From: Phycisphaeraceae bacterium
GTDB taxonomy: Bacteria; Planctomycetota; Phycisphaerae; Phycisphaerales; UBA1924
DNA length: 38,291 nucleotides
Reading direction: 5' to 3'
Assembly: GCA_021604785.1 (NCBI GenBank)
Contig: BQJQ01000003.1
Span: 1 to 38,291 of the forward strand
The notes beneath the pieces are model-generated. The model was not told the origin of the DNA. It was given only the letters and a program-made list of their open reading frames with translations, and ran no database searches. A program made the position numbers and the translations under genes. Positions 1 to 38,291 of this stretch are shown here, in pieces. How positions within the stretch are numbered: position 1 is the first letter of the stretch; the number at the start of each line of letters is the position of its first letter.

Positions 1-1
1 G

Positions 2-337
2 GACACGATCGCGGACGGGGCGCGGACGCCCTACACGGGGCGGTACACGCTGCCGATCATTTTGGAGCGTGTTTCGCGGATGATGACGGTGGGCGACGCG
101 GAGCTTGCGCGGCTGGTGCTGCTATGCATGGAGCGGATGAAGCTGGTGATCGAGCCGAGCGGGGTGCTCGGGCTGGCCGGGGCGGTGCGCGAGGCGCGGG
201 CGGGGGAGGCGATCGGGGCGAAGATCGGTGTGATCGTCTCGGGCGGGAACGTGGACCTCTCCGAGATCGGCCGGCTGCGGAAACTCGCGGGCGGCGCGGA
301 CAAACACACGCAGACAGAGCGGGGGATCCCGGCATGA
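2..337 (+). CDS. Threonine dehydratase / serine racemase-like PLP enzyme, 3' part
   Basis: This is the C-terminal part (about 111 codons) of a fold-type II PLP enzyme; the 5' end lies outside the window. The visible protein begins with an ADGARTP stretch and carries an ERMKLVIEPSG segment followed by KIGVIVSGGNVDL. These are the conserved C-terminal signatures of threonine ammonia-lyases and serine racemases; the GGN loop helps hold the cofactor. The protein ends about 20 residues after GGNVDL, so there is no ACT-like regulatory domain, which argues for a short form not controlled by isoleucine. The stop overlaps the next start as ATGA, so the two genes are probably translationally coupled. 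The choice between threonine deaminase and serine racemase cannot be made from this fragment. Confidence 0.85.
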   Translation, partial: DTIADGARTPYTGRYTLPIILERVSRMMTVGDAELARLVLLCMERMKLVIEPSGVLGLAGAVREARAGEAIGAKIGVIVSGGNVDLSEIGRLRKLAGGADKHTQTERGIPA

Positions 338-2157
338 CACGGCATTGGCGCGCGGCGTTGGCGTTGGGTTTGATGATGGTCGGTGCTGAAGCGCAGGCGC
401 AGCGGGCGCCGCGGCTGTCGCCCATGGCGCAGGCGGTGGTCGAGGAACGGGCGAAGATCCTCGAAGAGGCGCAGGCTTCGGGCGATTGGTACGCGGCGGA
501 GCTTGCGTGCCGCGAGCTCGTGGACCGGTCGGCCGCGTGGTGCTCGAACCGGGACATCGACGCGCTGCGCGAAGCTGAGCGCGGGCGGCGGTTGTTCCGG
601 CTGGCCCGGCTCGCGGGTGAAGACCAGGACAAGGCGTTTGTCGCGGCGATGGTGAACGACCCGGGCCTGAGCGCGCACTTCCTGTTTGCCTGGAGCGAGC
701 AGGAGGACGACGAGGAGTGGGCGGTCCGGCGCCTGCTCGAGCTGATCGAGAAGTACGCCGCGGATGTGGGGCGGTTGCCCGCGCTGGCGGCGGCGACGGC
801 GCTGGTGCACGACCGCCCCGACCGGATCACCAAGCGGATGAACGAGAACTCGGTGACCGGGCCCGACCCGCTCGAGCTGTTCGCGTTTCTGGCGCGGAAC
901 GAGCGGCGGCTGTCCACGCCCCCGGCGCGGCAGCCGGTTGAGGCGTTGGCGTTTGTGGTGGACGCGACCGAGTCGATCGAGGAGATGGAGTGGGCGCTGG
1001 ACCGGTACCAAGGTCAGCCGCGGATCGGGTCGCGGTTCTTCGAGATCAGCTACGACACGGAGCACTTTGCGCGCGGGGCGCCGAAGAAGCTGACCGAGTC
1101 GGGCGAGTATTCGCTGCGGGCGATCCTGCAGCACGGCGGGGTGTGCGTGGACCAGGCGTATTTCGCGTCGAACGTGGGCAAGGCGCTTGGCGTGCCGACG
1201 GTGACGGTGAGCGCGCGGGGGGCGGACGTCGGGCACTGCTGGGTCGGGTTTGTCGAGGGGCGCGGGCGGCGGGTCGCGTGGAACATGGAGAGCGGGCGGT
1301 ACGACGCGTACGAGCAGGTGGAGGGTGCGGTGTGGGTGCCGCACCGCGACGAGATGCGGCCGGATTCGGAGGTGGCGTTGCTTGCAGGGTTTTTGTCCGA
1401 GCCCGACGAGGACCGGTGGGACGCGGTGGCGGCGGCGAGCGCGGTGCGGCTGTGGACGGTGAGCCCGATCGAGGGCGAGCTTGAGGCGCTGGGCAAGGGG
1501 AGGCCGATGCGTCGGACGGCGCGGACGCGGTCGTCGGAGGACCGGCTCGAGCTGCTCGAGCTTGGGCTCCGCGGGTGCCCGACGTACGTGGACGGGTGGC
1601 TGTTGCTGGCGGACCTGGCGGGGACGGGCGAGCTGGACGCGGCGCAGACGCGCGCGTGGGCGAACTCGCTCGAGCGGCTGTGCGGGGATGACTACCCGGC
1701 GTTCGCGGTGGGGGTGCTGACGAACATGATCGTGGTGCGCCCGGACGCGGCCGAGCGGCAGCGGCTTTGGGATTGGGCGTACTCGAAGTTTGACGAGCGG
1801 AAGGACGTCGCGGCGCGGATCCGTTTGGAGCAGGCGCAGGACGCCGAGGAGCAGGGAGACAAGGCCAAGGCGTGGTCGCTGCGGACGGAGGTGGTGGATC
1901 GGTACGCGAACGACACGCCGGTGGTGATCAGCGCGTTTATGGCGATGGAGCGGTCGCTGCGGGCCGAGGGGAAGGTCGGTGAGCTCCCCGGGCTCTACGA
2001 GCGGGCGTGGGCGAGGATGACGCGGCCCTCGCAGATGGGCGGGGCGTTCCGGACGGGGAGCAACTGGTACCGGGTCGGGGCGATGTACCTGGCGGTGCTG
2101 ACCGAGGCGGGCGACACGCGGGCGCGGGACGTGCGTCGGCGGCTGAGCGCGGGGTGA
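334..2157 (+). CDS. Exported transglutaminase-like fold protein
   Basis: A 607-residue protein whose ATG overlaps the upstream stop (ATGA). The first 22 residues look like a Sec signal peptide (basic start, hydrophobic stretch, then AEAQAQ), so it probably acts outside the cytoplasm. Residues about 255-325 resemble a transglutaminase-like cysteine-peptidase core: GGVCVDQA with Cys271, then GHCWVGF with His301, then WNMESGRYD offering Asn317 or Asp324 as third catalytic residue. The flanking helical regions, roughly 30-220 and 430-600, are rich in Ala, Arg, Glu and Trp and may hold TPR-like repeats. The family includes peptidases and crosslinking enzymes; the substrate cannot be inferred. Its neighbours do not suggest a pathway. 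Confidence 0.75.
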   Translation: MTRHWRAALALGLMMVGAEAQAQRAPRLSPMAQAVVEERAKILEEAQASGDWYAAELACRELVDRSAAWCSNRDIDALREAERGRRLFRLARLAGEDQDKAFVAAMVNDPGLSAHFLFAWSEQEDDEEWAVRRLLELIEKYAADVGRLPALAAATALVHDRPDRITKRMNENSVTGPDPLELFAFLARNERRLSTPPARQPVEALAFVVDATESIEEMEWALDRYQGQPRIGSRFFEISYDTEHFARGAPKKLTESGEYSLRAILQHGGVCVDQAYFASNVGKALGVPTVTVSARGADVGHCWVGFVEGRGRRVAWNMESGRYDAYEQVEGAVWVPHRDEMRPDSEVALLAGFLSEPDEDRWDAVAAASAVRLWTVSPIEGELEALGKGRPMRRTARTRSSEDRLELLELGLRGCPTYVDGWLLLADLAGTGELDAAQTRAWANSLERLCGDDYPAFAVGVLTNMIVVRPDAAERQRLWDWAYSKFDERKDVAARIRLEQAQDAEEQGDKAKAWSLRTEVVDRYANDTPVVISAFMAMERSLRAEGKVGELPGLYERAWARMTRPSQMGGAFRTGSNWYRVGAMYLAVLTEAGDTRARDVRRRLSAG

Positions 2158-2160
2158 GCG

Positions 2161-2745
2161 GTGGTGGCAGGCTCGGCTGGCGATCGGTGCCCGTGGTGCG
2201 GGGATGATCCGGTGTACGTCGCGTACCACGACGAGGAGTGGGGCGTGCCGGCGTACGACGAGGCTCGGCTGTTCGAGATGCTGTGTCTCGAGGGGCAGCA
2301 GGCAGGGCTGAGCTGGATCACGGTGCTGCGGAAGCGCGGGCGGTACCGGGAGCGGTTCTTCGGGTTCGACGCCGATCAGGTGGCGCGGATGACGCCCCGC
2401 GACATCGATGCGCGGATGACCGACGCGGGGCTGATCCGGCACCGGGGCAAGCTTGAGTCGATCGTCTCCAATGCGCGCGCGACGCGGGCGGTGCGCGAGG
2501 AGTTCGGGTCGCTGGGCGCGCACCTGTGGTCGTTCGTCGGGGGCGATCCGGTGGTGAACCGGGCGAGGGCGCTGCGGGGCGTGCCGGCGGAGACGGACGC
2601 GTCTCGGGCGATGAGCAAGGACCTGAAGAAACGCGGGTTCCGGTTTGTCGGCCCGACGACGTGCTACGCGTTCATGCAGGCGTGCGGGATGGTGAACGAC
2701 CACCTGATGACGTGCCCGCGGTGGGGCGAGTTGGGCGGGCGCTGA
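2161..2745 (+). CDS. tag: DNA-3-methyladenine glycosylase I
   Basis: Base-excision repair enzyme that removes 3-methyladenine from alkylated DNA. The 194-residue length is normal for Tag. The family's zinc ligands are visible: a cysteine in the N-terminal CPWCG segment (Cys10 or Cys13), His23 in AYHDEEWG, and His181 and Cys185 in DHLMTCPRW, with the same HxxxC spacing as in Escherichia coli Tag. The LEGQQAGLSWITVL segment (residues about 43-56) forms the base-binding pocket in this family. The start is a GTG three bases after the preceding stop; a second GTG follows at once, so the exact start is uncertain by one codon. It is probably co-transcribed with the upstream gene. Confidence 0.93.
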   Translation: MVAGSAGDRCPWCGDDPVYVAYHDEEWGVPAYDEARLFEMLCLEGQQAGLSWITVLRKRGRYRERFFGFDADQVARMTPRDIDARMTDAGLIRHRGKLESIVSNARATRAVREEFGSLGAHLWSFVGGDPVVNRARALRGVPAETDASRAMSKDLKKRGFRFVGPTTCYAFMQACGMVNDHLMTCPRWGELGGR

Positions 2746-2748
2746 GCG

Positions 2749-3576
2749 TCAGCCGTCGGCGGGCTTGCCTTCGACGGTCAGACGCGCCGGGTGCCCGAAC
2801 CAGGGGTTCGTGTTGTTGGGGCCGGGGTACTTCGCGTCGATGACGGCGGCGGCGTCGGCGATGGTGGCGTCGGCGGGGGCCCAGCCGTTGTCCACGTCGG
2901 GGAAGTCGATGCGGCAGTTGGCGCACTTCTTGGACGAGTCGAACCGGATCGGGCACCAGAAGCTCTCGACGTTGCGGAGCATCTCGGTGCCCAGCGACCA
3001 GACGCCGGTCATCCAATCGCAGTAGAGACACCAGATCAGGTCGTGCCCGACGAGCCCGTCGAACTTGTAGCGAGAGATGTTGACCCACTCGGCGGAGTTG
3101 TACTTGGGCAGGCGGATGAGCCAGGTGAGCGGGGGGTAGACGATCCACTCGGCGAGCCGCACCATCGCGAACAGTGGGACGGCGAGCGCGGTGATCCAGA
3201 CGGCGCTGTGGTTGCGCGCCGCGCCGACGTTGCGGTTGATGGACTTGACCAGGCGGGGGCCCTTGCGGGCTTTGGGGTGGGCGAGCTCGTGCAGGGGCGT
3301 CCAGATGCAGACGGTGAGCACCATGACGGCGACGGCGACACCCAGCCCGGCGAGCCAGCCCCACCAGGCGTCGAACGCGCGGGCGCCGGCGACGGGGCCG
3401 GCGATGAGGGGGATGACGGTGAAGTAGGCGATGGCGAGGTCCAGCCCGACGCCGCGCGAGAGCCAGGCCGAGAGCGCCCGACCGGGGGGGCCCAAGCGGG
3501 GGATGAGGTGGCACAGGGCCGCGCCGGCAAGGAGCGAGAAGAGCGTCGCGAGGGCGAAGATGAGGAGGGGGTGCAT
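2749..3576 (-). CDS. Membrane protein with HExxH motif and cysteine pairs
   Basis: A 275-residue protein of unassigned function. Three to four hydrophobic segments are visible (about 1-24, 44-64, 72-95 and 124-150). The third ends directly in HELAH (residues 96-100), which matches the HExxH zinc-metallopeptidase pattern. After the membrane part come CLYC (Cys183 and Cys186), a single Cys208 and KCANC (Cys218 and Cys221), which could bind a second metal or form a redox pair. The C-terminal 50 residues look soluble. I believe proteins with this overall pattern occur in other bacteria as hypothetical proteins, but know no assigned role. It ends three bases from the tag stop, convergently. The start has no Shine-Dalgarno; a TAGACT hexamer lies six bases before ATG. 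Confidence 0.75.
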   Translation of the reverse strand: MHPLLIFALATLFSLLAGAALCHLIPRLGPPGRALSAWLSRGVGLDLAIAYFTVIPLIAGPVAGARAFDAWWGWLAGLGVAVAVMVLTVCIWTPLHELAHPKARKGPRLVKSINRNVGAARNHSAVWITALAVPLFAMVRLAEWIVYPPLTWLIRLPKYNSAEWVNISRYKFDGLVGHDLIWCLYCDWMTGVWSLGTEMLRNVESFWCPIRFDSSKKCANCRIDFPDVDNGWAPADATIADAAAVIDAKYPGPNNTNPWFGHPARLTVEGKPADG

Positions 3577-3582
3577 GGCGCG

Positions 3583-3588
3583 AGTCTA
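3583..3588 (-). promoter_or_regulatory. TAGACT -10 element, leaderless start
   Basis: TAGACT on the minus strand is followed by six bases and then the ATG at 3576. A -10 box normally places the first transcribed base 6-8 nt downstream, so the mRNA would begin at or next to the start codon. No -35 is recognisable. The same hexamer and the same spacing occur before the AsmA-like gene at 16624. Confidence 0.5.
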
Positions 3589-3768
3589 CCGCGGGCACGC
3601 GAAAGGGGCTCGGGGGAGGACGAGCGGCGCGCGAGATCTGTGGCGTGCGCGCACTTTCGGGCACATCCGCGAGGTTGCGCGAGGGCTTTGTGACTTCGTC
3701 GCGGCGGGCGGGCGAGCCGGCGATACCTTCAAGGTCGGCGCGTGGTGTGCGCCGCGTGGAGGGACCCC

Positions 3769-4854
3769 ATGGCGAAGAAATCAACATCGAAACGAGCCAC
3801 TAAGAAGACAACAAAGAAGACGACGAAGAAAGCCGGGAAGAGGACGGCGTCGCGAAAATCGTCTCGGCCGTTCCGGGTGCTGTCGATCGATGGCGGGGGC
3901 ATCCGCGGGCTGATCCCCGCGATGATTCTCGCGGAGGTCGAGAAGCGCTCGGGCACGCCGATCGCGTCGATGTTTGACCTGATCGCGGGCACGTCGACGG
4001 GGGGGATCCTGACGCTGGGGCTGACGGCGCCGGGGCGGGGCGGTGCGCCCAAGTACGCGGCGTCGGATCTGGTGGATCTGTACCACCGGGAGGGCGAGCG
4101 GATCTTCCCGCGCCCGCTGTGGCGGAAGCTGCCCGGGGCGGCGTTTATTGCGGACGTGCTCGACGAGCGGTACCCGTCGCGGGGGATCGAGGAGACGCTC
4201 GAGGAATACTTCGGCGAGGCGATTCTGTCGGAGGCGCTGACGGACGTTCTTGTGACGTCGTACGCGATCGAGCGGCGGGACACGTTCTTCTTCAAGTCGC
4301 ACAACGCGAAGGCGCGGGGGAAGGCGTACGACTTCCTGGCGCGGGACGTCGCGCGGGCGACGTCGGCGGCGCCGACGTTCTTCGAGCCGGCGATGATCCG
4401 GGCGATCGAGGGGGCGAGGGAGGACTACTACGCGCTGGTCGATGGCGGGGTGTTCGCGAACAACCCGGCGATGTGCGCGATCGCCGAGGCGGTGGGGCCC
4501 AAGTACGACAGGCCCATGTCGGATGTCGTGGTCGCGTCGTTGGGCACGGGGCACACGAACCGGCCGATCCGTCTGGGCGAGGCGCGGGGGTGGGGGCTCG
4601 CCGGGTGGGTGCGGCCGGTGCTGAGCGTGATGATGGACGGGATGGCCGATTCGGTCGCGTATCAGTGCCAGCAGATCCTGCCCAGCACCGGGGTGGAGCG
4701 GCGGTACTGCCGGATCGACGAGCCGCTGATCGATGTGGACGACGACATGGACAACGCGAGCGAGCGGAACCTGCGGGACCTGGCGCGGTTCGCCGACCGG
4801 GTGATCGGGTCGCGCTCGGCGGACATCGACTGGATCGTCAAGACGATGGGGTGA
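3769..4854 (+). CDS. Patatin-like phospholipase with basic tail
   Basis: A 361-residue serine lipase of the patatin fold. Visible motifs are the oxyanion hole DGGGIRG (41-47), the nucleophile elbow GTSTGG (74-79, Ser76) and the DGG of the catalytic aspartate in LVDGGVFANNP (about 217-228), making the Ser-Asp dyad. The family hydrolyses acyl esters of membrane lipids. The first 34 residues are almost only Lys, Thr, Arg, Ser and Ala with repeated TKKTTKK units, like a histone H1 tail, and could bind nucleic acid or anionic membrane. The start at 3769 was chosen over an in-frame upstream GTG because a GGAGGG Shine-Dalgarno lies a few bases before it. No cyclase or other defence partner is adjacent. 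Confidence 0.88.
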   Translation: MAKKSTSKRATKKTTKKTTKKAGKRTASRKSSRPFRVLSIDGGGIRGLIPAMILAEVEKRSGTPIASMFDLIAGTSTGGILTLGLTAPGRGGAPKYAASDLVDLYHREGERIFPRPLWRKLPGAAFIADVLDERYPSRGIEETLEEYFGEAILSEALTDVLVTSYAIERRDTFFFKSHNAKARGKAYDFLARDVARATSAAPTFFEPAMIRAIEGAREDYYALVDGGVFANNPAMCAIAEAVGPKYDRPMSDVVVASLGTGHTNRPIRLGEARGWGLAGWVRPVLSVMMDGMADSVAYQCQQILPSTGVERRYCRIDEPLIDVDDDMDNASERNLRDLARFADRVIGSRSADIDWIVKTMG

Positions 4855-4878
4855 GGCGGGGCGTTTTGTGGGCGTATG

Positions 4879-4907
4879 AAAAACGCCCGGGCGGAGTGCC
4901 CGGGCGT
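4879..4907 (-). terminator. Intrinsic terminator of hppA
   Basis: A perfect 10-bp stem (4883-4892 with 4898-4907, GGAGT loop on the plus strand) is followed on the minus strand by five T. It lies 47 bases past the hppA stop. The plus-strand side lacks a T run, so it serves hppA only and not the convergent patatin gene. Confidence 0.85.
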
Positions 4908-4953
4908 GTGGGGTCAGGTTGGTTGTCGGGGCGGGTGGTGCCTCAGGGGGCGA

Positions 4954-7695
<2,742 letters not shown>

Positions 7696-7933
7696 GTCGT
7701 GGAGCCTTTCGTCGTGTGGCGCGGCACGCGGGGCGGGGCACCGCCGGTGCCGCGTTCGGGCCGTCACATCGGTTGGGGTGCCGTCCCCCCCTCAGGGATC
7801 GGCGGGATCGAAAATGGGGGCGAGTCTACGCCTCGTGTGGGCGTTTTTCGCGGTTGGGCCCCGGTGCCGGGTTGGTCTGTGAAGCGAAAGCGGTTGTCCT
7901 TGGAAGCGTCGGCCGGCCGAGGCCCCCGGGGAC

Positions 7934-7959
7934 AAAAAAACGCCCGCAGATGCGGGCGT
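7934..7959 (-). terminator. Intrinsic terminator of rpsU
   Basis: Minus-strand hairpin CGCCCGC / GCGGGCG (arms within 7941-7958, tiny loop) followed by seven T. It starts 24 bases after the rpsU stop. Confidence 0.88.
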
Positions 7960-7983
7960 CGGAGTGGGCGGTTGGGTTCGGGA

Positions 7984-8169
7984 TCAGGCCTCGCGGACCC
8001 GGCGGGACTCGGACTTGCGAGCGGCCCGGCGCTTACGCTCGGAGGGCTTCTCGTAGTATTCCTTGCGCTTGATGTCCTTGGTCAGCCCCTCTTTTTCGCA
8101 GAGCTTCTTGAAACGTCGCATCATCTGCTCGACGTTTTCGCCGCCGCGGGACTTGATTCGGATGGCCAT
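7984..8169 (-). CDS. rpsU: 30S ribosomal protein S21
   Basis: A 61-residue, strongly basic protein beginning MAIRIKSRGGENVEQMMRRF and continuing with CEKEGL and an EYYEKPSERKRR segment. Both stretches are diagnostic of S21, which binds the 30S platform near the anti-Shine-Dalgarno region of 16S rRNA and aids initiation. The start at 8169 is preceded by AAGGAG at the right distance. It is a one-gene transcription unit with its own promoter (8195-8223) and terminator (7934-7959). Length and charge are typical of the family. Confidence 0.96.
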   Translation of the reverse strand: MAIRIKSRGGENVEQMMRRFKKLCEKEGLTKDIKRKEYYEKPSERKRRAARKSESRRVREA

Positions 8170-8194
8170 CGGAGCTCCTTGGGAAGTGGGGGCT

Positions 8195-8223
8195 ATTGAA
8201 GGCGTGTCCCCGCCCGGGGTCAA
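8195..8223 (-). promoter_or_regulatory. Sigma-70-type promoter of rpsU
   Basis: On the minus strand TTGACC (8223-8218) is separated by exactly 17 bases from TTCAAT (8200-8195). Matches to the consensus are five of six and four of six. The predicted start near 8188 leaves a leader of about 20 nt that contains AAGGAG. Confidence 0.65.
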
Positions 8224-8261
8224 ACGGGGGGAGGTCTGGGGCGGGGACGCTCCGGCTGGCT

Positions 8262-8267
8262 TAGGGT
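8262..8267 (+). promoter_or_regulatory. TAGGGT -10-like element, leaderless start
   Basis: TAGGGT is followed by six bases and the GTG at 8274. There is no Shine-Dalgarno between them and no evident -35. The spacing equals that at 3583 and 16631. Confidence 0.4.
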
Positions 8268-8273
8268 GGGCTT

Positions 8274-9125
8274 GTGCTCCTTATCGACGCGTACAACGTG
8301 ATCGGGGCCCGGTGGTGTCTGCCCCGGGACCAGCGGGGGCTTGATGTGCCCGGGCTGATCTCGTGGATCGAGCGGTCGCCCCGGTTCGGGAAGCGGCGGG
8401 CTCGGGTGGTCTGCGACGGGCGACCGGGCCCGGGGTGGGACCGGGCGGGCCTGCTCGACACCGCCGGGGGCATGGCCTGGACGCGGCTCGGGCGGACCGA
8501 AGTGGTCTTCTCGGGCAAGGGGCGAGAAGCCGACGACGTGATCGAGGACGTGCTCGCACGGTCCAAGGGGATCGCGATCCTGATGGTCAGTTCGGACCGG
8601 AGGCTCATCCGGGCGGCCCGGGCGGCCAAGGCGGAGCAGATCGGCAACGGGACGTTCCTCAAGGCGCTGGCTGCGGATACGCGGGGGCAGGACCACTCGG
8701 ACCGTCCGGCGTTCGCGACCGAGGTGCCGTTGAACTCAGGGTCGGTGGCGCACTGGATGCGGGAGTTTGGGTTCGAGCCGAGCGAGCGTCGCGCGGCTTT
8801 GCGGGAAGAGGACCGGGTACCCAAGGCCGAACCGTCGCCAGATCCGAGCCCCCCGAAGCCGACGCGGCGGGCGCGCACGCCCCGCGCGCCCGAGCCGGGC
8901 GTGCTCGGCGAGCGGCTCGCGGTGAACCTCCCTCCGGCGCCCGAGGAACCCCCGGCGGACCCGGGGCCAGCCTCTCCGGCGGCGGTGGGCATGGGCATCG
9001 ACGACGGGCTGGAGCACGACGCGCTGGATCCGGTGCTGGCCGAGGCGTTCGAAGAGTGGCGGGGCAGGCTCGACCCGGACGATCTGGACATGGACCGATG
9101 GATCGACAACGTCAAACCCTTGTGA
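8274..9125 (+). CDS. YacP-like NYN-domain ribonuclease
   Basis: A 283-residue protein with an N-terminal NYN (PIN-like) nuclease domain, about residues 1-135. Acidic metal-binding residues are visible: Asp5 in LLIDAYNVIG, the pair in EADD (85-88) and Asp108 in SSDRR. Bacillus YacP (Rae1) of this superfamily cleaves mRNA on ribosomes, so RNA processing or decay is the likely role. Residues about 170-240 are a Pro-, Ala- and Arg-rich linker of low complexity, and the C-terminus ends in a short acidic conserved-looking helix (EAFEEWRGRLDPDDLDMDRW). It opens a plus-strand operon: its stop overlaps the next start (GTGA). The GTG start has no Shine-Dalgarno. Confidence 0.85.
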   Translation: MLLIDAYNVIGARWCLPRDQRGLDVPGLISWIERSPRFGKRRARVVCDGRPGPGWDRAGLLDTAGGMAWTRLGRTEVVFSGKGREADDVIEDVLARSKGIAILMVSSDRRLIRAARAAKAEQIGNGTFLKALAADTRGQDHSDRPAFATEVPLNSGSVAHWMREFGFEPSERRAALREEDRVPKAEPSPDPSPPKPTRRARTPRAPEPGVLGERLAVNLPPAPEEPPADPGPASPAAVGMGIDDGLEHDALDPVLAEAFEEWRGRLDPDDLDMDRWIDNVKPL

Positions 9126-9535
9126 TCTCCGGAAGGCGCGTGCTGGCGATGGGCGTCGTCGTGGCCGGGCTTGTCTTGGGCGGGTGCGCGGACCGGACGA
9201 CGTACGTCGCCGCGGGGCGGACCGGGCTCGAGGCGCGGTACGACGGGGTGGACGTCGAGGTCGATCTGCCGGCGAACGTGCCGGTGCCCTCGGTCGTCGC
9301 GGCGGGCGAGCAGGTGCTGCTGCGGCGCGGGCACACCATTACCGCATCCCAGGCGACCGGGCAGCGTGGGCGGGTGGTCGGGCGGCCGGGCAGCCGACGG
9401 TTGCACCGCAAGGTCGAGGTCGACGCACGCCAGATCCCCGGGGCGACGCGGGTGTGGGTGAAGGTGCAGCCCGGGGGCGATGAAGCCGCGAGCCGGTCGA
9501 TCCTCGAGGACATGCTCATCCGCATGGGGTTCTGA
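9122..9535 (+). CDS. Small predicted lipoprotein
   Basis: A 137-residue protein of unknown function. It starts with an arginine pair and a hydrophobic stretch ending in LVLGGC (Cys near residue 22), a good lipobox for signal peptidase II, so it is probably anchored in a membrane. The mature part has no recognised domain. It is rich in Val, Arg and Gly and looks like short beta strands; a DUF-type beta domain is possible. The GTG at 9122 overlaps the upstream stop as GTGA, which supports coupling; alternatives at 9140 (GTG) and 9149 (ATG) would shorten the signal peptide too far. It probably shares a transcript with the NYN-domain gene. Confidence 0.7.
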   Translation: MISGRRVLAMGVVVAGLVLGGCADRTTYVAAGRTGLEARYDGVDVEVDLPANVPVPSVVAAGEQVLLRRGHTITASQATGQRGRVVGRPGSRRLHRKVEVDARQIPGATRVWVKVQPGGDEAASRSILEDMLIRMGF

Positions 9536-9553
9536 CCGGCGGGCGCCGTGCGT

Positions 9554-9559
9554 TACCAT
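9554..9559 (+). promoter_or_regulatory. TACCAT -10-like element, leaderless start
   Basis: TACCAT followed by seven bases and ATG at 9567. An earlier ATG at 9558 overlaps the hexamer itself, which is why 9567 is preferred as the start. The rhomboid gene has the same TACCAT before its start (12605). Confidence 0.4.
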
Positions 9560-9566
9560 GCCCGCG

Positions 9567-10481
9567 ATGGGCGAGCTGCGTGTCATCATCCCGGCGTACA
9601 ACGCCGACGCCTGGCTGGGCGAGACGGTCGCGAGCTGTCTGGCGGTGCCCGAGGTTGCGCGCGTGATCGTGGTCGATGACGGGTCGCGGCGGGTGCAGCG
9701 CGGGGTGCTGGCCGGGGCGATCGACGCGGCGGGGATGGCGCGGGTGGATTGCGTCCGCAAGGACAACGGCGGGGGGGCCTCGGCCCGCAACACGGGTGCC
9801 GAGCGGTTCCTCGAGGACGGGGCGGCCGAGTGGGCCGTGATGCTCGACCACGACGACCTGTTGTGCCCGGGGATTTCGGAATCACTGGCGCTGGGCGCTC
9901 GCACGGGCGCGGCGTTGGTCGTCTCCGACCGGGTCGAGTTCCGCGACGACGGGTGGGAGATGACGCGTCGGCACGCGGCGGACATCCGCGCGGGCGACCC
10001 GGTGCGACCCGGGAGGGTGCACACGCCCGAGCACGTCTGGACGGCGACGGGGCTGCTGGTGCATCGGCGGGTGTTCGAAGTCGGGTGCCGGTTCGACTCG
10101 AGGCTGGCGATTTCGGACGACATCGATTTCATCCGCCAGGGGTGCCGGGTGGGGCCCTTGGTGTGCTCGGACGCGATCGGGCTTGCGAGGCGGGAATTCG
10201 TGAGCGGTGAGAATTTGTCCGGGCCCAAGACGCTCGTGCGGCGCGTGGACGACGTGGTGCTGCTGCACGAGCGGTGGTACGACGACGCGGACGCGGCGGG
10301 ATGGCGCGAGACGGTGCGGTGGCTGCTGAACCAGCTGGCCAAGCGGGGCGTGAGCGGCGAGCCGGTGGACCGGCTGCGCGCGATCTACCGCGCGCACGGG
10401 TGGGCGGTGCCGATGAAGCTGCGTTGGCGGCTGGCGCGGAACGCACGCCGGGGTGGGTCGGCTCAGATTGCTTCGACCTGA
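9567..10481 (+). CDS. Family 2 glycosyltransferase (GT-A fold)
   Basis: A 304-residue cytoplasmic glycosyltransferase. The N-terminus reads GELRVIIPAYNADAWL, then VIVVDDGS (nucleotide-binding Asp residues), the substrate-loop DNGGGASARNTG, and LDHDD, the DxD-type metal site. These are the standard motifs of GT2 enzymes that transfer a sugar from a nucleotide donor. No membrane segment is present, so it acts on a soluble or membrane-surface acceptor. It ends inside the last 19 bases of the convergent fkbM gene. Donor and acceptor cannot be told from sequence; the adjacent FkbM methyltransferase suggests a glycan-modification role. Start 9558 would add three residues. Confidence 0.9.
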   Translation: MGELRVIIPAYNADAWLGETVASCLAVPEVARVIVVDDGSRRVQRGVLAGAIDAAGMARVDCVRKDNGGGASARNTGAERFLEDGAAEWAVMLDHDDLLCPGISESLALGARTGAALVVSDRVEFRDDGWEMTRRHAADIRAGDPVRPGRVHTPEHVWTATGLLVHRRVFEVGCRFDSRLAISDDIDFIRQGCRVGPLVCSDAIGLARREFVSGENLSGPKTLVRRVDDVVLLHERWYDDADAAGWRETVRWLLNQLAKRGVSGEPVDRLRAIYRAHGWAVPMKLRWRLARNARRGGSAQIAST

Positions 10482-11347
10482 TCCAGGCAGAGCAGGGCGC
10501 GGGCCCGCTCGAGCAGGTCGGTCTCGCTTTTGTGGATCATGAAGCGGTTGAACCCGAGCGTGCCGGCTTGTTCGTAGCCGCGGGCTTCGATGATGCGGCG
10601 CTGGTCGTCGGAGAGCATGAGGTTGTGGTCCTCGATGATGACGACGCGGGGCTTGTGGCGTTCGAGGTCGAAGCCGTCGATGAGATCGAGCTCGCCGCCC
10701 TCGACGTCGATGACCGCGACGTCGACCTGACGCGGGTGCTCGTCGAGCAGGGCATCGACGGTGGTGAGCTTGACCTCGATCTCGGATGCGCCGCGGGCGC
10801 TGGGCTTGCGGAAGTCCGGGTTCGCCTCGGCGAGGTGCGACGCGAGATCCTTGCGGTCCTCGGATTGGTCGTAGTCGCCCTGCTCGTAAACGACGAACTT
10901 GGCGGTGCCCGTCGAGCCCTTGCGGCCCAGGGCGGCGTTGATGACCGTCGCGTGCGGGCGGCGCTGGCGGCAGAGGTCGGCGAGCGCGGGGATCGGCTCG
11001 ACGAGCAGGCCGTCCCACCCGAGCGCTTCGAGGGCGTAGGTGGTGGAGTAGCGGAGGCCGTCGTTGGCGCCGGCTTCGATGAAGAAGCCGTCTCGGCGGC
11101 CGCCGAAGAGCTGGACGAGGGCCATGTCCTCGCCGAACTGGGAGCGGAAGGTCAGCGGGAGGCGGGTGCCTTTGCCGTACTGCTCGATGTAGGGCCCGCG
11201 GAGGGCGACGAGCGCCTCGGGGACGGCGAGCATCGAGCGGTCGAGCGCCTCGGCGAGGCGCCGCTTGACGCGCTTGTACCGTTTCTCGGAGACGACCCAA
11301 TGGGCGACCACGAGACCCAGCGCGAGCATGGCGATGGTGAGCGCCAT
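10463..11347 (-). CDS. FkbM-family methyltransferase
   Basis: A 294-residue SAM-dependent methyltransferase. Residues 1-20 form one membrane helix followed by a basic stretch (KRYKRVKRR), so the catalytic part sits on the cytoplasmic face. The SAM-binding motif is FFIEAGANDG, preceded by SQFGEDM, and the second FkbM signature is VAVIDVEGGELDLI. Family members O-methylate sugars and other small molecules. The ATG lies three bases after the gltA stop (TAA CCC ATG), so gltA and this gene form one transcript. The final 19 bases overlap the convergent glycosyltransferase gene, so full-length transcripts of the two would be antisense to each other there. Confidence 0.9.
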   Translation of the reverse strand: MALTIAMLALGLVVAHWVVSEKRYKRVKRRLAEALDRSMLAVPEALVALRGPYIEQYGKGTRLPLTFRSQFGEDMALVQLFGGRRDGFFIEAGANDGLRYSTTYALEALGWDGLLVEPIPALADLCRQRRPHATVINAALGRKGSTGTAKFVVYEQGDYDQSEDRKDLASHLAEANPDFRKPSARGASEIEVKLTTVDALLDEHPRQVDVAVIDVEGGELDLIDGFDLERHKPRVVIIEDHNLMLSDDQRRIIEARGYEQAGTLGFNRFMIHKSETDLLERARALLCLDQVEAI

Positions 11348-11350
11348 GGG

Positions 11351-12481
11351 TTAGCGCTTCTCGATCGGGGTGTACGCGACGGCGTGGGGTCCGATGTAGT
11401 CGGCGGTCGGGCGGAAGAGTCGGTTGCCGTCGAGCTGCTCGAGGATGTGCCCGGACCAGCCCGCAAGGCGCGAGAGCGCGAACATCGGCGTGAACAGGTC
11501 GAGCTGGAGCCCGATGCAGTGGTACGTCGTCGCGGAGTAGAAGTCGACGTTGGGGTAGATGCCCTTGGCGGCGACCTCGCGCTCCATGATCTTCTCGATC
11601 GCGTGGCTCTTGGCGAACAGGTCCTCGTTGCCCGTGTCCTTGGCGAGCTGCTCAGCGAGCCCCTGCAGGTCCTTGGCCCGGGGGTCCTTGGCCTTGTAGA
11701 CCCGGTGCCCGAAGCCCATGATCTTGTCCTTGCGCTTGAGCATGCCCATGACGTGGTCCTCGACGGCGTCGACCGAGGGGACCTCGTTGAGCATCTTCAT
11801 GACGCCCTCGTTGGCCCCGCCGTGCAGCGGGCCGCGGAGGGAGCCGACCGCGGCGGTGAGCGCGGAGTAGACGTCCGAGAGCGTCGAGATGACGACGCGG
11901 GCGGCGAAGGTCGAGTTGTTGAGCCCGTGGTCGGCGTGCAGGATCATGCAGATGTCAAAGGCGCGGGCCATGGTCTCGGTCGGCTTCTCGCCGTTGAGCA
12001 TGTAGAGGAAGTTCTCGGCGAAGGTCAGCGAGGTGTCGGGCTCGATGACGGGCAGCCCGCGGCGGTGGCGGTCGAACGCCGCGACCATCGCGGGGGCCTG
12101 GCCCAGGATGTTCAGGCACTTGGCGCGGGCGTTGTCGGCGTCGTTCGCGTTGGGGTCGGTGTCGTGCATGCCCAGCGCGGAGATCATGGTCCGCAGGACG
12201 TGCATCGGCTCGGCGGTCTTGGGCACGGAGGTGACGCGGGACGCGATGCCGTCGGGCATGCTGTAGCGGTCGCGGAGGTTCCCGGTGAACTCGGCGAGCT
12301 CGCCCTTGGTGGGCAGGCGCCTGTTCCAGAGCAGGAAGACCGTCTCCTCGAAGGTCGAGTGCGCGCTGAGCTCCCCGATGGGGATGCCGACGTACTCGAG
12401 CACGCCCTTCTCGCCGTTGATGTACGACATCTCGGTCTGGGCGGCGACGATGCCCTCGAGGCCCTTGACAAACTCGCTCAT
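11351..12481 (-). CDS. gltA: Citrate synthase
   Basis: Condenses acetyl-CoA and oxaloacetate, the entry step of the TCA cycle. The 376-residue length and the absence of an N-terminal beta domain indicate the short Gram-positive/archaeal type, normally a dimer that is not inhibited by NADH. Catalytic residues are visible: His in GPLHGGANEG, His in MGFGHRVYKAKDPR and Asp in YPNVDFYSATTY. Methylcitrate synthase is closely similar and cannot be wholly excluded, but no prp genes are nearby. The ATG at 12481 was chosen for the AGGAAG before it. Upstream on the minus strand TACACT (12543-12538) is a plausible -10, giving a leader of about 50 nt. Confidence 0.94.
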   Translation of the reverse strand: MSEFVKGLEGIVAAQTEMSYINGEKGVLEYVGIPIGELSAHSTFEETVFLLWNRRLPTKGELAEFTGNLRDRYSMPDGIASRVTSVPKTAEPMHVLRTMISALGMHDTDPNANDADNARAKCLNILGQAPAMVAAFDRHRRGLPVIEPDTSLTFAENFLYMLNGEKPTETMARAFDICMILHADHGLNNSTFAARVVISTLSDVYSALTAAVGSLRGPLHGGANEGVMKMLNEVPSVDAVEDHVMGMLKRKDKIMGFGHRVYKAKDPRAKDLQGLAEQLAKDTGNEDLFAKSHAIEKIMEREVAAKGIYPNVDFYSATTYHCIGLQLDLFTPMFALSRLAGWSGHILEQLDGNRLFRPTADYIGPHAVAYTPIEKR

Positions 12482-12604
12482 GGGTCCGGCTTCCTGTGGG
12501 GGGATGTTGGCGATGCCCCCGGCGGGGGGCGGAGGGCAGTGTAGGGGCGCCGGCGGGCGACTTCCGCCCGGCGCGGGCCCGCGCGGGGGGTGCGGGGCGT
12601 CCGC

Positions 12605-12610
12605 TACCAT
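12605..12610 (+). promoter_or_regulatory. TACCAT -10-like element, leaderless start
   Basis: TACCAT followed by five bases and the GTG at 12616. No Shine-Dalgarno precedes this start. It faces the putative gltA -10 (12538-12543) in the divergent region. Confidence 0.4.
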
Positions 12611-12615
12611 CGCCC

Positions 12616-13830
12616 GTGCTCATCCCCCTGGGGACAGATCGGGGCCTGCGCCGTTCGGCGATCGTCACGCCCGCGCTGGTCGTGCTGACCGTCGTGGCGT
12701 ATCTGGCGATGGCCTTCCTTGAGCGCACCGACGTGGAGTTGCACGAGCGTCTCTGGACCACGTTCTGGGTGGTCGGTGGGGACGGGTTCCGGTGGTGGCA
12801 GCCGTTCACGAGCACGCTGCTGCACGCGGGGCTGCTCCACCTGGGCGGGAACATGCTGTTCCTGTGGGTGTTCGGGCCGCCGGTGGAGGACCGGCTCGGG
12901 CGGGTCGGGTTCGGGGTGCTGTACGTTGCCGGGGCGTACGCTGCGGGGCTGCTGCACGCGGGGTTCGAGCGCGAGTGGGTCGAGATGATCCAGGCGTGGC
13001 GGTACACCGCGGCGGTGGGGGCGTCGGGGGCGATCGCGGCGGTGACGGGCGCGTTCCTGGTGTACTTCCCGCGGACGGTGATCCGGTGCTTTTGGATCTT
13101 GGGGTTCGGGGTCATCGGCGTGCCGGCGTGGTGGTTCATCGGGTTCGCTATCGCGTGGAACCTCATGGCGACGGGGATCGGGGCGGACACGGGCGTGGCG
13201 TACCTGGCGCACCTGGGCGGGTACGCGCTCGGGTTCGGGGTGGCGTTCGTGCTGCTGGCGTTCCGGTTCTCGCCGAGCGAGCCGTACGACTTGTTTTCGA
13301 TGTTCCGCCAGGCGCACCGGAGGCGTCAGTTCCGGGCGGCGGCGGAGGTGGCCGAGCGGTCGCGCAAGAAGGTGCAGGCACGCCCGGCGATGATGGGGTC
13401 CGCGACAGCGCGGGCGCGCGACGAGATCGCGGCGCGGCGGGCGGAGATCTCGCGGCTGTTGGCAAAGGACAAGGGCGCCGAGGCATGCGCGGCATACAGG
13501 TCGCTGGTGGCGGACCACGCTGATGATGGCGGGGCGGGGACGCTGGCCCGCAAGGCGCAGTACGACATCGCGGCCCGGTTCGTGCAGGCGGGGGAGGACG
13601 CGGACGCTGCGGGGGCGTACGAGCGGTTCCTGGCGGCGTACCCGGACGACCGGGAGGCGGGGATGATCGGCGTGCTGCTGGCGCGGCTGTGGGCGCGGAC
13701 CGGGCGTGCGGGCGAGGCCGAGTCGTCGCTGCGTGCGTTGGCGGGTCAGGATGAGGACGCCGACCTGCGGGGGTTGGCGCAGCAGGAACTCGACGCGCTC
13801 ATGGGCGCGCAGAAAGAGAGCAACGCGTGA
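12616..13830 (+). CDS. Rhomboid intramembrane serine protease with TPR-like C-terminus
   Basis: A 404-residue membrane protease. The rhomboid core spans about residues 15-225: HAGLLHLGGNM (His and Asn near 71-79, oxyanion stabilisation), GASG with the nucleophile Ser137, and the general base His199 in YLAHLGGYALGF. Six or so hydrophobic segments are visible. Rhomboids cut transmembrane substrates within the bilayer. Residues about 235-404 are soluble and helical, with TPR-like units (DIAARFVQAGEDADAAGAYERFLAAYPDD) that could recruit substrates. The GTG start lies after a TACCAT hexamer and lacks a Shine-Dalgarno; an in-frame extension upstream has no conserved character. The stop overlaps trpF as GTGA. 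Confidence 0.9.
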   Translation: MLIPLGTDRGLRRSAIVTPALVVLTVVAYLAMAFLERTDVELHERLWTTFWVVGGDGFRWWQPFTSTLLHAGLLHLGGNMLFLWVFGPPVEDRLGRVGFGVLYVAGAYAAGLLHAGFEREWVEMIQAWRYTAAVGASGAIAAVTGAFLVYFPRTVIRCFWILGFGVIGVPAWWFIGFAIAWNLMATGIGADTGVAYLAHLGGYALGFGVAFVLLAFRFSPSEPYDLFSMFRQAHRRRQFRAAAEVAERSRKKVQARPAMMGSATARARDEIAARRAEISRLLAKDKGAEACAAYRSLVADHADDGGAGTLARKAQYDIAARFVQAGEDADAAGAYERFLAAYPDDREAGMIGVLLARLWARTGRAGEAESSLRALAGQDEDADLRGLAQQELDALMGAQKESNA

Positions 13831-14492
13831 GCGAGCATCTTCAGCTTGAGCGGACGCGCGTGAAGATCTGCGGGATCCGGGACCACGGCGCGGCCGAGGC
13901 CGCGGCGGCCGCGGGGGCGGACGCGATCGGGTTTATCTTCGCGAGCGGGTCTCCCCGGTTGATTGATCCGGACGAGGCGTTCGAGATCATGATGGTGCTG
14001 CCGCCCTTGGTGCAGACGGTCGCGGTGACGCGGGACCTGAGCGTGGACGCGTTCAGCGAGCTCGAGCAGCGGTGCCCGACGAACCTGAACCAGCTGCACG
14101 GGACCGAGAGCGAGAAGACCGTCCGCGCGTGCGGGCCCAACGTCATCAAGGCGTTCCGGTACGACGGCGCGACGATCGGCACGCAGCTGCGCCGGTGGGG
14201 CGCGGTGGACGAGGTGGACGCGGTGCTCATCGACGGGTCCGAGGGCGGGGAGGGGACCGCGCTGGACTGGGCGGCGTTGGCCGAGCACCTCGGCGCGGCG
14301 CGTGGCGAGGGGTTCGACAAGCCCATCATCCTCGCCGGCGGGCTGTCGCCCGACAACGTCGGCGCGGCGATCGCGGCGGTGCGTCCGTACGCGGTCGATG
14401 TGTCCAGCGGGGTGGAGTCGTCGCCGGGAGTGAAGGACCACGGGGCGATCCGGGCGTTCGGGGCTGCGGTGCGGGCGGCGGACGCGGAGTAG
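13827..14492 (+). CDS. trpF: Phosphoribosylanthranilate isomerase
   Basis: Third step of tryptophan synthesis: Amadori rearrangement of phosphoribosylanthranilate. The 221-residue (beta/alpha)8 protein shows KICGIRD with the catalytic Cys (about residue 14), an IDGSEGGEG loop in place of the usual DG.GGTG, and the phosphate-binding LAGGLSPDNV and VDVSSGVESSPGVKD. The catalytic Asp is likely in VLIDGS. The GTG start overlaps the rhomboid stop, giving coupled translation. No other trp gene is in the window, so the pathway is dispersed in this genome. It ends six bases before the convergent aroK stop. Confidence 0.95.
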   Translation: MSEHLQLERTRVKICGIRDHGAAEAAAAAGADAIGFIFASGSPRLIDPDEAFEIMMVLPPLVQTVAVTRDLSVDAFSELEQRCPTNLNQLHGTESEKTVRACGPNVIKAFRYDGATIGTQLRRWGAVDEVDAVLIDGSEGGEGTALDWAALAEHLGAARGEGFDKPIILAGGLSPDNVGAAIAAVRPYAVDVSSGVESSPGVKDHGAIRAFGAAVRAADAE

Positions 14493-14498
14493 CGGGCG

Positions 14499-15041
14499 TC
14501 AGGTGTCATCTGCCCAGTCGCGGAGCGCGGCGAACGCGAGTTCCGGGTCGAGCCCGTCCACGTCGATGACCGCGTTTGCGAGCGTGCGGTACGGCACGTC
14601 GCGTTGTTCGAGGACGCGTTCGATCTCGGCGAGCGGGTCTTCGCCGCCGAGCAGCGGGGGGCGGTCGGTGGGATCCTGCGCGAGGCGTTCGCGGAGGGTC
14701 GTCGCCGAGGCTCGGAGGTAGGCGACGCGGACCCGGGCCCGGCGTTGTTCTTCGGCGATCAGATCCGACGCGCCCGGGGCGGTGGGGGTGCCGCCGCCGA
14801 GGGCGAGGACGAGCCCGGTGCCGCGGAGGACGCCGGCGAGGGCGCGGGTCTCGGCGGCGCGGAAGGCGCGGAGGCTGTGCTCGCGGATCGCGGCGCCCGC
14901 GTCCGGCGCGTGCATCAGGCGGGCGGTCTCGTCGTCGAGGTCCACGAACGGGCGGTCGAGTTCGGCAGCGAGGCGTTTGCCGAGTGTTGTTTTGCCCGAG
15001 CCGCGGAGACCGATGAGGATGAGCGTGGGTGGCTTGGTCAT
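14499..15041 (-). CDS. aroK: Shikimate kinase
   Basis: Phosphorylates shikimate at the 3-OH in aromatic amino acid synthesis. The 180-residue protein has the Walker A GLRGSGKTTLG (about 11-21), the shikimate-binding FVDLDDE, the LALGGGTPT substrate loop, and the lid with RPPL (residues about 129-132, Arg contacts ATP phosphates). The ATG overlaps the stop of the AsmA-like gene (ATGA), so the two are translationally coupled. The FRAAETRAL segment corresponds to the FRxxE motif with the conserved Arg and Glu. It lies back-to-back with trpF, a coincidence of aromatic genes rather than an operon. Confidence 0.94.
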   Translation of the reverse strand: MTKPPTLILIGLRGSGKTTLGKRLAAELDRPFVDLDDETARLMHAPDAGAAIREHSLRAFRAAETRALAGVLRGTGLVLALGGGTPTAPGASDLIAEEQRRARVRVAYLRASATTLRERLAQDPTDRPPLLGGEDPLAEIERVLEQRDVPYRTLANAVIDVDGLDPELAFAALRDWADDT

Positions 15042-16624
15042 CCGCCGATCCCCAGCGGCGCGACGCTGACCTTGGGCTCGGCGGTGGTGCCGCCGACTTT
15101 GTAGGTGACGAGTTGGTCGGTGACCTTGCCGAGGATCTTGCCGACGTCGCCGAGCAGCTCCTGGACCTTCTCGAGCGGGCCCGCGTTGACAGACAGATCG
15201 AGCGTGGCGTCGAAGCCGATCAGCCCGGTCGCGCGTGCCCCCAGCGCGTTGGTGATGATCTCTGACTCTTCGAGCCGCACGCCCGCGGGGGTGAGCGTGT
15301 ACGCGGCGTTTGCCCTGTGGTTCTTGTCGGCCGCGGACCCGAAGCCCGCGATGCTTGCGACCTTGGCCAACTGCGTGAGCCCGGGGACGGCGACGAGGCG
15401 GCCGTCGGTCAGGTGGATCTCGCCCGAGCCGGAGAGCGCGGCGGACGGGTCGGCGAGGTTGGTCGTCGCGGACCCGGCGCCCGAGAGGATGCCCGCGAGG
15501 TCGGGCGCGTCAGCGCCCTGGGCGGTCAGCAGGTCCTCGATGTCGAGGGCGTCGAGCGTCCACGAGAGGGCCGTCGGCATGGCGGTGGCGGCGAGGTTGA
15601 TCTCGCCCTGCGCGTCGACGGTGCCCTTGATCATCTCGGCGTGCACGTTCGAGATCGTCGCGATGCCTGCGGACAGGTCGGCCCTGGCGGTGGCGCGGTC
15701 GATGGGCAGGCGGAAGTCGCCCGACGCGAGATTCAGCCCGGTCAGCGTTGCGGACAGGTCGAGCGCGGCGCCGCGGACCGGGTTGGTCAGTGGCACCGAG
15801 CCCGAGGCGGTGAACTCGAGTTGCCCGCGGGCATCGCGGGCGCGGAGCGCGTCGGCGAGGCGCCCGGGGAGCGAGCCGTAGGTGCTTTCCTGGAGTTCGA
15901 TGGTGCCGGTGCACGAGCGGACGAACGCCTCGAACGTATCAATGTTCAGGCGCCCGTCCACGTCGAGCTCGAGCCCGGGGGCGCGCCCGGACGTGAACGC
16001 GAGGGCGTACCACCCTGGGCCCGAGGGGGCCCCCGGCTCGTCGGCGGCTTCTTTCACGTCCAGCGAGAGCTCGAACCCGTCGAGGCGCATCGGGCCCGAG
16101 CCGTCGCCCAGGTCGATGGAGAGATCGACGTCGGTGATCTCGACGTGCTCGAGGACGAGGACGTTGGAGAGGCGGAAGTTCTCCTCCACGTCGGCCTCGT
16201 CTTGCTCGGAGACGCCGCGCTCGACGATGGGGACGAGCCCGCGGATGTCGCCGGTGCTCGGGTCGCGAACGATTGTGACGGTGCCCTGGGAGAGCTTGAT
16301 CGACTCGATGCGGATCGGCTCGCCCTCGGCGGGCAGCTCGGCGAGCGTGACGACCATCGTGTCCAGGTCGATGACGCGGGTGCCGTCGGGCGCGGTGAGC
16401 GTGACGCCCGAGAGGGTGACGGTCGAGGGGCGGTCGAATTTCACGCGGTCGAACGCGAGGTCCGGGACGAGATAGGTGTTCGCGATGCCCGCGACCTGCT
16501 GGCCGACGTACTGGGTGAGTCGGTCCGAGACCGCGGGCCGGGTGATGACATAGAAACCCACGCCCGCCACGACCAGGGCGAGGACGATCAGGACCGCGAG
16601 TGCTTTAAAGAGCTTGCGCATCAT
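15038..16624 (-). CDS. AsmA-like envelope protein
   Basis: A 528-residue protein with one N-terminal membrane helix (about 5-28) followed by a long periplasmic region of repeated short beta strands such as IRIESIKLSQGTVTIV, VEITDVDLSIDLGDGSG and GSGEIHLTDGRLVAVPGL. The C-terminal third matches the AsmA_2-type pattern (strand repeats with GxxxxDGxL units). AsmA-like proteins are extended beta-groove proteins implicated in lipid transport between membranes and in outer-membrane protein assembly. The ATG at 16624 is preferred over the GTG at 16630 because a TAGACT hexamer lies six bases before it, and either way the membrane helix is retained. Its stop overlaps aroK. Lipid transport is inference from the family. 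Confidence 0.78.
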   Translation of the reverse strand: MMRKLFKALAVLIVLALVVAGVGFYVITRPAVSDRLTQYVGQQVAGIANTYLVPDLAFDRVKFDRPSTVTLSGVTLTAPDGTRVIDLDTMVVTLAELPAEGEPIRIESIKLSQGTVTIVRDPSTGDIRGLVPIVERGVSEQDEADVEENFRLSNVLVLEHVEITDVDLSIDLGDGSGPMRLDGFELSLDVKEAADEPGAPSGPGWYALAFTSGRAPGLELDVDGRLNIDTFEAFVRSCTGTIELQESTYGSLPGRLADALRARDARGQLEFTASGSVPLTNPVRGAALDLSATLTGLNLASGDFRLPIDRATARADLSAGIATISNVHAEMIKGTVDAQGEINLAATAMPTALSWTLDALDIEDLLTAQGADAPDLAGILSGAGSATTNLADPSAALSGSGEIHLTDGRLVAVPGLTQLAKVASIAGFGSAADKNHRANAAYTLTPAGVRLEESEIITNALGARATGLIGFDATLDLSVNAGPLEKVQELLGDVGKILGKVTDQLVTYKVGGTTAEPKVSVAPLGIGG

Positions 16625-16630
16625 GCGCAC

Positions 16631-16636
16631 AGTCTA
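16631..16636 (-). promoter_or_regulatory. TAGACT -10 element, leaderless start
   Basis: TAGACT on the minus strand, then six bases, then ATG at 16624; identical in hexamer and spacing to 3583-3588. The position where a -35 would lie (16654-16659) is inside the palindrome at 16644-16665. Confidence 0.5.
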
Positions 16637-16643
16637 GAGGGGT

Positions 16644-16665
16644 CGTGTGAAAAGCGTTTCACGCG
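16644..16665. promoter_or_regulatory. GTGAAA/TTTCAC palindrome, possible operator
   Basis: GTGAAA (16647-16652), spacer AGCG, TTTCAC (16657-16662), extended by two more matching pairs outside one mismatch. It lies between the efp stop (16681) and the AsmA-like start, over the expected -35 of the latter. It resembles LacI-family operators but is not centred on CG. As RNA it could also be a weak hairpin after efp, but no T run follows. Confidence 0.4.
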
Positions 16666-16680
16666 GGAGATGGGCGCGGC

Positions 16681-17247
16681 TCAGGATTCCTTGACGCGCG
16701 ACATGTACGAGCCGTCCTCGGTGCTCACTTTGACTTTCTCACCCTCGGTGATGAACGGGGGCACGCGGGTCTTGAGCCCGGTGTCGCAGGTCGCTTCCTT
16801 GAGCTGGTTGGTCGCGGTCGCGCCCTTGATGCCCGGGGTGGTCTCGGCGATGGTGACCTCGACGGACGCGGGCAGCTCGACGAGCACGGGGCGGCCCTCG
16901 TGGAACATGACGGTGCACTGGGCGTTGGGGGCGAGGTACATGAGGGCGTCGCCCAGGATGTCGCTGTTGAGATCGACCTGGTCGTAGTCGGTGGTGTCCA
17001 TGAAGGTGCCCCCGCCGTCGCCGTCGGCGTAGAGGTACTCCATGTTCCGGCGGTCGAGGGTGGCGCCCTCGATGTTCTCGGAGGAGTTGAAGCGTTTTTC
17101 GGCGGTGCCGGTGCCGTCGATGGCTCGGAGCTTGCCCTGGACGTACGCGGGGCCCTTGCCGGGCTTGACGTGGTCGGTTTTGGTGCAGACGTACAGCTTG
17201 CCGTTCATGTTGACCGCCATGCCGGGCTTGAGTTCGTTGGCCTTCAT
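16681..17247 (-). CDS. efp: Elongation factor P
   Basis: Relieves ribosome stalling at polyproline stretches by entering the E site. The 188-residue length is standard. The N-terminal KOW-like domain has the modification loop VKPGKGPAYV with Lys31 at the tip, the position that is lysylated, rhamnosylated (as Arg) or otherwise modified in various bacteria. A Lys here leaves an EpmA-type modification or a PGKGP-type unmodified loop as options; the window has no modification enzyme. The end reads VPPFITEGEKVKVSTEDGSYMSRVKES, the usual C-terminal signature. It is transcribed divergently from the metallo-hydrolase gene at 17317. Confidence 0.96.
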   Translation of the reverse strand: MKANELKPGMAVNMNGKLYVCTKTDHVKPGKGPAYVQGKLRAIDGTGTAEKRFNSSENIEGATLDRRNMEYLYADGDGGGTFMDTTDYDQVDLNSDILGDALMYLAPNAQCTVMFHEGRPVLVELPASVEVTIAETTPGIKGATATNQLKEATCDTGLKTRVPPFITEGEKVKVSTEDGSYMSRVKES

Positions 17248-17274
17248 TCTGCGCGCTCCGAGGGGAATAGTCTG

Positions 17275-17290
17275 ATCGGGTGGGCCCGAT
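17275..17290. promoter_or_regulatory. ATCGGG/CCCGAT palindrome in a divergent promoter region
   Basis: Perfect 6-bp arms (17275-17280 and 17285-17290) around TGGG, in the 69-bp space between efp (-) and the metallo-hydrolase (+). Possible operator; the plus-strand TACCCT (17294-17299) may be the -10 of the downstream gene. Confidence 0.3.
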
Positions 17291-17316
17291 GATACCCTCG
17301 GGGCAAGGAGACGAGC

Positions 17317-18321
17317 ATGGCGACCAGACGAGAGTTCATGGCATGGGCGGGTGCGGCGGCGGCGGCGGGGGTCTTCATGCCCCGGATTGGGCTCGGCGGG
17401 CTCGCGACAAGGGCCGATCGCATCCTGGGCTGGGAAGAAGTTCGCCCGGGCATCTTCGCGGCGGTCCACGCCCGCATGGGCGGGAACGTCCTCGCGTGCG
17501 TCGGCAAGGGCGGCGTGCTCGTGATCGATACCAAGTACCCGTTCGTGGGCCCGGCGCTGCGTGCCGACGCGCTCGCGCTCGCCGGCGGGGGGGTCCCGGT
17601 CACGCTGATCAACACGCACCACCACGGCGACCACACCGGGGGCAACGTCGGGTTCGCCGGGCAGGGGCCGATCATGGCACACCGCAACGCGGCCGACCGG
17701 ATCGTCGCGCAGGTGGACCGGTTCAAGGAGTGGGCGGCGAACGGGCCCGCGCAGGCCGGGCGCATCGACGGGGCGAACCGGGAGCTTCAGCGGGTCGCCC
17801 AAGAGCTCGCGGCGCGTGCCGACGACCTCGCCGCGGACGACTGGAAGCCGAGCGAGGAGCTGGGCGACTCGGGCCCGCTGCCCTTCGAGGGTGTCGAGGG
17901 CGAGGTCCGGCACTTCGGCGCGGGGCACACAGACAACGACCTGGTGATCCGGTTCGCCGAGGCGAACGTGGTGCACACGGGCGACCTGGTGTTCAACGCG
18001 CTGCACCCGTACTTCGACCCCGACGGCGGCGTGACGGCGCGGGGGTGGGTCCGGTCCCTGCGCGGGGCACGGGAGTTGTGCGACGAGAAGACGGTCGTCG
18101 TCCCCGGGCACGGGCCGGTCGGGGATCGCTCGATCATCGACGGGCAGATCCGCTACCTCGAGCAGCTGATCGAGGCGGTGCAGGGCGAGATCGACGCGGG
18201 CGTGACGCGCGAGCAGGCGCTCGAGAAGGAATACCCGTTCATGGTCGGACTCGGGTTCGCCCAGGTCCGCGGGCGGGCGATCGGGGCGGTGTATGACGAG
18301 CTGAGCAAGCCGCAGGGGTGA
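17317..18321 (+). CDS. Tat-exported metallo-beta-lactamase-fold hydrolase
   Basis: A 334-residue zinc hydrolase. The N-terminus TRREFMAWAGAAAAAG is a twin-arginine signal, so the folded metalloprotein is exported to the periplasm. The zinc site is visible as THHHGDHTGG (residues 100-109), then GAGHTDND (third-ligand His), HTGDLVF (bridging Asp) and PGHGPV (last His). This is the general MBL pattern shared by lactonases, glyoxalase II-like enzymes and quinoprotein relay proteins; the substrate is unknown. An insertion of about 45 residues rich in Ala, Glu and Arg (about 130-185) lies after the first zinc motif. AAGGAG precedes the ATG. It converges on the DUF389 gene. Confidence 0.9.
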   Translation: MATRREFMAWAGAAAAAGVFMPRIGLGGLATRADRILGWEEVRPGIFAAVHARMGGNVLACVGKGGVLVIDTKYPFVGPALRADALALAGGGVPVTLINTHHHGDHTGGNVGFAGQGPIMAHRNAADRIVAQVDRFKEWAANGPAQAGRIDGANRELQRVAQELAARADDLAADDWKPSEELGDSGPLPFEGVEGEVRHFGAGHTDNDLVIRFAEANVVHTGDLVFNALHPYFDPDGGVTARGWVRSLRGARELCDEKTVVVPGHGPVGDRSIIDGQIRYLEQLIEAVQGEIDAGVTREQALEKEYPFMVGLGFAQVRGRAIGAVYDELSKPQG

Positions 18322-18339
18322 GCCACGGTGGGCGGCTGC

Positions 18340-19350
18340 TCACCAGATGAACACGAGCGCCGTCAGCACCGCGAGCAACCCGGCCCAGACGATCAACGCC
18401 CGCCGGCTTGCGCTGCGGGCCCGCTCGGCGTCCCACCACGTATTCGGGCGGATGCCCTGGAGCAGGAACACGCCCGTCGCGGCGAGGTTGATGCCCACGA
18501 CGTTGATCATGAGCATCTGGAACGCGCCGAACGCGGCTTTCCAGTCGCCCGAGCCGGCAAGCATGCCGCAGGCGGCGGTGGGGGGGAGCAGCGCGACGGC
18601 GACCATCACACCCACGAGGGTGGACGCCGCCCCGGTCGTCGCCGCGAGCGAGCCCGCGGCCCCCGCGGCCAGCGCGAGCGGGATGTCGTAAAAGTCAACG
18701 CTGGCACGGGCGGCGAACTCGGCGCTCTCGGAGTTCACGTTGGCGATCACGCCGACGATGGCGGACATCACCAGCGCGCTGCCGATCCCGACGCCGTTGG
18801 CGACCAGGCTCCGCTTGATGAGCTTGATGTCGCCGAGGGTGGTGCCGAGCGCCAGGGCCATGTTCGGCCCGAGCAGCGGGGCGATGACCATGGCGCCGAT
18901 GACGATCGCGGGCTGATCTTTCATCAGCCCGACGCACGCGACGACAGTGGAGAGGGCCGTCATGGTGACGAACAGGCGGGTGACCTTGCCGTCGTAGATG
19001 AGGTCTTCTTCGAGTTCCTCGCGCGAGACGCGACCGATCAGCGGCTTGAGCTTGTCGGGGTCGTCCTTGTCCTTCGGTTCGTCGTCGAGGTCCTCGGGCT
19101 CGGGCAGCTTGGGGTAGGTCGCCTCGGCGGCCTGGAGCGTGACGCGGAACCGCTCGGTGCCCTCGAACCGGTCCGAGAGCGCCTCGATCAGATCCTCGCA
19201 CTGGTCAGCGCGGGTGACGATGTTGGTGACCTGGTGATCCTCGCTGGTCTCGACGGTCCAGGACCGGTCCGAGTCGATGTCGCCGAGCGCCTCGGCCAGT
19301 TCGTCCTGCTTGCCGCGGGGGAGCACAACCTGGACGAGGCGGAGGGACAT
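18340..19350 (-). CDS. DUF389 (TIGR00341-type) membrane protein
   Basis: A 336-residue protein of unknown function. Residues 1-80 form a soluble ferredoxin-like domain (LRLVQVVLPRGKQDEL), followed by a highly charged acidic linker (about 85-108, Glu/Asp/Lys/Pro). About six hydrophobic segments then follow, containing the family signatures VIGAMVIAPLLGPNMALALG and TLVGVMVAVALLPPTAACG. Members are found widely in bacteria and archaea; transport has been guessed but not shown to my knowledge. It follows mqnC by 30 bases and may be co-transcribed, but it also has a TATCCT hexamer seven bases before its ATG and no Shine-Dalgarno, so a separate leaderless transcript is possible. Confidence 0.88.
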   Translation of the reverse strand: MSLRLVQVVLPRGKQDELAEALGDIDSDRSWTVETSEDHQVTNIVTRADQCEDLIEALSDRFEGTERFRVTLQAAEATYPKLPEPEDLDDEPKDKDDPDKLKPLIGRVSREELEEDLIYDGKVTRLFVTMTALSTVVACVGLMKDQPAIVIGAMVIAPLLGPNMALALGTTLGDIKLIKRSLVANGVGIGSALVMSAIVGVIANVNSESAEFAARASVDFYDIPLALAAGAAGSLAATTGAASTLVGVMVAVALLPPTAACGMLAGSGDWKAAFGAFQMLMINVVGINLAATGVFLLQGIRPNTWWDAERARSASRRALIVWAGLLAVLTALVFIW

Positions 19351-19357
19351 GGGCCTG

Positions 19358-19363
19358 AGGATA
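19358..19363 (-). promoter_or_regulatory. TATCCT -10-like element, leaderless start
   Basis: TATCCT on the minus strand, seven bases, then the ATG at 19350. It lies in the 30-bp gap after mqnC. No -35 recognised. Confidence 0.4.
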
Positions 19364-19380
19364 GCCGAGCCGTCGTCGCG

Positions 19381-20832
19381 CTAGTTTCCGGCGCTGACGG
19401 TCAGCTCGGCCTTGTGCTCCGCCTCGGCCTGCTTGTGCAAGCTCTTGGCGCGGTGCTGGGACCAGTCGGTCACGCGGAGGTCGGGCGAATCGTCGGCGGT
19501 GTGCATCCGCAGCACGTCGTACGTGTTGTCGCGTTGGGCGGGGGTGAATCCGCTCTCGCGGATGAGGCGGCAGAGCAGGGCTTCGTCGAGGCAGTACGTC
19601 GTGCCCGCGGCGGAGACCACGTTCTCCTCCATCATCACGCTGCCCATGTCGTTGGCGCCGAACATCAACGCGACCTGCCCGATGTGCGGGCCCATGGTCA
19701 CCCAGCTCGAGCCGATCGAGTAGATGTTGTCCAGGAAGAGGCGGCTGGTGGCTTGGGTGCGCAGGTAGCTCGTCGCGCCGGCGAGGCGGAGGCGGCGCCC
19801 GAACTCCGGGTGCAGGTCCTTGGTGCCCGAGCCGTCGAGCTTGGCGACGGCATCGCCTGGGAACGGTTCTCCATACTGCTCGACATCGCCCTCTGCCGGC
19901 CATTCGCGGCAGCGGCCCAGCGGGGTGTTGTCGGGCTGGAAGGGCCACGAAATGAAGCTCACATAGTGCCCGCCCGTGCTGGGCTTGGCGATGCTCGGGT
20001 CGTTGGCGACATCCACCGGCGCTTCGCCCGTGCCGAAGTCGCGCAGGGCCTTGTCCTGCCAGTCGCGGACGAGCTTCATGTGGTGGATGCGGTCGGCGTG
20101 CCCCTCGATGTGCCCGAACATCATCGTCGCGCTTGTGTACATGCCCAGCGAGTGGGCGACGTACATCGTCGTCAGCCACGCCTCGGCGTCGCACTTGCCG
20201 AGGCCGATCTTGCGGCGCACGGCGGGCGCGAAGATCTCGCCGCCGCCGCCGGGCAGCGAGTCGAGCCCGGCTTGTTGCAATCGCACCATCACCCAGCGGA
20301 GCTTCTCTTCGAGGTTCTTGCCGGGTGGGTTGAAGAAGTCGACGAACTCGATGAACTCGGGCGGGGAGAACCCGTGCACGTGCATGCCCGGGAAGCGTTC
20401 CTTGATGCCGTGCAGAAGCTGGATGTACCAGTCGAGCCCGAGCTCGGGGTTCATGCCGCCCTGCATGAGGATCTGGGTGCCGCCGATGTTGCGGAGCTGG
20501 GCGATCTTCTCGAAGAGTTGTTCGTACTCGAGCGTGTACGCGTCGTGGTCGGTCGCGTCGCGGCGGAAGGCGCAGAAGGTGCACTTGGCGGTGCAGACGT
20601 TGGTGTAGTTGATGTTGCGGTCGATGACGTAGGTGCGGAAGCGGTCGCCGTGGACCTGGCGGCATCGGGCGTCGGCCCAGCGGCCCAGTTCGAAGGTGGG
20701 GGTCTGCTCGAGGAGGGCGAGGGCCTGCTCGGGTGTGAGGCGGGCCTCGCCGCGGGCGACGGCGGCGAGCAGACCGGGGTCCGTCGCGTCCAGGTTCGCG
20801 TGCTCTGCGGGGGGTTGGTAGATCGTCTGCAT
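19381..20832 (-). CDS. mqnC: Dehypoxanthine futalosine cyclase (radical SAM)
   Basis: Radical-SAM enzyme of the futalosine route to menaquinone, cyclising dehypoxanthine futalosine. The iron-sulfur site is Cys80, Cys84 and Cys87 in DRNINYTNVC..KCTFCAF, the form typical of MqnC rather than MqnE (which usually has a DRNLNPTNxC version). Further signatures are QILMQGGMNPELGLDWY, LPGGGGEIFAPAVRRKI, TMMFGHIE and SFISWPFQPDNTPLG. At 483 residues it is about 100 longer than usual, with insertions around WDFGTG..AKPSTGG and after PLGRCREWP. ATG 20832 follows a promoter at 20885-20913 with a leader of about 45 nt and no clear Shine-Dalgarno. No other mqn gene is in the window. Confidence 0.88.
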   Translation of the reverse strand: MQTIYQPPAEHANLDATDPGLLAAVARGEARLTPEQALALLEQTPTFELGRWADARCRQVHGDRFRTYVIDRNINYTNVCTAKCTFCAFRRDATDHDAYTLEYEQLFEKIAQLRNIGGTQILMQGGMNPELGLDWYIQLLHGIKERFPGMHVHGFSPPEFIEFVDFFNPPGKNLEEKLRWVMVRLQQAGLDSLPGGGGEIFAPAVRRKIGLGKCDAEAWLTTMYVAHSLGMYTSATMMFGHIEGHADRIHHMKLVRDWQDKALRDFGTGEAPVDVANDPSIAKPSTGGHYVSFISWPFQPDNTPLGRCREWPAEGDVEQYGEPFPGDAVAKLDGSGTKDLHPEFGRRLRLAGATSYLRTQATSRLFLDNIYSIGSSWVTMGPHIGQVALMFGANDMGSVMMEENVVSAAGTTYCLDEALLCRLIRESGFTPAQRDNTYDVLRMHTADDSPDLRVTDWSQHRAKSLHKQAEAEHKAELTVSAGN

Positions 20833-20884
20833 CGGTGCTCGATTCGGTCGCACAGGGGCGGAGATTTCAATTTTCTCTGAAACA

Positions 20885-20913
20885 AGTATACCGCCCGGCG
20901 CGCCCCGTGTCCC
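20885..20913 (-). promoter_or_regulatory. Sigma-70-type promoter of mqnC
   Basis: Minus-strand GGGACA (20913-20908), exactly 17 bases, then TATACT (20890-20885). TATACT matches the -10 consensus at five of six positions; the -35 matches at four. It is the best -10 in the window. The predicted start is near 20878. Confidence 0.65.
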
Positions 20914-20979
20914 AGCTTCCGAGCCCGCAGGGGGCAAGGATCCGCCCTCAGCGGACCCCCGAACCCCTCGGAGACGACG

Positions 20980-21822
20980 ATGCGGATCGCCCTGGTCAAT
21001 TGCGACCCCCTGACCGAGCCGGACATCGACGAGGCCCCCCTGCTCGGGGCCCTCCGCGAGGCGGGGCACGATGCCCGCACGCCCGCGTGGAACGACCCGG
21101 AGGCCGACCCGGGGGCGTTCGATGTCGCGGTGCTTCGCGCGACGTGGGACTACCACGATCAGCCGGACGCGTTCGTCGCGTGGTGCGAGCGGGCGGCGGG
21201 GGTGACGCGCCTGCTCAACGCGCCTGATGTCGTTCGCTGGAACATCCACAAGGGGTACCTGCTCGAGCTCGGGCGGGCGGGCGTGCCGATCGTGCCGACC
21301 GAGCTGGTCGAGCGCGGCGACGCGCGCACGCTGGGCGATGTCCTCGCGCGGTGCGGGTGGGATGACGCGGTGATCAAGCCGGCGGTCGGGGCGGGGTCCG
21401 CCGGGGCGATGCGCGTGCACGCGGGCGATCCCGCTGCGGGAGAAGCGCACTGGCGCACGTGGCTCGCGGGGCGCGACATGCTCGTGCAGCCGTTCCTCAA
21501 GCGCGTCGAGCACGGCGGCGAGCGGGCGCTCGTCTGGATCGACGGCGAGCTCACGCATGCCATCGAGAAGGCGCCGCGATTCCACGACGGCGAGGAGTCC
21601 GTCAAGGCCCGCGATGCGATCTCGTCCGAGGAGCGCACGTTGGCGGCCATGTCACTCGGTGCCGCGCCCAAGGGACTGCTCTACGCGCGGGTCGATGTCA
21701 TGGAGCTCGACGACGGATCGCTCGCGCTGAGCGAGCTGGAGTTGATCGAGCCGTCGCTGTTCTTCCCGTACTCGGGGGAGGCCGTGCGGCGCATGGTGGC
21801 GGCGATCGGGCGGGTGGTCTAG
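20980..21822 (+). CDS. ATP-grasp ligase, glutathione synthetase/DcsG-like
   Basis: A 280-residue ATP-grasp protein. The N-terminal pre-ATP-grasp part has RIALVNCD and VAVLRATWDYH; residues about 75-90 read RLLNAPDVVRWNIHKGYL, then VIKPAVGAGSAG (ATP-binding strand and glycine loop), MLVQPFL, and the Mg-binding LSELELIEPSLF at the end. This arrangement is that of the family containing cycloserine synthetase DcsG and other glutathione-synthetase-fold enzymes, which join a carboxylate to an amine or close a ring using ATP. The substrate is unknown and no biosynthetic partners are near. GGAG lies eight bases before the ATG. A small hairpin (20941-20955) precedes it in the region divergent from mqnC. 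Confidence 0.85.
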   Translation: MRIALVNCDPLTEPDIDEAPLLGALREAGHDARTPAWNDPEADPGAFDVAVLRATWDYHDQPDAFVAWCERAAGVTRLLNAPDVVRWNIHKGYLLELGRAGVPIVPTELVERGDARTLGDVLARCGWDDAVIKPAVGAGSAGAMRVHAGDPAAGEAHWRTWLAGRDMLVQPFLKRVEHGGERALVWIDGELTHAIEKAPRFHDGEESVKARDAISSEERTLAAMSLGAAPKGLLYARVDVMELDDGSLALSELELIEPSLFFPYSGEAVRRMVAAIGRVV

Positions 21823-21831
21823 CCGACCCCC

Positions 21832-22818
21832 CTACCCGCGAGGGTGGCAGCGTTTGACCGTGTTTCGCAGGTCCGTCCTATCCACGTGCGTGTAGATCTG
21901 CGTGGTCGAGAGGTCGGCGTGCCCGAGCAAATCCTGCACGACGCGGAGGTCCGCGCCGCCGGCGAGCAGGTGCGTCGCGAACGAGTGACGCAGCGTGTGC
22001 GGGTGGACGTTGATGAGCCCCGCGGTCTTCGCGTGCTTCTTGACGAGCTGCCAGACGCGGACGCGGTCGATCGGGCGGCCGGTGCGGGTGAGAAAAACGC
22101 GTCCCTTGTCGCGCCGTTCGAGCGCGCGCTCGGCGGTGATAAGGACCGGGCGGCATTCGCGGAGGTAGGTGTCCAGCGCGTCCGCCGCGGGTACGCCCAG
22201 AGGGACGACGCGCACGCGACCCCCCTTCCCTTCCACGCGGAGCTCGCGGGCGTCGAGGTTGACGCCGCCCATCGCGATGGCGCCGACTTCCGAGGCTCGC
22301 AGGCCCGAGGCGTACATCAGCTCGAGGATCGACCTGTCGCGCACCCAGAGCGGCACCGTGCCGGGCTTGGCTTTGGGCGGCGGCGCGGGGGCTTCGACGA
22401 GTGCCCGCATCTGCGCGCGCGAGAGCACGTCGGGCAGGCGCTTCCAGCGTGCGGGCTGGTCGAGGTGCGTCGCCGGGTCGGTCTCGGCGCGACCCGTCGC
22501 GTACATCCAGCGCGAGAGCACCTTGATGGTCGCGATGTGGCGTGCGACGGTAGCGGGGGCGTGCTCGCGCTCGCGCGAGAGGTGCTGGATGTGGCGGATG
22601 AGATCCTGCGGCTGGACGCTGGCCGGGTCGGTGATGCCGGATCCGGAGAGGTCGGAGAAGAGGTCGCGGGTGTCGCGTTGGTACGCCTCGACCGACGCGG
22701 GACGCAGCCCGCACTCGACGCGGAGGTACGCGAGGAATGCTCGGAGCACGTCGCCCATCGCGACCGGCAGCTCGGGCTTGGGCTCGCGTCGGGGCGTGGT
22801 TCGGGGGGCTGTGGTCAC
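21832..22818 (-). CDS. Tyrosine recombinase, XerC/XerD type
   Basis: A 328-residue site-specific recombinase. The N-terminal SAM-like core-binding domain covers about 20-110. The catalytic set is visible: Arg in SGLRASEVGAI, Lys in VEGKGGRVRVVPL, HTLRHSFATHLLAGG (His and Arg), His in LLGHADLSTTQIYTHV and the nucleophile Tyr in the same segment. The length and the simple N-terminal domain match chromosomal Xer proteins that resolve dimers at dif, not phage integrases with an arm-binding domain. No att or dif site was identified. The GTG start at 22818 has only a weak Shine-Dalgarno; ATG 22758 is an alternative that would drop a 20-residue basic tail. It converges on the ATP-grasp gene. Confidence 0.9.
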   Translation of the reverse strand: MTTAPRTTPRREPKPELPVAMGDVLRAFLAYLRVECGLRPASVEAYQRDTRDLFSDLSGSGITDPASVQPQDLIRHIQHLSREREHAPATVARHIATIKVLSRWMYATGRAETDPATHLDQPARWKRLPDVLSRAQMRALVEAPAPPPKAKPGTVPLWVRDRSILELMYASGLRASEVGAIAMGGVNLDARELRVEGKGGRVRVVPLGVPAADALDTYLRECRPVLITAERALERRDKGRVFLTRTGRPIDRVRVWQLVKKHAKTAGLINVHPHTLRHSFATHLLAGGADLRVVQDLLGHADLSTTQIYTHVDRTDLRNTVKRCHPRG

Positions 22819-22855
22819 GTGTTCTCAATCGGCGAGCGTGGCGCCGCGGCGTGGC

Positions 22856-22891
22856 AAAAAAAGAAGACCCCGGCCGTGGGAGCCGGGGTCT
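22856..22891 (-). terminator. Intrinsic terminator of flagellin 1
   Basis: Perfect 10-bp stem (22865-22874 with 22882-22891), seven-base loop, then TTCTTTTTTT on the minus strand. It begins 35 bases after the flagellin stop and separates flagellin 1 from xerC/D. Confidence 0.92.
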
Positions 22892-22926
22892 CGAAGGATT
22901 CCCATGATCAGGAGCCTGAGCTGGTC

Positions 22927-24477
22927 TTACCCGAGGAGGGCGAGGACCTGCTGCGGCTGCTGGTTCGCCAGGCTCAAGACGTTGGTCGAGGCCTGAACAA
23001 GGATCTGGTTCCGCGTCAGGTTGGCGGTCTCCTGAGCGAAGTCGGTATCACGGATGGCACTCTCGGCAGCCGCGGTGTTCTCGACGGTGACGCCGAGGGC
23101 ACGTGTGGTCGAGCCGATCACGTTCTTCTGGAACGAGCCGAGACGACCGCGGGTGGTCGAGACCTGCTTGATCGCCTGGTCGACGATCTTCTGGGCCGAG
23201 GTCAGGTCCGGGTCTGCACCGTCGACGGCGAACTCCTTGCCGCGACCGAGCTCGTCGAGGAACCCGAGGTCGGAGCGTCCGAGCTTGCGGGTCGCGACGT
23301 CCTGGAGACCGATGGCGACCTTGCCGCCGATGGTCACGTCCGAGGAGAGCTGGAAGTCGGCACCGCCACCGGTGATGGTGAACGCGGAGACCTGGCCCAG
23401 GGACTGGGAGGTGGCATCGGCGAGGGTGAACTGGACGTCGAGGAAGTCGGTGTTGATCGACAGTTCCTTGCCGTCGCCGGTCGCCTTGACGCCGTTGATC
23501 GTGCCGTCGATGTCCTGGCCATCGTCACGGACGGGGTTGGACGCGTTGGCGAAGGTGGAAGCGACCGACCCCTGAGCGTCGGCGAAGTTGGTGGCCTCGA
23601 GCTGGTAGACGCCCAAGGCACCCGCGGCACCGCCCGAACCGTCCGTCAGGTCGCCCTCGGTGACCTTGACCGAGACGTACTCGTCCGAGCCGAAGTTCGA
23701 GGAGGACAGCGTGATGCCGTAGCCCGAGACGGAGGCGACGACGCCGGTGTCTTCGGTGAAGGCGTTGACGGCGGCGGCGATCTGGGTCAGCGTCTGGGTC
23801 GAGGCGAAGCTGAGCTCACGCGAGCCGAGGGAGCCGACGATCTCGATCGAGAACGCGGACTCGCCCGAGCCGAGGTTGAGGTCGATCGTGCCCGCACCGC
23901 CCGAGGCGCTGGCCCCGAGGTTGAGGAACAGACCGGCCTTCTGAGCCGACTGGGTGACGGTCGCGTCGACCGACTGGCTTGCGCCGTCGAACTTGGCACC
24001 GTTGATCTGGAAGTCGGTGACCGTGGAGGCCACGCCGGTGACCTGGTAGTCGAAGGTGCCGTTGAGGAGCTTCTTGCCCTGGAACGACGTGGAGTTCGAC
24101 AGGCGGTCGATGGTCTGGAGGATCGAATCAACCTGGAGCTGGTTCGCTTCCTTCTCTTCATCCGAGAGGCCGGCGCCGTTGGCGGACTGCGTGAGCAGGC
24201 CCTGCAGCTCGGTCAGCATGGAGCTGATTTCCTGCAGGCCGCCTTCGGCAATGTTGATGACCTGGTCGGCACGCTCGGAGTTGCCGATTGCCGAGTTGAG
24301 CGCGGCGAGCTCGGAGCGGAGGTTCTCGCTGGCGATCAGGCCGGCGGGGTCGTCCTTACCACGGCTGATCTGCAGACCCGTGGAGAGGCGCTCGAGCGCG
24401 GTGCCGAGCTTGAAGTTGTTCTGACCCAGCACGCGCTGGGCCGTCAGGGAGGGGATGTTCGTGTTGATGCGACTCAT
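22927..24477 (-). CDS. Flagellin 1
   Basis: A 516-residue filament subunit. The N-terminal D0/D1 helices (about 1-140) begin MSRINTNIPSLTAQRVL and contain LERLSTGLQISRGKDDPAGL; the C-terminal helices (about 430-516) contain RGRLGSFQKNV and end in NVLSLANQQPQQVLALLG. The central region is beta-rich with a flagellin-IN-like segment (RELSFASTQTLTQIAAAVNAF) and a TGGGADFQLSSDV motif shared with flagellin 2. Export is by the flagellar type III system, so no signal peptide is expected. It has its own leader, putative sigma-28 promoter and terminator. AAGGA eight bases before the ATG lies in a hairpin loop (see the leader entry). CsrA control is inferred. Confidence 0.96.
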   Translation of the reverse strand: MSRINTNIPSLTAQRVLGQNNFKLGTALERLSTGLQISRGKDDPAGLIASENLRSELAALNSAIGNSERADQVINIAEGGLQEISSMLTELQGLLTQSANGAGLSDEEKEANQLQVDSILQTIDRLSNSTSFQGKKLLNGTFDYQVTGVASTVTDFQINGAKFDGASQSVDATVTQSAQKAGLFLNLGASASGGAGTIDLNLGSGESAFSIEIVGSLGSRELSFASTQTLTQIAAAVNAFTEDTGVVASVSGYGITLSSSNFGSDEYVSVKVTEGDLTDGSGGAAGALGVYQLEATNFADAQGSVASTFANASNPVRDDGQDIDGTINGVKATGDGKELSINTDFLDVQFTLADATSQSLGQVSAFTITGGGADFQLSSDVTIGGKVAIGLQDVATRKLGRSDLGFLDELGRGKEFAVDGADPDLTSAQKIVDQAIKQVSTTRGRLGSFQKNVIGSTTRALGVTVENTAAAESAIRDTDFAQETANLTRNQILVQASTNVLSLANQQPQQVLALLG

Positions 24478-24641
24478 GGGGGAGATCCTTCTCAAACAAC
24501 GTCGGAGTGCGGCCCAAAGCCCGCAACTTGGTGTGCGTCAACCCGGTCGCCCACGCTAACCGGGTCGCTCGCCCCTCCGGGGCTGGGTCGGCCCCCGAAT
24601 CCGTTCGGGAAAGACCGCATGCGTGCAGTCCTGGGCACGCC
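24478..24641 (-). promoter_or_regulatory. Flagellin 1 mRNA leader with four GGA-loop hairpins
   Basis: From a putative start near 24641 to the ATG there are exactly four GGA triplets on the transcribed strand, all in hairpin loops. They are: 24639-24622, CGTGC/GCACG with AGGA in an eight-base loop; 24609-24594, CCCGAA/TTCGGG with loop CGGA; 24583-24571, GCCCC/GGGGC with loop GGA; and 24493-24482, GAGA/TCTC with loop AGGA, which is also the Shine-Dalgarno. A further hairpin without GGA (ACCCGGT/ACCGGGT, arms 24565-24559 and 24547-24541) stands between the third and fourth. CsrA binds ANGGA or AGGA in short hairpin loops. This 164-bp stretch holds no gene. Stems were paired by eye; no folding energy was calculated. 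Confidence 0.55.
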
Positions 24642-24647
24642 GCAACT

Positions 24648-24675
24648 GAATCGGCGCCGCCGACTTGGGGGTTGA
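24648..24675 (-). promoter_or_regulatory. Putative sigma-28 promoter of flagellin 1
   Basis: Minus-strand GCCGATTC (24655-24648) resembles the sigma-28 -10 consensus GCCGATAA at six of eight positions, with TCAA (24675-24672) 16 bases upstream against the TAAA-N15 consensus. The predicted start near 24641 opens the GGA-hairpin leader. The spacing is one base off, so this is tentative. Confidence 0.4.
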
Positions 24676-24739
24676 GGCGAGCGTGCCCGATTTGTGCGGT
24701 TTTTCATCCCCGCCCCGGTGTGATGGGTCCTGGGCGCAG

Positions 24740-24772
24740 AAAAACGCCCGCGGGGATGGTCCCCGCGGGCGT
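24740..24772 (-). terminator. Intrinsic terminator of flagellin 2
   Basis: Perfect 13-bp stem (24744-24756 with 24760-24772) with a three-base loop, followed by five T on the minus strand, 31 bases past the flagellin 2 stop. The strength of the stem suggests the csrA-side transcript ends here and flagellin 1 is transcribed separately. Confidence 0.92.
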
Positions 24773-24803
24773 AGAAACTGCTTCGTGTTGCGCTTTTCGG
24801 ACG

Positions 24804-26363
24804 TTACCCGAGCAGCTGGAGCACGGACTGGGCCTGCTGGTTTGCCAGCGAGAGCACCGAGGTGCCCGAGCTCTGAAGGATCTGAGCCCGTGTGAGCTGG
24901 CTGGTCTCCGCCGCGAAGTCGGCGTCGCGGATCAGGCTGCGGCTCGAGGTGAGGTTCTCGAACTGCGTTTGCAGGCTCCGCTGGGTGGTGCCGAGGACGT
25001 TGCGTTCGAACGCGCCCATTCGCCCGCGGAGGATGGAGACCTCGTCGATCGCGGTGTCCAGGATCGCCTGGGCGTCGGTGAAGTCGCCGCGGCGGACGGA
25101 CTCTTCGATCGAGTTGGTCTTGCCCTTTTCGAGGCTTGAGATGGTCTGCACGGACCCGTTGACGAGGGTGCCCCCGAGCAGCGAGGCGGCGACGGACTGG
25201 ATGCCGAAGCTGACCTGCTGCTGGGCGGTGATATCGGGCCCGATCTGGAAGTTGGACCCGCCGCCGGTGACATAGAAGGTATCCGTGCCCAGCGAGGGGT
25301 CGGTCGCGAAGGACTCGTCGATGAGCAACTCGAGCCCCAGCGATGGGGAGTTGATCGAGATCTCGAGCCCGCGCCCGGTCGAGAGCGAGCCGTTGATGAG
25401 GGCGGAGATGTCTCGCCCTTCGTCGCGGGTGGCGGTGACGAGGTTGGGGCCGGCGAAGGAGAAGGTGCCGTCGAGCGCGGGGAAGTCCGCGTTGGCGTTG
25501 AACTTGAAGGCGCTGAAGCCGTCGTCAGCCGGGTCGGTCGGCCCGTCTACGCGTTCGACGGAGACGAACTCGTCCGCGCCGTAGCTGGCCGAGCGGATGA
25601 CTAGGCCGACCGAGGAATCAGTCGGGTCGATCAGTGAGGCCTCGACGCCGGTGAGCGAGGTGAGCTGGTTGATGCCCGCGATCATCTGGCTGAAGGACTG
25701 ACCGGAGGCGAACGAGAGCTCCCGGACACCCTCGGACCCCTGGATCCGCAGCGTGAGCGCTGAGTTGATGACGCCGGCGGTGGAGATGTTCGCGTTGCCG
25801 TTGACGAACAGCGAGCCCTTCTGGGCCGAGTCCACGACGTCCACGTCCACCTGCAGCGAGCTCTGCCCGACGAAGCTGGCGTTGAAGACCTGGGCCTTCA
25901 CGATCGTCGAGCTTGTGACGCCCGAGAGGGTGAAGTCGAGCGAGCCATCGAGGAGCTTGAGCCCGCCGAAGGTGGCGGTGTTCGAGATCCGGGTGATGGA
26001 CTGGATCGCCGAGTCGATCTGCAGCTGGTTGGCGGCGCGTTCCTCGGGGGAGTTGCCGCCGGTGTTGGCCGCCTCGACCATGAGCGCCTTGACCGAGTTG
26101 AGCAGCTCATTGATCTCGGCGAGCGACGACTCGGTCGTGGCGATCATCGAGCTTGCCCGCTCGGTGTTCTGGATCGCCTGATCGATGCCGTTGAGATCGG
26201 TGGCGATCCGCTCGGAGATAATGAGCCCGGCGGGGTCGTCCTTGCCTCGGTTGATCCGGAGCCCGGTCGAGAGGCGCTCCAGGCGCAGCTCGAGCTCGGA
26301 GTTGTTCCGGTTCAGGTTGGTTTGGGCGATGACGCTGGGTACATTCGTATTGATGCGAGCCAT
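24804..26363 (-). CDS. Flagellin 2
   Basis: A 519-residue filament subunit with the same plan as flagellin 1. The N-terminal helices start MARINTNVPSVIAQTNL and include LERLSTGLRINRGKDDPAGL; the C-terminal helices include RGRMGAFERNVLGTTQRSL and end LSLANQQAQSVLQLLG. The middle part carries RELSFASGQSFSQMIAGINQ and TGGGSNFQIGPDI, matching equivalent motifs in flagellin 1, but the rest is clearly divergent, so the pair is an old duplication. The ATG is preceded by GGAGG, enclosed in a CsrA-type hairpin. It follows csrA by 87 bases; no promoter was seen in that gap, so it may be on the fliW-csrA transcript. A strong terminator follows it. Confidence 0.96.
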   Translation of the reverse strand: MARINTNVPSVIAQTNLNRNNSELELRLERLSTGLRINRGKDDPAGLIISERIATDLNGIDQAIQNTERASSMIATTESSLAEINELLNSVKALMVEAANTGGNSPEERAANQLQIDSAIQSITRISNTATFGGLKLLDGSLDFTLSGVTSSTIVKAQVFNASFVGQSSLQVDVDVVDSAQKGSLFVNGNANISTAGVINSALTLRIQGSEGVRELSFASGQSFSQMIAGINQLTSLTGVEASLIDPTDSSVGLVIRSASYGADEFVSVERVDGPTDPADDGFSAFKFNANADFPALDGTFSFAGPNLVTATRDEGRDISALINGSLSTGRGLEISINSPSLGLELLIDESFATDPSLGTDTFYVTGGGSNFQIGPDITAQQQVSFGIQSVAASLLGGTLVNGSVQTISSLEKGKTNSIEESVRRGDFTDAQAILDTAIDEVSILRGRMGAFERNVLGTTQRSLQTQFENLTSSRSLIRDADFAAETSQLTRAQILQSSGTSVLSLANQQAQSVLQLLG

Positions 26364-26364
26364 T

Positions 26365-26382
26365 GCAATCCTCCGTGATTGC
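26365..26382 (-). promoter_or_regulatory. CsrA-type hairpin over the flagellin 2 Shine-Dalgarno
   Basis: On the transcribed strand GCAATC, ACGGAG, GATTGC: a perfect 6-bp stem with a hexaloop whose first five bases fit ANGGA. The GGAGG Shine-Dalgarno begins in the loop and the stem ends two bases before the ATG. Bound CsrA would block initiation. This is the textbook geometry of a CsrA/RsmA site. Confidence 0.7.
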
Positions 26383-26396
26383 TGCTTGCGTGAGAT

Positions 26397-26445
26397 GCCC
26401 CGCCTTGCGGTCCTGGGGGCGTGGAGAGCGCTGGTGTCCTTGCTC
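26397..26445 (-). promoter_or_regulatory. Two upstream GGA hairpins in the flagellin 2 leader
   Basis: The two other GGA triplets between csrA and flagellin 2 are also in loops. One is GCCCC/GGGGC (26420-26416 with 26401-26397) with CAGGA opening a 14-base loop. The other is GAGC/GCTC (26445-26442 with 26429-26426) with AAGGA in a 12-base loop. They lie about 40 and 65 bases upstream of the site at 26365, within the distance a CsrA dimer can bridge. The stems are short, so support is moderate. Confidence 0.35.
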
Positions 26446-26450
26446 GAGAG

Positions 26451-26840
26451 CTAGGCGGTTTCCTTGGCGGGGTGGGGCGAGGGCGGGGGAACCCGCGTGA
26501 CGCCCGGGGCCCCGGCGGGCTTGGGTTCTTGTCCGTTGGGCGCGGGCCCCTGCGATGGGGGCGCCTTGGACGCGAGCCCCGACACCTTGGGCGTCAGAGG
26601 GCGTCCGGTCTTGGCCGGCCCGGGTCTGATGTCGGCGGTCGAGATCGCGTCGTCGCCGAGGCGGGACGCCTCGGTGTTCTCGCGCTTGATCGCTTCGTAC
26701 ACCTCTTTTCGGTGTACGGCAATCCGGGTGGGCGCCGTGATGCCAAGGCGCACCTTGTCTCCCCGGATATCGACGACCGAAATCTCGATGTCGTCGCCGA
26801 TCATGATTGTCTCGTCGCGCTGCCGTGAGAGCACCAGCAT
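26451..26840 (-). CDS. csrA: Carbon storage regulator CsrA with long C-terminal tail
   Basis: RNA-binding translational regulator. Residues 1-55 are a normal Csr[21 protein letters not shown], then [21 protein letters not shown], with the RNA-contacting Leu4, Arg6 and Arg44 all present. The protein is 129 residues long, about twice the usual 55-75. The extra 65-70 residues are a Pro-, Ala-, Lys- and Ser-rich tail of low complexity. AAGGAG before the ATG contains a GGA, and another GGA lies about 13 bases upstream, which would allow autoregulation. fliW is the upstream neighbour (161-base gap) and flagellin 2 the downstream one. The tail frame has no stop or frameshift sign and keeps the local codon use. 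Confidence 0.95.
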
Positions 26841-27001
26841 GCGTGAGCTCCTTTTCGCGTCCGTGCCCGGGAGCCCTGCGTTCGCAGGAAGGGTCGGTCT
26901 GTCGTTGCGTCGGTCGTCTTCTCTGCCTCGTCCCTTCCCTCGGGGTGCACCGATCGCGCACGCATTGCGCACGGCGGACACCCTCCGGGAAACACCCCGG
27001 C

Positions 27002-27448
27002 TCAGGCCGACTGCACCTGCGGTGCGTCGCCGACCTTCACCAACGGGTGACGTGTCGTCCACCGTTTGTCCGCGAGCACCATCTGCTCGCCGCCCTTCGA
27101 GATCGTGTTGATGACCAGCGGGCCCTGGAGGTTCCCAGTGAGCTGCTCGTCAACCTTGTTCACGATCACGAAGACCTGCGCATCGTCGAGCTTTTCGAGC
27201 CCGAGATCCGTCATCTGCTCGGCGCGGATCGGCACGGAGAACTCCTCGACGAAGAACGTCGGGTCCGTGACGACGAACGCCAGGCTTGGGTCCTCCAGGC
27301 TCTGCAGCCAGAAGAACAAAGCGTCCTCCCCGGGCTCGAGCAAGCAGTACCGCGATTTGTCAGGGAACCCGAGGATTCCCTTGGTGAAGGTGATCACGCG
27401 GTCCTCCGCGATATCGATCACCCCAAAGCGTGTGGTCCGCACTTCCAT
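27002..27448 (-). CDS. fliW: Flagellar assembly factor FliW
   Basis: A 148-residue protein that binds CsrA and, alternatively, flagellin. In Bacillus and Campylobacter, free FliW releases CsrA from flagellin mRNA once flagellin has been exported. Visible signatures are [24 protein letters not shown], then [19 protein letters not shown], and VIVNKV near residue 95. The length is typical. ATG 27448 was chosen because a GGAG lies about eight bases before it; the frame extends upstream without conserved sequence. It is 134 bases downstream of flgL, with a GC-rich inverted repeat between them, and csrA follows. The pairing with csrA supports function. Confidence 0.95.
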
Positions 27449-27532
27449 CGGTGCGCTCCGGTCAAGCGGCCGTCCATATCTCGGATCGACTCCCGGCGTC
27501 CCTCGCCGGTCGACATCCTGCCTGCGCCCCAA

Positions 27533-27550
27533 CCCCGCGGCCGCGCGGGG
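27533..27550 (-). repeat. Inverted repeat between flgL and fliW
   Basis: CCCCGCG and CGCGGGG arms (27533-27539 and 27544-27550) around four bases. On the minus strand it is followed only by TT and then G, so it is at most a weak terminator or attenuator. Confidence 0.4.
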
Positions 27551-27582
27551 TGGGACATCGATCCAATCCGAACCCACCGGCG

Positions 27583-29634
27583 TCAGCCGATGAAGTCCAA
27601 AAGCGAGAGCGAGTTCGCCTGCGATGTCACCAGCAGGCTCGCCTGCAGCTGCGTCTGCAGCAGGCTGAACTGCGTCGATGCCTCGGCGAAGTTCGTGTCC
27701 CTGAGCTGGCTTCTGGTCGTCGTATCCAACACCGTGCGGTCTTCCTCTCGCAGCGTTTCGTTGTCCACCTGCCTCGCGAACCCGCCCACCAGGGCACGCT
27801 GCTCGGTCAGGCGGTCCACCATTTCTTGCATCCGACCCGAAGCAAACTGGATGCCAACCGTGTCGTCCGTTCGCAAGGCCTTGGCAAGATCCATCAATGC
27901 GGTGAACAGGTTGTCCACACGGACCTTGGCGCGGTCCTCGCCGCGGAACTCGAGCCCGCCGGTGAGGGTGGTGCCGTCGAGCAGGCCCAGGTCGTCCGCC
28001 GCGGGCGAGTTGTTTTTGCGCTCCACGCTGATCGGGTCGGGCACTGCGGTCTGGGTGAAGAAGATGCCGTTGTCGTCGTCGGTGAGCGAAGCGGCGAAGT
28101 CGGTGGTGGGGCGGGCCGCCGCGGTGAGCTGGGCGTCCGCCTGGGTGTTGATCGCGTCGATGATCGCCCCGACGTCGGTCAGGTCGCTCGGCGAGAGGTC
28201 GATGTCGATCTCGAAGCCGTCGCCCAGGGTGATCGTGAAGTCGGTGTTGAGGGCGGGGTCCAGGGCACCGTCCTGATCGACCCGCCCCGAGACGACACTG
28301 ACGCCCCGCCCGTCGTTGAAGTCCGACAGGAGCGTGTCGCGTGAGAAGGACCGGACGCCCAAGGCCTCGGCGGTCCGCCCGGCGCCGTCGTCGATCTCGG
28401 CGATCGAGAGAGACCGCTCGTCGGTCCCCGAGAGCCGGGTGACGATGTTGATCCCGGTGCCGGTGCCGTTGATCTCGACCGAGACCTGCGTGCCGCCCTG
28501 CTCGAAGGCGCTGCGGAGGTCGGCGAGTGTGGTCGCGCCGGACAGGTCCACGGTGAAGGCTTGGCCATTGTTGTTCAGGCGCACCTGCCCGAGCGGGCCG
28601 GCAAGCCCGCGGAGCGAGGCGATCTCAGTCGTCCACGTCAGCTTCGCGTCGAGCTCGGCCCCGGCGGTGGTGGTCAGTTCGTCGAACGGTGCGGCGGGGT
28701 CGAACACGACGCCGAGGTCCGCGCCGGTGCTGCCGCCCTCGAGGTCGGCGAACTGCAGCGACCCGCCGGCGACGACGTCGATGCTCAGCGCCCCGCCCGA
28801 GATGGAGACGCCGCCCGTGTCCAGGACGGTGTCGCCCGAGGTGAACTCGTAGTCCTGGATCGCCGCGGTCAGCGAGTCCACCACGTCGCCCACGGTGCGG
28901 GCGCCCGAGAGATCGATGGAGAAGGTCGTGCCGCCGTTGAACGCGGCGTTGACGACGCCCAGCGAGACGCCCAGGTCGCGGGCGCCGTTGAGGTCCTGGA
29001 TCCGGGTGTCGAGCTGGAGGGCCGCGTCGAGATCGACGGCGCCCTCGATGCGGTTGGAGACGGCCCCGATCGCGTTGTTGGCGCCGATGGTGACGGGGAT
29101 GTTGAGCCCGACGCCCAGGTCGGTGGTGAGCCCGCCTCGCCCGCCCTCGAACCGGAACGCGCCCTGGAGGTCGGTGACCGGGGGCGAGCCGGGCTGGGTG
29201 CCGCCGAAGATGAACCCCGCGACCGACTTGCGGCTCGCAACGCGGTAAAGCGAATCGATCAGCGAATCCACGATAATCGCCTGCCCGTCGCGTTCCTCGG
29301 CCGACGCCGTGGACTGCACCTGCGCCAGCGAGATGCCGATGCCCTCGTTCACGAGGTCGAACGCGTCGCCCAGCGCCTGGTCGAGCGTGTCGAGCGAGCT
29401 TGCGGCGTACCCGAGGTTCTTGACGATCTGCTCGGAGCGTTCGATGCGGGCGTCGAGCGTCGAGACCGTCGCGGCCCGCACGATGTCGTCGGACGGGCGG
29501 CGCAGGTCGAGCCCACTCGAGAGCTTCTGGGAGACCTCGAACAGGTCGTTGTTCGTGCGCGCGAGGTGCGACAGGTTGATGCTCGAAAAGAGCAGCTGCG
29601 GTGCACGCCCGTACCCGGTTGGGAAGCTGGTCAT
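27583..29634 (-). CDS. flgL: Hook-filament junction protein FlgL (HAP3)
   Basis: Forms the second ring joining hook to filament. The N-terminal helices contain LARTNNDLFEVSQKLSSGLDLRRPSDD, the FlgL/flagellin-like D0-D1 signature, and the C-terminal end reads QLRDTNFAEASTQFSLLQTQLQASLLVTSQANSLSLLDFIG. At 683 residues it is more than twice the size of enterobacterial FlgL (about 317). The extra central region (about 150-600) has flagellin-IN-like beta segments (FSIDLSGARTVGDVVDSL, FTVDLSGATTLADLRSAF) in several divergent copies. The ATG is nine bases after the flgK stop, so the order is flgN-like, flgK, flgL on one transcript. FgnL-type chaperoning by the FlgN-like neighbour is expected. Confidence 0.9.
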   Translation of the reverse strand: MTSFPTGYGRAPQLLFSSINLSHLARTNNDLFEVSQKLSSGLDLRRPSDDIVRAATVSTLDARIERSEQIVKNLGYAASSLDTLDQALGDAFDLVNEGIGISLAQVQSTASAEERDGQAIIVDSLIDSLYRVASRKSVAGFIFGGTQPGSPPVTDLQGAFRFEGGRGGLTTDLGVGLNIPVTIGANNAIGAVSNRIEGAVDLDAALQLDTRIQDLNGARDLGVSLGVVNAAFNGGTTFSIDLSGARTVGDVVDSLTAAIQDYEFTSGDTVLDTGGVSISGGALSIDVVAGGSLQFADLEGGSTGADLGVVFDPAAPFDELTTTAGAELDAKLTWTTEIASLRGLAGPLGQVRLNNNGQAFTVDLSGATTLADLRSAFEQGGTQVSVEINGTGTGINIVTRLSGTDERSLSIAEIDDGAGRTAEALGVRSFSRDTLLSDFNDGRGVSVVSGRVDQDGALDPALNTDFTITLGDGFEIDIDLSPSDLTDVGAIIDAINTQADAQLTAAARPTTDFAASLTDDDNGIFFTQTAVPDPISVERKNNSPAADDLGLLDGTTLTGGLEFRGEDRAKVRVDNLFTALMDLAKALRTDDTVGIQFASGRMQEMVDRLTEQRALVGGFARQVDNETLREEDRTVLDTTTRSQLRDTNFAEASTQFSLLQTQLQASLLVTSQANSLSLLDFIG

Positions 29635-29643
29635 GGCAGGCCC

Positions 29644-31377
29644 TTAGAGGATGCCCAGGAGTGTCTGGTACATCTCGTCAGCGACGGTGATGAGCTGGGC
29701 GGCGCCCTGGAACTGACGCTGGAACGTGAGCAGGTTGATTGATTCTTCATCGATCGAGACGCCCGAGACCGCGGCGTTCTGCGCCTCGAGGCTCTCGCGC
29801 ACGATCTGGGCGGCCTCCGCGTCGGAGTTCGCGGTGCTCGCCGCGGTCGCGACGTTCTGCACCCGGTCGATCCAGAATTGGGCGGGCGTCCGGTTGCCCA
29901 GCGCCGCGAACGCCGTCTCTTGCAGGTGGGCGACCTCGATCGATGTCGCGTTCTCGACGAGCTGCCCGTCCACGATCCGCCCCGCCGCGAGCGCCTTGGG
30001 GTCGTTGATCAAATCCGGGCGCACGGCGATCGTCTTCGCGTCCGTGCCCACAAAGTACGCGTTCATCCCCATCACGCCCAACACGCCCGACGAATCGTCG
30101 GAGAAGCTGAACGCGAACCCGGGATCGGCGGTGACAGAGAGGCGGCCGTCGGGGCTGAAGTCGGCGTTGACGCCGTCGATCGCGTCGATCGCGGCGCGGA
30201 TGTCCTCGGGCGTCGTGTCGTCGGCGAACCCCTGCGCGCCGGTCGCGGTCAGCCCGTCGAGGTCCACGTCGACCCAGACCTGGTCGGTCGAACCGGTCGA
30301 GTCGTTGGCGATGTTGACGTAGAACCCGCCGTTCTCCGCGGCGTAGGGCAGGTCGCTGAACGTCTGGTTGTTCGGGTCGTTGTACGCGAGCGAGCGGTCG
30401 GGCAGCGGGATCTGCTGGTCCGTGTCCGAGACGGTGAACCCGCCGGCGTTCGTGCCCGTCGCGTGCAGCTTGTTGACCTCGAAGATGATCTGCGCGCTGA
30501 GCTGATCGAGGTCCGCGATCGCGACGTCGATGGTCCCGTCGCGGGCGGATATGAGCCCGCCGATCGTGCCCGAAGTCACGGGCAGGCGTTCCTGGTCCGA
30601 TTCGACGACGACGAAGGGCACCCGCTCGCCGTCGATCTCTTCGTAGATGAGGTCCAGCCCGCGTGAGTTGCCGGCGAGCACCACGGGGGCGGAGCCGACG
30701 AGGACGTCCAGGTTCCCCTGCCCGTCCTCGATCGTGGTCACGTCCATGAAGGTCGCGAGCTCGTCGATCAGGCGGTCCCGCTGGTCGCGGAGGGTGTTCG
30801 CCTCGCTCGGGCCGACCTCGGTGCGGGCGATGAGCTTGTTGATCGACGCGATGTCATCGAGCAGCTCGTCGGCCCGCACGACCGCGTTGGTCAGCTCGGC
30901 GCCGATCTGCGTCCGCAGCCCGTGCAGGTCCTGGCGCATGGTGCGGACGAAGTTCGCCAGCTCGGACCCCGCCTCGATCACCACGGATTGCGTGTCCTGC
31001 ACCGACGCGATCTCGGACCACGTGTTGAAGAACTCGTTGAGCTGGGTCGAGAGGTCGAAATCCGTCAGCTCGTTGAGCACGCCCTCGAGCTGGTTGAACA
31101 GCGCCACCCGCTTTGCCGCTCCGAATTCATCGGAGATGCCCGAACGCAGGCGCGCCCGCAGGGCCTCGTCGAGCTTCCGCTCGACGGACCCGACGCCGAC
31201 GCCCCGCCCGATGTGGAACGGGTCGGACCTGGGCCCGGGGATCGGCACCAGGTTCGCGACCTGGCGCGAGTACCCGGGCGTCGCCGCGTTGGCCATGTTG
31301 TTGCCCGCGACCTGGATCGCGATCTGGGCCGCGTTCAGCGCCGAGCGGGCGGTCTGGATGGTCCCGGTGAGGCTCAT
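29644..31377 (-). CDS. flgK: Hook-filament junction protein FlgK (HAP1)
   Basis: First ring of the hook-filament junction. The 577-residue protein opens MSLTGTIQTARSALNAAQIA and continues with VAGNNMANAATPGYSRQ, the FlgK N-terminal signature. The middle contains the ELTNAVVRADELLDDIASINKLI helices, and the C-terminus has SIDEESINLLTFQRQFQGAAQLITVADEMYQTLLGIL. The length is close to the family norm (550-650). The ATG is four bases after the stop of the FlgN-like gene. A flagellin-IN-like segment (DGLTATGAQGFADDTTPEDIRAAIDAI) lies near residue 400. Sec-independent; exported by the flagellar apparatus. Confidence 0.95.
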   Translation of the reverse strand: MSLTGTIQTARSALNAAQIAIQVAGNNMANAATPGYSRQVANLVPIPGPRSDPFHIGRGVGVGSVERKLDEALRARLRSGISDEFGAAKRVALFNQLEGVLNELTDFDLSTQLNEFFNTWSEIASVQDTQSVVIEAGSELANFVRTMRQDLHGLRTQIGAELTNAVVRADELLDDIASINKLIARTEVGPSEANTLRDQRDRLIDELATFMDVTTIEDGQGNLDVLVGSAPVVLAGNSRGLDLIYEEIDGERVPFVVVESDQERLPVTSGTIGGLISARDGTIDVAIADLDQLSAQIIFEVNKLHATGTNAGGFTVSDTDQQIPLPDRSLAYNDPNNQTFSDLPYAAENGGFYVNIANDSTGSTDQVWVDVDLDGLTATGAQGFADDTTPEDIRAAIDAIDGVNADFSPDGRLSVTADPGFAFSFSDDSSGVLGVMGMNAYFVGTDAKTIAVRPDLINDPKALAAGRIVDGQLVENATSIEVAHLQETAFAALGNRTPAQFWIDRVQNVATAASTANSDAEAAQIVRESLEAQNAAVSGVSIDEESINLLTFQRQFQGAAQLITVADEMYQTLLGIL

Positions 31378-31381
31378 CGGT

Positions 31382-31915
31382 TTAGCTCCGCACGTCCATG
31401 CCCGTCGCGATGGGTGTGCCGCCCGTCTCGACGCGCCCGGCGCGCGAGTAGGTCCCCGTGCCCGAGAGCTCGGCGGCGATCTGGTGGGCCAGCCCCTCCA
31501 TGTGCGAGCTGAGCGTCTGGCTCGCACGCTTGATCGCGCGGTGACGCTTGCGGATCGACTCGAGCAGCTCGCGGAGGCGTGCCGCCAGGTCCAGCACGCG
31601 GGCGCGCCGCGGAGGGTCCATCAGCTCGGCGACCTCCGCGACCGTCGGCTGCCCCTTGATGGGCTGCCCGCCGGCGGGGGGTTCGAGCTTGAGCAGCAGC
31701 GCCCGCTGGTCCTCGAGCCGGGCGATCCGCTGGAGCGTGTCGCCGGTCGAGGTGACCGCGGCTTTCAGGCGCCCGGCGTCGAGCGACGCGATCGCGGCGC
31801 GGTGCTCGGTCGCCAGCCCGTCGAGCGATTCGTGCTCGCGGACGAGCTCGTTGAGGATCGCTTCGAGTCCCTCGAACGTGTCTTCGGTGAATCGTGTTCC
31901 GGTGGTCCGAACCAT
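31382..31915 (-). CDS. FlgN-like export chaperone
   Basis: A 177-residue, almost wholly alpha-helical protein. Sequence identity to known FlgN is weak, but the family pattern is present: an N-terminal helix with ILNELVREHESLDGLATEHRAAIASLDAGRL, a Leu-rich second helix (RIARLEDQRALLLKL) and a C-terminal helical stretch (LAARLRELLESIRKRHRAI). Its position directly before flgK and flgL, the clients of FlgN, is the strongest argument. FlgN keeps FlgK and FlgL unfolded and brings them to the export gate. The ATG at 31915 has a short frame with 19 bases from the flgJ stop. The C-terminal 30 residues look disordered. Confidence 0.7.
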   Translation of the reverse strand: MVRTTGTRFTEDTFEGLEAILNELVREHESLDGLATEHRAAIASLDAGRLKAAVTSTGDTLQRIARLEDQRALLLKLEPPAGGQPIKGQPTVAEVAELMDPPRRARVLDLAARLRELLESIRKRHRAIKRASQTLSSHMEGLAHQIAAELSGTGTYSRAGRVETGGTPIATGMDVRS

Positions 31916-31934
31916 GGGCGCACTCCGATCGGTG

Positions 31935-32360
31935 CTATGCAAGCAGATCGCGTGCCAACCGGTCCACGATCGGGAGGTTGGCACGCTTGACCACGTCGAT
32001 CGCCAGGCGCGCGTCGGCCATCGCCCGGAACTGCTGCTCGGCCTGCGTGGGCGCGAAGGGCGGGGCCGCCTGCGAGTTCTCCCGCACCGACGAGAGCACG
32101 GGCTCGATGAACGTCTTGGCGACGAACTGCTCGGCGGCATCGCGGGACTCGGCGGCCCGCGCCTCGGCGTTGGCCGCGCGCGCTTCGGGCGACGCGTCGG
32201 CGCCCAGCTCGGGCGTGCGGGAGCGGGCCATGCCCAGCACATCTCGGAAGGACCGCTGCGATTCGTCGCCCCGGATCACGCCCAGGCCCGCCGGCGGGCG
32301 CACCGAGGGCGTGGTGGAGGCGCCGAGCACGGAGGTCAGGTCTGGGGTGCCGAAGTCCAT
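31935..32360 (-). CDS. Rod-binding protein, FlgJ N-terminal domain only
   Basis: A 141-residue protein. Residues about 70-141 match the rod-binding (rod cap) domain of FlgJ: AAEQFVAKTFIEPVLSSVRE and then PTQAEQQFRAMADARLAIDVVKRANLPIVDRLARDLL. The muramidase domain found in enterobacterial FlgJ is absent, as in many other phyla, so a separate lytic enzyme must open the cell wall for the rod. The first 60 residues are low-complexity. The ATG is three bases after the flgI stop, a common order (flgI-flgJ). Only the N-terminal half of classical FlgJ is represented, so the name is by domain. Confidence 0.85.
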   Translation of the reverse strand: MDFGTPDLTSVLGASTTPSVRPPAGLGVIRGDESQRSFRDVLGMARSRTPELGADASPEARAANAEARAAESRDAAEQFVAKTFIEPVLSSVRENSQAAPPFAPTQAEQQFRAMADARLAIDVVKRANLPIVDRLARDLLA

Positions 32361-32363
32361 GGG

Positions 32364-33464
32364 TCAGTTCTCGTCGATCACGAGTTTGGCGTGCAGCTTG
32401 CCCGCCTTGTGCAGCATCTGGAGGATCTGGATCTGTTCCTTGGGGGGCACGTCGAGCTGCTCGAACGCGTTGAGCAGGTCCTCGAGCTTCGCCGACTGCG
32501 GCTCGCGGGCGTCGGTCTCGAGCCCGACCCACCGCTGATTCCGCCGGACCGGGTTCGCCGCCGTCGGCTCGATCGCGGGGACCGTCGTCGTGATGGTGAG
32601 GTCCTGGTGCGTGATGACGGCCGGGGAGACGCGGACGTCGCCCGTGACCAGGATGATCCCCGAGCGTGTGTTGCACAGCACCTGGGCCGGCAACTGGCGC
32701 AACGCCCCGGTGATGTCGGTCCGCATGATCTCGCCGACGAAGAACGCGGGGTTGCCCCGCTCGGGCTCGGGGACGACGACGCGGACGGTGTTCGGGTCCT
32801 TGGCGAACGCGAGCGGCTCGGCGACGCGGGCCGCGGTGAGCAGGTACTGCTGGTTGATCTCCGCGGCGACATCCGCCGCCACGCCCCACCCGCGGTAGGG
32901 ACCGTCGAGGATCAGCTCGAACGAGCCGGCGATGCTGGGCGTGGTGTCCACGTCCGCGATCATGTCGGCGGCGTTGGCGATCACGCCCACGGTGGGGGTG
33001 TTCAGGTCTTCGATGGTGATCTTGCCCGTCGCGATCGCGTACGCCTCGTTTGTGCGCACCACCGAGGTCAGGGCCGCGGGGATCAGCACGCCGCCCTCGA
33101 GCGACTGGGCCGAGTGGATGGTCGAGACGGTGACGTTGAGCTGGTCGCCGATGCGCGCGCCGGTGCGGGGGACGGTCGCGGTGACCATCACCAGCGCCAC
33201 CGAGCGGGTGTTGCGGAGGTCATCGAAGCTGGGGATCTCGTTGCCCTGCTTGCGGAGCACCTCGGCGAGCGGGCGGGCCATGACCAGGTCCTTGCCCGAG
33301 TCGCCCGTGCCGGGCAGGCCGATGACCAGCCCGAGCCCCTGGATCTCGTACTCGTTCTGCCCGCTGATGCGCGCGATCTCGCGCAGTGTGCGCACGGCGT
33401 GCGCGTTGGGCGCACAAACACACACACCGAAACAGGCACTCAGTATCACGAACCATCGGCGCAT
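32364..33464 (-). CDS. flgI: Flagellar P-ring protein FlgI
   Basis: Periplasmic bushing around the rod in the peptidoglycan layer. The 366-residue precursor has a Sec signal (RRWFVILSACFGVCVCAPNAHA) and then RTLREIARISGQNEYEIQGLGLVIGLPGTGDSGKD, the FlgI signature. Later segments include ARIGDQLNVTVSTIHSAQSLEGGVLI, RSGIILVTGDVRVSPAVITH and the C-terminal LEDLLNAFEQLDVPPKEQIQILQMLHKAGKLHAKL. ATG 33464 was chosen for the GGAAGGA before it. Two hairpins lie in the 82-base gap from flgH. Its presence with flgH proves an outer membrane. Confidence 0.96.
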   Translation of the reverse strand: MRRWFVILSACFGVCVCAPNAHAVRTLREIARISGQNEYEIQGLGLVIGLPGTGDSGKDLVMARPLAEVLRKQGNEIPSFDDLRNTRSVALVMVTATVPRTGARIGDQLNVTVSTIHSAQSLEGGVLIPAALTSVVRTNEAYAIATGKITIEDLNTPTVGVIANAADMIADVDTTPSIAGSFELILDGPYRGWGVAADVAAEINQQYLLTAARVAEPLAFAKDPNTVRVVVPEPERGNPAFFVGEIMRTDITGALRQLPAQVLCNTRSGIILVTGDVRVSPAVITHQDLTITTTVPAIEPTAANPVRRNQRWVGLETDAREPQSAKLEDLLNAFEQLDVPPKEQIQILQMLHKAGKLHAKLVIDEN

Positions 33465-33479
33465 GGGCGTGGTCCTTCC

Positions 33480-33531
33480 CGGGGCTCCGCCCCGAACCAC
33501 TCAAAGCGAACCGGGTGCCAACGGCGCCCGG
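33480..33531 (-). promoter_or_regulatory. Tandem hairpins in the flgH-flgI gap
   Basis: In transcribed order: 33531-33511, a nine-pair stem with one mismatch, followed by TTCGCTTT, which resembles a weak terminator; then 33494-33480, CGGGGC/GCCCCG with loop GGA, placed just before the GGAAGGA Shine-Dalgarno of flgI. The GGA loop could be a CsrA contact, but the stem is of a kind common in GC-rich DNA. Confidence 0.35.
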
Positions 33532-33546
33532 GGTCTGAGGTGTGTG

Positions 33547-34221
33547 CTAGAACGCGAAGATTGTGTCGAGGATCTGCGTGAGCAGGCCCTTCTGGGCCGC
33601 TTGGCGGACCTCGCCCTCGTTCTGGAGTTCGATCCGCAGGCTCGCCATCTGGCTCGAGAGCACCGTGTTCTGGCGGGTGACATCGTCCTGACGGACATAC
33701 CCGGAGAGCACGAGGTCGGAGATCTCCTCGTCCCGCTCGATGTGCTTGCGGGCTTCGAGCAGGAGGGTGCCGTTGGGCTTGACCTCAAGGACCGTCGCGG
33801 TGATGCGCGCGCTGAACCGGTCGCGGCGCTGGTAGTCGCCCTCGCCCGAGTAGTCACGGTCGGCTTCGGCAGCAATCAGGTCCACGCCCGTCAGGTCGCC
33901 CTGGCGGAGGCGGGCTTCGAGCAGGTGCCACGGGTCCACCACGGCGTTCACGGACGCCGACGTGTCGTAGCTCTTGCTCGTCTCGAGTTCTTGTGAGCTG
34001 CTCGCGGTGCTCGACTCGTCGATGACGATCGTGATCAGGTCGTGCTTCTGGATCACCCGTGGCTCGGGCGGCTCGACGTAGAGCACGCTGACCTGTTCGA
34101 GCCGCAGCGGTTGCCCGCGGTTCTCGGCGGTCTCGGCGACCGGGGCGTACAGCCCCTGTGCGCACGCCGGCGTGGCGAACAGGATCAGAACCAGCATGGG
34201 GCAGCGGGATCGCGGGGTCAT
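33547..34221 (-). CDS. flgH: Flagellar L-ring protein FlgH
   Basis: Outer-membrane ring of the basal body. The 224-residue protein has an N-terminal hydrophobic signal (MLVLILFATPACAQG) and the FlgH core: HDLITIVIDESSTASSSQELETSKS and, toward the end, LLLEARKHIERDEEISDLVLSGYVRQDDVTRQNTVLSSQMASLRIEL. Classical FlgH is a lipoprotein. Here the only cysteine at the right place is in TPAC, a poor lipobox, and ACAQ also fits signal peptidase I, so lipidation is doubtful. The ATG overlaps the flgA stop (ATGA). The order flgF-flgG-flgA-flgH-flgI is typical of alphaproteobacteria-like and planctomycete clusters. Confidence 0.94.
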   Translation of the reverse strand: MTPRSRCPMLVLILFATPACAQGLYAPVAETAENRGQPLRLEQVSVLYVEPPEPRVIQKHDLITIVIDESSTASSSQELETSKSYDTSASVNAVVDPWHLLEARLRQGDLTGVDLIAAEADRDYSGEGDYQRRDRFSARITATVLEVKPNGTLLLEARKHIERDEEISDLVLSGYVRQDDVTRQNTVLSSQMASLRIELQNEGEVRQAAQKGLLTQILDTIFAF

Positions 34222-35267
34222 CGTTCGTCCTCCATCGCGAGCCCAGTCTCGGGCGCGACCACGGCCCGCCCGGGCCCGACCACGCGGGCCAGGAACCGGA
34301 CCGACCCGTCCAGGGCCTCGAATTCGATCACGTCGCCCTCGGTGCCGTCGGCGCGGGCGCGGGCCTTGGTGCGGACGACCGCGGTGCCCACGACCGAGCG
34401 GATCGAGGTGATGTCGCCCCGCTCGACGTGCACGGGGCGGGTGATGTCGTTGGCGGTGATGACGGCCCCGGGCTTGAGACGCGTGCGGACGACCCGCCCG
34501 AGGACCTCGGCGGGCGCGACGGGCGTCATCGAGGCGTCGGTCCACCGGTTTTCGACGGTGATGTGCTCGGGTGCGATCTCGGCGCCGCGGCCCATCGATT
34601 GGTTCGAGATCGCGACGTCGCGCCGGAGCTGGACCACCACACGGATGGACTCGGACTTCACGACGCGGTCGCCGTTGTAGATGGTGATCGCGAGCGGGAT
34701 GCGGGACGAGCCGCCCAGGGTGCGGAGCTCGACGGTGAGCCCGGCGGTGTCGGTGTCGAGCAGCTCGTCGTCGCGCGGGTCAAACGCCGCCCGGATCGCG
34801 TCGGGCGATGCGTTGAACAGGGCCCGGAGGTGCTCGAGCACGCGCACGCGGAGCGAGATCCGGCCCGCGGCGTGCTCGTTCGGGCGCGCCGGGCGGGGCT
34901 CGGATTGGCTGCGCGGGGCGCGGCGGACCATGACGGTGCAGGCGGCGCCGGTGACCGTGAGCCGGCCGTGCATGACCCCGTCGATCTCGTCGATCGCCTC
35001 GCGGACGGCGTCCACGCGGATCGCGATCGGGTCGGACCCTTGCGTCAGGGCGTCGGCGAGGACGATGGGCGTGAGCAGCTCGGCCTGGGGGCCCGCGACG
35101 CGGGCGATGTCGCCCAGCGTGACCCGGTTGCCCGGTTCGATGCGGACGCCGTTGCGCAGGCGGACGGTCGTGATCGTGGACTCGGGCTCGTCGGCGTGCG
35201 CGAGCGAGGCGGGCGCGAACGCCAGCGTGAGCGCGACGGCGAGCAGGCGGGTCAGGGCGCGGGTCAT
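34218..35267 (-). CDS. flgA: P-ring assembly chaperone FlgA
   Basis: Periplasmic chaperone needed for FlgI to assemble into the P ring. The 349-residue precursor has a Sec signal (TRALTRLLAVALTLAFAPASLAHA). The C-terminal 130 residues contain the SAF domain and FlgA core: RRDVAISNQSMGRGAEIAPEHI, then VLGRVVRTRLKPGAVITANDI and a final FLARVVGPGRAVV. An N-terminal domain of about 150 residues (TTVRLRNGVRIEPGNRVTLGDIARVAG) precedes it, as in long FlgA forms. ATG 35267 was preferred to a GTG at 35291 since AAGGA lies ten bases before it and the signal peptide then starts properly. It overlaps flgH by four bases. Confidence 0.93.
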   Translation of the reverse strand: MTRALTRLLAVALTLAFAPASLAHADEPESTITTVRLRNGVRIEPGNRVTLGDIARVAGPQAELLTPIVLADALTQGSDPIAIRVDAVREAIDEIDGVMHGRLTVTGAACTVMVRRAPRSQSEPRPARPNEHAAGRISLRVRVLEHLRALFNASPDAIRAAFDPRDDELLDTDTAGLTVELRTLGGSSRIPLAITIYNGDRVVKSESIRVVVQLRRDVAISNQSMGRGAEIAPEHITVENRWTDASMTPVAPAEVLGRVVRTRLKPGAVITANDITRPVHVERGDITSIRSVVGTAVVRTKARARADGTEGDVIEFEALDGSVRFLARVVGPGRAVVAPETGLAMEDER

Positions 35268-35294
35268 GCGTGAGAGTCCTTGGCCGGTCACGGG

Positions 35295-36104
35295 TTAGCG
35301 GCGGAGCTGGGAGATCGTCTGGAGCGCCTCGTCGGCGGCGCGGATCGACTGCGAGTTCATCTCGAATGCCCGCTGGGTGAGGATCAGCCCGATCAGCTCG
35401 CGGGTGGGGTCCACGTTGGAGCGTTCGAGCATGCGGTTGGAGAGGCTGCCGCGGCCGCTGGTGGAGGGCTCGCCGGTGATGGGCGGGCCAGACGAGGCGG
35501 ACTCGGACCAGAGGTTCTCGCCGATCTGACGCAGCCCCGAGGGGTTGGCGAAGTCGGCGAGCTCGATCTGGGCGACCTCCTGCGGCTCGGCTTCGCCCGG
35601 GATCTGCACGAAGATGCGCCCGTCCGACGAGATGTCGAGGTTGGTGTATTCGGGGTCGATGGTGATGGTGGGGATGAGGCGGCGACCGTTGGAGTTGGCG
35701 AGCACGACCTCGCCGTCGGCGTTGAGGGTGAAGTTGCCCGCGCGGGTGAAGGCGGTGCCCGAGGGGGCGAGGTCGTCCTCGACCTGGACCTGGAAGAACC
35801 CGCGGCCATCGATCATGAAGTCGAGGGCGTTGCCGGTGGGCTCGGGTGAGCCCTGCTCGAAGGACTGCTGGGTGCCCGAGGTGCGGACGCCGAGCCCGAC
35901 GTAGAGCCCGGTGGGGCGTTGGTCGCCGTTGGCGTTTTCGACGCCCGGTTGCTGCTTCTCGATGTAGAGGAGATCCTGGAAGTTGACGCGCGAGGCTTTG
36001 TACCCGGCGGTGTTGATGTTGGCGAGGTTGTTGGAGATGACATCGAGCTGGGTGTTGAGGGCGGTGAGCCCGGAGGATGCTGAGTTGAGGGCGATGATGG
36101 CCAT
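35295..36104 (-). CDS. flgG: Distal rod protein FlgG
   Basis: Main subunit of the distal rod of the flagellar axle. The 269-residue length is almost invariant in the family (about 260). The N-terminus ALNSASSGLTALNTQLDVISNNLANINTAGYKASR and the C-terminus RELIGLILTQRAFEMNSQSIRAADEALQTISQLRR are the D0 helices; QSFEQGSPEPTGNALDFMIDGRGFFQV is the core motif of the FlgG/FlgE family. The ATG at 36104 follows a GGAGG Shine-Dalgarno. The 93-base gap from flgF holds only this ribosome site and no clear promoter. Exported by the flagellar apparatus without a cleaved signal. Confidence 0.96.
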   Translation of the reverse strand: MAIIALNSASSGLTALNTQLDVISNNLANINTAGYKASRVNFQDLLYIEKQQPGVENANGDQRPTGLYVGLGVRTSGTQQSFEQGSPEPTGNALDFMIDGRGFFQVQVEDDLAPSGTAFTRAGNFTLNADGEVVLANSNGRRLIPTITIDPEYTNLDISSDGRIFVQIPGEAEPQEVAQIELADFANPSGLRQIGENLWSESASSGPPITGEPSTSGRGSLSNRMLERSNVDPTRELIGLILTQRAFEMNSQSIRAADEALQTISQLRR

Positions 36105-36197
36105 GCGACGGGTCCTCCGGGTCTCGGCGCGCGATGGGCGCGCCATGGGTCGGAGACCCAGAAGCAAGCGGTGTGCCAGTTCAGGAGGGGGTGCTGG

Positions 36198-36962
36198 TTA
36201 CGCGATGCGGCCGAAGGTGTTGATCGCGCGTTCGGACATGCGGTCGTGGTAGGAGATCACGCCGATGTTGCCCGCGACGGCCTTGGCTGCCGCCTGGACC
36301 TGGAGCATCGCGTCGATCTCGTTGACCGCGCTGCCCTCGATGGCACCCTGGACGATCCGCCCGCCGGCGGGCCGGAGGGCGGCGGCGGGGACCGAATCGA
36401 GCGAGAACAGGCCGGCGCCCTTCTTGATGAGGGCGGACTTGTCGGGCACGTCCACGAACCGGAGGTTCGCGAAGGGCTCGCCGTCGGCAAAGACGGTGCC
36501 GTCCGAGCCGAACTCGATGCGGGCGTCGGTGGGCAGGGTGATCGGGGAATTGCCTTGGCCGAGCACGGGATTGCCCGAGCCGGCGAGAACGAGCTGGCCG
36601 CGGGCGTTGAGGGCGAGGCGTCCGTCGCGGGTGAGCGAGGTGGTGTCGCCGTCACGGACGGCGAGGAACCCGTCGCCCTCGATCGCGAGGTCGAGGTCGT
36701 TCCCGGTGGTCTCGACCGGGCCCTGGGTGAAGCCGATGCGGGTGGGTGCGGGGACGACGCCGGCCCCGAGGCGTTCGAGCAGGGTGTCGCCCGGGAGGTG
36801 GTAGAGCCCGTCTTCCTGGCGGGCGGCGTCGCGGGAGCGGATGTCCGGGATCGACGGCTTGTACCCGGCGGTGTTCAGGTTCGCGAGGTTGTTCGCGAGC
36901 ACGTCCTGGCGGTGCAGGGCGGTGAGGACGCCGGAGGTCGAGATTTGCACGCCGTAGGACAC
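36198..36962 (-). CDS. flgF: Proximal-distal rod protein FlgF
   Basis: Rod protein of 254 residues, first gene of the cluster in this window. It starts with a GTG: MSYGVQISTSGVLTALHRQ followed by DVLANNLANLNTAGYK. GFTQGPVETTGNDLDLAIEGDGFLAV is the FlgF/FlgG core motif, and the end reads AMLQVQAAAKAVAGNIGVISYHDRMSERAINTFGRIA. The GTG has no Shine-Dalgarno before it, and no ATG near it would keep the D0 helix. Length and the divergent C-terminus separate it from flgG, so FlgF is preferred, but a hook-basal body protein of related type cannot be excluded. It is transcribed divergently from the phosphatase-like gene at 37087. Confidence 0.85.
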   Translation of the reverse strand: MSYGVQISTSGVLTALHRQDVLANNLANLNTAGYKPSIPDIRSRDAARQEDGLYHLPGDTLLERLGAGVVPAPTRIGFTQGPVETTGNDLDLAIEGDGFLAVRDGDTTSLTRDGRLALNARGQLVLAGSGNPVLGQGNSPITLPTDARIEFGSDGTVFADGEPFANLRFVDVPDKSALIKKGAGLFSLDSVPAAALRPAGGRIVQGAIEGSAVNEIDAMLQVQAAAKAVAGNIGVISYHDRMSERAINTFGRIA

Positions 36963-37018
36963 GCGGGGGACAGATCAAACGGCGTGCCAGCTTTGAGGAG
37001 CACGTTCTTGCGCATCGG

Positions 37019-37033
37019 CGGCAGGATCTGCCG
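37019..37033. promoter_or_regulatory. CGGCAG/CTGCCG palindrome between flgF and a divergent gene
   Basis: Perfect 6-bp arms around GAT in the 124-bp space (36963-37086) between flgF (-) and the phosphatase-like lipoprotein (+). This position suits an operator that acts on both. A plus-strand TATACG near 37059 could be a -10 of the lipoprotein gene. Confidence 0.35.
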
Positions 37034-37086
37034 GTGGGTCAACCCGCGGGGTGGTCGTGGGTATACGCCGGGCAAAGGGGGTTCAG

Positions 37087-37722
37087 ATGAACACATTGGT
37101 ACGGATGGGCGCGGTGATCGGCGGCGCGGTGATGCTCGGGGTGGTCGGCGGGTGCTCGATGAGTTGCCCGATCGACGAGGCGGCGATGGTGCCCGTCGAG
37201 CGCTACCCGACGGCGGTGGCTGACGACCCGATCGTCGAGGGCGAGAAGCTCGAGGGGACGGACGGCACGTACTACCGGGCCGGGCGGCTTGTGATCGGGT
37301 CGCAGCCGACCAAGGGCGACCTCGTCGGGTTCCGCCGCGAGGGTGTGGGGATGGTGGTCAACCTGCGCTCGATGAACGAGGTCGAGGATCTTGACTTCAA
37401 CGAGGGCGTGTACGTCGGCAAGCTTGGCATGACCTACGCCGGCATCCCGCTTGGCGGGGATGACGGGTACGAGCCGGCGGACGTGGACGCGTTCGCGGCG
37501 TTGATGGACAACGCCGACGGGGACGTGCTGATCCACTGCGCCTCGGGCGGGCGCGCCCGCTCGATGATTTCGGCGTGGCTGATCACGCGCCGGGGGTGGT
37601 CGCACGACCAGGCCGAGGCGTGGCGACGGACGGTGGGTCAGCGGCCCGGTTCGCTTGAGCGGCTGCTGACCGAGCCTGAGCCAGAGGTTGTCGATGTGCC
37701 CACGAAGGTCGGCAACGGCTAG
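37087..37722 (+). CDS. Lipoprotein with phosphatase/rhodanese-like (DUF442-type) domain
   Basis: A 211-residue protein with a lipobox signal ending in VVGGCSM (Cys23). The mature part begins with a GSQPTKGDLVGFRREGVGMVVNLRS segment, the pattern of the dual-specificity-phosphatase-like DUF442/TIGR01244 family, and has LIHCASGGRARS as the active loop. The Cys is followed by Arg at +5 and +7, not +6, so the spacing matches neither classical CX5R (Arg at +6) phosphatases exactly; it is closer to the rhodanese-like C-x4-R loops of that family. A metal-free phosphatase or sulfurtransferase role is possible. AAAGGGGG precedes the ATG. Its stop TAG overlaps the opposite-strand stop of the cupin gene. 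Confidence 0.75.
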   Translation: MNTLVRMGAVIGGAVMLGVVGGCSMSCPIDEAAMVPVERYPTAVADDPIVEGEKLEGTDGTYYRAGRLVIGSQPTKGDLVGFRREGVGMVVNLRSMNEVEDLDFNEGVYVGKLGMTYAGIPLGGDDGYEPADVDAFAALMDNADGDVLIHCASGGRARSMISAWLITRRGWSHDQAEAWRRTVGQRPGSLERLLTEPEPEVVDVPTKVGNG

Positions 37723-38129
37723 ATCCGTTCGAGCGCATCGCGTGTGAGGTTCGTGGCGTCGGCGGTGCCGGTCGCGGTGCCCGTGTTGACAACGCCGGCG
37801 GGCTCGAAGATGAGCACCGAGCACGTGGACTCGGGCGGGTGCGAGCTGGGCAGGTGCTCGACGCCGCGGGGGATGAGGATGAACTCGCCCTCGCGGACGA
37901 CGAGTGTGCGGACGGCCTCCGGGTCCGCCGGGTCCTCGCGGAGCTTCATGAGCATCGCGCCGTCGACGACCAGGAACAGCTCGTCGTCGTCGGCGTGCGC
38001 GTGCCAGACGAACGGGCCGCGGAGCTTGGCGGCCCGCACCTCGTGCCCGTTGCACTCGGCCAGGATCCGCGGGTTGAACGCGTCCTCGAACGTCGCGAGC
38101 TTCTCGGCGATGTTGATCGGGTCGATCAT
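37719..38129 (-). CDS. Small cupin-domain protein
   Basis: A 136-residue single-domain cupin. The metal-binding motifs are visible: WHAHADDDELFLVVDG (His, His and Glu ligands) and PRGVEHLPSS (second-motif His). These small cupins include sugar isomerases, dioxygenases and binding proteins; the substrate is unknown. The start at 38129 was chosen because MIDPINIAEKL begins a helix typical of this subgroup and the frame upstream runs through a repeat element (38144-38270), so translation there is unlikely. The stop shares bases with that of the phosphatase-like lipoprotein on the other strand. Confidence 0.85.
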   Translation of the reverse strand: MIDPINIAEKLATFEDAFNPRILAECNGHEVRAAKLRGPFVWHAHADDDELFLVVDGAMLMKLREDPADPEAVRTLVVREGEFILIPRGVEHLPSSHPPESTCSVLIFEPAGVVNTGTATGTADATNLTRDALERI

Positions 38130-38143
38130 CGGCAACGCTTCCT

Positions 38144-38270
38144 CCCTCTCTCCGCTGGGGAGAGGGCCGGGGTGAGGGGTCTTCGCGGGTGAACCGGTGA
38201 GGTGTTCATCGGCTGCCGCGGGCGGGGGGATCAAACGCGGCGGTCTGGGCGGCCGTGGGGAAGACCCCTC
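38144..38270. repeat. Palindromic extragenic repeat element
   Basis: A hairpin with a ten-pair stem including one GT pair (38144-38153 with 38157-38166), followed by GCCGGGGTGAGGGG. Then GAGGGGTCTTC (38174-38184) is repeated inverted as GAAGACCCCTC (38260-38270), enclosing 75 bp. The CCCTCTC...GAGAGGG...GTGAGGGG composition is that of a repetitive extragenic palindrome known to recur in many GC-rich bacterial genomes. The right end runs to the window edge, so the unit may be longer. It holds no gene. Confidence 0.6.
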
Positions 38271-38291
38271 ATCCACCCGCTGGCGCGGGCC

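Follow-up and report, generated by a model that had tools for sequence, protein, structure and literature searches.

What a planctomycete flagellin mRNA contributes to its own control is the question raised by the leader of the flagellin gene fla1 in the window, a 38,291-nucleotide stretch of DNA from a Phycisphaeraceae bacterium. The sequence-only reading of this stretch had noticed GGA triplets placed in the loops of hairpins in this leader, and proposed that the mRNA is both repressed by the RNA-binding protein CsrA and acts as a sponge for it. Our comparisons suggest, with a probability of roughly 0.9, that a CsrA-FliW-flagellin homeostasis switch acts on the fla1 leader as its RNA target.

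The flagellin locus and the hairpins of the fla1 leader

The genes of the locus (Table 1) lie on the minus strand in the order flgK-flgL-fliW-csrA-fla2-fla1, followed by a gene for a XerC/D-type recombinase, and the flgK-flgL-fliW-csrA-flagellin order is much as in Bacillus subtilis. Between fla2 and fla1 the sequence has an inverted repeat, rich in GC and trailed by T residues, with another 3' of fla1; given such elements on both of its sides, fla1 looks like a separate transcription unit. The CsrA domain occupies residues 1-52 of the csrA product, with a long C-terminal extension beyond it, and its best structure match is the B. subtilis-type CsrA (1t3o), with a further match to a chain of 5dmb. 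Alignment to B. subtilis CsrA over residues 1-69 shows that L4, R6 and R44, residues of RNA binding, are intact, as is N55, a FliW contact in B. subtilis; fliW itself lies directly upstream of csrA. CsrA was detected in all 61 genomes searched (the window's included) and FliW in 60 of them, usually beside flagellin genes. The sole relative without FliW and without a high-scoring CsrA (G023) contains flagellins, and could reflect an assembly gap. Four genomes of family f2 (G042, G050, G054 and G058) have CsrA and FliW with no match to the N-terminus of the window's flagellin, and either possess divergent flagellins or use the CsrA-FliW pair otherwise. A second, divergent CsrA paralogue of about 52 bits (L002, G000:C122:4594-4758), with the sequence MLVITRREGEEVVIG and retaining HRRE, is also encoded in the genome, and a second CsrA at about 47-57 bits is likewise present in most relatives.

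Table 1. Genes, promoter and leader hairpins of the flagellin locus (positions in the window)
Feature	Position	Strand	Description
flgK	29644..31527	-	hook-filament junction protein; TIGR02492, 297 bits
flgL	27583..29634	-	hook-filament junction protein; TIGR02550, 126.1 bits, slightly below the 127.2 cut-off
fliW	27002..27448	-	148 aa; PF02623, 118 bits; match to the FliW chain of 5dmb, a solved FliW-CsrA complex
csrA	26451..26840	-	129 aa; PF02599, 84 bits; TIGR00202, 86.5 bits (cut-off 70.1)
fla2 Shine-Dalgarno hairpin	26365..26382	-	GCAATC-ACGGAG-GATTGC; near-perfect ANGGAN hexaloop; an ANGGAN hexaloop is present in 70 of 78 fla2-like leaders of relatives
fla2	24804..26363	-	flagellin, 519 aa; Flagellin_N and Flagellin_C
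sigma-28-like promoter	24650..24675	-	TCAA-N16-GCCGAT; transcript start inferred near 24641
Hairpin 1	24621..24640	-	5'-terminal stem-loop GCGTGC(CCAGGACT)GCACGC; not ANGGAN
Hairpin 2	24594..24609	-	ANGGAN hexaloop ACGGAT (24604-24599) on CCCGA/TCGGG; predicted high-affinity upstream CsrA site
Hairpin 3	24571..24583	-	GCCCC(GGA)GGGGC; GGA triloop, not ANGGAN; identical in G001
Hairpin 4	24541..24565	-	ACCCGGT...ACCGGGT; without GGA; compensatory stem changes in G001
Hairpin 5	24508..24525	-	TGCGG...CCGCA; without GGA; arms pair elsewhere in the two-genome consensus
fla1 Shine-Dalgarno hairpin	24482..24493	-	GAG-AAGGAT-CTC; ANGGAN hexaloop; predicted ribosome-blocking CsrA site; identical in G001
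fla1	22927..24477	-	flagellin, 516 aa; Flagellin_N and Flagellin_C

GGA indeed occurs exactly four times in the fla1 leader (24641-24478, minus strand, about 164 nt), every time in a local hairpin loop and the last time over the Shine-Dalgarno sequence, as had been claimed. Two of these loops, originally described as CCCGAA(CGGA)TTCGGG in hairpin 2 and GAGA(AGGA)TCTC over the Shine-Dalgarno, conform to the ANGGAN hexaloop, a motif described for high-affinity RsmE/CsrA sites (PMC7652899). The high GC content of the leader lends itself to the alternative that the hairpins simply reflect the ease with which GC-rich DNA folds, GGA triplets falling into them by chance, a caveat already attached to the sequence-only reading. 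However, among 16,465 dinucleotide shuffles that had at least four GGA none placed all of them in loops, and only 21 of 20,000 dinucleotide-preserving shuffles put at least four GGA in loops at all, the chance of a GGA falling in such a loop being about 10% in the same set. Likewise, under local folding (folding window 60, span 40) the GGAs of the leader are on average 65% unpaired, a value attained by 9 of 951 shuffles.

The single congener compared, the genus-mate genome G001 ('Phycisphaerae bacterium isolate 3_bin.101', JAUHXM010000051.1), shows 78% identity to the window over the leader and promoter and keeps all four GGA hairpins, with no GGA outside them in either leader. The loop of hairpin 1 reads CCAGGACT in the DNA of the window and TCGGAACT in G001, such that the change from CCAGGACU to UCGGAACU destroys the old GGA and creates a new one, shifted by one base, in the same loop. 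Hairpin 2 shows a C-G pair replaced by U-A, and the stem of hairpin 4 has three pairs altered on both sides in a compensatory manner. The consensus fold of the two genomes holds all four GGA hairpins simultaneously, together with hairpin 4. The pattern is in keeping with selection that holds GGA in the loop, with the proviso that two related sequences make for weak statistics. No counterpart of hairpin 3 occupied the corresponding position in the closest other relatives inspected, and this hairpin appears to be specific to the genus.

The global minimum-free-energy fold of the whole leader (-79.1 kcal/mol, versus -48.8 kcal/mol for the structure with hairpins only) buries the Shine-Dalgarno GGA through long-range pairing to an upstream stretch, and the Shine-Dalgarno hairpin of fla1 is by itself weak (-1.6 kcal/mol). 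That fold would be expected if the structure served mainly to sequester the Shine-Dalgarno itself, as a thermosensor-like or folding control independent of CsrA, with GGTCTTTC pairing with the Shine-Dalgarno region. Yet G001 has not conserved the partner GGTCTTTC, the two-genome consensus shows the local Shine-Dalgarno hairpin in place of this pairing, and the specificity for ANGGAN would be left unexplained. The long-range pairing was rejected on account of its absence from both the fold of G001 and the two-genome consensus fold, and we regard CsrA-independent sequestration of this kind as improbable.

Conserved ANGGAN hexaloops in flagellin leaders of the Phycisphaerae

A wider comparison used 292 flagellin leaders from the family and order, of which 249 were independent after reduction and removal of the window's genus (171 fla1-like and 78 fla2-like), an ANGGAN hexaloop being counted when closed by at least 4 base pairs. 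Such hexaloops are present in 141 of these 249 Phycisphaerae leaders, where about 4 are expected: 71 of the 171 fla1-like leaders contain one (3.0 +/- 1.5 in shuffled sequences), as do 70 of the 78 fla2-like leaders (0.96 +/- 0.87 when shuffled), in the latter case mostly at the Shine-Dalgarno. By the same criterion, about 100 of the 171 fla1-like leaders show no ANGGAN hexaloop. Of the full 292 flagellin leaders, only those of the window and G001 have at least three GGAs with all of them in loops. The hexaloops favor two places, namely the Shine-Dalgarno (5-15 nt from the ATG), which ANGGAN overlaps in most relatives, and a region 110-140 nt upstream of the start codon. The two ANGGAN sites of the window recur at matching places across Phycisphaerae flagellin leaders.

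The signal is specific to the motif, so that the GGA-in-loop pattern of the sequence-only reading narrows to ANGGAN alone. When loops that fit NnNNNn and precede the Shine-Dalgarno are sorted into classes, AnGGAn is by far the commonest (43 of 264, the next class having 9 of 394), and in a first set of 94 leaders altered motifs were found in 0-4 leaders each versus 45 for ANGGAN. In a motif-first test, the flanks of ANGGAN occurrences 95-160 nt upstream pair above the level predicted by independence at every position tested (e.g. 0.68 versus 0.42 predicted by independent sides at pair 3), with many pair types represented, whereas the flanks of 301 BNGGAN controls show no such excess of pairing. 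The nearly invariant Shine-Dalgarno stem of the fla2-like leaders says, for that reason, little by covariation. Hexaloops closed by at least 5 pairs reach a density of 2.72 per kb in the leaders against 0.078 per kb in the DNA neighboring them, a 35-fold difference; the 38 kb window, counting both strands, has only three such hexaloops, of which the fla1 and fla2 leaders account for two. One hexaloop turned up in 72 flagellin leaders from gamma- and beta-proteobacteria, although their lower GC content makes this a loose control.

The leaders without any site might still be cited in favor of a chance origin. Nevertheless, dinucleotide-matched shuffles fail to reproduce the GGA placement both in the window and across the family, and the control hexamers, like BNGGAN, remain flat. 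Taken together, the shuffles, the family-wide hexaloop counts, the motif-first pairing and the density relative to neighboring DNA refute the chance explanation, which retains a negligible probability.

As a separate observation, leaders of another flagellin paralogue (L007, L048, L050, L056 and L066) share the sequence GTTATCGGARC, located about 90 nt before the flagellin start, and have CGATA some 35-40 nt beyond it; this conserved arrangement resembles an inverted repeat in most of these leaders.

These results bear differently on the parts of the original proposal of CsrA control. A CsrA-type GGA hairpin lies over the Shine-Dalgarno of both fla1 (GAG-AAGGAU-CUC) and fla2 (GCAAUC-ACGGAG-GAUUGC), and the second, upstream GGA hairpin of fla1 is hairpin 2, with an ACGGAU hexaloop whose position is conserved and whose stem covaries in relatives. 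The case for CsrA control is strong at hairpin 2 and the Shine-Dalgarno hairpin, where it draws on the exact ANGGAN hexaloops, their conserved places and the adjacent csrA and fliW genes, and at the upstream site also on the covarying stems. Hairpins 1 and 3 are only possible CsrA sites, because they lack an A two bases before the GGA.

The 5' end, the long spacer and the additional hairpins

The putative sigma-28 start of fla1 is corroborated by the recurrence of its promoter in relatives. The pattern TNAA-N16-NCCGAT has a single match in the window (0.56 expected by chance), and lies 120-215 nt upstream in 56 fla1-like leaders of a set comprising the 171 relatives and the window's genus, against 0 of 171 in shuffled sequences. 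It usually precedes the stem of the upstream hexaloop by 30-47 nt in relatives. Across the family, flagellin promoters follow one uniform version of the sigma-28 promoter, TNAA-N16-NCCGAT.

In relatives, the initial 32 nt of the predicted transcript generally fold into a stable stem-loop (mean z -1.8, versus -0.3 for internal stretches). GGA occurs in 10 of the 58 5'-terminal hairpins of relatives against 5.5 +/- 2.3 when shuffled, so that selection for GGA in them is not significant. Since hairpin 1 sits where relatives have such a stem-loop, mostly without GGA, it is best understood as the 5'-terminal stem-loop common to the family, with a GGA offered in addition in the window's genus. It is fairly probable that hairpin 1, and perhaps others, stabilizes a highly expressed flagellin mRNA at its 5' end, given how well this segment folds right after the predicted transcript start in relatives, even though the retention of a shifted GGA in the hairpin-1 loop of G001 suggests more than stability. 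Such a role would complement control by CsrA.

The ANGGAN sites of hairpin 2 and the Shine-Dalgarno are 113 nt apart in the window, and the spacer averages about 104 nt in relatives. The sites of a single CsrA dimer have been described as lying 18-21 nt apart (PMC4894983), a far shorter distance. The spacer is more stable than its shuffles (mean z -1.4, p 4e-11). The idea that folding brings the sites together found no support, the path through the folded spacer being 12.0 steps as compared to 10.7 in shuffled sequences (p 0.2). With the spacing long and the path not demonstrably shortened, a single dimer bridging both sites is not established; binding of two CsrA dimers, or a loading function for hairpin 2, is just as possible.

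A more extensive version of the proposal would have all four hairpins binding CsrA, with one mRNA loading two dimers and serving as a CsrA sponge. The spacings between GGAs of hairpins 1 and 2 (29 nt) and of hairpins 2 and 3 (24 nt) are close to the 18-21 nt of a dimer, G001 keeps the entire set of four, including the shifted GGA of hairpin 1, with no other GGA in either leader, and the flaA mRNA titrates CsrA in Campylobacter (PMC4894983). On the other hand, hairpins 1 and 3 lack the ANGGAN motif, the leaders of relatives mostly have 0-2 GGA loops each, the 5'-terminal hairpin is common without GGA, and the two members of the genus are not independent of each other. We thus view binding at all four sites, together with the sponge function, as doubtful. 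For the sponge in particular, the fla1 mRNA may be likened to Campylobacter flaA by analogy only. A scenario in which the leader grew in the window's genus from the two CsrA sites of the family to four, the mRNA loading two dimers and becoming both target and sponge, is a shade less likely still.

The proposed CsrA-FliW switch and its known counterparts

From the hairpins, their conservation, covariation and enrichment, and the gene neighborhood of the putative switch, we infer CsrA binding, repression and FliW feedback at fla1. CsrA, encoded just upstream, would bind the ANGGAN hexaloops of hairpin 2 and the Shine-Dalgarno, and in its bound form would block ribosome access to fla1. Upon export of flagellin, FliW would become unoccupied and withdraw CsrA; accumulating flagellin would occupy FliW, and CsrA would repress again. 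B. subtilis hag and Campylobacter flaA follow this scheme (PMC7652899, PMC4894983). A hexaloop of this type, placed over its own Shine-Dalgarno, is likely to control fla2 as well. Hairpin 1 would serve chiefly as a 5'-terminal stem-loop, with hairpin 3 as an addition peculiar to the genus, and both may provide weak additional CsrA contacts. FlgV, formerly annotated as the RNA-binding protein Hfq, was dropped as an alternative RNA binder, since it has been reported not to bind RNA (PMC11607428).

The closest counterpart is the flaA leader of Campylobacter jejuni, for which a two-hairpin CsrA logic has been shown by experiment (PMC4894983). As in that system, there are two GGA hexaloop hairpins, the second of which lies over the ribosome-binding site, with compensatory changes, and the FliW antagonist is present, with a CsrB-type sRNA not being needed (PMC4894983). 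In contrast, the flaA leader is 45 nt long with sites 21 nt apart (PMC4894983), whereas that of fla1 combines its greater length and distant ANGGAN sites with a structured spacer, the window's genus has two more GGA loops, and a second flagellin, fla2, carries its own Shine-Dalgarno hexaloop. The hag leader of Bacillus subtilis is likewise comparable in having two CsrA sites, one of them over the Shine-Dalgarno (PMC7652899), and in the location of fliW-csrA directly upstream of flagellin; it differs in that our locus has two tandem flagellin genes, a longer leader, extra GGA loops and a long C-terminal extension on CsrA. An RNA with several GGA-bearing hairpin loops also recalls sponge RNAs of the CsrB/RsmZ type. 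However, the fla1 leader belongs to a coding mRNA, has only four GGA loops, two of them ANGGAN, and is not a non-coding RNA composed mostly of repeated ANGGAN hairpins; a search of the window against Rfam yielded no family match, CsrB, CsrC and RsmX/Y/Z included. On the whole, judged by its sequence features, the fla1 leader is almost certainly a CsrA-FliW-flagellin control leader with an unusually long, structured spacing between two conserved sites.

On the basis of gene distribution only, FliW was earlier proposed to antagonize CsrA in Planctomycetes (PMC4682653), and our search of the open-access literature turned up no publication that describes CsrA sites in the flagellin leaders of this phylum. 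The present analysis supplies the RNA side of the switch in the Phycisphaerae, in the form of a sharply defined, conserved target with its position, stem covariation and promoter, traced through about 250 independent leaders. In the less likely scenario of a leader grown to four CsrA sites, the stably structured interval of about 105 nt that recurs between the two conserved sites would represent a new long-range two-site layout for CsrA repression. The Shine-Dalgarno hexaloop of fla2 and the extra, far-upstream hexaloop of fla1 suggest a division of labor between the paralogous flagellins. The switch is thereby made directly testable in a phylum in which post-transcriptional control has hardly been studied.

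Follow-up and report, generated by a model that had tools for sequence, protein, structure and literature searches.

The window, that is, the whole stretch of 38,291 nucleotides analyzed here, is contig 3 of a draft Phycisphaerales (Planctomycetota) genome and carries on its minus strand, in this order, fliW, csrA, a flagellin gene, a terminator-like hairpin, and a second flagellin gene. The genes and the RNA features of their leaders are as follows.

27002–27448, minus strand: fliW, 148 aa (Pfam FliW, 2.4e-34)
26848–26864, minus strand: candidate csrA autoregulatory site from the sequence, with ACGGAC at 26864–26859 and the csrA ribosome site at 26854–26848
26451–26840, minus strand: csrA, 129 aa, with a long variable C-terminal tail (Pfam CsrA, 6.9e-24)
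26365–26382, minus strand: CsrA-type hairpin GCAATC-ACGGAG-GATTGC, based on sequence, pair probabilities, and conservation with covariation
26371–26376, minus strand: its hexaloop ACGGAG, of the ANGGAN type (loop A in 134/135 and GGA in 135/135 relatives)
24804–26363, minus strand: first flagellin, 519 aa, directly after csrA (Pfam Flagellin_N, 2.4e-33; Flagellin_C, 2e-16)
24744–24772, minus strand: terminator-like hairpin between the two flagellins
24592–24611, minus strand: ANGGAN hairpin TTCCCGA-ACGGAT-TCGGGGG within the second-flagellin leader, with the GGA approximately 125 nt upstream of the ATG
24482–24493, minus strand: weak GAG-AAGGAT-CTC loop over the ribosome site of the second flagellin, from the sequence, 3 bp only
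22927–24477, minus strand: second flagellin, its start set at the ATG of MSRINTN (Pfam Flagellin_N, 3.2e-29; Flagellin_C, 4.7e-21)

The genes for FliW, CsrA, and flagellin are all present and linked, and csrA is followed by flagellin in 87 of the 99 relatives examined. The CsrA protein aligned to residue 66, through the C-terminal helix, with the CsrA chain in 5dmb, a FliW-CsrA complex, and the FliW protein matched FliW of 5dmb, 5dmd, and 5jak. Judging from the alignment to 5dmb, this CsrA appears to carry an extended C-terminal helix of the kind bound by FliW. A proline-rich tail (26451–26640) continues for approximately 60 residues past the conserved domain, and its length differs between relatives (open frames of about 85–350 aa). 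Furthermore, a second, divergent CsrA paralogue (MLVITRREGEEVVIGDPRN...) was found outside the flagellar region (genome G000, contig 122, approximately 4594–4758, locus L002), adjoining open reading frames that resemble rpsP and ndk; two csrA genes are present in most relatives. Phycisphaerales-type csrA was also found at L081 and L147, loci whose public records are labelled Leptolyngbya sp. PLA1 and Candidatus Taylorbacteria UBA11359, respectively; these labels look wrong. A possible flagellar-type promoter, CTCAA-N16-GCCGATTC, lies before the second flagellin at 24640–24700, 3' of the terminator-like hairpin. No hit was obtained when the region was scanned for sigma-70 promoters.

The original prediction had described a perfect 6-bp stem and a hexaloop with GGAGG inside, which the minus strand from 26382 to 26365 bears out. 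The loop GGA occupies 26374–26372, and the Shine-Dalgarno sequence GGAGG (26374–26370) spans the loop and the first stem base, 6 nt upstream of the ATG (26363–26361). Between stem and ATG there is a single base (A, 26364) instead of the two that had been claimed. RNA folding, which had been proposed as a check, gave the expected structure: in the leader context all six stem pairs were formed with a probability of 0.98–0.99, and the loop was unpaired with a probability of 0.95–1.0. Folded in isolation, the hairpin reached −7.4 kcal/mol (z −3.5), a value equalled by 1 of 200 shuffles. No Rfam family was found in the window or the region by an Rfam scan. On the two strands of 1.43 Mb of the genome taken together, just two ANGGAN hexaloops have at least six Watson-Crick pairs; of these, only the hairpin before the first flagellin coincides with a ribosome site. 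The other (L340) is flanked by a stop codon on one side and a terminator-like hairpin on the other.

Conservation in related genomes had also been named as a check, and it was found. Allowing one mismatch at most, CAATCANGGAGGATTG was present in 80 of 101 relatives; most genomes have a single copy, usually located immediately 3' of csrA. The reversed control pattern gave 0 matches in every genome of the same search. Some relatives were represented twice, once by a numbered genome and once by a named contig; identical leader sequences were counted once. Among the resulting 135 distinct leaders, the upstream columns held approximately 0.1–0.2 bits each and the core 1.4–2.0 bits, except for the free N; this 16-base core is the sole conserved stretch, and the remainder of the leader is random. 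Of 87 genomes in which flagellin adjoins csrA, 77 have an ANGGAN hairpin with 5 or more base pairs at the ribosome site, and the other 10 have stems of just 2–4 bp. Since the core alone is conserved, in 80/101 genomes, and the stem reaches at least 5 bp in 77/87, the hairpin is, as judged from these alignments, not a product of chance.

The first loop position is A in 134/135 leaders and GGA is present in 135/135, with N variable. The ribosome needs no A at this position. The pair that closes the loop is C-G in 135/135 leaders, and the next pair is U-A in 132/134. It might be argued that the locus merely has a strong, conserved ribosome site and that the stem is incidental, as the second flagellin of the same loci keeps CACGGAGGA despite stems of mostly 1–2 bp. 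We regard this as very improbable, because the 5' arm CAATC is conserved as strongly as the ribosome site itself and covaries with the 3' arm, and because, among ANGGA ribosome sites belonging to other genes of the same genome, only 2.5% have four or more stem pairs.

The compensatory changes anticipated by the original prediction were plentiful. For 97 distinct sequences the covariation score was 0.159 compared to 0.097 for shuffled alignments, and 0 of 500 shuffles reached it, kinship not being corrected in this comparison; sliding the partners against each other abolished the signal. In six of the seven stem pairs both sides change. On a tree built on CsrA plus flagellin sequence, which corrects for kinship only in part, the minimum numbers of changes from one Watson-Crick pair to another were 2, 2, 3, 2, 10, and 6 for pairs 2–7 counted from the loop, at least 25 in total, while pair 1 (C-G, at the loop) was invariant. 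The outer pairs covary, as illustrated by GCAATC/GATTGC versus ACAATC/GATTGT and by the stems GACAAAC-AAGGAG-GTTTGTC (L129) and GATGATC-ACGGAG-GATCGTC (L162). In the first-flagellin stem, the sequence of the three middle pairs is more frozen than CsrA should need. Closing-pair recognition as in RsmE would explain the freezing of the inner pairs (C-G and U-A), and that of the next three not fully. Possibly, the stem must be A-U rich and limited in strength so that ribosomes can open the hairpin.

A stem sequence that is largely frozen across the order is also what a transcription-factor site would look like, and the DNA palindrome CAATC-N6-GATTG could be bound by a dimeric factor, the RNA hairpin being a by-product. 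This explanation is highly unlikely, though we give it marginally more credit than an incidental stem. A palindrome would not account for the A and the GGAG of the loop being conserved around a free N, nor for the compensatory changes, 25 at minimum, counted on the tree. Single transitions were also unevenly distributed, with 17 on the arm where G-U pairing is kept and 6 on the other (p ~0.017, ignoring relatedness). Moreover, the leaders of csrA and of the second flagellin carry the same loop on unrelated stems.

These further leaders were explored with a scan for hexaloop hairpins in which no stem sequence was assumed. In the gap between fliW and csrA, an ANGGAN hairpin of at least 5 bp was present in 53 of 131 relatives compared to 0.4 in shuffles, whereas loops of the types C/G/T-NGGAN and ANGG(C/T/G)N stayed at chance level. 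The 52 distinct hairpins have 32 different inner arms, covary, lie 20–115 nt upstream of csrA, and are closed by C-G in 45 cases; CGCGACAC-ACGGAC-GTGTCGCG from L047 is an example. The ANGGA motif as such occurred 123 times in csrA leaders (45 expected). In L005, L022, L026, and L047 the ANGGAN hexaloops are carried by entirely different perfect stems of 5–10 bp. Similarly, the gap between the two flagellins contained an ANGGAN hairpin in 21 of 47 relatives (0.27 expected), and a control on flagellin coding sequence gave 2 compared to 2.7 expected. For fliW leaders the count was 11 of 108, against 0–5 for other first letters. In the window itself these additional sites are less well formed. The ACGGAC of the csrA leader has a stem of merely 2 bp and folds poorly, the minimum-energy fold favors a structure competing with the hairpin at 24611–24592, and the segment around the loop at 24482–24493 is predicted to pair in a slightly different register. 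In the relatives, the additional hairpins before csrA and the second flagellin imply that CsrA would also restrain production of itself and of the second flagellin. As the csrA leader of the window has just a 2-bp stem, the case for csrA autoregulation, which we consider likely, comes from the relatives.

Given the conservation, the covariation, the signature of loop and closing pairs, and the linked fliW and csrA, the hairpin is very probably a high-affinity CsrA site that presents the GGAGG of the flagellin mRNA as an ANGGA loop, with repression by CsrA and a switch by FliW. The reading as a CsrA site, put forward in the original prediction, thus gains support from the A-N-GGA-N hexaloop, the C-G and U-A closing pairs, the position at the Shine-Dalgarno sequence, and the adjacent csrA and fliW. 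The stem covers a ribosome site, is rich in A-U pairs, and has a sequence-frozen core; it could also melt as an intrinsic switch driven by temperature or the ribosome, or serve as the target of a small RNA, in either case independently of CsrA. Such a mechanism is about as improbable as an incidental stem: the GGA is unpaired in the loop and does not reside in the stem, the identity of the loop obeys the rules for CsrA, csrA and fliW adjoin, and there is no Rfam match. In addition, an intrinsic switch leaves the enrichment of ANGGAN loops alone unexplained.

Two further GGA triplets in loops had been predicted upstream of the CsrA-type hairpin, together with a possible dimer-bridging site. Both triplets exist, at 26413–26411 (39 nt upstream) and 26439–26437 (65 nt upstream), but their looped state was not confirmed, the Gs of both being mostly paired (unpaired probability 0.22–0.41). 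Neither triplet is found in the sister species L004. A dimer-bridging site in the window is therefore unsupported. Across the order, ANGGA was seen 80 times between csrA and the first flagellin compared to 48 expected. Clear second hairpins were found in two genomes outside Phycisphaerae and in a few relatives only: the flagellin leader of L221 contains TCCGGGC-AAGGAT-GCCCGGG plus GTAATC-AAGGAG-GATTAC, and that of L226 ATTTGGAC-AGGGAC-GTCCAAAT plus TCAATC-AAGGAG-GATTGA.

These two loci were the only ones located before flagellins among 25 fetched in a phylum-wide covariance-model search, the 25 being from outside the order or from one genus of the same family; the other matches were weak. In other planctomycete classes, flagellin leaders are mostly without the hairpin. 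We considered and rejected a CsrA regulon of stemmed ANGGA sites extending across the genome, as these sites showed no excess over other loops in the 1.43 Mb scanned on both strands (approximately half of the genome); the scan addresses stemmed sites, and CsrA is also able to bind unstructured GGA. The CsrA of Phycisphaerales may be dedicated to the flagellum, with strong sites concentrated in its own operon (csrA, both flagellins, and some fliW), a proposal for and against which we see the chances evenly balanced. If true, CsrA would also hold down its own production within a FliW-type system, which would make the system a self-limiting homeostat.

By analogy with B. subtilis hag and C. jejuni flaA, a CsrA dimer on the hairpin would block the 30S subunit. 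FliW that carries no unexported flagellin would bind CsrA and so relieve the block, and flagellin would be made only while flagellin is being exported. The cell is thus probably able to shut off flagellin production via the CsrA and FliW encoded just upstream. Planctomycetes were named by Zere et al. (2015) among the groups in which CsrA may be controlled through FliW (PMC4682653). The data presented here add comparative evidence for a FliW-CsrA-flagellin switch in Planctomycetota, suggested earlier from gene content only (PMC4682653), and point to autoregulation of csrA in a FliW-type system. No description of a Planctomycetota flagellin leader was found in the open-access literature. The covarying CsrA-type hairpins of the flagellin, csrA, and second-flagellin leaders also constitute an unusually large natural set with which the loop and stem letters needed by CsrA can be tested.

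The mechanism as such is already known from B. subtilis hag and C. jejuni flaA. As in the 5'UTR of C. jejuni flaA, ANGGA is placed in a hairpin loop over the ribosome site, compensatory changes occur in relatives, and CsrA would be under the control of FliW (PMC4894983). Whereas flaA has two adjacent hairpins, the first flagellin of the window has one strong hairpin; the tandem hairpins of L221 and L226 correspond to the SL1/SL2 arrangement of flaA (PMC4894983). In B. subtilis, FliW and CsrA control the synthesis of flagellin and one CsrA site of hag overlaps the Shine-Dalgarno sequence (PMC6529632, PMC7652899), a layout that resembles the one described here. In contrast to B. subtilis, where csrA is translationally coupled to fliW, approximately 160 nt separate the two genes in the window, and in relatives this gap often has an ANGGAN hairpin of its own. 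There are also two flagellin genes, and CsrA is longer.

The hairpin at the ribosome site of Pseudomonas hcnA and the loops of RsmZ share the A(N)GGAX loop closed by C-G and then U-A, and RsmE reads these two pairs semi-specifically in both RNAs (Duss 2014, PMC4005645). The hcnA loop ACGGAU is the commonest csrA-leader loop here, although the RsmE system relies on small-RNA control instead of FliW and acts on other genes (PMC4005645). E. coli CsrA, when subjected to SELEX, preferred hexaloops with flanking AC and GU pairing, and it represses translation of its own mRNA via sites in the leader (PMC7652899). The autoregulation proposed here would be alike in kind, but unlike in E. coli its basis is the covarying ANGGAN hairpin before csrA in the relatives.
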